Of a stretch of DNA of 38,652 nucleotides, positions 1-38,652 are shown piece by piece (the first letter of the stretch is position 1; each line of letters starts with the position of its first letter). The translations under genes and the position numbers were made by a program. The stretch covers positions 1-38,652 of the forward strand of contig CADBKM010000014.1 in assembly GCA_902795265.1 (NCBI GenBank), written 5' to 3'. Source of the DNA: an uncultured Eubacteriales bacterium (GTDB taxonomy: Bacteria; Bacillota; Clostridia; Peptostreptococcales; Anaerovoracaceae). The notes beneath the pieces were generated by a model, which saw only the letters and a program-made list of their open reading frames with translations, had not been told where the DNA came from and searched no databases.

Positions 1-28
1 TCAAACTGTCGTCAAAATTGTCGTCAAA
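1..28. repeat. Short direct repeats next to the tRNA 3' end
   Basis: The 10-mer TGTCGTCAAA occurs at 7-16 and 19-28. The end of a third copy (TCAAA) is cut by the window edge at 1-5, giving a period of 11-12 bases. The repeats lie about 60 bases beyond the 3' end of tRNA-Arg, on the side where tRNA-targeting integrative elements insert. They could be integrase arm-type sites or the edge of an integrated element, but no integrase is visible in the window, so this is only a suggestion. Confidence 0.5.
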
Positions 29-89
29 TGAAAAACTGAAACCCTGTAACGCAGTGATTGCAAAGGTTTCAGCGATTTGTTTTGCTGGT

Positions 90-161
90 GCGCCCGGCGG
101 GGATCGAACCCGCGGCCTTCTCATTCGGAGTGAGACACTCTATCCACTGAGCTACGAGCGC
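90..161 (-). tRNA. tRNA-Arg (anticodon CCG)
   Basis: On the minus strand a 72-base cloverleaf can be drawn. The acceptor stem GCGCTCG pairs with CGGGCGC (one G-T pair). The D arm GCTC/GAGT encloses AGTGGATA. The anticodon stem TCTCA/TGAGA encloses loop CTCCGAA, so the anticodon is CCG and reads Arg codon CGG. The T arm GCGGG/CCCGC encloses TTCGATC. CCA is not encoded. The gene lies downstream of gpsA on the same strand and may share its transcript. Confidence 0.95.
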
Positions 162-167
162 ATATGT

Positions 168-205
168 AAGCCGGGCGCGCAGCCCGGCTTCAGTTATAAT
201 AACTG
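168..205. terminator. Two adjacent hairpins between gpsA and tRNA-Arg
   Basis: A 9-bp stem AAGCCGGGC/GCCCGGCTT with a 5-base loop occupies 168-190. A weaker stem CAGTTA/TAACTG with a 3-base loop follows at 191-205. Read on the + strand the pair is followed by ATTTTTG (206-212), which suits a terminator blocking transcription arriving from the left. Read on the minus strand after gpsA there is no T-run, so it may instead be a processing or stability structure before the tRNA. Confidence 0.4.
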
Positions 206-221
206 ATTTTTGCTGAGCGGT

Positions 222-1223
222 CTAGAGGTAGTCTTTCTCGTAGCCGATCGGTCTGAGCATGAGCTCATCCATTGCATACTCTACAGTGATCTTTCCGTTG
301 ATGACATCATAGATCGCTTCGAATATAGGCATGGCGACGCCTGTCTGCTGGGCGAGCTCGTGCACTACTTCAGCAGTGTACATACCTTCAGAAACCATGC
401 CGATCTCCTTTATGGCGTCTTCAGGCTTGTAGCCCTGGCCGATGAGCCTGCCGCAGCGGAAGTTTCTGGAATGGATGCTTGTGCATGTCACGATCATGTC
501 GCCTATGCCGGCGAGGCCGAAGAATGTCGAAGGCCTTGCGCCCATCACGACTCCGAGAGCCGTCGCTTCAGCACAGCCTATAGTGAGCATCGCAGCCAGT
601 GTGTTGTCGCCGTAGCCGGCTCCGTTGGCAATGCCTGAACCGACAGCAAGCACGTTCTTAAGAGAAGCAGCGAGCTCCATGCCCATCATATCGTCATTGA
701 GATAGACTCTGAACTTGTTTGTGCTGAAGAGGTCTGCCATTGCGAGAGCGGACTCTTTTTTTCTTGATGACATCGCGACTACGGTCGGAACTCCGATGCC
801 TACTTCCTCAGCGTGAGAAGGACCGCTTATGCAGACGTATCTGTCAAGATCGAAGTACTCGCCGATTACCTCAGACATCCTTTTGTGTGTCTTCTGTTCG
901 ATTCCCTTGGATATGCATGTAATGATGGCGTCTTCGCGTATATAAGGAACAGCTGAGCTGATCGCGCTTCTGACATGCTGTGCCGGGAGTGCAAATACCG
1001 CGAAGTCGGCATCTTTAAGAGCCTCTTCGTCGGTCTTGCAGAAGTGGTAATCACCTTCGAGCTTTACACCCGGCAGGTAGTCTTTGTTTTCCATGTCCGC
1101 TGCCATGCGGGCAAGATGCTCCTGGTTGATATCGTACATGTTGATCCTGCAGCCCTTGCCTGCAAGTACTGTTGAGAGAGCTGTTCCGAAGCTTCCTCCG
1201 CCGATGAACGCAACTGTCTTCAT
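222..1223 (-). CDS. gpsA: Glycerol-3-phosphate dehydrogenase [NAD(P)+]
   Basis: The 333-residue product is the normal length for GpsA, the cytoplasmic enzyme that reduces dihydroxyacetone phosphate to sn-glycerol 3-phosphate for phospholipid synthesis. The N-terminus has the Rossmann dinucleotide motif IGGGSFGTA (residues 7-15). Typical family segments follow: CISGPSHAEEV, the catalytic-lysine region AASLKNVLAVGSGI, and GLAGIGDMIVTC. The start at 1223 has GAAAGGG about ten bases upstream. The gene is divergent from the YcxB-like gene at 1392 and is followed on its own strand only by a tRNA. The usual plsY or der neighbours are not present. The assignment is secure. Confidence 0.97.
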   Translation of the reverse strand: MKTVAFIGGGSFGTALSTVLAGKGCRINMYDINQEHLARMAADMENKDYLPGVKLEGDYHFCKTDEEALKDADFAVFALPAQHVRSAISSAVPYIREDAIITCISKGIEQKTHKRMSEVIGEYFDLDRYVCISGPSHAEEVGIGVPTVVAMSSRKKESALAMADLFSTNKFRVYLNDDMMGMELAASLKNVLAVGSGIANGAGYGDNTLAAMLTIGCAEATALGVVMGARPSTFFGLAGIGDMIVTCTSIHSRNFRCGRLIGQGYKPEDAIKEIGMVSEGMYTAEVVHELAQQTGVAMPIFEAIYDVINGKITVEYAMDELMLRPIGYEKDYL

Positions 1224-1284
1224 GTCTGCCTGTCCCTTTCTGATTATTCTGTTTCGTGGTTCCCGATACGGGATCGTTGCTGTA

Positions 1285-1313
1285 ATTATACTGTTTTTGG
1301 CGTTAAATTAAAA
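1285..1313 (-). promoter_or_regulatory. Candidate gpsA promoter
   Basis: On the minus strand a perfect TATAAT (complement of 1285-1290) lies 17 bases from a poor -35 hexamer TTTTAA (complement of 1308-1313), about 62 bases before the gpsA start. A short palindrome TCCCG-ATA-CGGGA (1261-1273) lies between this -10 box and the gene, where it could act as an operator or a 5' UTR hairpin. The -10 is convincing and the -35 is weak. Confidence 0.4.
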
Positions 1314-1331
1314 CTACGGCAGCACTGTGTG

Positions 1332-1340
1332 TGGTATACT
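1332..1340 (+). promoter_or_regulatory. Candidate extended -10 promoter for the YcxB-like gene
   Basis: TGG-TATACT matches an extended -10 element (TGn plus a near-consensus hexamer at 1335-1340). It would start transcription about 45 bases before the ATG at 1392. No good -35 box is visible, as is common for extended -10 promoters. Confidence 0.4.
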
Positions 1341-1391
1341 GTTAACCATGAAAGCGCAGACTAAGATCTGCGGGGTAATAAGGAGACGAAA

Positions 1392-1967
1392 ATGGCTACT
1401 AAGAAGAATCCAAGAGAGATCAGATTTATATTGAATGATGATGACTATTCGGCATTCGGACGCTACCGTATTCTGTATACCGAAGGCGGCCGCAAGCTGG
1501 TAAACAGGCAGCGACTGACATATTTTATATCCGGAGCGATAATTGCGCTGCTGTTCACTGTATTTAAGGTTGACCACAGCTTCACCATACTTGCCTATAT
1601 AGTTGCTGCCGTTGTAGGTATCGGCGGTCCGCTGATATCTGAAAGAATGCTCCTCAGGCAGCAGGATAAAGCCATAAGCGCTTCTAAGGACAGTCTCGAA
1701 AGGGTGCACCCTGTTGAGAATATCATAACTATAGGTGACGATGCGCTGACAACAGATGCCGGAGACGACCATCAGTCGTTCAACTATAAAGACGTCAAGC
1801 TGGTCGATCTCACAGAGGACGCTATTTATGTATGGATGAGCGATACGATGATCATGCCGATCCCGCTGCATGCGTTCAACGGCATGCCTGAAATGAAAGA
1901 GGCATATAAGCTGATAAGGGCTAAGATCAAAGAGGCCGGCGGCACTGCAGGCGATGATGATAAATAA
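1392..1967 (+). CDS. YcxB-like two-helix membrane protein
   Basis: The 191-residue protein has a charged N-terminus and two membrane helices (about residues 43-59 and 63-82). A soluble C-terminal domain follows, with the pattern of the YcxB-like family: an amphipathic stretch near 100-125, then a beta-rich segment with IYVWMSDTMIMPIPLHAF around residues 143-160. These are small conserved membrane proteins of Firmicutes and related bacteria whose function is unknown. The start is supported by AAGGAG nine bases upstream. The gene stands alone between gpsA (divergent) and the metNIQ promoter, and no clear terminator follows it, only an A-rich stretch. The membrane topology is clear; the family name is my recognition of the C-terminal pattern and is less sure. 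Confidence 0.75.
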   Translation: MATKKNPREIRFILNDDDYSAFGRYRILYTEGGRKLVNRQRLTYFISGAIIALLFTVFKVDHSFTILAYIVAAVVGIGGPLISERMLLRQQDKAISASKDSLERVHPVENIITIGDDALTTDAGDDHQSFNYKDVKLVDLTEDAIYVWMSDTMIMPIPLHAFNGMPEMKEAYKLIRAKIKEAGGTAGDDDK

Positions 1968-2008
1968 ATGCATTTTGTGAAAAACAACAAAAATTATCAA
2001 AAAATTAG

Positions 2009-2037
2009 TTGACATAACACATTGATGTTGTTATAGT
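2009..2037 (+). promoter_or_regulatory. Consensus promoter of the metNIQ leader
   Basis: TTGACA (2009-2014) and TATAGT (2032-2037) are separated by exactly 17 bases, a near-perfect housekeeping promoter. Transcription should start near 2044, about 31 bases before the leader ORF. An inverted repeat ATAACA (2014-2019) / TGTTAT (2029-2034) sits across the spacer and both boxes, where a repressor could compete with RNA polymerase. Confidence 0.85.
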
Positions 2038-2074
2038 TCGTCTTGAACTTATTCTATGAAAGGAGCACATTCAC

Positions 2075-2140
2075 ATGACAAGAAACATGATGATGGAAAT
2101 GGGAATGATGGGCATGTGCATGTGCAGAGCCGATGAATAG
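2075..2140 (+). CDS. Methionine-rich leader peptide upstream of metN
   Basis: This 21-codon ORF is preceded by AAGGAG (2060-2065), nine bases before its ATG. The peptide begins MTRNMMMEMG, continues MMGMCMC and ends RADE. Nine of 21 residues are Met, including MMM and MM runs, with two Cys among them. It lies just after a consensus promoter and is followed within 23 bases by a terminator hairpin that precedes metN. That is the layout of amino-acid leader peptides such as those of trp, his and leu, where ribosome stalling on codons for the scarce amino acid controls read-through. I infer that the peptide senses Met-tRNA charging and that the product itself has no other role. A Met/Cys-rich metal-binding microprotein is the alternative, but the context argues against it. 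Confidence 0.85.
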   Translation: MTRNMMMEMGMMGMCMCRADE

Positions 2141-2197
2141 CAATTCTCATGTGTGGGATTGCCGGGGCAGGTCGTTAAGACCTGCCCCGTATATTTT
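2140..2197 (+). terminator. Attenuator-like terminator between leader ORF and metN
   Basis: An 11-bp perfect stem CGGGGCAGGTC (2163-2173) / GACCTGCCCCG (2179-2189) with loop GTTAA is followed by TATATTTT, the form of an intrinsic terminator. It ends 17 bases before the metN ATG, so it lies inside the leader rather than after a gene. Immediately upstream, 2140-2147 pairs with 2155-2162 (GCAAT/ATTGC core) in a hairpin that begins at the leader stop codon. Other possible pairings are 2066-2077 with 2113-2124 (11 of 12 pairs), and 2110-2117 in the Met codon region with the terminator 3' arm 2180-2187 (7 of 8). Which of them forms the antiterminator cannot be decided by eye. Confidence 0.8.
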
Positions 2198-2214
2198 GCA
2201 AAGAAAGGGTAAAC

Positions 2215-3252
2215 ATGGCAGAACACATCATAAGCCTGCAGGGCGTGACCAAGGAGTTCGATACCAAGGGCGGAAAGGTAGTCGCACTCAGGGATATCAA
2301 CCTCGATATCGAAAAAGGCGACTCATACGGTATCATCGGTCTCTCCGGCGCAGGCAAATCGACACTTGTAAGAACGATCAACCTGCTTGAGCAGCCGACC
2401 GAAGGTAAGGTGCTCTTTGACGGGAACTTGCTGACGGGTCTCAAGGGAAAGGACCTCAATCTGCACAGGCGCAAGATCTCAATGATATTTCAGCAGTTCA
2501 ATCTGCTGATGCAGAGAGATGCGCTGGGCAACATACTTTTTCCACTCGAGATAGCCGGTGTTCCTAAACAGGAGGCGATCGAAAAGGCAAAGGAACTGCT
2601 CAAGGTGGTAGACCTCGAAGAAAGAGCTCACTCGTATCCGTCGCAGCTCTCGGGTGGTCAGAAACAGAGAGTTGCCATAGCAAGAGCTTTGGCTTCCGAC
2701 CCTGAAGTCATCCTCTGCGATGAAGCTACATCAGCTCTCGACCCAAAAACGACAAGGTCCATTCTCGGTCTTCTTAAAAAGATCAACGAGGAGAGGGGAA
2801 TCACGCTGGTGGTCATCACTCACGAGATGGAAGTTATCAAGCAGCTCTGCGGCAAAGTAGCGGTAATTGAAAACGGCGAGATCGTAGAGAGAGGGCCTGT
2901 GGCTGAGATATTCGCGAGACCTAAGACGAAAGCCGCAAAGAAGCTGTTCTTCCCGGATGAGGAGAACAGGGAGAAAGCAGAGGCAAGGACTTCAACGAAA
3001 AACAGACTGAGACTGGCTTTCGACGAAAGCTCAGCATACAAGCCTATCATCGCGAACATGATACTCGAGACGGGTGCGCCGGTAAACTTCTTCTATGCTG
3101 ATCTGGACATGCTCGGGGGTGAGCAGAAGGGCCAGATGGTAATAGGACTTTCAGAGGATAAAATCCTGGCTGAAAAGCAGAAGGAATATCTCAGAAAAGA
3201 AAAGGTCGAATTCATTGAACTCAACGAAGATGCAGAGGAGGTGGCAGAATAA
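2215..3252 (+). CDS. metN: Methionine ABC transporter ATP-binding protein
   Basis: The 345-residue protein is the cytoplasmic ATPase of the MetNIQ importer for methionine and its derivatives. The ABC domain carries Walker A GLSGAGKST (42-50), the Q-loop region IFQQFNLL, signature LSGGQKQR (145-152) and Walker B VILCDE (165-170). The C-terminal part (about 270-340) looks like the NIL domain that binds methionine and feeds back on transport in MetN proteins. The start follows AAAGAAAGGG by four bases. The gene is first after the Met leader and terminator, and its stop overlaps the metI start (TAATG at 3250-3254 region). Length and motifs fit the family fully. Confidence 0.96.
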   Translation: MAEHIISLQGVTKEFDTKGGKVVALRDINLDIEKGDSYGIIGLSGAGKSTLVRTINLLEQPTEGKVLFDGNLLTGLKGKDLNLHRRKISMIFQQFNLLMQRDALGNILFPLEIAGVPKQEAIEKAKELLKVVDLEERAHSYPSQLSGGQKQRVAIARALASDPEVILCDEATSALDPKTTRSILGLLKKINEERGITLVVITHEMEVIKQLCGKVAVIENGEIVERGPVAEIFARPKTKAAKKLFFPDEENREKAEARTSTKNRLRLAFDESSAYKPIIANMILETGAPVNFFYADLDMLGGEQKGQMVIGLSEDKILAEKQKEYLRKEKVEFIELNEDAEEVAE

Positions 3253-3914
3253 TGAGTTTACAGGAACTGTTCAGCCTTCTCGGACATGGCACACTGGATT
3301 CCCTGTACATGATCATAATCTGTACTGTGGTTTCATACATAATAGGCCTGCCGATCGGAGTATCGCTCGTGGTGACAGCACCGGGAGGAATCAGACCGCT
3401 GGGCATCTATAACAAAGTCGTCGGATTCATAGTAAATATTCTCAGGTCGGTACCGTTCCTGATCCTGATGATCGCTTTGATGCCTTACATCCGTGTGGTG
3501 ATCGGCACAGGTATCGGCAAGGAGGCCGCGACAGCAGCTCTGATAGTAGCTGCTGCACCGTTCGTAGCCAGACTGGTGGAGCAGTCACTGCTCGAAGTCG
3601 ATCCGGGAGTCATAGAAGCAGCACAGGCCATGGGAGCGAGCAATATGCAGATCATCCGCAAGGTAATGCTGCTTGAGGCGAGGCCTTCACTCCTTAACGG
3701 AGCAGCGGTGGCTACGATCAACATCCTCGGCTACACGGCAATGGCGGGTATCGTCGGAGCCGGCGGTCTCGGAGAGATCGCAATAAGGTTCGGACTTTAC
3801 AGATTCCAGCCGTCAATAATGTGGGTCACAATAGTGCTTTTGGTAATAATGGTACAGATATTCCAGGAGATCGGAATAAAAGTCGTGAGCAAATACGACA
3901 ACCGCATAAACTAG
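3252..3914 (+). CDS. metI: Methionine ABC transporter permease
   Basis: The 220-residue, highly hydrophobic protein has about five membrane helices, as in MetI. The cytoplasmic coupling loop that contacts MetN is seen as EAAQAMGASNMQIIRKV (about residues 121-137). It is followed by the typical C-terminal segment GYTAMAGIVGAGGLGEIAIRFG. It forms the membrane channel of the methionine importer. The ATG overlaps the last base of the metN stop codon, so translation of the two is probably coupled. A 76-base gap without a convincing terminator separates it from metQ. Confidence 0.96.
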   Translation: MSLQELFSLLGHGTLDSLYMIIICTVVSYIIGLPIGVSLVVTAPGGIRPLGIYNKVVGFIVNILRSVPFLILMIALMPYIRVVIGTGIGKEAATAALIVAAAPFVARLVEQSLLEVDPGVIEAAQAMGASNMQIIRKVMLLEARPSLLNGAAVATINILGYTAMAGIVGAGGLGEIAIRFGLYRFQPSIMWVTIVLLVIMVQIFQEIGIKVVSKYDNRIN

Positions 3915-3990
3915 TTAAATGCCTTAGGGCTGTCAATAAAAAGCTAATAATAACACTGGTAATAACTAATTAAGAGAAAGGGAAAAAGAC

Positions 3991-4821
3991 ATGAAGAACA
4001 TCAAGAGATTCAGCATTCTGGCCGCAGTACTCGTACTCACACTCACTATCCTCTCCGCATGCGGCGGTGGCGGCGGAAACGGAGATGCAGCAGACAAGAC
4101 GATCAAGGTAGCAGCATCGCCTACACCTCACGCAGAGATCCTCAACTCAGTTGCAGATGCTCTCGCAGCAGAGGGTTGGACACTCGAAGTAGTGGAATTC
4201 GATGATTATGTACAGCCAAACGTAGCAACTACTGACGGCGATGTAGACGCCAACTACTTCCAGCACGTTCCTTACCTCGATCAGTACAATTCTGAGAACG
4301 GCACAGACCTCGTAGCTGTAGGAAACGTTCACTACGAAGCAATGGGAGTTTACAAGGGCACAAAGAACAGCTTTGATGAGCTCGCAGACGGCGACAAGAT
4401 CGGCGTTCCTAACGATGTAACCAACGAAGCAAGAGCTCTTCAGCTGCTCGCTGCAAACGGTGTCATCACACTTAAGGACGGTGTCGGCCTCGAGGCTACA
4501 AAGCTCGATATCGTAGATAATCCAAAGAACATTGAGATCGTTGAGCTCGAAGCTGCAACTATTCCAAGCGCACTTCCTGACCTCGCATTTGGTGTTATCA
4601 ACGCAAACTACGCTCTCGGCGCAGGCCTCACAACAGACAACGCCGTAGCATATGAAGCTGCTGATTCAGAGGCTGCCGAGACATACGTCAACGTTATTGT
4701 AGTCAAGGCAGGCAACGAAGAGAACGAGAAGACACAGGCTCTCGTTAAGGCTGTTCAGTCTGACACCGTCAAGAACTTCATCCTCGACACATACAACGGC
4801 GCTGTACAGCCAAAGTTCTAG
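3991..4821 (+). CDS. metQ: Methionine-binding lipoprotein
   Basis: The 276-residue protein begins with a lipoprotein signal peptide: a KNIKR basic start, a hydrophobic core, and lipobox LSAC with Cys at residue 24. A Gly-rich linker and the MetQ/NlpA-type binding fold follow (IKVAASPTPHAEIL, then YFQHVPYLDQY and FGVINANYAL). It should be anchored on the outer face of the membrane and hand methionine to MetI-MetN. The ribosome site is GAAAGGGA. The gene is third in the operon, as in many Firmicutes. Substrate specificity for L- or D-methionine cannot be read from sequence. Confidence 0.96.
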   Translation: MKNIKRFSILAAVLVLTLTILSACGGGGGNGDAADKTIKVAASPTPHAEILNSVADALAAEGWTLEVVEFDDYVQPNVATTDGDVDANYFQHVPYLDQYNSENGTDLVAVGNVHYEAMGVYKGTKNSFDELADGDKIGVPNDVTNEARALQLLAANGVITLKDGVGLEATKLDIVDNPKNIEIVELEAATIPSALPDLAFGVINANYALGAGLTTDNAVAYEAADSEAAETYVNVIVVKAGNEENEKTQALVKAVQSDTVKNFILDTYNGAVQPKF

Positions 4822-4833
4822 GAAAAGGGTAAA

Positions 4834-5538
4834 ATGGATAAAGCTTATAAAATAGCTGTTATAGCGGGTACTCCCGTGGACACTCAGATGGGTGTCGAGT
4901 TCATAGAACGCAAATCGCATGAAGCCGGTATCACACCCGGCTTCGTGCCTTTATACTGCCCGGCTGCGGCGGACTGCGATGAGCAGGTGAAATTCCAGTA
5001 CTCTGATCAGGACGGGAAGCGTGCGGCCATGGACAACATCTTTGACCCTGCCATTGAAGACGGGGTAAAGGACTTTTTCATCTACTGCAATTCACTTTCC
5101 GGGGCTTTCGATTTCGATGCTTATCAGCTGAGAAAGTCCCTTGAATCGGGCCGTGACATCCACATCTACACACCGCTTCAGATATACAGAAAGCTTGGTT
5201 CGCAATACGGCCGGCTCGGCGTGATGGCAGCCCACAATCTGTCTGCACACGGGATCGAAGAGGCCCTTATGGCATCGAATCCCGATATCTACATGATAGG
5301 TACCGGTAATATGGCCATAGTGCGCGCTATAGAGGATGGCCTTGAGCCTGCAGAGATCGTCAGAAAACTCGGCCTTGATCACATGATTAAATATATTGAA
5401 GCCAGCGGAGCGGAGGCTATTGTGCTGGGGTGCACGCACTTCCCGTATATCGGGGATGAGCTGGCAAAGCTCACGAAGCTTCCTCTGATCGATCCGGCAG
5501 ATGAGATGTTTGAAGCGATGCTGTCAAACGCCCGCTGA
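4834..5538 (+). CDS. Aspartate/glutamate racemase family protein linked to metNIQ
   Basis: The 234-residue protein has the two-cysteine layout of PLP-independent Asp/Glu racemases: Cys85 in FFIYCNSLSGA and Cys200 in IVLGCTHFPYI. The second motif is very typical of the family. It lacks the FDSGVGG start of MurI glutamate racemase, so it is probably not the cell-wall enzyme. It starts 12 bases after metQ and ends just before the operon terminator, so it is co-transcribed with the methionine importer. From that context I infer a role on an amino acid taken up by MetNIQ, such as D-methionine, or on an unrelated acidic amino acid. The substrate is unproven. Confidence 0.8.
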   Translation: MDKAYKIAVIAGTPVDTQMGVEFIERKSHEAGITPGFVPLYCPAAADCDEQVKFQYSDQDGKRAAMDNIFDPAIEDGVKDFFIYCNSLSGAFDFDAYQLRKSLESGRDIHIYTPLQIYRKLGSQYGRLGVMAAHNLSAHGIEEALMASNPDIYMIGTGNMAIVRAIEDGLEPAEIVRKLGLDHMIKYIEASGAEAIVLGCTHFPYIGDELAKLTKLPLIDPADEMFEAMLSNAR

Positions 5539-5566
5539 TTACAACAGAATGCATAACAGGACATAC

Positions 5567-5600
5567 CCGCAAATCGAAAATCGGTTTGCGGTTTTCTTTA
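5567..5600 (+). terminator. Terminator of the met operon
   Basis: A 10-bp stem CCGCAAATCG (5567-5576) / CGGTTTGCGG (5582-5591), with one T-G pair and a 5-base loop, is followed by TTTTCTTTA. It lies about 30 bases after the racemase-family gene and closes the methionine operon. Confidence 0.9.
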
Positions 5601-5625
5601 TTTCACAGGGATTATTTAGTATAAT
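5597..5625 (+). promoter_or_regulatory. Promoter of the giant repeat protein gene
   Basis: A perfect TATAAT (5620-5625) lies 17 bases after TTTATT (5597-5602), which overlaps the T-run of the preceding terminator. Transcription would begin about 65 bases before the ATG at 5699. The -10 is strong and the -35 moderate. It is the only promoter I can find for the long gene run that follows. Confidence 0.55.
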
Positions 5626-5698
5626 CTACTATGTATGATTATGTGCTCGGCACAGTATAAAAACGCAATAGCTTTAACGATAACAGAAGGGCAAAACT

Positions 5699-8600
5699 AT
5701 GGCAGGTAATTTTATAAAAGTAGATAAATGGGGCGAATGTCTCTGGGGAATCGACGAAAACGGCAACCTCCTTATCGACGGAGGAATGGCCGCTGACCTT
5801 GGTGATGAAGGCGCACCATGGAAAGGATACGAAGACGCGATAACATCTGTTGTTGCGGCACGCGGCGTCAGCTTCCCTGAAGGAACCTCGCTGGCGGGAC
5901 TGTTCAGAGGCTGCAGAAAAATGATCAAGGCTGATCTCAGCGGCTTCGATACATCGAATGTAATCAGAATGGATTCCATGTTCGAAGGGTGTGCTCACCT
6001 TTCAGAGCTCGACATCTCTTCGTTCGATACCGGCCGCTGCGTGGACATGAGCAGGATGTTTGCCCAGTGCGCAGACCTCGACGACATACTTCTCGGTGAA
6101 AATTTCAATACCGAGGGCAACGGCGGCACGAGCTGCGGCAGACTTGCTGTAAAAGGATACGGCAAGTACAAAAAGGCAAAGCCAATCGTTGTAGAAGGAT
6201 TCAGAGTTCTTTATCACAGCAACTTCGGCAGCGGCTTCGAAGATGTTATCGAAGAAAGACAGACCATACCTAACGTGGTATACACAACAGAGACACCTAT
6301 GTTCGAAAAGCCTGATGAGAGCTGGAAGTTCATGGAGTGGAACACAAGACCAGACGCGAACGGCAGCAGCATAGGCGCGGGCGAAGAAACGGGCGTACTC
6401 GACAGAGATATCGATCTGTACGCAATCTGGGGACAGAGACCTAAAGTAGGCGAAATCAAGGAGCCTGACACATTTAAGTTCGGCGAGCAGATACCGTTCG
6501 AGCTGCCTGAGATCATCTCGGCTCATGATCCTGAAGTCACCGGCTATCTCGAGATAAGCAGAACCGGCGAAGACGGTACTTGGAACGCTATCAATCACGA
6601 CGCTATACTGCCTGTCGCTTGTGACGGTTATTATCTGAGACTTCACGTAGCCAACAGCATAGGAGAGGCCCTTTCGAATGTCGTAAGACTGCATATCGAA
6701 AGAGCTAATATCGATACATCCGGTGTGCGCTGGGCTGAAGACGAAAGCATGACTTATGACGGCAGCGTAAAGCATGTATGGCTCGAAGGTCTTCCTGAGG
6801 GTTTAGTACCTAGCTATATTGGAAATGAGGCTGTCGAGGCAGGTACTTACACTGCATCAATCAGCTTCGATTTCGACCAGGATAACTTCAACGAGCCTCT
6901 CATAGTGCGCGAACATGAATGGACAATACGCAAGGGCAGCTACGATATGTCTCAGGCTGCCTGGGACTATGAAGGCGCTTTCGGCTACGACGGAGAGACT
7001 CACGGCGTAGCACTGAAGGGTCTGCCTGAAGGAGTGACCGCCCGTTATGAAGACAATACGGCATCAAATGCCGGAGTCTACACAGCGAAGGCTCAGTTCG
7101 ATTATGACAGCAAGAACTTCGAGAAGCCGCAGGATATGGCTCCTTGCGTATGGGAAATAAAGAAGGTCGAAGTGGACGCATCTGCCCTTGAGTGGTCGGG
7201 ATGCGAAGACTTCGTTTATGACGGAACTCCTAAGAATGTGTTCATCACGAATCTGCCTGAAGGTGCAGAGATCGAATACGACGGAGCTGAAGAGACACAG
7301 GCGGGCAAGTATCTTGCCAGAGCAGCGCTCAGAGGCAATTACTGCTTCACCGGTCCTGCAGAGTATGAGTGGGAGATCGCAAAGGCTTCATACGATATGT
7401 CGGGCGCCGCATGGTCAGCCACCACGGAATTCGTATATGACGGAGAGACCCATGGCGTGAATCTTGCGTCTTACCCTGAAGAACTCGGTGTAAAATACAG
7501 CGGCTGCGAAGGAAGAGCCGCCGGCGATTATGTTGCCCGCGCTTCCTTCACCAACCCTGATACACACAATTTCAATACTCCTGACGATATGACTCTCGGA
7601 TGGAGGATCGGAAAGAAGACTCTCGACATGTCGGGTGTCAGATGGAACTACAGCGGTCCTTTCACATATGACGGAGAGGCCAAGCAGGTTGAACTCGAAG
7701 GACTGCCTGAAGGCGTTTATGCCGAGTACGAAAACGCTTCGGCATATGACGCAGGCATTTACAACGCTCATGCCAATCTCAAATTTGACAGGGATAATCT
7801 TGAAGCTGCTTCCCCTGCGGACTGCAGCTGGAGGATCATCAAGAGCCGCATAGATATCTCAGATGTATGCTGGAACTATTCCGATCCGTTTGAATATGAC
7901 GGAAATCAGCACAGCATCTGCCTTGTGAATGTACCTGAAGGTGTCGAAGTCGAGTACAGCGGCAATACTGCTGTTGAAGCCGGCAGATATGCAGCCAGCG
8001 CGGTGCTCGTGCCGACCGATCCGGGCAATTATGAAGTGCCTGAGATAAACGGCTGCGCATGGTCGATCGACAAGGCTGAACTGAAGATGCCTCAGCTCGC
8101 GTGGACTGACTCATCAGACTTCGTCTACGACGGAAGCGAGAAGAGTGTAAAGATAATCAACGACCTCGGAAATCTGGTCAATGTGGAATATACCGGTAAT
8201 TCCGAGACCGGAGCGGGCAGATACTATGCCAAGGCAATGTTCACTCCTGTCGACAGCGACAACTTCAGAGCACCTGCTCCTGCGGGACACTCATGGAGCA
8301 TCAATAAGGCGGAATCCGATATGAGCGGCGCTCACTGGGATTACAGCGAAGCGTTCGTATATGACGGCAGCCCTAAAACAGTTAAGGTAACAGGACTCCC
8401 TGAAGGAGTTTCGGCTGAGTATGTGAATGCGACCGAGACCGATGCCGGAGCCTACACTTCGACTGCAAAATTCAGTGTCGATGACCCTGACAACTACGAA
8501 AACAACATTCCTGACATGATGCTCGACTGGAAGATCAGCAAGGCAGCGTTCGACATGAGCGAGGTCAGATGGCAGGAGAACAGAGAATTCGCGTTCGACG

Positions 8601-11600
8601 GAGATGACAAGGGCATAAGGCTCACGGGACTTCCTGAGGGGCTCAGCGCTGAGTACAGCGGAAACACTGCATCTGCAGCCGGCGAATATACGGCAAGAGC
8701 TGTGTTCGATTACGATGAAAAGAACTATGAGAAGCCTGAGATCGCAGCGTGCCGCTGGATGATCGGCAGATCGCCTGTCGATGTTTCCGCGGTGACATGG
8801 GATTACGTTGACGCGTTTGTTTACGACGGCACAGATAAGACCGTTGCGGTCAGAAACATCCCTGAGGGCTCTTCGGTAACATACAATAACGCGAGAGCAA
8901 GCCAGGCCGGAACATACGTTGCGGCAGCCGAGATCGTACCTGACGATACAGACAATCTCGTCAAGGCAAGGGCTCAGAACCTCACATGGAGGATCGACAA
9001 GGGCAACTACGACATGAGCCATGTCCGCTGGGATTACGAGAGACCGTTCACATATGACGGAAGTGAGTTCAGAGTCGTTCTGAAGGGCCTGCCTGAAGGC
9101 GTTCTGCCTTCATACAGAGGCAACACTGCCCGCGATGCCGGCACATACAAGGCAAGCGTAACGTTTACAGCTTCTGACAGCCGCAATTACCACACTCCTG
9201 AACCGATGGATCTCGAGTGGACTGTAAAGAAGGCTGACTACGATATGTCGGGCGCTTCATGGGATTACGAAGGCGCGTTCAAATATAACGGAAAGATGCA
9301 CGAAGTTACGCTCAGAGGACTTCCTGAAGGAGTAAGAGCTGTATACTCGGGCAATGCAGCTGCCAACACGGGTGCTTACGAGGCATCCGCGGAGCTCATC
9401 CCTTATGATTCACTCAACTACAATCAGCCTCACGTGGAGAGCTGCAAGTGGGAGGTCGAAAAAGCCGATTACGACATGTCGGCAGTCAGATGGGATTACA
9501 ACGGACCGAAGCTGTTCAACGGAAGAGAGCAGATCATCATGCTCGATCAGCTTCCGCACGGCATCAAGGCTTACTACTCGGGTAACGAGGGCAGAGATGC
9601 CGGAAGATATACAGCCAAGGCTCTGCTTACGGTAACCGACCCTGAAAACTACAACACACCATCTGTTCCGGACTGTGACTGGGAGATCAGCAGAGCTGAC
9701 TACAACATGGAGTCTGTCAGCTGGGATTACGAACCGGGCAGCTTTGTATATGACGGAGACAGAAAAACAGTCGAGCTGAATGGCCTGCCTGCAAATGTAA
9801 CTGCTTCGTATAACGAGAACAGCGCGGTCAGAGCCGGAAGATACACGGCTACCGCAAACTTCGCGACATCGGACGGCAACTTCCGCGCACCTGACCCTGT
9901 AAGCGTCGACTGGAGCATCGAAAAGGCTGACTACGACATGAGCGGAGCAGCATGGGATTATGACGGCAGCTTCGTATATGACGGAACGCCTAAGAAAGTG
10001 CAGCTCACAGGAATACCTGAGGGTGTAAGCGTAAGGTATGAGGGCAATACCGCTGTTGACGCCGGAAGCTACAGGGCTACGGCATGGTTCGATATCGATA
10101 CGGCTGACTTCAATGTGCCTGAAAGCCTCAGCTGCGACTGGGCGATCGAGAAGGCAGACCCTGATATCCGCAGACTCAGATGGGATTACTCGCAGCCATA
10201 TATATATGACGGAAGCGAAAAGACAGTAAAACTCGAAGGAGTTCCTGAGACCCTCGATGTCACATACAGCGGCGGAGCTGCTGCGAACGTAGGCGCTTAC
10301 ACGGCACATGCCGAGCTCACTCCAAAGGACCCTGCAAACTACAACGGAACATCGATCAGGGACTGCAGCTGGAACATCATAAAGGCTTACTACGATATGT
10401 CGGGAGCAAGATGGGAAGGCGCATTCAGATCTGTATATGACGGAAGCGAGAAGTCGGTCTACGTTGCCGGACTGCCTGAGGGAGTGAAGCCTGTCTACAG
10501 CGGAAACACAGGAATCAACGCGGGCAGCTACAGCGCGTCTGTTGAATTCGAATGCGATACAGACAACTATCACATGCCTTCCATGGACGGATGCGAATGG
10601 AGCATCGGCAAGGCTTCGTACGACATGTCCAAGGCAGTATGGCAGGGAACGACAGGTTCCGTATATGACGGAAGCGTAAAGAGCGTTGCGCTTGCCGGAC
10701 TCCCTGAGGGAATCAAACCTGTTTACTCAGGAAATACAGCTACTGATGCCGGAAAGTACGAGGCATCTGTCAGCTTCGAATACGATGCCGACAACTACGA
10801 ACAGCCTTCATTCGGCGGATGCAGCTGGGATATCGCTCCTGCAGCAGTTGAAGTAGACCCTGATGCGGTCATCTGGCAGTATGACGGACCATTCGTTTAT
10901 GACGGCACAGAAAAGGGCGTATATCTAGCCACAAAGACACGCGAGCTCGGACTCTTCGACAGGCTCCGCGGCATACAGCCTGAGGAATACCTCCCGGGAA
11001 TCCCTGAAGGCTTCGATGTGGTCTATGAAGGCGACAAGGCAACAGATGCCGGCGTATATTACGCAAAAGTAAAGCTGGTCAACAGAGCCCCTGGCAACTA
11101 TACAGAGCGTGAGCTTCCTGCATTCAAGTGGGAGATACTTAAGGCTCCTATAGACATGTCGGGCGTTCACTGGGATTACGAGAAGCCTTTCATCTTCGAC
11201 GGCGAAGAAAAGCAGATAAACCTCGTCGGACTTCCTGAAACAGTCGAGGTAAGCTACACCGGCAACAGAGGCATGAACTCAGGTGACTACGAGGCCATGG
11301 CTGAAGTAAGGGCAAAAGACCCTGTCAACTATGAGGCTCCGGCTCCTGTAAGCGGATGCTGGTGGCACATCGATAAATCCTGCTATGACATGAGCGGTGT
11401 TCACTGGGATTACGACGAAGAGTTCGTATACGACGGCAAAGAAAAGAGCGTAAGGCTCGTCGGACTGCCTGACGGAGTCAGAGTCGAGGCATATGTCGGC
11501 AACAAGGGTACTGAGGCCGGCGGATACACTGCAGAAGCAAGGCTCGGATACAGACACAAGGAAAACTTCGAGGCTCCATCCGTACCTGAACTCAGGTGGA

Positions 11601-12091
11601 GGATAGCCAAGAAGGTCATAGATGTTTCGGAAGCCAGATGGGATTACGATGAGGACACGAGATTCGTATATGACGAAAAGCCTAAAGAAGTAAAACTCGA
11701 GGGCGTTCCTGAAAAGGTAGAGGTAGTCTACACCGATAACAGCAGGATAAACGCGGGCACATATACGGCAAGAGCCAGACTCATCTATGACACACGCAAC
11801 TGCGAGGCTGCTCAGATACCTGATCTCAAGTGGAGGATCCACAAGGCTGAGATCGACACATCTGACGTGCACTGGACATACGACGGAGCGTTCGAGTATG
11901 ACGGAACCGAAAAGTCCATCACACTTGCGGGCGTGCCTGAACAGATCGCTGTCAGATACAGAGACAACAAGGCCACCGCTGCCGGCAGATACACCGCAAA
12001 GGCATATCTGACATATGACAGCGACAATTACGAGGCTCCTGAGATCGAGACAACGATAGATTGGGAGATAAAGGGCAAGGATACAGAATAA
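5699..12091 (+). CDS. Giant repeat protein (DUF285-like head, 23 MBG-like repeats), no signal peptide
   Basis: The 2130-residue protein starts with a non-repeated head. Residues 65-135 resemble the BspA/DUF285 surface-protein repeat (LSGFDTSNVIRMDSMFEGC, then SSFDTGRCVDMSRMF). About 190-245 resembles the Listeria-Bacteroides/InlB B-repeat (FMEWNTRPD, then LYAIW). From residue 337 to the end run 23 tandem repeats of about 78 residues. Such heads and repeats belong to secreted adhesin-like proteins. Yet the N-terminus MAGNFIKVDKW is no signal peptide, an in-frame stop lies five codons upstream of the start, and there is no LPXTG-type or membrane anchor at the C-terminus. The start has AGAAGGG ten bases upstream. 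The corC-like gene begins six bases after the stop and secA follows it. Location and function are unknown; an intracellular scaffold or a non-classically exported adhesin are both possible. Confidence 0.9.
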   Translation: MAGNFIKVDKWGECLWGIDENGNLLIDGGMAADLGDEGAPWKGYEDAITSVVAARGVSFPEGTSLAGLFRGCRKMIKADLSGFDTSNVIRMDSMFEGCAHLSELDISSFDTGRCVDMSRMFAQCADLDDILLGENFNTEGNGGTSCGRLAVKGYGKYKKAKPIVVEGFRVLYHSNFGSGFEDVIEERQTIPNVVYTTETPMFEKPDESWKFMEWNTRPDANGSSIGAGEETGVLDRDIDLYAIWGQRPKVGEIKEPDTFKFGEQIPFELPEIISAHDPEVTGYLEISRTGEDGTWNAINHDAILPVACDGYYLRLHVANSIGEALSNVVRLHIERANIDTSGVRWAEDESMTYDGSVKHVWLEGLPEGLVPSYIGNEAVEAGTYTASISFDFDQDNFNEPLIVREHEWTIRKGSYDMSQAAWDYEGAFGYDGETHGVALKGLPEGVTARYEDNTASNAGVYTAKAQFDYDSKNFEKPQDMAPCVWEIKKVEVDASALEWSGCEDFVYDGTPKNVFITNLPEGAEIEYDGAEETQAGKYLARAALRGNYCFTGPAEYEWEIAKASYDMSGAAWSATTEFVYDGETHGVNLASYPEELGVKYSGCEGRAAGDYVARASFTNPDTHNFNTPDDMTLGWRIGKKTLDMSGVRWNYSGPFTYDGEAKQVELEGLPEGVYAEYENASAYDAGIYNAHANLKFDRDNLEAASPADCSWRIIKSRIDISDVCWNYSDPFEYDGNQHSICLVNVPEGVEVEYSGNTAVEAGRYAASAVLVPTDPGNYEVPEINGCAWSIDKAELKMPQLAWTDSSDFVYDGSEKSVKIINDLGNLVNVEYTGNSETGAGRYYAKAMFTPVDSDNFRAPAPAGHSWSINKAESDMSGAHWDYSEAFVYDGSPKTVKVTGLPEGVSAEYVNATETDAGAYTSTAKFSVDDPDNYENNIPDMMLDWKISKAAFDMSEVRWQENREFAFDGDDKGIRLTGLPEGLSAEYSGNTASAAGEYTARAVFDYDEKNYEKPEIAACRWMIGRSPVDVSAVTWDYVDAFVYDGTDKTVAVRNIPEGSSVTYNNARASQAGTYVAAAEIVPDDTDNLVKARAQNLTWRIDKGNYDMSHVRWDYERPFTYDGSEFRVVLKGLPEGVLPSYRGNTARDAGTYKASVTFTASDSRNYHTPEPMDLEWTVKKADYDMSGASWDYEGAFKYNGKMHEVTLRGLPEGVRAVYSGNAAANTGAYEASAELIPYDSLNYNQPHVESCKWEVEKADYDMSAVRWDYNGPKLFNGREQIIMLDQLPHGIKAYYSGNEGRDAGRYTAKALLTVTDPENYNTPSVPDCDWEISRADYNMESVSWDYEPGSFVYDGDRKTVELNGLPANVTASYNENSAVRAGRYTATANFATSDGNFRAPDPVSVDWSIEKADYDMSGAAWDYDGSFVYDGTPKKVQLTGIPEGVSVRYEGNTAVDAGSYRATAWFDIDTADFNVPESLSCDWAIEKADPDIRRLRWDYSQPYIYDGSEKTVKLEGVPETLDVTYSGGAAANVGAYTAHAELTPKDPANYNGTSIRDCSWNIIKAYYDMSGARWEGAFRSVYDGSEKSVYVAGLPEGVKPVYSGNTGINAGSYSASVEFECDTDNYHMPSMDGCEWSIGKASYDMSKAVWQGTTGSVYDGSVKSVALAGLPEGIKPVYSGNTATDAGKYEASVSFEYDADNYEQPSFGGCSWDIAPAAVEVDPDAVIWQYDGPFVYDGTEKGVYLATKTRELGLFDRLRGIQPEEYLPGIPEGFDVVYEGDKATDAGVYYAKVKLVNRAPGNYTERELPAFKWEILKAPIDMSGVHWDYEKPFIFDGEEKQINLVGLPETVEVSYTGNRGMNSGDYEAMAEVRAKDPVNYEAPAPVSGCWWHIDKSCYDMSGVHWDYDEEFVYDGKEKSVRLVGLPDGVRVEAYVGNKGTEAGGYTAEARLGYRHKENFEAPSVPELRWRIAKKVIDVSEARWDYDEDTRFVYDEKPKEVKLEGVPEKVEVVYTDNSRINAGTYTARARLIYDTRNCEAAQIPDLKWRIHKAEIDTSDVHWTYDGAFEYDGTEKSITLAGVPEQIAVRYRDNKATAAGRYTAKAYLTYDSDNYEAPEIETTIDWEIKGKDTE
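6707..12076 (+). repeat. 23 tandem repeats of about 78 codons
   Basis: Each unit follows the plan YDMSGxxWDY, F-YDG, GLPEGV, Y-GN-A, AG-Y-A, NY-P, C-W-I-KA. Eleven units carry a single Cys just before the second Trp, and the others do not. Units range from about 73 to 78 residues. Unit 19 is about 100 residues, because 22 residues (10931-10996, starting TKTRELGLFDRLRG) are inserted before its GIPEGF motif. The plan resembles MBG-type bacterial immunoglobulin-like repeats. Units have diverged in sequence, so this is an old array rather than a recent expansion. Confidence 0.9.
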
Positions 12092-12097
12092 TAATTT

Positions 12098-13357
12098 ATG
12101 AACGGTTATTTAATAGCAATTATCATACTTACGCTGTGCTCAACGTTTTTCTCGGCTACCGAGACGGCGTTCAGCTCGGCAAACAAGATCAAGCTCAAGA
12201 ACCTCGCGGCAGACGATAACAAACGCGCCGCGCAGGCTCTGAAGCTGGCAGAGGACTTCGACAACCTCATAACCGCTGTTCTGGTCGGCAATACCATTGC
12301 CAACATAGTCATGACATCCGTCGCAACAGTATACGGGATCATGACATGGGGCAGCAGGATAGGACCTACCGTAGCGACAGTGATCGTTACCGTCCTCATA
12401 CTCGTACTGGGCGAGATATCTCCGAAGATAATCGCCAGGGAGTATTCTGAAGAGGTAGCTCTCTTCCTCACGCCGATGGTGAGAACACTTATATTTGTGC
12501 TGACTCCGCTCACGTTTATCTTCAACGGACTCAAGATATTGCTCAAGAAGATGTTCGGCAGGAACGAAGAGCCTGAGTTCAGCGAGGACGAGCTGCTCAC
12601 CATCGTAGAGGAGGCCGAGGCCGGCGGAGCTATCGGCGAGGAACAGAGCGAGCTTATCGCCAATGCGATCGAGTTCAATGATATCGAGGCGATCGATATC
12701 CTCACGCCGAGAGTAGATATAGTCGCGGTCGAAAGAGGCACTGCAGTTGCCGATATCAAGAAGGTGTTCAAGGAATCGGGGCTTTCGAGACTTCCTGTCT
12801 ATGAAGACGATCTCGACAACATCATCGGTGTCATCAATCAGAAGGATCTTTACAACAACAACGTAAAGACTATCAAGGATACCGAAAAGATCATAAAGCC
12901 TGTGGCATACGTTGCCGAAACACTTAAGGCGGCCGTACTGCTCAAGAAGATGCAGGCCAAGAGAACACATATCGCGATAGTCGTAGACGAGTACGGCGGC
13001 ACGACAGGTCTGGTAACTCTTGAGGACATCATCGAGGAGATAGTCGGTGACATCTACGATGAGCACGATACAGTTGAAATGCGCGATGTAAGGGCTGCCG
13101 GAAACGATACATACATGGTCGCCGGCGGAGCCAATCTCGAGGATTTCTTCGAACTGTTCGATGAGGAGATCGAAGCGGATGCCACTACAGTCAATGGCTG
13201 GGTGATGATAGAACTCGACAGACTGCCGAAGGTAGGCGATGAGTTCGACTACGAGTCAAGACACAAATTATTCCACGTCAAGGTCACAAAGGCTGACGCG
13301 AGACGCGCGCTCATGACACATATAACAGTAAAAGACAGACCTGAAGACGAGGACTGA
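12098..13357 (+). CDS. CorC/HlyC-like CNNM-domain membrane protein with CBS pair
   Basis: The 419-residue protein has the standard layout of the family. The N-terminal CNNM transmembrane domain spans residues 1-150 ([21 protein letters not shown], four membrane segments, LGEISPK). Two CBS domains lie at about 200-260 and 270-320 ([12 protein letters not shown], then [25 protein letters not shown]). A CorC_HlyC domain covers 333-410. Members are linked to magnesium or cobalt efflux; the haemolysin label is historical. It starts six bases after the giant gene with only a weak ribosome site, so translation is probably coupled. It ends 20 bases before secA. Confidence 0.93.
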
Positions 13358-13377
13358 AACGAAAGGAAGATATAGCA

Positions 13378-16140
13378 ATGGGTTTAATGGAAAAGATCTT
13401 CGGAGATCTTAACGCTAAAGAAGTCAGAAAAGTCGAAAAGATAGTAGACGTCATCGAGTCGTACGACGAAGCGATGCAGGCACTCTCCGATGACGAGCTG
13501 AGAGCAAAGACCGGAGAGTTCAAGGAAAGACTCGCTGAGGGCGAGACCCTCGACGACCTCCTGCCTGAGGCATTCGCGGTATGCCGCGAGGGCGCGTGGC
13601 GTTCGCTGGGAATGAAGCACTTCAGAGTGCAGCTTATCGGAGGCGTCGTACTTCACCAGGGCCGCATCTCTGAGATGAAGACCGGTGAAGGTAAGACTCT
13701 GGTAGCGACTCTCCCGGCTTACCTCAACGCACTTGAGGGCCGCGGAGTTCATGTAGTAACAGTCAACGATTACCTGGCAAAGCGAGACGCTGAATGGATG
13801 GGCAAGCTGTATTCGTTCCTCGGACTCAAAGTCGGCTGTGTCATCCACGCAGTCGAAGGCGAGGCAAGGCGCGAGCAGTACATGGCAGACATCACATACG
13901 GAACAAACAACGAGTTTGGTTTCGACTATCTGCGCGACAACATGGTCACCTATAAGGAAGACCTCACACAGAGAGAGCTCAATTACGCCATTGTCGACGA
14001 GGTCGACTCGATCCTCATCGATGAGGCCAGAACACCTCTCATCATTTCGGGCAGGGGCGTCGACTCCAGCGCGATGTACAGAAACGCCAATACTTTCGTA
14101 AAGACACTTACGGAAGAGACTGATTACAAAGTCGAGGAAAAGGATAATCAGGTATCGCTCACTGATGAAGGCGTAAAGCTCTGCGAGGATTACTTCAAGA
14201 TCGACAACTTCTCGGATCCTGATAACATGGAACTCAACCACTACGTACATCAGGCTCTCCGCGCCAACTATCTGATGAAGAAAGACGTCGACTATATCGT
14301 CAAGGACGGAGAAATCCTCATCGTAGATGAGTTCACCGGCCGTCTGATGTACGGAAGACGCTTCTCGAACGGACTGCATCAGGCTATCGAGGCTAAAGAG
14401 GGTGTAAAAGTAAGATCCGAGTCCAAGACTCTCGCGACCATCACACTGCAGAACTACTTCAGGATGTACAACAAGCTCGCCGGAATGACCGGTACCGCAA
14501 AGACCGAAGAAGACGAGTTCCGCGACATCTACAATATGGACGTAGTAGTCATACCGACAAACAAGCCGGTCATCAGAGAGGACAGGCAGGATTCCGTATA
14601 CGCCCATCAGAATGCGAAGTACAAGGCTATCGTCAACAGAGTCGTGGAAGCGCACCAGACCGGGCAGCCGGTACTGGTCGGTACCATTTCGATCGAGATA
14701 TCCGAGCTTATCAGCGGCATGCTCAAAAAGCGCGGTGTAAAGCATAACGTGCTGAACGCGAAGCATCACGAACAGGAAGCTGAGATCGTAGCTGAGGCCG
14801 GAAGGCTCGGCGCTGTCACCATCGCGACCAACATGGCCGGCCGTGGTACCGATATCATACTCGGCGGCAACCCTGACTTCGAAGCGCGCAAGCAGATGCG
14901 CAAAGAGGGTTACACCCCAGAGCAGATCTCATTTGCTACCGGATTCGAGAAGTCCGATGACCCTGAGCTCCTCGAAGCACGTGAGAAGTACAATGCTCTG
15001 CACGATCAGATCAAAAAGGAGAGAGCTCCTGAGCAGCAAAAGGTAAAAGAGCTAGGCGGACTCTGCATAGTAGGTACCGAGCGCCACGAATCGAGGCGTA
15101 TCGATAACCAGCTCAGAGGACGTTCCGGACGTCAGGGAGACCCTGGTAATACTCAGTTCTTCATCGCTCTCGAGGATGATCTCATGAGACTCTTCGGCGG
15201 AGAGAGGATGCAGAGCGTCATGGCCAGAGTAGGAATGGACGAAGACGAACCTCTCGAAGCAGGCATGCTGTCAAGGTCGATCGAGAGTGCTCAGAAGAAG
15301 GTCGAGGGCAAGAACTTCAGCATACGTAAATACGTGCTGCAGTACGACAACGTCATGAACAAGCAGAGAGAGATCATCTACGGACAGAGAAGGATGGTCC
15401 TCGACGGAGAAGACGTTTCGGAATACATAAAGAATATGACCACCGAGCTGATAGACGGCATAATCGACCCTGTGGTCATGGAGTCGAAATATCCTGAAGA
15501 ATGGGATATGAAGAGGATCACAGACGGACTCGAGCAGATCACGCCGAACTTCAGAGGAAGATTTGTTCCTGACGAAGAATACATGAGAAGCGTCGACGAG
15601 GAGAAGCTCAAAGACGATATCAAGCAGATCTTCGAGGATATGTACGCCGAGAAGGAAGCTGAGATCGGAAGCGAGCAGATGAGAGAGGTCGAGCGCATGA
15701 TCCTTCTCAGAGTCGTAGACAACCGCTGGATGGACCACATCGACGCGATGGATCAGCTGAAAGACGGTATCGGACTGAGAGGAATCGGACAGCAGGACCC
15801 TGCTGTAGCATACGCTCAGGAAGGCTTTGCGATGTTCGACGAGATGGTCGCAGACATCAGGGAAGAGACCGTCAAGTTCTGCTACAACGTGACGGTGACA
15901 ACAAAGACCGAAAGACGCAATGTGGTAAGCGGCAGAACATCGGCTGCCAAAGAAGAGTATAAGGACGATACCTCTGCTCAGCAGAGAGGAGGCGGCAGCA
16001 TGCCTGCAGCGGCTCCGAAGGCTGAGAAGACAGGCAAGCAGGAAACTATAAGACGTGATATGCCTAAAGTAGGCAGAAACGATCCATGTCCGTGCGGCTC
16101 AGGCAAAAAGTACAAGAACTGCTGCGGACGCAATCAGTAG
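13378..16140 (+). CDS. secA: Preprotein translocase motor subunit SecA
   Basis: The 920-residue ATPase drives exported proteins through SecYEG. The sequence shows Walker A MKTGEGKT (100-107) and the helicase DEVD-type segment [17 protein letters not shown]. It also shows [25 protein letters not shown], and a C-terminal zinc/SEC-C tail with Cys904, Cys906, Cys915 and Cys916 ([16 protein letters not shown]) that binds SecB-like factors and phospholipid in other bacteria. Length is normal. The start has GAAAGGAAG upstream. In many Firmicutes prfB directly follows secA; here four genes separate them. It shares a transcript with the CorC-like gene and the giant repeat gene upstream. Confidence 0.98.
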
Positions 16141-16173
16141 AAGCTATCGTAACGTGAAGGAAAGGAGTCCGAA

Positions 16174-16455
16174 ATGCTCGTATGTTTGATAATTGTGTTG
16201 ATCGTAGTGGCTGCGTTCTTCGTGATCACCTACAATTCACTGACAAAAGACAAAAACCGCATCGAGCTTGCTGAGGTTGAACTCCGCAAATACGAAGAAG
16301 CGGGCAATCAGAAAGATATCGACAATGCAAAGAAGTACTACAACGCAGTTCTCAGGGACTACAACAACAAGGTCGAGAGCTTCCCGACCAGCATTGTCGC
16401 GAACATGTTCAACTTCCCTAAGATGCACATCGAGGAGTTTGACGAAGGCCTTTAA
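16174..16455 (+). CDS. Shortened LemA-like membrane protein
   Basis: This 93-residue protein has an N-terminal membrane helix (1-18) and then YNSLTKDKNRIELAEVEL, which matches the first helix of LemA proteins (YN-L-NRV-A). It then jumps to AKKYYNAVLRDYNNKVESFP and IVANMFNFPKM, the LemA C-terminal helix and tail (YN-VRDYN-FP-IAG-F). LemA proteins are about 185-200 residues, so the middle helices, roughly half the protein, are missing without any frameshift. The ribosome site is GGAAAGGAG. It is followed by a DUF2207 gene, a frequent LemA partner. The function of LemA is not known. The reading as a compact LemA is mine, and the ends match well. Confidence 0.7.
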   Translation: MLVCLIIVLIVVAAFFVITYNSLTKDKNRIELAEVELRKYEEAGNQKDIDNAKKYYNAVLRDYNNKVESFPTSIVANMFNFPKMHIEEFDEGL

Positions 16456-16456
16456 G

Positions 16457-16487
16457 TGGTACAGTAGGGACGGTTCTTATTGACCCA
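16457..16487 (+). repeat. REP-like 31-base module, single copy
   Basis: This module starts two bases after the LemA-like stop codon. It has head TGGTACA, three variable bases, core GGGACGGTTCTTA and tail TTGACCCA. It matches the copy at 37843-37873 in 28 of 31 positions. The bases after it (CTTTGTCAGTTTCCCA) look like a decayed start of a second module. It lies inside an operon, just before the ribosome site of the DUF2207 gene. Confidence 0.85.
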
Positions 16488-16524
16488 CTTTGTCAGTTTC
16501 CCAGCACAGTAAGGAGACAGTACG

Positions 16525-18480
16525 ATGAAAATAATCAGGACAAGCTGCATCGGTGCATTTAAGAGGGCTGCTGCCGTACTGGCCGTCGCAGCTCTGGCGG
16601 TAATGATGGTCCCGTTCGGAGTGTCGGGCGGTGAAAGCTTTGCCGATGACAATACGATGTATACCGTAAACTACGATGTTACGGTCGATGTGTCGGAAGA
16701 CAATTCATATGACTACCACGAACATCTCGACATGTATTATGTCACGGCTCATCACGGCATATACAGATATCTGCCTAAGCAGGGGCAGAAGCTCAGCGGA
16801 ATACGCGTGCCGGGCTATGATTATGAGACTTATACACAGTCGGGCTATGAGGTGCTCAAAATAGGAAGCGGCAGCTATGTTCTTACCGGAGACAATCCTT
16901 ATGACATCTACTACAACATAGCGATGTACGAGGATGAAAACGAAGAAAAAGACATGCTGCTCCTCAACCTTGTGCCTGCAGACTGGGAGACATCCATCGG
17001 GTCAAGCAAGTGCGTGGTCACGCTTCCAAAGGAGGCAGATCTGAGCAAGCTGCAGATCTATTCAGGCCCGTACGGCACGGAGACCAACGAGGACAATGCC
17101 GTTGCGGAGACCGGTTCCGACGGAAAGACCATAACTGTAACAGCAACTGACATACCTGCTCACCATGGCATCACGCTGCAGCTCGAACTGCCGCAGGGCT
17201 ACTGGGTCGGCGCGCAGGAATTCGGAACCGTTGGTGTCATGCAGATGATGATGTTCCTGCTCGGACCGGTGGGCGCCATTCTTATGTGGTATCTCTGCGG
17301 AAGAGACAAGCACATGGTAAAGACGCTGGAGTTCTATCCTCCTGACGATCTGACTCCGGGCGAGATCGGCTATCTGGTCGACGGAAGAGCCGACAGACAG
17401 GATGTCATTTCAACCATCGTCTATCTTGCCGATAAAGGCTACATTGCGATAGAAGAAGTCAGCAGAAAGAACTTCAAGTTCACTAAGCTCAGAGAACCGG
17501 GCGCTGAAGTGCCTGAATATATTAGGCTCATCTACGACGGGATCTTCCCTGGAAAGAGCAATACGAGAACGACCGCGCAGATCGGCTCGTCATCGACCTT
17601 CGGCCGCAAATTTGATGAGGCGAAGGATCAGCTCGCAGAGATGTTCTCGGGAAGCAAAGCGATCATCAGGCCTGATTCAAAGATGGCAAGGTGGATCTGC
17701 GCCATAGCGGCGACAGTGCCGGCTGCGGAATTCGTAACCTGGGCTGACGCGAACGGAGACGAACTGGGAATGTTTGTGATCCTCTGGGCAGGTTTTCATA
17801 TTCTGCTGTCGGTCGGCCTTATGTGGTCGGTACACGATAACATCCGCTCCTCATCCAAAGTGATGACGGTCATCAAAAGCCTCGGAGCAATATGGTTCTT
17901 TACAGTAGGAGCGGGACTGCTTCCGGCATTCTCGGATGCGATCACCATTCTTCCTAAAAACAGAGCCATAGCACTGTCTGCATACGTGATAATCGGAACA
18001 CTTATATGCATGTTCTTCTCTGTCATAGCTATAGCCAAGACAGATGCATACACAGATCTGCTCGGAAGGGTGCTCGGATTCAGAGACTTCATCAAGACAG
18101 CTGAACTTGACAAGCTCAATGAACTTGTCGAGGAAGACCCTGAGTACTTCTACCATATTATGCCGTATGCGTATGTATTCGGTCTGAGCAACAAGTGGAT
18201 AAAGAACTTCGAAGATCTGCCTGTGACCGCGCCGACATGGTATCGCGGACCGCACAGATATGACAGCTTCGATTACTATATGATGGGACGCATGATGAGC
18301 GACTGCAATGCAAGCGTCAGCAACAACATCGTCATACCTTCAGCTTCATCCGGCGGCGGATTCGGCGGCGGAGGCGGCTTCAGTGGAGGTGGCGGCGGAA
18401 GCTGGAGCGGCGGAGGCGGCTTCAGTGGAGGCGGATTCAGCGGCGGCGGCGCCGGTGGCGGCGGAGGCGGCGGCTGGTAA
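16525..18480 (+). CDS. DUF2207 family membrane protein with Gly-rich tail
   Basis: The 651-residue protein has a signal peptide (hydrophobic 15-35, probable cleavage after SFA at residue 40) and an extracellular beta-rich DUF2207 domain (about 41-225). A membrane helix spans 233-257. A cytoplasmic region (258-388) contains FYPPDDLTPGEIGYLVDGRAD, the hallmark of the family. Three or four helices follow (about 390-503), then a cytoplasmic part ending in a tail of about 40 residues, nearly all Gly with Ser, Phe and Trp. The start has AAGGAG upstream. It follows the LemA-like gene, a common pairing. Function is unknown; the Gly-rich tail is typical of the family and probably disordered. Confidence 0.9.
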   Translation: MKIIRTSCIGAFKRAAAVLAVAALAVMMVPFGVSGGESFADDNTMYTVNYDVTVDVSEDNSYDYHEHLDMYYVTAHHGIYRYLPKQGQKLSGIRVPGYDYETYTQSGYEVLKIGSGSYVLTGDNPYDIYYNIAMYEDENEEKDMLLLNLVPADWETSIGSSKCVVTLPKEADLSKLQIYSGPYGTETNEDNAVAETGSDGKTITVTATDIPAHHGITLQLELPQGYWVGAQEFGTVGVMQMMMFLLGPVGAILMWYLCGRDKHMVKTLEFYPPDDLTPGEIGYLVDGRADRQDVISTIVYLADKGYIAIEEVSRKNFKFTKLREPGAEVPEYIRLIYDGIFPGKSNTRTTAQIGSSSTFGRKFDEAKDQLAEMFSGSKAIIRPDSKMARWICAIAATVPAAEFVTWADANGDELGMFVILWAGFHILLSVGLMWSVHDNIRSSSKVMTVIKSLGAIWFFTVGAGLLPAFSDAITILPKNRAIALSAYVIIGTLICMFFSVIAIAKTDAYTDLLGRVLGFRDFIKTAELDKLNELVEEDPEYFYHIMPYAYVFGLSNKWIKNFEDLPVTAPTWYRGPHRYDSFDYYMMGRMMSDCNASVSNNIVIPSASSGGGFGGGGGFSGGGGGSWSGGGGFSGGGFSGGGAGGGGGGGW

Positions 18481-18534
18481 ATCGCTCGATGCTGTCCGCA
18501 GGAAATGTACGGCTCTCGCCGAATGCAAGACTTT

Positions 18535-19212
18535 ATGAAAAAGAAGTATATAATTTTTGATTTTGATGGAACTATTGCCAATACCAACGACATTATCGTT
18601 GCGTCGTGGCAGGCGACTTTTGAACATTATCTCGGGCATGCCATGTCTGTAAGAGACATCGAGGCAACTTTCGGGGAAACACTTGTCAACACTATCGGCA
18701 GGCTGATTCCCGATGCCCCTGTCGACGAGGTCGTTGATTTTTACAGGGCCTATCAGGATTCTCACAAAAACGAAAGCATAGTATATATTTTTCCGGGGAT
18801 AAAGGAGCTTCTCGAAGAACTCAGAGCCAGAGGCTGCATAATCGGCGTCGGCACTTCCAGAACAGCCTACAGCTTCTGGAATTACATGAAGATGTTCGGC
18901 ATGGAAGATTCCGTGGACGAGGTGGTTACGATGAACGATGTGACCGCCCATAAACCCGACCCTGAGACGATCGATGCGGTGCTCCGCAAGATGACGGCAC
19001 GCGGCGAAGAGCCTCAGGACCCCGAAGAGGTGCGCGCGGCGGCGATCATGATCGGAGATACCAAGTACGACATAGGATGCGCCAACAACGCGGGCGTTGA
19101 CAGTGTGATCGTGGGCTGGAGCCATTATGTGGATGAAGAGGCAATGATCGCAGAAGGTTTTGTCCCTTCGTACCACATAGACAGACCGGACCAGCTGCTT
19201 GACATAATCTGA
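18535..19212 (+). CDS. HAD superfamily phosphatase, phosphoglycolate phosphatase-like
   Basis: The product has all four HAD motifs: DFDGT (residues 9-13), the Ser/Thr motif GTSRT, Lys in AHKPDPE, and the acidic motif MIGDTKYDIGCANNAG. A helical cap lies between motifs I and II, as in the Gph/PGP subfamily that dephosphorylates small phosphorylated metabolites. I chose the ATG at 18535, giving MKKKYIIFDFDGT and 225 residues, because motif I normally lies near the N-terminus. An in-frame ATG at 18505 would add ten residues, but its AGGA is only one or two bases away. Neither start has a good ribosome site, so coupling to the upstream gene is likely. The exact substrate is unknown. Confidence 0.88.
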   Translation: MKKKYIIFDFDGTIANTNDIIVASWQATFEHYLGHAMSVRDIEATFGETLVNTIGRLIPDAPVDEVVDFYRAYQDSHKNESIVYIFPGIKELLEELRARGCIIGVGTSRTAYSFWNYMKMFGMEDSVDEVVTMNDVTAHKPDPETIDAVLRKMTARGEEPQDPEEVRAAAIMIGDTKYDIGCANNAGVDSVIVGWSHYVDEEAMIAEGFVPSYHIDRPDQLLDII

Positions 19213-19219
19213 GGCACAA

Positions 19220-21511
19220 ATGGATCTAGTAACTTTTTTACATGTAACACTTGAATCAGGATTTGCGCTGTTCTGCATACTTGCCGCAATATATATCAGG
19301 CTGTATGAGGCTATATCGCGGGGACTGACCAGAGTGATCACGGCAATGCTGCTTTGCAGCGCTGTGATCAACATCGCTGATGCTATGGCCTATCTTTACC
19401 GCGGCAATACCACACAGACCGGTTTTGTCATGGTAAGGATAAGCAATTTTGTTGTTTTCGCAGGTATGTTCGTATTGCTTGCGGGATGCAGCATAATGCT
19501 TGACACCATACTCAAAGAAAAGGGCGGCGGAAGTGAGCGCAAACTGAGCAGCGTGCTGCTCGCCATATGCGCGGCAGGACTTCTGATGCTGATCGTTTCC
19601 GTGCCAACCGGTTTTCTTTATTATTTTGATGAGCAGAATCTCTATCACAGAGGGCCGGGCTATATCGCGCTGACCCTGCTCGGTATAGTTGCTATCGCCG
19701 TGATCGCTGTAAGGCTGTCTAAAGAGTACAGCCTGCTTTCGCGGGATGAGTTCGGAGCTTTTGTATGTTTTCTTGTGCTGCCGGTTATAGGTGCGATCGG
19801 GCAGGCAGCGTACTACGGGATATCGATATCCAATATCGCAAATTCGATATCCATAATAATAATGCTGGCGGTTTTCATGCGGAAAGCCAACAGAGAACTG
19901 TCAATCAGAAAGAGTTTTATCCTCAACGGAGGCAGTATCGATGCCATATCGGAAGAGCTTGACAGATTCCTTGCCGCTGTCGGGGCAGAGCGTCAGAACA
20001 GCATAAGAATACGCTTCACCATAGAAGACGCGCTCATGCGCATATGGCAGAGCCTGGGCGATGCGACCATGGTAAGGGTCTCGGCGGGCATTAAATTCGG
20101 AAGGCCGTCGATACGCATCGACCATGAAGGAGAAGCATTCAATCCGTTCAGCAAGAGCAGAAGCACATATGATGAGTGGAGCAACGGACTGCTCTCATCG
20201 GCAGGGATCAGCCCTGTGTACAGTTACAGCCGCGGCTTCAATACCGTAAAGATAAGTTTGAGCCGCATACAGATAAACCCTGTCGTTACTATAGCGGCAG
20301 TTCTGGTGCTGGGCCTTGTGACAGGCAGTGTGGCGATGCTCGTGCTCTCGCCTGCAGACAATGCTTTTGTCACCAATGAGGTGCTGGTGCCGGTATATGA
20401 CCTCTGGAATCGCATACTGTACAGCGTTTCCGCTCCGGCCATGCTGATAATAGTAATGTCGACACTGCTCGATACGCGCGAGGTCTCGGAGCAGGGCGGC
20501 AGCGCAGGCCGTATCATAGGCAGATATCTGGCAGTCACGCTGCTGGCAGGAGCAGGAACCTTTGCTGCTGCCGCGATAGTGAACAGCAATGCTTTTCTTT
20601 CGGAGGCCTTTTCGCGCTCTACAGCTGCTGAGCTCCTTGAAAAACTGTTCCACATTGTACCTGAAAACTTTATTGATCCGTTCATAACATTCGATACAGC
20701 CCAGCTGATCCTGATGGGCATCGTGTTTGCCTACGCCATGATGGCGCTCGGGCAGCAGGCGAACGGAGTGATTTCGATAATCCAGCAGCTCAATCTCATT
20801 GCCATGCATCTTGCACGCTGGATCGCAGGCCTCATGCCGGTCTTCACGGTTTTCCTGACTGCTCAGCTCATACTTGAGAACAATGCGGGGCTTCTGAAAG
20901 GTCTGCTGATCGTGCTGCCTGCGGCAGTGGTGATGTCGATCATACTGATGACCCTTACTCTGCTGTATGTGAGCACAAGGATGGAAGTGGACCCGGGCCT
21001 GCTTCTCAGGAAACTCTGGCCGTCATTCATACAGACACTTAAAACCGGCCAGCTTGAGTCATCATATGCGCTTGCGGAAAAATGCTGCCGCAACGATCTG
21101 GGCATACAGAAGATCTTCACTCAGAGACTGATGCCTCTCGGACTGGTTCTTTATATGCCGGTGGGTGCAGTAGGAATGATATCTTTCGTAATATACGCCG
21201 CTTTCGAAAGCGGTATGCCGATAACTCCGATATGGATGCTGTCCGCTGCCGTTTTCGCACTCATACTTCTTGTAGCGGCACCGCCTATTCCGGGTGTTGA
21301 CCTGCTGTCATATGTCGTCATTATCGGGCAGCTTGGCATAAGCAGAAAGTTTATTATAGCCGCCATGATATTCGACATAGTATTCAATCTGTTTGCATCT
21401 GCTGCAAACCAGATGATGCTGCAGATGGATATGATTTTGCAGGCGGATAAGGTAGGACTGATCAGCACCAACACGTTAAGAAAGGATAATAATAAGAATG
21501 TTGCAGCTTGA
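19220..21511 (+). CDS. Membrane sensor, GHKL-like and dicarboxylate-symporter fusion protein
   Basis: The 763-residue protein joins three parts. Residues 1-222 hold about six or seven membrane helices like the input region of a sensor kinase. Residues 235-350 look like a worn GHKL/anti-sigma ATPase domain: IRIRFTIEDALMRI is the N-box region with Arg where Asn is expected, RIDHEGEAFNP the G1-like box, and RGFNTVKISLSR the last strand. Residues 351-745 are a sodium/proton:dicarboxylate (DAACS, GltP-like) transporter, with NEVLVPVYDLWNRIL and ending IPGVDLLSYVVIIGQLGIS. The NMDG substrate motif of that family is replaced by LYMPVGA. I infer a transporter gated by, or acting as, a sensor. No phosphorylatable His motif is seen. 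The gene starts eight bases after the HAD gene and overlaps prfB by 14 bases. Confidence 0.8.
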   Translation: MDLVTFLHVTLESGFALFCILAAIYIRLYEAISRGLTRVITAMLLCSAVINIADAMAYLYRGNTTQTGFVMVRISNFVVFAGMFVLLAGCSIMLDTILKEKGGGSERKLSSVLLAICAAGLLMLIVSVPTGFLYYFDEQNLYHRGPGYIALTLLGIVAIAVIAVRLSKEYSLLSRDEFGAFVCFLVLPVIGAIGQAAYYGISISNIANSISIIIMLAVFMRKANRELSIRKSFILNGGSIDAISEELDRFLAAVGAERQNSIRIRFTIEDALMRIWQSLGDATMVRVSAGIKFGRPSIRIDHEGEAFNPFSKSRSTYDEWSNGLLSSAGISPVYSYSRGFNTVKISLSRIQINPVVTIAAVLVLGLVTGSVAMLVLSPADNAFVTNEVLVPVYDLWNRILYSVSAPAMLIIVMSTLLDTREVSEQGGSAGRIIGRYLAVTLLAGAGTFAAAAIVNSNAFLSEAFSRSTAAELLEKLFHIVPENFIDPFITFDTAQLILMGIVFAYAMMALGQQANGVISIIQQLNLIAMHLARWIAGLMPVFTVFLTAQLILENNAGLLKGLLIVLPAAVVMSIILMTLTLLYVSTRMEVDPGLLLRKLWPSFIQTLKTGQLESSYALAEKCCRNDLGIQKIFTQRLMPLGLVLYMPVGAVGMISFVIYAAFESGMPITPIWMLSAAVFALILLVAAPPIPGVDLLSYVVIIGQLGISRKFIIAAMIFDIVFNLFASAANQMMLQMDMILQADKVGLISTNTLRKDNNKNVAA

Positions 21512-22614
21512 TGAAATAAGAAGCCAGCTTCCGGCTCTCAAGGAGCAGATAACGGAAGTGGGAGGTTATCTTTGACCCGGCTGGTCTTAAGAAGAGGATA
21601 GAAGAGCTCGGGGACGAAAGCCTTAAGGAAGGATTCTGGAACGACCAGAAACATGCGCAGAAGGTGCTCAAGGAGAAGAAGTCTCTTGAGGACAAGCTTG
21701 GCGTATATGAAAAGCTTTCGGCAGAGGCTGATGAACTTCCCGAACTTATAGATATAGCAGAAGAGCTCGAAGATGAAGATGAGGCGAAAAACGTGATCGC
21801 CGGCTTTGAAAAGCTCCAGAATGAGCTCGAGGATCTCAAAACAGGCATGCTGCTGTCCGGAAAATACGACAGCAAAGACTGTATACTCAGCATACATTCT
21901 GGCACGGGCGGGGTCGATGCCAACGACTGGGCCGAGATGCTCGAGAGAATGTATCTGAGATACTGCGAAAAGAAAGGCTTCAAAACAAAGATACTCGACA
22001 GGCAGGATGACGTCGATTACGGCATCAAGAGCTCCACGATAGAGGTGAGCGGCGACAACGCCTACGGACTGCTGAAATCCGAAACAGGCGTACACAGGCT
22101 TGTACGCATTTCGCCGTTCAACGCAATGGGCAAGAGACAGACATCATTCGCAGCTGTCGAAGTGGTGCCTGATATAGGCGATGAGATAGAGGTAAATATC
22201 GATCCGGGCGATCTCAAGATAGATACCTACAGATCGGGCGGAGCAGGCGGACAGCACGTCAACACTACTGATTCCGCAGTCCGTATCACACACCTTCCGA
22301 CAGGCATCGTAGTCACATGCCAGAATGAGCGCTCGCAGATAATGAACCGCGAGGTCGCGATGAAGATCCTGGTATCAAAGCTGACCAGAATAGCGGAAGA
22401 AGCTCATAAAGAGAACCTCAACGAGATAAAAGGCGATCAGTCCATGGCTACATGGGGCTCGCAGATCCGTAATTATGTATTCCAGCCATACACGATGGTA
22501 AAGGATACACGCACAGGCGCGGAAGTCGGAAATGTCGAGGCTGTCATGGATGGAGACATCGATGTGTTCGTAAGAGCCAAGCTTTCGATGGATGCGGCAA
22601 ACGCCAACGGATAA
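21498..22614 (+). CDS. prfB: Peptide chain release factor 2, with programmed +1 frameshift
   Basis: RF2 reads UAA and UGA stops. The frame opened at ATG 21498 runs 25 codons to an in-frame TGA (21573-21575). Translation resumes in the +1 frame at GAC 21574 and continues to 22614, giving about 371 residues, the usual RF2 length. The slip site CTT-TGA-C and the internal Shine-Dalgarno-like GGGAGG just upstream are the classic autoregulatory signal: low RF2 lets the ribosome slip and make more RF2. The protein has the SPF stop-codon-reading tripeptide (VRISPFNAMG) and the GGQ catalytic motif (SGGAGGQHVN). It overlaps the end of the upstream fusion gene. A start placed at 21664 would miss the N-terminus. 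Confidence 0.97.
21561..21576 (+). promoter_or_regulatory. prfB programmed frameshift site
   Basis: GGAGG (21561-21565) is an internal ribosome-binding-like stimulator. Four bases later CTT (21570-21572) is followed by TGA (21573-21575) and C. The ribosome slips one base forward from CTT to TTT and reads GAC next. Confidence 0.95.
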
Positions 22615-22620
22615 ATAATA

Positions 22621-25600
22621 ATGCTGAGATTATTTGCAGGCAGAGAGAATACAGACAAGGAACGTTTCATCTACGACTCCGTAAAGGAGCACGGCGGTGA
22701 GACGTTCGTTTTGGTACCCGATCAGTACACACTTGTGGCTGAAGAGCAGGCCCTGCATTACCTCGGCACGGACTGCCTGTTCAATGTCGAGATAACTTCG
22801 ATGAACAGGCTGGGTCTCAGAGTCCTCTCGGCTCTGGGTACTGAATCCGTAAAAATGATCGACAAGTACGGCAGGTTCATGCTCCTGTCGAAGCTCATAC
22901 GTGAGCATACTGATGAATTCGAGATATTCAGCCGCGTTGCCGGCAAGGTTACCTTTGCCGCAATGCTCAACGATTTCATATCGGAATTCAAACAGCAGGA
23001 CTGCACGGTCGAAGAGCTTCAGGAGATGGTGGCTGATGCCGGAAGCGATCCTATTCTTGAGGCTAAGCTCAAGGAGCTCAGCGGAGTCATCAGCGCGTAT
23101 GAAGAGGCTATAAAGGGCAGATACACTGACTCCGAAGACTACATAGCGATGTACGTAAGCGCTATCAGAGATTCAGAGCTGGTGTGCGGAAAAACGTTCT
23201 GGATCTACGGTTACGACAGCATTACTCCGAAGTTTGCCGACGCGGTGATGGAGCTTTCAAATACTGCCGAGTCAGTAAATTTCGTAGTAAACAGAAGCGA
23301 CTTTGGCCTCGACGAGCGGCTCGAAGCGTCGCTGATCAGGCTGGCTGCTGATAATAATATAGAAGTCAGCTGTGCCGAAATAGGCTCCGGCTATATCACG
23401 GAAAAGTCGGAGACTATCAGGCGCATGGAAAAGTCCCTGTGGAAGGATGTGCTTTCCACTGAGGAGAGGTCTGAAAACGCGGATTTCGTGCCGGCAGATC
23501 TCACCCTTGTATGCGCCGCGAATCCGTACTACGAGGCCGAAAGCGCTGCGGCACATGTGTGGCATCTTGTCCGCGATCTCGGCTATAAAATGCGCGAGAT
23601 TCAGATAATCGCAAATGACGAAGGAGCCATGCAGCCGGTCATAAGGCGCGTGTTCGCCGAATACGGACTGCCGGTGTTTGCCGATACATCGCGCGATATC
23701 ACAGACAGCGCTGCTGTAGGCTTTATAGTAAATCTTCTTGATTTCATAGTACACCGCAAGTCATCGCAGTATCTTTTCGCGATGCTGAAGACAGGCCTGA
23801 GCGGATTCAGCGACAGCGATATAGAAGAACTCGAAAACTATGCGAGAAATTACCGCATAAAAGGTTCGATGTGGGACAAGCCTTTCAGATATGGAAGGGA
23901 CGATCTCGGTGATGAGGCATTTGACCGGCTCGAATCGGTCAGAGCGGAACTGTCTGCTTCGGTCTGCAGGCTCGCCGAACTCTCAAAAAAAACGAGCGTA
24001 AGCGAATTTATAAAAGCATTCAGGATCTACCTCAGCGATGAGTGGAGGCTCGACGAAAAGGTCGCCGAAGCTGCTGCCGCAGAAGACGAAACAGGGCTGC
24101 ACGATGAGGCCCAGCGCATGACTCAGAGCTTCTCAAAGGCCATAGAGCTGCTTGATCAGATAGATGAGATAATGGGAGATTCAGATATGGATCTCACTGA
24201 ATTTACAGATATATATGTGGCAGGGCTCTCCGATGTTGAAGTCGGAGTCATTCCTCCGTCGGTAGACGGACTGTCGATGGGTACAATGATAAGGACCAGG
24301 CCTCGCCGCATGAGAGCCGCTGTCATACTCGGCGCCTGCGAGGGCGTGATGCCTCTTTCGCCTCAGACCGAGGGACTCTTCTCTGTGGACGAAAAGGAAT
24401 ATTTCAAAAAGAAGGGCTTTGAGCTCGGCAGCCTTGACGACATAAAGATGGACGAAGAGAATGCCGCCATGTACCGCATGATGGCAAGGCCATCCGACAG
24501 CATATATATAAGCTGGTCCATGACGGATACCGAAGGAAAAGACATGAACCCTTCGCCGGTCATCGATTCTGTCAGGACGCTCTTCCCTAAGATCGATGAA
24601 GACGGTCTTATCCGCAAAGATATTATAAGCATGGGCCGCAGAGATGCTTTGCGGCAGGGTGAGACCGATGTGATAAACACTCCTGCTGACGGGATGAGGC
24701 ATCTGGTAAACCGCTTAAAAGACAGCAATGCGCCTGATGAGCCTGATGCGCTGACACGCGCGATGCTTTACTGGTACGACGAAAACAGAAAGACCGAGCT
24801 CGATACAATGCTCAAAGCCGCCGCATACGATAATGTGCAGAGGCCTCTGAGCAGGGCAACGGCGAAAGACCTCTACTGCAGGAGCGACGGAAGCCTTTCA
24901 CTCAGTGCTTCGTCGATAGGCGGCTATATAGACTGCCCGTTCAGGTACTTCATAGACAGGGGTCTCAGACCAAAAGAGGAGAGGACGTTTGCGAGCGATC
25001 CTCGCTCGGTAGGCGATGTCTACCACGAGTGCCTCATGGCTGTCGCAAGACAGATAATGAAATCCGAAGAAATACCGGATGATGATTCCCTTGAAGAACT
25101 TGTCACTTCTGCGCTCGATGAGCTTTCGCAAAGTTACATGGGAGGGCTCTTCGTATCGACCGGAGGCGAGGAGTACCGCATGAGCCGCATACGCGAGATC
25201 TGCGCGTCTGCCGCAAAAGCCATGGCAGCCCAGCTCGCCGCGGAATCGGTCGTAGCCGCGGACTTTGAGGAACCATTCGGCAGAAAGGCGAAGTTCGAGC
25301 CTATAAGAGTAAAGGCGGGAGACGGCGAGGTGTTTGTCGAGGGCAAGATAGACCGTGCCGATATAATCAGCGTCGATGGAGAGAACAGGGTCAGGATCAT
25401 CGACTATAAAACAGGCAGCGACAGGCTCGATCTGTGGAAGATGCGTCAGGGCTATAAGATGCAGCTGATGATCTACCTGATATCCGCGACATCCGGCGAA
25501 CTTACTCCTGCGGGAATGTTTTATTTCAACATCAAGGACCCGATCGAGGCCATGAACGACAAGAGCGAAAAACAGCTTGCGGCTGCGCTCGGAAAAGAGG

Positions 25601-25917
25601 CTGAAGACGAGTTCAAACTCAGGGGCGTATATATCAACGAGGACGGAGTGCTCGGCGCGATGCCTGAAAAAGTGCTTTCATCAGCAAAGAGCTCTGTCTC
25701 GCGTGAAGAATACGAAGCTGTGCGCAGCGACGTCATCGCGCGCATAGAGGAGACTGCCGATGGCATACTTGGCGGAAAGATAGGCATAAATCCGCTTAAA
25801 ATCGATAAAAGGCTTGCCTGCGGCTACTGCAATTATAAATCGGTGTGCAGGCGCGACCGCGGATATGTAAAAAACTCAGCGCGCTCGCTTAAGCCAAAAC
25901 CGAAGGAAGAAGAATGA
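22621..25917 (+). CDS. addB: ATP-dependent nuclease subunit B (AddB/RexB-like)
   Basis: The 1098-residue protein is the second subunit of the AddAB recombination exonuclease that processes double-strand DNA ends. The C-terminal RecB-type nuclease shows IDYKTG (Asp928, Lys930). The four Cys that hold the iron-sulphur cluster are Cys772 (DCPFRYF), Cys1067, Cys1070 and Cys1076 (CGYCNYKSVC). The N-terminus FAGRENTDKERF stands where Bacillus AddB has a Walker A loop GRSGSGKT. The key Gly-Lys-Thr pattern is lost, as in RexB proteins, so this subunit may not bind ATP. addA, usually adjacent, does not follow; the MBL gene overlaps the stop by four bases. It starts six bases after prfB. Confidence 0.92.
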   Translation: MLRLFAGRENTDKERFIYDSVKEHGGETFVLVPDQYTLVAEEQALHYLGTDCLFNVEITSMNRLGLRVLSALGTESVKMIDKYGRFMLLSKLIREHTDEFEIFSRVAGKVTFAAMLNDFISEFKQQDCTVEELQEMVADAGSDPILEAKLKELSGVISAYEEAIKGRYTDSEDYIAMYVSAIRDSELVCGKTFWIYGYDSITPKFADAVMELSNTAESVNFVVNRSDFGLDERLEASLIRLAADNNIEVSCAEIGSGYITEKSETIRRMEKSLWKDVLSTEERSENADFVPADLTLVCAANPYYEAESAAAHVWHLVRDLGYKMREIQIIANDEGAMQPVIRRVFAEYGLPVFADTSRDITDSAAVGFIVNLLDFIVHRKSSQYLFAMLKTGLSGFSDSDIEELENYARNYRIKGSMWDKPFRYGRDDLGDEAFDRLESVRAELSASVCRLAELSKKTSVSEFIKAFRIYLSDEWRLDEKVAEAAAAEDETGLHDEAQRMTQSFSKAIELLDQIDEIMGDSDMDLTEFTDIYVAGLSDVEVGVIPPSVDGLSMGTMIRTRPRRMRAAVILGACEGVMPLSPQTEGLFSVDEKEYFKKKGFELGSLDDIKMDEENAAMYRMMARPSDSIYISWSMTDTEGKDMNPSPVIDSVRTLFPKIDEDGLIRKDIISMGRRDALRQGETDVINTPADGMRHLVNRLKDSNAPDEPDALTRAMLYWYDENRKTELDTMLKAAAYDNVQRPLSRATAKDLYCRSDGSLSLSASSIGGYIDCPFRYFIDRGLRPKEERTFASDPRSVGDVYHECLMAVARQIMKSEEIPDDDSLEELVTSALDELSQSYMGGLFVSTGGEEYRMSRIREICASAAKAMAAQLAAESVVAADFEEPFGRKAKFEPIRVKAGDGEVFVEGKIDRADIISVDGENRVRIIDYKTGSDRLDLWKMRQGYKMQLMIYLISATSGELTPAGMFYFNIKDPIEAMNDKSEKQLAAALGKEAEDEFKLRGVYINEDGVLGAMPEKVLSSAKSSVSREEYEAVRSDVIARIEETADGILGGKIGINPLKIDKRLACGYCNYKSVCRRDRGYVKNSARSLKPKPKEEE

Positions 25918-26768
25918 TAGAGATAGTTTCAGTCGGGAGCAGCAGCTCCGGCAATTCATACATAATAATGGCAGACGGGCATACCATAGTACTGGATGTC
26001 GGTCTTCCGGCAAAAAAGATAACAGGCGCTCTCGAACAGCTGGGAACCGACCCTGCAGATGTGGACGCGGTGCTCCTGACACACGAGCATACTGACCATG
26101 TAAAGAGTGTCAGGGCAATCTCGCGCAAGTGCTGCAACGCACTGTTCTACGCGAGCCGCGGCACCATGGCGCATACCGAAAACTTTCAGTACGTTCCGGA
26201 AGAAAGGGTCAGACCTGTCGCTGCAGGCGAGATAGTGAGCGATGTGGAGGGCACGGAGATAAGTGTATTCCCGCTTAGCCATGACGCTGCGGAGCCTCTC
26301 GGCTTCACTGTGACATCAGGGGGCAGCAAGCTCGCGGTAGTGACAGATACCGGAGTTATAAACGACGAGATATACGCAGCCATAGCTGATGCCGATCTGC
26401 TGGTGTTTGAGGCGAATCACGATGTTGACATGCTCATGTTCGGGGAGTACCCGTATCCCGTAAAGGTTCGAATCAAGAGTGACAAGGGCCATCTGTCAAA
26501 TGACTATGCGGGGGAAGTGCTTGCTTCGATCCTGTCAGACAGAGACTCCTCGCGCGGGCCGCTTCAGATAATGCTGGCTCACCTGAGCTTCCACAACAAT
26601 GCGCCGCTCTTCGCGAGGCAGACCGTAGAGGATGCACTGGGAGCAGCAGGCTTTCATAAGGGGAAGGATTACACCCTTGAAGTAGCGGCAAAGGAGGGCC
26701 TCACATTCCTCAGACCGCTTAATGTGGAAGACGGAAAGCTGATTCCGGGGAGGCTGAAAGATGCTTAA
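25914..26768 (+). CDS. MBL-fold metallohydrolase, WalJ/YycJ-like
   Basis: The 284-residue protein has the beta-lactamase-fold start SVGSSSSGNSYII and the metal motif THEHTDHV (His57, His59, Asp61, His62). Further ligand regions are FPLSHDAAEP, VVTDTG and LAHLSFHNN. This pattern matches WalJ/YycJ, a 5' exonuclease-like protein linked to cell-wall regulation and DNA repair in Firmicutes. Length is typical. The ATG overlaps the addB stop, and the end overlaps rlmH by eight bases, so the three are translated together. Next to rlmH this is the usual Firmicute neighbourhood of WalJ, though walRK and htrA are absent here. Confidence 0.88.
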   Translation: MIEIVSVGSSSSGNSYIIMADGHTIVLDVGLPAKKITGALEQLGTDPADVDAVLLTHEHTDHVKSVRAISRKCCNALFYASRGTMAHTENFQYVPEERVRPVAAGEIVSDVEGTEISVFPLSHDAAEPLGFTVTSGGSKLAVVTDTGVINDEIYAAIADADLLVFEANHDVDMLMFGEYPYPVKVRIKSDKGHLSNDYAGEVLASILSDRDSSRGPLQIMLAHLSFHNNAPLFARQTVEDALGAAGFHKGKDYTLEVAAKEGLTFLRPLNVEDGKLIPGRLKDA

Positions 26769-27240
26769 TATAAGAATAATTTGCGTAGGAAAGATCAAGG
26801 AGAAATACTGGGAAGCCGCCTCTGCCGAGTATATGAAGAGGCTGGGTGCGTATTGCAGCATCTCGGTCACCGAAGTCAGGGAGGAAAAGCTGCCTGCTCA
26901 TGCGTCACGAGCCGATGAAGAGAACGTGATCTCAAAAGAGGGAAAAGCGATACTCGATAAGATCGGAGCAGGAGACTATGTGGTGGCACTCGATATAGGA
27001 GGACGGGAGCTGTCATCAGAGGAACTCGCGGCTAAGATATCGGAGATATCATTCACCAGCTCCACGATAGACTTCGTGATAGGGGGCAGTCTGGGCCTCA
27101 GCAAAGAGGTGAAGTCACGCGCCTCGCTCAGGCTGAGCTTCGGAAAGATAACACTGCCGCACCAGCTGGCGCGCATAGTGCTTCTGGAACAGATATACAG
27201 AGCGTTCAAGATAAACGCCGGAGAAACATACCACAAATAA
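26761..27240 (+). CDS. rlmH: 23S rRNA pseudouridine-1915 N3-methyltransferase
   Basis: The 159-residue protein is full length for RlmH, the SPOUT-class enzyme that methylates pseudouridine 1915 in helix 69 of 23S rRNA on assembled ribosomes. Visible family features are the start IRIICVGKIKEKYW, the SAM-binding knot segment DFVIGGSLGL, and the C-terminal FGKITLPHQLARIVLLEQIYRA ending in the conserved YHK. It overlaps the MBL gene by eight bases and is followed nine bases later by a small membrane protein gene. Confidence 0.97.
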   Translation: MLNIRIICVGKIKEKYWEAASAEYMKRLGAYCSISVTEVREEKLPAHASRADEENVISKEGKAILDKIGAGDYVVALDIGGRELSSEELAAKISEISFTSSTIDFVIGGSLGLSKEVKSRASLRLSFGKITLPHQLARIVLLEQIYRAFKINAGETYHK

Positions 27241-27249
27241 GGAGTAAAA

Positions 27250-27414
27250 ATGGCTAGCAAGAACACAAAGAACAACAACCACAATAAGACAATGAAGGAT
27301 TATGAGGATAGCAGAAAGCGCCTTAACAGGGGAGCGAAGATAATGGCGCTTATCCTTGTGGCGTCAATGCTCGTCTTCTATGTGCTTTCCGCGGGGCTGT
27401 TTCTCTGGGACTAA
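27250..27414 (+). CDS. Small single-helix membrane protein (54 residues)
   Basis: This short ORF begins with ATG six bases after GGAG and nine bases after the rlmH stop. The product has a very polar N-terminus (MASKNTKNNNHNKTMKDYED), a basic patch RKRLNRGAK and one membrane helix (about residues 30-52), ending LWD. The basic patch before the helix predicts an inside N-terminus. I do not recognise a family; it resembles the many small one-helix proteins of Firmicutes such as DUF4044. It closes the long gene run and is followed by a terminator, so it is probably real and co-expressed with rlmH. Confidence 0.75.
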   Translation: MASKNTKNNNHNKTMKDYEDSRKRLNRGAKIMALILVASMLVFYVLSAGLFLWD

Positions 27415-27452
27415 ACCGCGTTTAAATTGCCGAAATATTGTTTTTTTGTCAG

Positions 27453-27474
27453 AGAGCCTGAAAAGGCTCTTTTT
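27453..27474 (+). terminator. Terminator of the long 5699-27414 gene run
   Basis: AGAGCC (27453-27458) pairs with GGCTCT (27465-27470) around loop TGAAAA, followed by TTTTT. It is the first intrinsic terminator I can see after the met operon terminator at 5600. Confidence 0.85.
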
Positions 27475-27532
27475 GTTAACCCTTGTAACAACCGCGTTAA
27501 AAGATTGTCAAACCCTAAAAAACATGTTTTAT

Positions 27533-27561
27533 TTGAAGTGCATGTAGTTAGTCGTTATAAT
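27533..27561 (+). promoter_or_regulatory. Promoter of the V-ATPase operon
   Basis: TTGAAG (27533-27538) and TATAAT (27556-27561) are 17 bases apart. Transcription should start near 27568, leaving a leader of about 105 bases before the first ATG. Confidence 0.75.
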
Positions 27562-27580
27562 TATTAACATAGGGGAAAAT

Positions 27581-27659
27581 GTGTCTTTTGAGTTGTTGCA
27601 CAACTCTGAAGGGACACTCTGATATAAGTTTTCGGTGATTAAATAAGTTGATTCAGAGT
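27581..27659 (+). promoter_or_regulatory. Structured 5' leader of the V-ATPase operon
   Basis: A strong hairpin spans 27581-27617: GTGTCTTTT pairs with GAAGGGACAC (two G-T pairs), then after a two-base bulge GAGTTGT pairs with ACAACTC around loop TGC. The sequence TTCAGAGT (27652-27659), four bases before the AGGAGG of the first gene, is fully complementary to ACTCTGAA (27603-27610) in the hairpin's 3' arm. Seven of its bases also match ACTCTGA (27616-27622) just beyond. The leader can therefore fold in at least two exclusive ways next to the ribosome site. No known riboswitch family was recognised. Confidence 0.6.
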
Positions 27660-27673
27660 AACAGGAGGTGCCT

Positions 27674-28237
27674 ATGGAATTACAGATTCAAGACCTTGTC
27701 TCCTCTATCCGTAAAGAGGGGATAGAGGCGGCAAACGCTGAAGCGGAATCTATTATTGCAGAAGCAAAGAAGAAAGCCGAATCAATCGTTGCCGGGGCAA
27801 AGTCTGAGGCGCAGCAGTACAAGGATGCAGCTGAAAAGGAAATCAGCATTCTTAAGGAAAGTGCCGCAGTAAGTGCCGAGCAGGCTAAGAGAGATGCCGT
27901 TCTGGCATTCAAGACCGAGATCCAGGGAGAATTCGAGAAGATCCTCGCATCCGGTATCAGAAAGGAGCTTTCAGGAGAAGCGCTTGGCAAATTGATCCGC
28001 GCGGCTGTTGCCGGGGAGAATGTTGCAGATTATGCGGCAGAAGTTTCCGAGGTCGGCGATGCTCTTAAGAAAGAGCTTGCAGAGGAAATCAAGAAGGGAC
28101 TGGAGATCAGACCTACAAAAGGTGTTCAGCAGGGATTCCGCCTTGCAGCAAAAGACGGATCCGGTTATTTCGACTGTTCAGATGACGGCATTATGGAAAT
28201 GCTGATGCCTTACTTCAGAGATCTGGACTTCCAGTAA
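27674..28237 (+). CDS. atpE: V-type ATP synthase subunit E
   Basis: The 187-residue protein is the peripheral-stalk subunit E of the V/A-type ATPase. The first two thirds are a long Ala/Glu/Lys-rich coiled coil (about 15-100: EAANAEAESIIAEAKKKAESI and onward). A small C-terminal domain ending in DGIMEMLMPYFRDLDFQ follows. I chose the ATG at 27674, which has AGGAGG five bases upstream; a GTG at 27668 lies within that ribosome site and is unlikely. It is the first gene of the operon, 15 bases before the DUF2764 gene. Subunit E has low sequence conservation, so the call also uses the operon context. Confidence 0.9.
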   Translation: MELQIQDLVSSIRKEGIEAANAEAESIIAEAKKKAESIVAGAKSEAQQYKDAAEKEISILKESAAVSAEQAKRDAVLAFKTEIQGEFEKILASGIRKELSGEALGKLIRAAVAGENVADYAAEVSEVGDALKKELAEEIKKGLEIRPTKGVQQGFRLAAKDGSGYFDCSDDGIMEMLMPYFRDLDFQ

Positions 28238-28252
28238 AGAAGGAGACGCAGT

Positions 28253-28774
28253 ATGGCTTCGTATTATTATCTGATAGCAAGCCTGCCTGACCTCAAAGCA
28301 GACGGAGACATGCCTATCACCTACGAGGAGTTTCTGAACTGCTGCCAGTCAAATGTAAGTGAGTCACAATATGAGCTGCTGAAAAATCTCACCCTTTCTT
28401 CAACGGAAGGGCCGCTCGTAGACGAGTGGGCAAAGTTCTACGGGATGCTGACCAAAGAGCTGAATTATCAGAGAAGCATGAATCTCGGCAAGAGCTATTC
28501 ATCAGCCTTTGATAAAGACGGCCAGATATCCCAGGTAGTCGGCGCAGCTTTGTCCGCCAAGAATCCACTTGAAGCGGAAAAAGTGCTGCTCGAATATGAG
28601 TTTGATGCTCTTGACTCACTGGTCGGACTGCATATGTTCGATGCTCATGTGCTGTTCGGATATGCGATCAAATTAAAATTGCTGGAGCGCCAGAACTGCT
28701 TCGAGGATACGAAGGGCAAGGCTGAATTCAAATCCCTATTCGACGGGATACAGCAGCGCGTATACAGTTTGTAG
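28253..28774 (+). CDS. V-ATPase-associated DUF2764 protein
   Basis: The 173-residue protein starts MASYYYLIASLPDL, the characteristic opening of DUF2764 proteins, and is mostly helical. DUF2764 genes occur between subunits E and A in the V-ATPase operons of spirochaetes, Chlamydiae and Bacteroidetes. The N-terminal YYYLIASLP resembles the start of subunit C, and the protein may stand in for it, since no separate C, F or G/H gene is present in this operon. AAGGAG precedes the start. The role as a C substitute is inference. It is followed by an 89-base structured gap before atpA. Confidence 0.85.
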   Translation: MASYYYLIASLPDLKADGDMPITYEEFLNCCQSNVSESQYELLKNLTLSSTEGPLVDEWAKFYGMLTKELNYQRSMNLGKSYSSAFDKDGQISQVVGAALSAKNPLEAEKVLLEYEFDALDSLVGLHMFDAHVLFGYAIKLKLLERQNCFEDTKGKAEFKSLFDGIQQRVYSL

Positions 28775-28844
28775 CCGAGTGAGGAGGGGGCTGAATTCTC
28801 TCGCTCCGTCTCATGCGTGCAAGCGCGCAGAGACCTCAGCTCGG
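28775..28844 (+). other. Structured intercistronic element before atpA
   Basis: The gap between the DUF2764 stop and atpA can fold. CCGAG (28775-28779) with GAGG (28781-28784) pairs with CCTC (28834-28837) and CTCGG (28840-28844), and inside it GTCTC (28808-28812) pairs with GAGAC (28830-28834, one base shared). The outer stem begins at the first base after the stop codon and ends seven bases before the AGGAG of atpA. It could be a processing or stability site that sets the high A/B subunit ratio. Confidence 0.45.
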
Positions 28845-28863
28845 AATTTAACAGGAGTGCTAT

Positions 28864-30594
28864 ATGAAAACACAAACAGGATTTGTATCCGGAGTCAACG
28901 GAAACCTTATCAAGGTAGATTTCGATGGCTCCGTTCGAAAAAATGAAGTAGGCTACATCCTTGTTGATGATAAACGCCTCAAAGGAGAGGTCATCCGTAT
29001 CAACAACGGGGAAGTCAGCATGCAGATCTACGAGATGACCAACGGCATCAAGGTCGGTGACACTGTAGAGTTTACCGGCGAGCTGATGAGCGTAGATCTT
29101 GGCCCGGGACTGCTGACACAGGTATTCGACGGCCTGCAGAACCCTCTGCCAAAACTGGCGGAGCAGTGCGGCTTCTTCCTGGACAGAGGTGTGTATCTCG
29201 ATGCGATCCCTGATCGTGACTGGGACTTCACACCGGTAGCTAATGTCGGTGACTCCGTCAAAGCCGGAGACACCATCGGAACCGTACCTGAAGGACTCTT
29301 CACACACCACATCATGGTGCCATTCACACTTAAAGGTTCCGACTGGACAGTTAAGTCAATAAACAAGGCCGGTTCTTACAACGTAAGATCAACGGTCTGC
29401 ACGATCGAAAACGAAAAGGGCGACACAAGAGACCTCAGCATGGTATTTACACAGCCTATCAAGCAGGCAGTAAAGTGCTATTCTGAAAAGCTTCGTCCTA
29501 CAGAACCGCTGGTAACAAAGATTCGATGTATCGACTCCTTCCTTCCTGTAGCGAAGGGCGGAACATTCTGTACTCCGGGACCTTTCGGAGCAGGCAAAAC
29601 AGTACTTCAGCACATGCAGGCCAAGAACTCTGAGGCAGACGTCGTAATCGTAGCTGCCTGCGGAGAGCGTGCCGGCGAGGTAGTAGAAGTACTTAAAGAG
29701 TTCCCTGAACTGATCGACCCTAAAACAGGCCGTTCACTCATGGAGAGAACGATCATCATCTGCAACACATCGTCCATGCCGGTAGCTGCCCGTGAAGCTT
29801 CGTGCTACACAGCCGTAACTCTGGCTGAGTACTACAGACAGATGGGACTCGACGTCCTGCTGCTCGCAGACTCAACAAGCCGCTGGGCTCAGGCGATGCG
29901 TGAGATGAGCGGACGTCTTGAGGAGATCCCTGGCGAGGAAGCTTTCCCTGCTTACCTCGAGTCCACGATCGCGGCATTCTACGAGAGAGCCGGAAGAGTA
30001 CGCCTCAACGACGGATCCCTGGCTTCCATCACTATCGGCGGAACAGTATCCCCGGCTGGCGGTAACTTCGAAGAGCCTGTAACACAGGCTACTCTGAAGG
30101 TAGTCGGAGCGTTCCACGGACTTGCCAGAGAGCGTTCTGATGCCCGTAAGTACCCGGCGATCCACCCGGTCGATTCGTGGTCCAAGTATAAGGGCGTTGT
30201 CGACATGGATCTCGTAAACAGTGCCCGCGCTATCCTCATCAGAAGTACTGAAGTAAACCAGATGATGAAGGTAGTAGGTGAGGAAGGTACATCGTCTGAA
30301 GACTACATCATCTATCAGAAGGGTGAACTTCTTGACGCTGTATATCTGCAGCAGAACTCCTTCGACCCTATCGACGAGGCATGCTCGCCTGAGAGACAGC
30401 GCAGGGAATTCAACAGACTCTACGATGCGCTGACAAAGAATTACGATATCACTGACAAGAGAGAGATCCGTGCATTCTTCAACCAGCTCAGACAGGAATT
30501 CCTTGACTGGCACGGTACAGAATTCGAGACTCCGGAGTTCGAAGCGCAGGAGAAAAAGATCTCAGACTTTTACATGGCAAAGGTCGTAGAGTAG
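28864..30594 (+). CDS. atpA: V-type ATP synthase catalytic subunit A
   Basis: The 576-residue protein is the nucleotide-hydrolysing subunit of the V1 head. It has the P-loop GPFGAGKT (239-246) and the A-subunit-specific non-homologous insertion (about 110-200, with VYLDAIPDRDWDFTP and VPEGLFTHHIMVPF). Walker B follows in the segment MGLDVLLLADSTSRWAQAMREMSGRLEEIPGEEAFPAYL. The start follows ACAGGAG. Length and motifs are standard. It lies 12 bases before atpB. Arg is often CGT here, unlike the AGA/CGC preference of most genes in the window; this may reflect high expression or foreign origin. Confidence 0.98.
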   Translation: MKTQTGFVSGVNGNLIKVDFDGSVRKNEVGYILVDDKRLKGEVIRINNGEVSMQIYEMTNGIKVGDTVEFTGELMSVDLGPGLLTQVFDGLQNPLPKLAEQCGFFLDRGVYLDAIPDRDWDFTPVANVGDSVKAGDTIGTVPEGLFTHHIMVPFTLKGSDWTVKSINKAGSYNVRSTVCTIENEKGDTRDLSMVFTQPIKQAVKCYSEKLRPTEPLVTKIRCIDSFLPVAKGGTFCTPGPFGAGKTVLQHMQAKNSEADVVIVAACGERAGEVVEVLKEFPELIDPKTGRSLMERTIIICNTSSMPVAAREASCYTAVTLAEYYRQMGLDVLLLADSTSRWAQAMREMSGRLEEIPGEEAFPAYLESTIAAFYERAGRVRLNDGSLASITIGGTVSPAGGNFEEPVTQATLKVVGAFHGLARERSDARKYPAIHPVDSWSKYKGVVDMDLVNSARAILIRSTEVNQMMKVVGEEGTSSEDYIIYQKGELLDAVYLQQNSFDPIDEACSPERQRREFNRLYDALTKNYDITDKREIRAFFNQLRQEFLDWHGTEFETPEFEAQEKKISDFYMAKVVE

Positions 30595-30606
30595 GAGGTC
30601 GATAAA

Positions 30607-31902
30607 ATGCAAAAAGTATATACGAAAATAGAATCGATAGTCGGTAACGTAGTAACCGTACGTGCACCTGGCGTCAAGAACGGCGACCTGGCTCTCGTAG
30701 GTGACAGTTACGCGAACGTAATCAAACTGGATAAAGACCTCGTCTCGCTCCAGGTATTCGCAGGCGCTCAGGGTGTCAGCACGACTGACCCTGTACGTTT
30801 CCTCGGCAGACCTATGATGGTATCGTTCTCCGATCATCTCCTCGGCCGTATCTTCGACGGCGCTGGAGTTCCGAGAGATAACGGCCCGGCTCTGACCGAG
30901 AACATGATCCCTATCGGAGGTCCTTCATTCAACCCGGCTAAGCGTATCCTCCCTAATAAGATGGTACGTACCGGTATCCCGATGATCGACGTATTCAACA
31001 CACTGGTAGAGAGCCAGAAGCTCCCTATCTTCTCCATATCCGGAGAACCATATAACCAGCTTCTTTCGAGAATTGCGATGCAGGCTGAGGTAGACGTGAT
31101 CATCCTCGGCGGTATGGGACTTAAGTACGATGACTATATGGAATTCCGTGACACCCTCGAAAAGGGCGGAGCCATGAGCCACACTGTAATGTTCATTCAT
31201 ACAGCTGCTGACCCTATCGTAGAGTGCACACTGGTTCCTGACATGTCGCTGGCTGTAGCTGAGCAGTTCGCTCTTACCGGAAAGAGAGTTCTTGTACTCC
31301 TGACCGATATGACAAACTTCGCTGACGCACAGAAAGAAATGGCGATCACGATGGAGCAGGTACCGTCCAACCGTGGATATCCTGGAGACCTCTACAGCTC
31401 GCTCGCTTCGCGTTATGAGAAGGCTGTAGATATCGAGGGAGCCGGATCCATCACTATCCTCGGCGTTACAACGATGCCTGGTGATGACGTAACTCACCCG
31501 GTACCGGACAACACCGGATACATCACAGAGGGTCAGTACTATCTCAAGGGCGGCCGTATCGAGCCGTTCGGATCGCTGTCACGTCTTAAACAGAACGTAA
31601 ACGGCAAGACAAGAGATGACCACCGTGCTCTGATGGATGGTATGATCAAGCTCTACGCTCAGTACAAGGAATCCCTCGAAAAGAAATCCATGGGATTCAT
31701 GATGACTGAGTGGGATGACAAGCTCCTTAAGTATGGTGAGATGTTCGAGTCAAAGATGATGGATCTTTCCGTGAACATTCCGCTTGAAGACGCTCTCGAC
31801 CTCGGCTGGGAGATCCTCGCAGAATGCTTCGACCCTGTTGAGACAGGAATGAAGACAAGCCTGATAGAGGAGAGATGGCCGAAAAAGGATGCGTTGAACT
31901 AA
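30607..31902 (+). CDS. atpB: V-type ATP synthase subunit B
   Basis: The 431-residue protein is the non-catalytic B subunit that alternates with A in the head. It carries the B-type signature region [20 protein letters not shown] and the segment [46 protein letters not shown] true P-loop is absent ([10 protein letters not shown] in its place), as expected for B. The ribosome site is GTAGGAGG. The length is slightly short of the 460 residues common in archaeal and Enterococcus B subunits and matches the spirochaete/Bacteroidetes branch as I recall it. Confidence 0.97.
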
Positions 31903-31917
31903 CAAAAGGAGCGGGTC

Positions 31918-32526
31918 ATGGCTATCAAACTAACAAAGAATGAACTGAAGAAGCAGAAGGACAACCTTAAGCAGTTCCAGCGCTATCTTCCGACACTGCA
32001 GCTCAAAAAGCAGCAGCTGCAGTCGGTAATAATGGGTATCCGCCAGGAACTCGAGCGTAAGGAAGCCGAACGCATTCAGATGATCGGTGATTTGGACGAT
32101 TGGGTAGCTGTATTCGCAGAAAACGAGATCTTCGACGAAGAAAAACGACTTGATCAGCTCGTGCAGCCTGATAAGGTTATCGTCAAAGATGACAACATAG
32201 CGGGTGTTACGATACCTGCATTCGAAGAGCTCACGTTCAAAGACATCGACTACGATGTGGACGACTACCCGCTCTGGGTAGACACTGCAGTCTTCAAACT
32301 TCGTGAGATCGCCAGACTGGACGCTTTAGTCTCGACCCTCCGGAAGCAGACAGAGCTTCTTGAGAAGGAACTCCGGACGACTTCGCAGAGAGTAAACCTG
32401 TTTGAAAAGGTCAAGATCCCTGAAGCCAAGGAGAATATACGTGTCATCCAGGTATACCTGGGAGACCAGCAGACGGCGGCCGTTGTACGCGGCAAGATCT
32501 CAAAGAAGAAATTAGTGGAGGTATAG
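31918..32526 (+). CDS. atpD: V-type ATP synthase subunit D
   Basis: The 202-residue protein is the central rotor stalk. It begins with the typical KLTKNELKKQKDNLKQFQRYLPTLQLKKQQLQ helix and ends with a second long helix (TTSQRVNLFEKVKIPEAKENIRVIQVYLGDQQTAAVVRGKI), the pair forming the coiled-coil axle. AAAGGAG precedes the start. It follows atpB by 15 bases and is followed after two bases by atpI. No separate subunit F gene, the usual partner of D, is present. Confidence 0.95.
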   Translation: MAIKLTKNELKKQKDNLKQFQRYLPTLQLKKQQLQSVIMGIRQELERKEAERIQMIGDLDDWVAVFAENEIFDEEKRLDQLVQPDKVIVKDDNIAGVTIPAFEELTFKDIDYDVDDYPLWVDTAVFKLREIARLDALVSTLRKQTELLEKELRTTSQRVNLFEKVKIPEAKENIRVIQVYLGDQQTAAVVRGKISKKKLVEV

Positions 32527-32528
32527 CG

Positions 32529-34352
32529 ATGGTAGAAAAAATGAAAATGGTACACATCGTCACATCTGCCTCTGCTAAAGAGGAGATGCTAAAAGGCCTC
32601 AGAGACATAGGCGTAATGCATCTCGCAGAAAAACAAAGTGCGGACCGTGAGGTATCCGACCGCTTCCAGACCCTGTCAAAGACCGAAATGGCCCTCAAGG
32701 ACTATGCCGATCCTAAGCAGGAGCAGAGCGGAGAGATCCTCGCAGACGATGAATTCAAGAAAATGTACGACGGGGTGCTTGAGGCGATAGACCGCAAGGC
32801 GGCCCTGGGGCAGGAGATCAGCGCTGCCAACACAGAGATAGACAGGATCGCGGCATGGGGCGAGTTTTCACCACAGGATGTCAAAGATCTTAAGGAAGCC
32901 GGTTACGATTTCCACTTTTATCGCATGGGCAGCAAAGAATTCCAGGCTCTTCAGGCCGAAGAAGACATAAAGTTTATCCGCCTGGCTCCTGTAGACAAAC
33001 AGGATGCGGTAGCTGTTTTCGGAACACTTCCGCCATCCATTCAGGCAATAGAGTTTATACCGGGTGACAGCAGCGTAAGCGAGCTTAAAAAGCAGATCGA
33101 AGATGCCGGCAAGGGCATCGACGAGTGCGACAGCACGCTTAAGGCCGCATCAGCCTACGACGCCAGCTTCAAAGACCAGCTGTTAAAACTGCAGAACGAG
33201 GTGAACTACTCGTCAGCAAGCGAGACAGCTCAGGGCGACAGCGACTTTGTATGGATATCAGGATATGTCCCTGAAGTCGAGCTCGATAAGGTCAAAGCCA
33301 TGGCGGCCGAAAAGAAATGCGCATGGGCTGCAGATGACGTAGCCGAAGACGATGACAAGATCCCTACGAAGCTCCGCTTCAACAAGGTATCCAAGCTCAT
33401 CGAGCCGGTATTCGACATACTCGGCGTTCTTCCGGGCTACAGGGAGCAGGATGTATCGCTCTGGTTCTTCCTGTTCTTCACTCTGTTCTTCGCCATGATC
33501 ATCGGAGACGGAGGCTACGGTGTACTCATACTGCTCGGAACGATCGCGCTCAGAATCAAACAGAAGAAGGGAAGCACAGTCACATTCCTCCTCTTCGTGC
33601 TATCGATAGCCACCATTGTATGGGGCGCCGTAACAGGCACGTGGTTCGGAATGGAGAGCGCCATGAATGTACCTCTTCTTAAGAATCTTGTGGTACCTAG
33701 TCTGGCGACATATCCGGAATACTTCGGACTCACCTCGACTGTTACTCAGAACGCGATAATGAAGTTCTCGTTCTCGATAGGCGCGGTACAGATGGTGCTT
33801 GGCTCGATCCTCGCAATCAAAGACAAGCTCCCTCAGAAAGACCTTTCATGGGTCGCCAACCTCGGCTGGGCGATCGCTGTAGTAGCGATGTACCTGCTGG
33901 CGCTCAATCTGGTCATCCACGAGAACATCAGCCTCGTGCCGGTGTTCGGGCTGATCGGAGTCGCATTCGTGCTGGTACTCCTGTTCGGTGGAATGTCGCC
34001 TGACAAGACATTCGGACAGGGCCTTAAGGCAGGTCTGGCAAACGCGTTTACCGACTTCCTTGACACGATAAGCTGTTTCGGTAACGTAATGAGTTACATC
34101 AGACTGTTTGCAGTCGGTATGGCCGGCGTAGCGATTTCACAGAGCTTCAACGGAATCGCAGCGGGAATGCACGGCCCACTGATAATCCTCGGTGTACTGG
34201 TCGTACTTATAGGCCATGCACTAAACATAATAATGTGTTTCCTGTCGGTAGTCGTTCACGGCGTGCGTCTGAACGTGCTCGAGTTCTCGGGTCAGGTAGG
34301 CCTCGAGTGGACAGGACTGCCATATGAACCATTTAAGAAAGTGAATAAATAG
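32529..34352 (+). CDS. atpI: V-type ATP synthase subunit I
   Basis: The 607-residue protein is the stator subunit a/I that forms the ion half-channels. The first 300 residues are a cytoplasmic, coiled-coil-rich arm. The rest holds about seven or eight membrane helices, starting at WFFLFFTLFFAMIIGDGGYG. The essential Arg of the rotor interface is Arg525 in NVMSYIRLFAVGMAG, and the family ending VVHGVRLNVLEFSGQVGLEWTGLPYEPF is intact. The start is two bases after atpD with GGAGG overlapping the atpD stop region. Length is a little below the 640-660 residues common elsewhere. Confidence 0.96.
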   Translation: MVEKMKMVHIVTSASAKEEMLKGLRDIGVMHLAEKQSADREVSDRFQTLSKTEMALKDYADPKQEQSGEILADDEFKKMYDGVLEAIDRKAALGQEISAANTEIDRIAAWGEFSPQDVKDLKEAGYDFHFYRMGSKEFQALQAEEDIKFIRLAPVDKQDAVAVFGTLPPSIQAIEFIPGDSSVSELKKQIEDAGKGIDECDSTLKAASAYDASFKDQLLKLQNEVNYSSASETAQGDSDFVWISGYVPEVELDKVKAMAAEKKCAWAADDVAEDDDKIPTKLRFNKVSKLIEPVFDILGVLPGYREQDVSLWFFLFFTLFFAMIIGDGGYGVLILLGTIALRIKQKKGSTVTFLLFVLSIATIVWGAVTGTWFGMESAMNVPLLKNLVVPSLATYPEYFGLTSTVTQNAIMKFSFSIGAVQMVLGSILAIKDKLPQKDLSWVANLGWAIAVVAMYLLALNLVIHENISLVPVFGLIGVAFVLVLLFGGMSPDKTFGQGLKAGLANAFTDFLDTISCFGNVMSYIRLFAVGMAGVAISQSFNGIAAGMHGPLIILGVLVVLIGHALNIIMCFLSVVVHGVRLNVLEFSGQVGLEWTGLPYEPFKKVNK

Positions 34353-34371
34353 AAGAAAAGGAGAAATTATC

Positions 34372-34806
34372 ATGAATCTTGCATTTATAGGTATGGCTGC
34401 GGCCCTTGGTTTATCTGCTGCTGGTTCTGCATTCGGCGCCGGATTCGCCGGAATGTCTTCGGTAGGTGCATGGAAGAAATGCTATGCAAGCGGCAAGCCT
34501 GCTCCGTTCATCATGATCGCGTTCACCGGTGCTCCGCTGACACAGACAATTTATGGATTCCTGCTGATGAACTTCATCAACAGTGCTAACTGCGACCCTG
34601 GCATGGCTCTCGGCGTTGGTATCTTCGGAGGCTTCGCTATCGGAATGTCGGCTCTCTTCCAGGGCAGATGCGCGGCTGCTGCATCTGACGCTCTCGGCGC
34701 AACAGGAAAAGGTACTGCTAACTACTTCATCGTAATCGGTATCGTAGAGACAGTAGCGCTCTTCACACTCGTATTCGGACTGCTGCTTCTCAACAGTGCA
34801 GGCTAA
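34372..34806 (+). CDS. atpK: V-type ATP synthase subunit K (proteolipid)
   Basis: The 144-residue, four-helix protein is the rotor-ring proteolipid. Helix 2 contains APLTQTIYGF, with Thr, Gln and Tyr at the places that bind Na+ in Enterococcus hirae NtpK. Helix 3 has the Gln of ALFQGR and helix 4 the ion-binding Glu in GIVETVALF. From these ligands I infer sodium rather than proton coupling, though the first ligand Leu is replaced by Ala. AAAGGAG precedes the start. It is the last gene of the operon and a terminator follows. Confidence 0.96.
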   Translation: MNLAFIGMAAALGLSAAGSAFGAGFAGMSSVGAWKKCYASGKPAPFIMIAFTGAPLTQTIYGFLLMNFINSANCDPGMALGVGIFGGFAIGMSALFQGRCAAAASDALGATGKGTANYFIVIGIVETVALFTLVFGLLLLNSAG

Positions 34807-34830
34807 CAGAGTCTCTTAACTGAATAAGCA

Positions 34831-34866
34831 AAAAACGGCAGGGGCATTAAGTCCCTGCTGTTTTTA
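34831..34866 (+). terminator. Terminator of the V-ATPase operon
   Basis: AACGGCAGGG (34834-34843) pairs with CCCTGCTGTT (34853-34862), including one G-T pair, around a 9-base loop. An A-run precedes it and TTTTT follows, so it may work in both directions. Confidence 0.88.
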
Positions 34867-34875
34867 TGCTAAAAT
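34867..34875 (+). promoter_or_regulatory. Extended -10 promoter of the phosphohexomutase gene
   Basis: TGC-TAAAAT (34867-34875) is an extended -10 element directly after the V-ATPase terminator. Transcription would begin about 28 bases before the ATG. No good -35 box is seen. Confidence 0.5.
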
Positions 34876-34909
34876 AGCACTGTACTTAAGTAAGTAAGGA
34901 GAAACCGAT

Positions 34910-36409
34910 ATGATAGATTTTGCAAAGCTCCAGAACGGGAGCGATATTCGTGGTGTCGCGATCGCGACTGAAGGCGGCCCTGAAGTAAACCTTAACAAAG
35001 AGGTTGCGGGCCGTATTACCGGAGCGTTCATTTACTGGCTTTCCAAAAAGGTAAACAAGAATCCGGTAATGCTGAAGGTCTGCGTGGGGCACGATCCGAG
35101 ACTGTCAGGCGAAGAACTAAAAGAGGGAGTGCTTGAGGCGATCGCTTTGTGGGGAGCTGAAGGCTACGATGCCGGACTTGCCACAACTCCTGCCATGTTC
35201 ATGGCTACCGTTATGCCTCAGTTTGAGTTTGACGGATCGATCATGATAACGGCCAGCCATCTGCCTTATGAGAGAAACGGATTCAAATTCTTTACGGCCG
35301 AAGGCGGTCCTGAAAAAGAAGACATAGCCGAGATACTGAGGCTGGCAAGCCGCTACAACTTTATCGGCGGGGTCTATGACAAGATGGATACCAACGTCAG
35401 AATGATGTATGCTGCATATCTCCGTCAGATGATTTCCATGGGGCTTAAAGACGTTCCGGGCTATCTGAAGGGAATGCACATCGTTGTTGATGCCGGCAAC
35501 GGCGCTTCGGGATTCTTCGCGAAGGAAGTTCTTGAAAGAATGGGAGCTGACATAAGCGGAAGCCTCTACCTTGAACCTGACGGGCATTTCCCTAACCATC
35601 CGGCCAATCCTGAAAACGCTGAGGCCATGGCTGCCATATGCAAGGCTGTCAAAGACAATAACGCAGACCTGGGGATCATCTTCGATACAGACGGAGACAG
35701 GTCAGCTGCTGTAGGGCCGGGCGGAAGGCCAATAGCCCGCAACGAGATAATCGCTCTCGCGGCTGCACTTGCCGCCGATGACTATCCGGGAGGTACGGTC
35801 GTTACCGACAGCGTCACATCTGATGAGCTTCATGAGTTTCTTGAAGGCAAACTGGGCCTGAAGCACCTCAGATATAAGAGGGGTTACAAGAATGTCATCA
35901 ACAAGGCCAAAGAACTCAACGCGGCAGGTGAAAGCGCGTTCCTTGCCATAGAGACTTCGGGCCATGCGGCGTATTCGGATAATTACTATCTTGATGACGG
36001 TGCGTTCCTTGCCATACAGATAGTGATCACTGCGGCAAGGCTCAAGGCTGAAGGCAAAGATATAACAGCTCTTCTTGAAGGTCTCAGATCACCTGCCGAA
36101 TCAAAAGAGATAAGGTTCAAGATCAAAGCGGAAGATTTCAGGCAGTACGGAGCCGGAGTCCTCGAAGACTTCACGAAATGGGCCGAGTATTCAAGCAAAC
36201 TTGAGCTTGTTGAGCCGAACTACGAAGGTGTCAGAGTTAACTACGATATCGACGGATGCAAAGGCTGGTTCCTGCTCAGAATGTCGCTTCACGATCCTGT
36301 GATGCCTCTGAATGTAGAGTCTGATACCGAAGGCGGCGCAGACAAAGCTCTGGCAGCTATATATGAGTTCATGAAAGATTACAGGGACATCGAAGTGCCT
36401 GTACATTAG
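34910..36409 (+). CDS. Phosphohexomutase (phosphomannomutase/phosphoglucomutase family)
   Basis: The 499-residue enzyme belongs to the alpha-D-phosphohexomutases, which move phosphate between C1 and C6 of hexoses through a phosphoserine. Four domains are recognisable. NGSDIRGVA starts domain 1, and ITASHLPYERNGFKFF holds the catalytic Ser. The Mg2+ loop is IIFDTDGDRSAAV. The sugar-specificity loop is AIETSGHAAYSDNYYLDDGA, and the phosphate-binding C-terminal domain begins near residue 410. ETSGH is typical of PMM/PGM and less so of GlmM. AAGGAG precedes the ATG. The sortase gene starts 17 bases after it. Glucose versus mannose preference cannot be read from the sequence. Confidence 0.92.
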   Translation: MIDFAKLQNGSDIRGVAIATEGGPEVNLNKEVAGRITGAFIYWLSKKVNKNPVMLKVCVGHDPRLSGEELKEGVLEAIALWGAEGYDAGLATTPAMFMATVMPQFEFDGSIMITASHLPYERNGFKFFTAEGGPEKEDIAEILRLASRYNFIGGVYDKMDTNVRMMYAAYLRQMISMGLKDVPGYLKGMHIVVDAGNGASGFFAKEVLERMGADISGSLYLEPDGHFPNHPANPENAEAMAAICKAVKDNNADLGIIFDTDGDRSAAVGPGGRPIARNEIIALAAALAADDYPGGTVVTDSVTSDELHEFLEGKLGLKHLRYKRGYKNVINKAKELNAAGESAFLAIETSGHAAYSDNYYLDDGAFLAIQIVITAARLKAEGKDITALLEGLRSPAESKEIRFKIKAEDFRQYGAGVLEDFTKWAEYSSKLELVEPNYEGVRVNYDIDGCKGWFLLRMSLHDPVMPLNVESDTEGGADKALAAIYEFMKDYRDIEVPVH

Positions 36410-36426
36410 CAGAGATGAAAGGATAA

Positions 36427-37173
36427 GTGCTCAAATTGAGTGAGAAACCTCGGAACAAATCAAACGGAAAAAAGGTAAGGCGCGCAGCACGCCGTGTTAT
36501 AATGCTTTGCCTTGTTGCCATTCTGGCCATATCGGGCTGGAGGCTTTACACAGTGATGAAGGGCTATATGGCTGACCGTGCGGTGTACGATAAAGTAGCT
36601 GAAGAGGCGGGTGATGAGATCGATTTCGATGCTCTCAGAAAGATCAATCCCGATGTAGTCGGCTGGCTTTATTATGAGGATACTATTATCGACTACCCGA
36701 TCGTGCAGGGCGAGAATAACGAAATGTATCTGAGCATGCTGTTTGACCGCACATGGGGAGGCTGCGGCACCCTGTTCGTTGACTGCATCACGGAAGCGGC
36801 CTTCAGGCAGTTCAATACAATAGTCTACGGGCATCACATGAAAGACGGCACCATGTTCGCGTGCCTTAAAGAACTGAGAGATCCCGAATACTGCAAAAAG
36901 CACCCGAAACTCGAACTGACGACTCCGGAAGGAAAGTTCGATCTTCAGATATGGGCCTTCCTGAATGAACCGGCAGACAGCGACATCTATCTGACAAATA
37001 TAAAAGACGAGGGTGAGAAGCTGAATTATCTGAACCTGCTTCAGGCGAATGCTTCGTATATCACCGATGTCGGAATATCCACTTCGGACAGGCTGGTCAT
37101 GCTTTCCACCTGCGCATATGAATTTGAAGACGCACGCTATATAATCGTCTGCAAAATGGTACCACAGGATTAG
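36427..37173 (+). CDS. Class B sortase
   Basis: The 248-residue membrane-anchored transpeptidase has a basic N-terminus and a membrane helix at about 22-45 (VIMLCLVAILAISGWRLYTVM). The sortase domain carries the catalytic His in VYGHHMKDGTMF, Cys in MLSTCAYEF, and Arg in EDARYIIVC, with the class B features GWLYYEDTIIDYPIVQG and a helix before the His. It starts with GTG, preceded by AAAGGA five bases away; no in-frame ATG lies nearby. Class B enzymes attach proteins with NPQTN-like signals to the wall or build pili. No substrate gene is in the window: neither the giant repeat protein nor any other product carries a sorting signal. Confidence 0.93.
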   Translation: MLKLSEKPRNKSNGKKVRRAARRVIMLCLVAILAISGWRLYTVMKGYMADRAVYDKVAEEAGDEIDFDALRKINPDVVGWLYYEDTIIDYPIVQGENNEMYLSMLFDRTWGGCGTLFVDCITEAAFRQFNTIVYGHHMKDGTMFACLKELRDPEYCKKHPKLELTTPEGKFDLQIWAFLNEPADSDIYLTNIKDEGEKLNYLNLLQANASYITDVGISTSDRLVMLSTCAYEFEDARYIIVCKMVPQD

Positions 37174-37256
37174 AAAGGCAAATAAAATCTACAAAAGTCA
37201 GCCTTGGTGTGATAAACTTCACCTGTTAGTAATGTGATAATCGAAAGGAAAAGACC

Positions 37257-37805
37257 ATGGATTACAAGATGACTATCGCAGGCCTCGAGAGGCATTTGCC
37301 GCTTTGCAAGGTCACAGACGACCTGTATATCGCAGGTTTCATTATGTTCAATGATGTAGATGTCACTGTAGCTGCAGCGCGCGAACTTCTTAAGCAGGCG
37401 CCTGAGTTCGATGTACTCATCACAGCAGAGAGCAAGGGCATTCCTCTGTGCTATGAAATGGCACGCCAGTCCGGCAAGCCTTATATCGTAGCCCGCAAGG
37501 GAGCAAAGCTCTACATGCAGGATGTCGTAAAAGTCCAGGTAAATTCGATCACAACTGATCACATGCAGACTCTCTGCCTTGGCAGAGATGAAAGAGAGCA
37601 GATCCAGGGTAAGCGCACACTCATCGTAGATGACGTTATCAGCACGGGTGAGTCGCTTGCAGCTCTTGAGACACTCGTTGAAACAGTAGGCGGCGATATC
37701 GTCGGCAAGTTCACTGTCCTTGCAGAAGGTGAGGCAGCTGACCGCAAAGATATCGTTTATCTCGAGTATCTGCCGCTCTTCAATTCAGACGGAACACCTC
37801 AATAG
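37257..37805 (+). CDS. PRPP-dependent phosphoribosyltransferase, adenine type-like
   Basis: The 182-residue protein has the type I phosphoribosyltransferase fold: the PRPP loop TLIVDDVISTGES (121-133), and upstream ITAESKGIPLCYEMARQSGKPYIVARKGAKLYM. The latter matches the base-side region of adenine phosphoribosyltransferases (ESRG, then VRKPGKLP). Such enzymes salvage purine bases to nucleotides using PRPP. The Apt motif VDDLLATGGT differs, so a related specificity, such as xanthine or a regulatory PRTase, is possible. GAAAGGA precedes the ATG. It lies 83 bases after the sortase gene with no clear terminator between. I leave the gene symbol empty. Confidence 0.82.
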   Translation: MDYKMTIAGLERHLPLCKVTDDLYIAGFIMFNDVDVTVAAARELLKQAPEFDVLITAESKGIPLCYEMARQSGKPYIVARKGAKLYMQDVVKVQVNSITTDHMQTLCLGRDEREQIQGKRTLIVDDVISTGESLAALETLVETVGGDIVGKFTVLAEGEAADRKDIVYLEYLPLFNSDGTPQ

Positions 37806-37808
37806 CTG

Positions 37809-37873
37809 TGGTACATCAGGGACGGTTCTTACTGTACCACTTTGGTACACCGGGGACGGTTCTTATTGACCCA
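37809..37873 (+). repeat. REP-like dimer, forward copy
   Basis: Two 31-base modules, 37809-37839 and 37843-37873, are separated by three bases. Both have head TGGTACA, three variable bases and core GGGACGGTTCTTA. The first ends in TGTACCA, making a 7-base inverted terminal repeat with its head, and the second ends in TTGACCCA. The dimer begins four bases after the phosphoribosyltransferase gene stop, ahead of its terminator. Confidence 0.92.
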
Positions 37874-37886
37874 TTAACGAGCATAT

Positions 37887-37914
37887 AAGCGGGCCTTCAG
37901 CAAGCCCGCTTTTT
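37887..37914 (+). terminator. Terminator after the phosphoribosyltransferase gene
   Basis: AAGCGGGC (37887-37894) pairs perfectly with GCCCGCTT (37904-37911) around a 9-base loop, followed by TTTTTG. It sits at the centre of the inverted REP-like dimers. Confidence 0.92.
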
Positions 37915-37925
37915 GTCTGCAAAAA

Positions 37926-37993
37926 TGGTCAATAAGAACTGTCTGCTCTGTCCCGAAAAAAGTGGTACAGTAAGAACCGTCCCTCCTGTACCA
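37926..37993 (-). repeat. REP-like dimer, inverted copy
   Basis: On the minus strand the first module (37963-37993) is intact: head TGGTACA, GGA, core GGGACGGTTCTTA, tail TGTACCA. After a spacer of eight bases comes a worn second module (37926-37954) with GGGAC, an insertion and ending TTCTTATTGACCA. The order matches the forward dimer, so the two dimers form an imperfect inverted repeat around the terminator. Confidence 0.9.
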
Positions 37994-37999
37994 GTTTTG

Positions 38000-38053
38000 T
38001 TTTGTATAACGTACACAAAATAGGGGTCAAAAATTGAACTTTTTCACAAAAAG
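38000..38053 (+). promoter_or_regulatory. Two operator-like inverted repeats before the liv promoter
   Basis: TTTTGT (38000-38005) and ACAAAA (38015-38020) form an inverted repeat with a 9-base centre. CTTTTT (38039-38044) and AAAAAG (38048-38053) form another that ends three bases before the -35 box. They are placed where a transcription factor could act, but neither matches a site I can name. Confidence 0.4.
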
Positions 38054-38055
38054 TG

Positions 38056-38084
38056 TTGACACAAAATCTTCACAATACTATAAT
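38056..38084 (+). promoter_or_regulatory. Consensus promoter of the liv leader
   Basis: TTGACA (38056-38061) and TATAAT (38079-38084) are both perfect and exactly 17 bases apart. Transcription should start near 38091, about 32 bases before the leader ORF. Confidence 0.93.
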
Positions 38085-38122
38085 CGCACTGTACAAAGAA
38101 GCTGTACAAAAAAGGAGACCAT

Positions 38123-38209
38123 ATGTACTTTAGTTCAGGCATTATCGTAATCAGCATTATCGGCGTCCTTCTGGTCAGAAGACTGGTAGAGGGCGATGTT
38201 ATGCTGTAG
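38123..38209 (+). CDS. Ile/Leu/Val-rich leader peptide upstream of livJ
   Basis: This 28-codon ORF has AAGGAG (38112-38117) five bases before its ATG and a perfect promoter just upstream. The peptide starts MYFSSG, continues IIVISIIGVLLV and ends RRLVEGDVML. Fourteen of 28 residues are branched-chain (5 Ile, 5 Val, 4 Leu), with ten of twelve in positions 7-18. It precedes a gene for a branched-chain amino acid binding protein by 200 structured bases. By analogy with ilv and leu leader peptides I infer that ribosome stalling at these codons controls the importer. A small one-helix membrane peptide would also be rich in these residues, so composition alone is weaker evidence here than for methionine; position and the matching substrate carry the case. 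Confidence 0.75.
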   Translation: MYFSSGIIVISIIGVLLVRRLVEGDVML

Positions 38210-38223
38210 GCGATAGAGTACAA

Positions 38224-38330
38224 AAGGTCATAACCTTGAAGCTTGGGAGCCCGCAGCGATGCGGGCTTATTAAATGCCCGGGCATTGCAACAAGGAGGGG
38301 CCCGTCTGACGGGAGGATCCCTTATTGCGA
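38224..38330 (+). promoter_or_regulatory. Structured leader between the Ile/Leu/Val peptide and livJ
   Basis: Three hairpins can be drawn: AAGGT/ACCTT (38224-38237); AGCCCGC/GCGGGCT (38248-38267), followed by TTATT; and a larger one at 38287-38328, GCAACAAGG with CCTTATTGC (8 of 9 pairs), enclosing CCCGT/ACGGG. A 12-base palindrome ATGCCCGGGCAT (38274-38285) gives an alternative partner: GCCCG (38276-38280) can pair with CGGGC (38262-38266) and open the second hairpin. No good T-run follows any stem, so the switch may act by pausing, Rho or translation. AACAAGG and CCTT recall a T-box antiterminator, but the TGGN bulge is missing. Confidence 0.55.
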
Positions 38331-38409
38331 AAAGGTAAACAAGCAACTATATCAACTATCACTCAGTCAGAACCAAATAATTGGGATCAAGAAAGGGAGA
38401 AAAAGTAAA

Positions 38410-38652
38410 ATGAAGAAGACATGGAAAAAAGTCGTAGTTGCAGCACTCTCCTGCATGATGGTATTCGCACTCGCAGCATGCGGTGGCGGCGGCGGAAGCA
38501 GTGATTCCGGATCAGGCGAGGCAGTACTGCTCGGCAACACAGGCCCTCTCACGGGACCGGCTGCTATTTACGGAAACGCAGTAAAGAACGGCGGACAGCT
38601 CGCTGTTGACGAGATCAACGCAGCTAATCCGGACGGCCTCCAGCTTGCATGG
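38410..38652 (+). CDS. livJ: Branched-chain amino acid ABC transporter binding lipoprotein (partial)
   Basis: The first 81 residues are present and the window edge cuts the rest. The signal peptide is of lipoprotein type (KKTWKK, hydrophobic core, lipobox LAAC with Cys24), followed by a Gly/Ser linker. The mature start VLLGNTGPLTGPAAIYG then GGQLAVDEINAA is the standard opening of Liv-type periplasmic-binding-fold proteins. It should capture Leu, Ile or Val outside the membrane; livHMGF genes would be expected to follow. AAAGGGAG lies ten bases upstream of the ATG. Substrate range within the Liv family (including urea or short amides) cannot be fixed from this part. Confidence 0.92.
   Translation, partial: MKKTWKKVVVAALSCMMVFALAACGGGGGSSDSGSGEAVLLGNTGPLTGPAAIYGNAVKNGGQLAVDEINAANPDGLQLAW

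Follow-up and report, generated by a model that had tools for sequence, protein, structure and literature searches.

Methionine-Codon Leaders Upstream of metNIQ and Other Methionine Genes in the Anaerovoracaceae: A Candidate Set of Ribosome-Mediated Attenuators

The metNIQ Locus and Its Leader

The window, i.e., the whole stretch of 38,652 nucleotides analysed here, carries near its beginning three consecutive genes, metN, metI and metQ, preceded by a short leader (Table 1). Gene order and context support their identification as a MetNIQ importer. A gene resembling Asp/Glu/hydantoin racemases (PF01177; 4834–5538) starts 12 bases past metQ, and in a methionine-import operon such an enzyme might serve the conversion of imported D-methionine. 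Beyond the operon lies a gene (5699–12091) for a 2130-residue repeat protein, whose first 1000 residues exceed the Pfam cut-off for DUF285 and, by a narrow margin, that for an MBG domain.

Table 1. Features of the leader and the importer operon (positions within the window).
Feature	Position	Strand	Basis or remark
Promoter TTGACA - 17 - TATAGT	2009–2037	+	11/12 consensus matches, extended −10 TG
Outer helix P1, 5′ strand CTTATTCTATG	2048–2058	+	partner CATAGGATAAG absent from the window copy
Ribosome-binding site of the leader ORF, AAAGGAG	2059–2065	+	conserved in relatives
Helix P2, 5′ strand GCACATTCACATG	2065–2077	+	over the SD end and start codon; 12/13 positions pair with 2113–2125
Met-rich leader ORF MTRNMMMEMGMMGMCMCRADE, stop included	2075–2140	+	frame kept in 32/32 readable genus copies
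Helix P2, 3′ strand CATGTGCATGTGC	2113–2125	+	within the leader ORF
Stop-to-terminator region	2140–2162	+	predicted 8-bp hairpin in the window copy
Terminator hairpin, 11 bp, loop GTTAA	2163–2189	+	terminator scan; covariation in relatives
T-rich tract TATATTTT	2190–2197	+	ends 17 bases short of the metN start codon (ATG, 2215)
metN, ATP-binding subunit	2215–3252	+	best NCBIfam TIGR02314 (MetN), below the curated cut-off
metI, permease	3252–3914	+	best NCBIfam NF008049 (MetI), below the curated cut-off
metQ, lipoprotein	3991–4821	+	best NCBIfam NF008285/TIGR00363 (MetQ), below the curated cut-offs

An earlier note, made from the letters of this DNA alone, had described a promoter, a ribosome site, a leader ORF of 21 codons with nine Met (the start included) and an 11-bp terminator in front of metNIQ, and re-analysis confirmed all of these. 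Within 1900–2300, one terminator-like site was found vs. 0.2 in shuffled sequences, and the leader (2044–2200) was predicted to fold more stably than its shuffles (z −3.1, 0/200). A whole-window Rfam scan at the gathering score returned a tRNA as the sole match, and at E up to 10 the stretch 1960–2300 gave just two chance-level matches to unrelated eukaryotic/archaeal families; neither the SAM riboswitch (RF00162) nor the T-box (RF00230) matched the window leader. In particular, a SAM riboswitch within 2044–2200, which the earlier note had named as a finding that would refute its reading, did not appear in the Rfam scans. A blastn search for a second leader copy in the same genome yielded weak hits only.

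Two simpler identities of the leader were rejected. A SAM riboswitch or T-box had no match either in the window or in the leader stretches of the family described below. An ordinary terminator of the upstream gene was discarded because a promoter, an ORF and, in relatives, an antiterminator strand lie between that gene and the hairpin and go with metN. Promoter-like sequences were also seen by eye upstream of many of the relatives' leaders.

Reading Frame and RNA Structures of the Leader within the Genus

A search at E≤1e-60 detected metN in 32 of the 35 other genus members (none in G007, G011 and G032), and since G018 and G019 each have two leaders, the 33 genomes, our own included, provided 35 copies. 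The Met-run core was present upstream of metN in all 33, just as the earlier note had expected of orthologous leaders, and likewise in G252, a genus genome drawn later. Four lower-identity second metN matches (L036–L039, 40–53% identity) showed no Met run when inspected by eye over up to 300 nt. Judged from these sequences, the Met leader upstream of metN is not a product of chance.

The ribosome site could be read together with the core in 32 of the 35 copies (not in L005, L011 and L017), and in each of the 32 the start codon is in frame with the Met core, at spacings of 24, 27, 30 or 33 nt and with 24 distinct N-terminal sequences in total. In each of the 30 copies with C[AG]TAGG, the P1 strand motif, the stop codon is no more than 7 nt away from it. 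A frame kept in this way is a hallmark of translation, and the leader ORF is, on sequence grounds, apparently translated. The core MGMMGMCMC is near-invariant: among 34 matched copies, the two Gly codons are GGA in 33 and GGC in 34, and the two Cys codons are TGC in 32 and 33. Nucleotide conservation in the genus alignment is strong beyond the ORF as well. A pattern scan of genome contigs, whose listed matches include many unrelated Met-rich proteins, supplied at least five further leaders differing from those in hand (L085, L104, L121, L144, L166), and a terminator is present in these too. The retention of the terminator in orthologous leaders, on which the earlier note had also staked its reading, holds with the exception of the truncated L007 and the contig-edge fragment L017. 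In L016, L017 and L018, a degenerate partial second leader ORF was seen by eye between the terminator and metN.

To describe the RNA structures, we used an alignment (A1) of 30 of the 35 genus copies, with shuffles and slid registers as controls; as the structures were drawn on one copy, L022, and the shuffles ignore relatedness, the numbers are biased towards these structures. The terminator was paired in 86.8% of cells, with 19 double-changed cells vs. 6.8 in shuffles (0/500) and at most 5 in slid registers. Helix P2, in which the 5′ strand GCACATTCACATG over the ribosome site meets CATGTGCATGTGC among the Met codons, was paired in 98.3%, with 3 double-changed cells vs. 0.3 in shuffles (0/500) and at most 1 in slid registers. 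In ungapped form, 12 of the 13 P2 positions pair in 29 of the 32 readable copies, the mismatch always falling at the same place, and L027, L033 and L035 show only partial pairing in that register. The clearest cases are L019, L028 and L029, where a Cys codon has become an Arg codon (TGC to CGC or CGT) along with a matching change in the opposite strand that keeps P2, which suggests that RNA pairing outweighed the peptide.

Helix P1, formed by CTTATTCTATG before the ribosome site and CATAGGATAAG right behind the stop, was paired in 94.4% of A1 cells vs. 24–66% in slid registers. Its covariation did not exceed our controls: 2 double-changed cells vs. up to 4 in two slid registers, and a score not above shuffles (146/500). 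P1 with different letters was nevertheless seen by eye in L033 (CTTTGTA/TACAAGG) and L121 (TTTAGTAT/GTACTAGG), and L035 had no P1 by eye. The antiterminator, in which AGGTCATAACGA after the stop pairs with TCGTTAGGACCT of the terminator loop and 3′ arm, was paired in 90.5% vs. 11–44% in slid registers; it had 4 double-changed cells vs. 0.9 in shuffles (0/500), but the +3 slid register had 5. A clear exchange, TAACAA with TTGTTA, is found in L029. Because slid registers match the double changes of P1 and of the antiterminator, covariation proper, beyond both controls, is confined to the terminator and P2. In these two, the search for covarying stems in related metN leaders that the earlier note had proposed was successful. 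A further helix, P3 (CATAG/CTATG), is uninformative because all its cells pair and none is double-changed.

The antiterminator was also approached by a pairing search of the terminator loop and 3′ arm against the whole leader, carried out with 12 copies chosen from the 35 and with letter rather than dinucleotide shuffles. For ten intact relatives, p was 0.006–0.052, and the best pairing fell on the same strand in 10/10. For the window copy (L001) and that of G033 (L010), the same search gave p 0.79 and 0.72. Between stop and terminator, relatives carry the antiterminator strand as well as the 3′ strand of P1; neither is present in L001 or L010, where the gaps differ. Thus, as read from a draft genome, the window copy looks like a natural deletion mutant, which keeps the promoter, the frame, P2 and the terminator but seems to have lost the antiterminator strand. 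Without this strand and the P1 3′ strand it illustrates a working switch poorly, and we would expect its transcripts mostly to end at the terminator, or its expression to stay at a basal level with no response, instead of being under proper control. The claim of the earlier note that the leader is a Met-specific attenuator gains from the relatives, which keep the Met codons, the terminator and the antiterminator, but fits less well the very copy for which it was made. Other copies have suffered elsewhere: L007 has lost the 3′ arm of the terminator, L011 the −10 region, the ribosome site (SD) and the start, and L020 the P1 5′ strand.

Distribution in the Family, Target Genes and Other Regulators

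A protein search at E≤1e-80 found metN in 71 of 197 genomes of the family. A leader was scored if it had at least four Met beyond the start, 16% Met and a ribosome site, and was located upstream of metN or, where metQ comes first, about 1.0–1.4 kb above; metQ of the family was called by position and a lipoprotein start, not by a profile. Met-rich leaders were found in 35 of these 71 genomes, comprising five genus members (G000, G005, G022, G023, G252), 19 with the leader before metN and 11 with the leader before metQ. By the same criterion no leader was found in 31, and a further 5 were not judgeable (G206, G090, G110 and G122 at contig ends; G165 not fetched). When the ORF criterion was run over both strands of the family loci (620,820 base-strand positions), it matched 30 times, 26 at the leader position and 4 elsewhere, with one leader counted twice (the overlapping L215/L310). 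A DNA pattern gave 108 matches (overlapping ones counted) in 68/197 genomes vs. 7 in 6 genomes for its reversed control, and several of the loci opened among these were ordinary protein genes; further leaders were obtained in this way from G099, G126 and G134 and from the metQ contigs of G077 and G204.

What these leader peptides have in common is their richness in Met, not their sequence. The 40 distinct peptides from outside the genus (one of them from another family) contain 22.6% Met, the start left out, and 7.0% Cys, as compared with 2.8% and 0.6% in five window proteins, and 30/40 include M-C-M or C-M-C. A strict terminator script was passed by 27 of 32 leaders tested outside the genus. 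In 27 non-genus leaders, the RNA following the Met run pairs with the terminator with a mean z of −1.18 vs. dinucleotide shuffles; singly, just 4/27 reach p<0.05, and the Stouffer value of 6.1 for the 27 is too high because relatives are not independent. The pairing stretch starts 21–57 nt before the stop, inside the ORF, in 19/27 (e.g., G086, G208 and G220), and there it would be covered by a ribosome standing at the stop. By these measures, the putative antiterminator pairing is weaker outside the genus.

Leaders of the same kind precede other genes. In genus g38, a Met-rich leader stands before metF in L331 (G204; MTHFR by profile) and L230 (G077), whose contig ends just inside metF, identified from its first residues; when 30 MTHFR loci were checked, the leader was found in L331 only. 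No MTHFR was found in the five members of our own genus that were searched, which fits a dependence on imported methionine. In genus g58, leaders lie before metG, encoding methionyl-tRNA synthetase: MKNTFFNRSMMGMRKRGGAAPL (G097, by eye), MANYIANRSMMGMRMRGRAALV (G171) and MRTYRINNSMMGMCMRGGAAPL (G239). Two of these three have no Cys, and in the g58 leaders the GATGCCC at the stop codon is complementary to the GGGCATC in the terminator hairpin. The fourth g58 genome, G212, had no metG leader within the 200 nt available, and no Met leader was seen at 30 other metG loci and 17 more, own genome included, with metG being present in 178 genomes. By eye, the metG leaders in L438:240-560 and L479 start about a dozen bases past a −10-like box and lack an evident ribosome site; they may thus be translated from leaderless transcripts. 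All the targets, i.e., metNIQ/metQNI, metF and metG, have to do with the supply of methionine or its charging onto tRNA.

In other families of the order, a Met leader was found at 2 of 63 metN loci, both in genus g13 of family f2 (L040, L351). When 20 of these loci (the 12 from f2 plus 8 others) were submitted to Rfam, a SAM riboswitch lay just upstream of metN in 14, a T-box in 3 and neither in 3, one of the last being the Met leader L351. Within our family, Rfam detected no SAM riboswitch or T-box in 100 stretches upstream of metN/metQ, consisting of 60 (of which L237–L276 reach just ~700 nt above metN) and a further 40, with some genomes represented twice and L196 belonging to the genus; the remaining Rfam matches were two tRNAs and, on the opposite strand of L417, a cobalamin riboswitch. 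A SAM riboswitch is found somewhere in the genome in 152/197 members of the family, and our own draft genome gave no RF00162 match. T-boxes are scarce in the genus, with 0–3 matches in each of 24 genomes vs. 7–26 in 16 genomes from other families of the order.

Candidate Mechanism, Rival Explanations and Known Systems

Taken together, the data make it likely that the element belongs to a family-wide set of transcription attenuators in which ribosomes translating Met codons would decide on termination. The alignments and searches provide for this the kept reading frame, the Met codons conserved while the sequence turns over, the terminator, the complementarity of the antiterminator, the covariation of P2 and the nature of the target genes. 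When charged elongator Met-tRNA is scarce, the ribosome would stall at the Met-codon runs of the leader; the RNA beyond the run would then be free to pair with the terminator as an antiterminator, and the polymerase would enter the methionine genes. With an ample supply of Met-tRNA, the ribosome would run on to the stop and cover the leader end and the RNA downstream, the terminator would form and transcription would stop. The direction of control, with starvation leading to read-through, is suggested by classical attenuator logic and by the position of the antiterminator strand; stalling itself and the signal are likewise inferred.

That the leader senses Met-tRNA charging was proposed in the earlier note and is still what we infer. 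A folding model at equilibrium, applied to truncated forms of four intact leaders with the ribosome represented by a mask, gave no ribosome-dependent switch: the antiterminator was brief and the terminator won in every state, and masking at the stop weakened the antiterminator for just one leader of the four. The antiterminator strand of the genus begins about 9 nt past the stop codon, close to where a ribosome footprint would end. A ribosome at the stop would thus cover the 3′ strand of P1 and reach the antiterminator just at its edge, so that P1 may itself be part of the switch.

A puzzle raised in the earlier note was that initiation, too, needs Met-tRNA. In the genus, P2 provides a plausible answer, since the late Met codons could pair with their own ribosome site. 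P2 may thereby admit only those ribosomes that have initiated ahead of transcription of the Met core, and late or failed initiation would leave the RNA untranslated. With initiation failing, P1 and P2 could both form and no ribosome would stand at the stop, so that the RNA may fold as if ribosome-free at its end. On the whole, we lean towards a wider view, held less firmly than the attenuator reading itself, in which the family runs a methionine regulon (import and, in some genera, MTHFR or metG) on Met-codon attenuators at sites where neighbouring families have SAM riboswitches or T-boxes, the Met codons of one genus serving both as the sensor and as a strand of the covarying helix that locks the ribosome site of the leader.

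The Met/Cys pattern by itself could also be read as an arrest peptide, whose nascent chain would bind a ligand within the ribosomal tunnel (methionine, SAM or some other sulfur compound) and stall the ribosome, the signal being this ligand and not tRNA charging. The near-invariant genus core and the M-C-M or C-M-C motifs in three quarters of the non-genus leaders are what one would expect of such a peptide, but between genera the peptide sequence turns over while Met richness stays, and two of the three metG leaders have no Cys at all. Moreover, the Cys-to-Arg replacements in L019, L028 and L029, each with its P2-preserving change, imply that part of the sequence constancy is an RNA constraint. 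We therefore consider an arrest peptide unlikely.

If RNA is what selection sees, the leader might be a ligand- or protein-binding RNA element with the ORF secondary to it, as the strong nucleotide conservation beyond the ORF and the large closed structure made by P1 and P2 would permit. Such an element would hardly require a frame kept over four spacings with variable letters; the leaders scanned match no Rfam family, and the RNA letters of the genus beyond the Met codons are not visibly (by eye) common to the leaders of other genera, all of which renders this reading quite improbable. Least credible of all is a small Met/Cys-rich protein with a job of its own, e.g., in metal or redox binding, followed by an ordinary terminator. 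Enrichment in Met and Cys is indeed known from metal-binding peptides, but a protein of this kind would have no obvious reason to be tied to metN, metQ, metF and metG along with a terminator and antiterminator anatomy, and it shows little sequence conservation between genera. The preferred reading remains that of Met-codon attenuators.

Ribosome-mediated attenuators are classically those of trp, his, leu, thr, phe and ilv genes. The Met leaders share with them a leader rich in the relevant codon, a terminator, and an antiterminator that pairs with RNA located at the leader end or beyond it; they differ in the amino acid, here methionine, with a codon that doubles as the start codon, and in the extra helix on the ribosome site of the leader. 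In Firmicutes, methionine control is usually attributed to SAM riboswitches, Met T-boxes or DNA-binding repressors. The first two resemble the Met leaders in position, lying just upstream of metN in 17/20 loci from other families of the order, but find no match in the Met leaders, and their mechanism needs no ORF. The classical attenuator scheme is outlined in the available text of PMC8079986 and PMC2965389, and the latter, as far as available, reports leader peptides in Firmicutes, none of them for methionine.

The earlier note knew of no described counterpart, and in this it has to be corrected with an example from Streptomyces, which belongs to a different phylum. In Streptomyces lividans TK24, a leader designated metL upstream of metNIQ is listed as an attenuator in the available text of PMC8079986. 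Like the leaders described here, metL is a short leader before metNIQ with Met and Cys codons, ending in CMCRRMCAF; unlike them, it has just two Met beyond the start, a leaderless transcript and, according to its authors, no typical terminator, and it comes from one genome, with no comparative test reported (PMC8079986, available text). Cys-codon leaders before cys operons of Actinobacteria (PMC1262725, available text) are similar in carrying codons for a sulfur amino acid in a leader ORF, and different in having runs of Cys and no conserved terminator hairpins; the same survey, in its available text, finds no RNA structure conserved upstream of methionine operons (PMC1262725). In the literature searched, which consisted mostly of papers outside subscription, we found no Met-codon attenuator backed by comparisons across a family. 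Leader-peptide attenuation is well known; what is new, as far as searched, is the breadth of the set, its terminator–antiterminator anatomy, the metF and metG targets and the P2 lock.

These leaders raise the question of how a sensor made of AUG codons tells a shortage of elongator from one of initiator Met-tRNA. The apparent natural deletions in the window genome and in G033, together with the recurrence of the leaders before the gene for methionyl-tRNA synthetase, make the model directly testable. One more leader was noted in G079 (L447:326-600), where a Met-rich ORF and a terminator precede a gene for an NMT1-like ABC substrate-binding protein, possibly belonging to an unrecognised importer of a sulfur compound.
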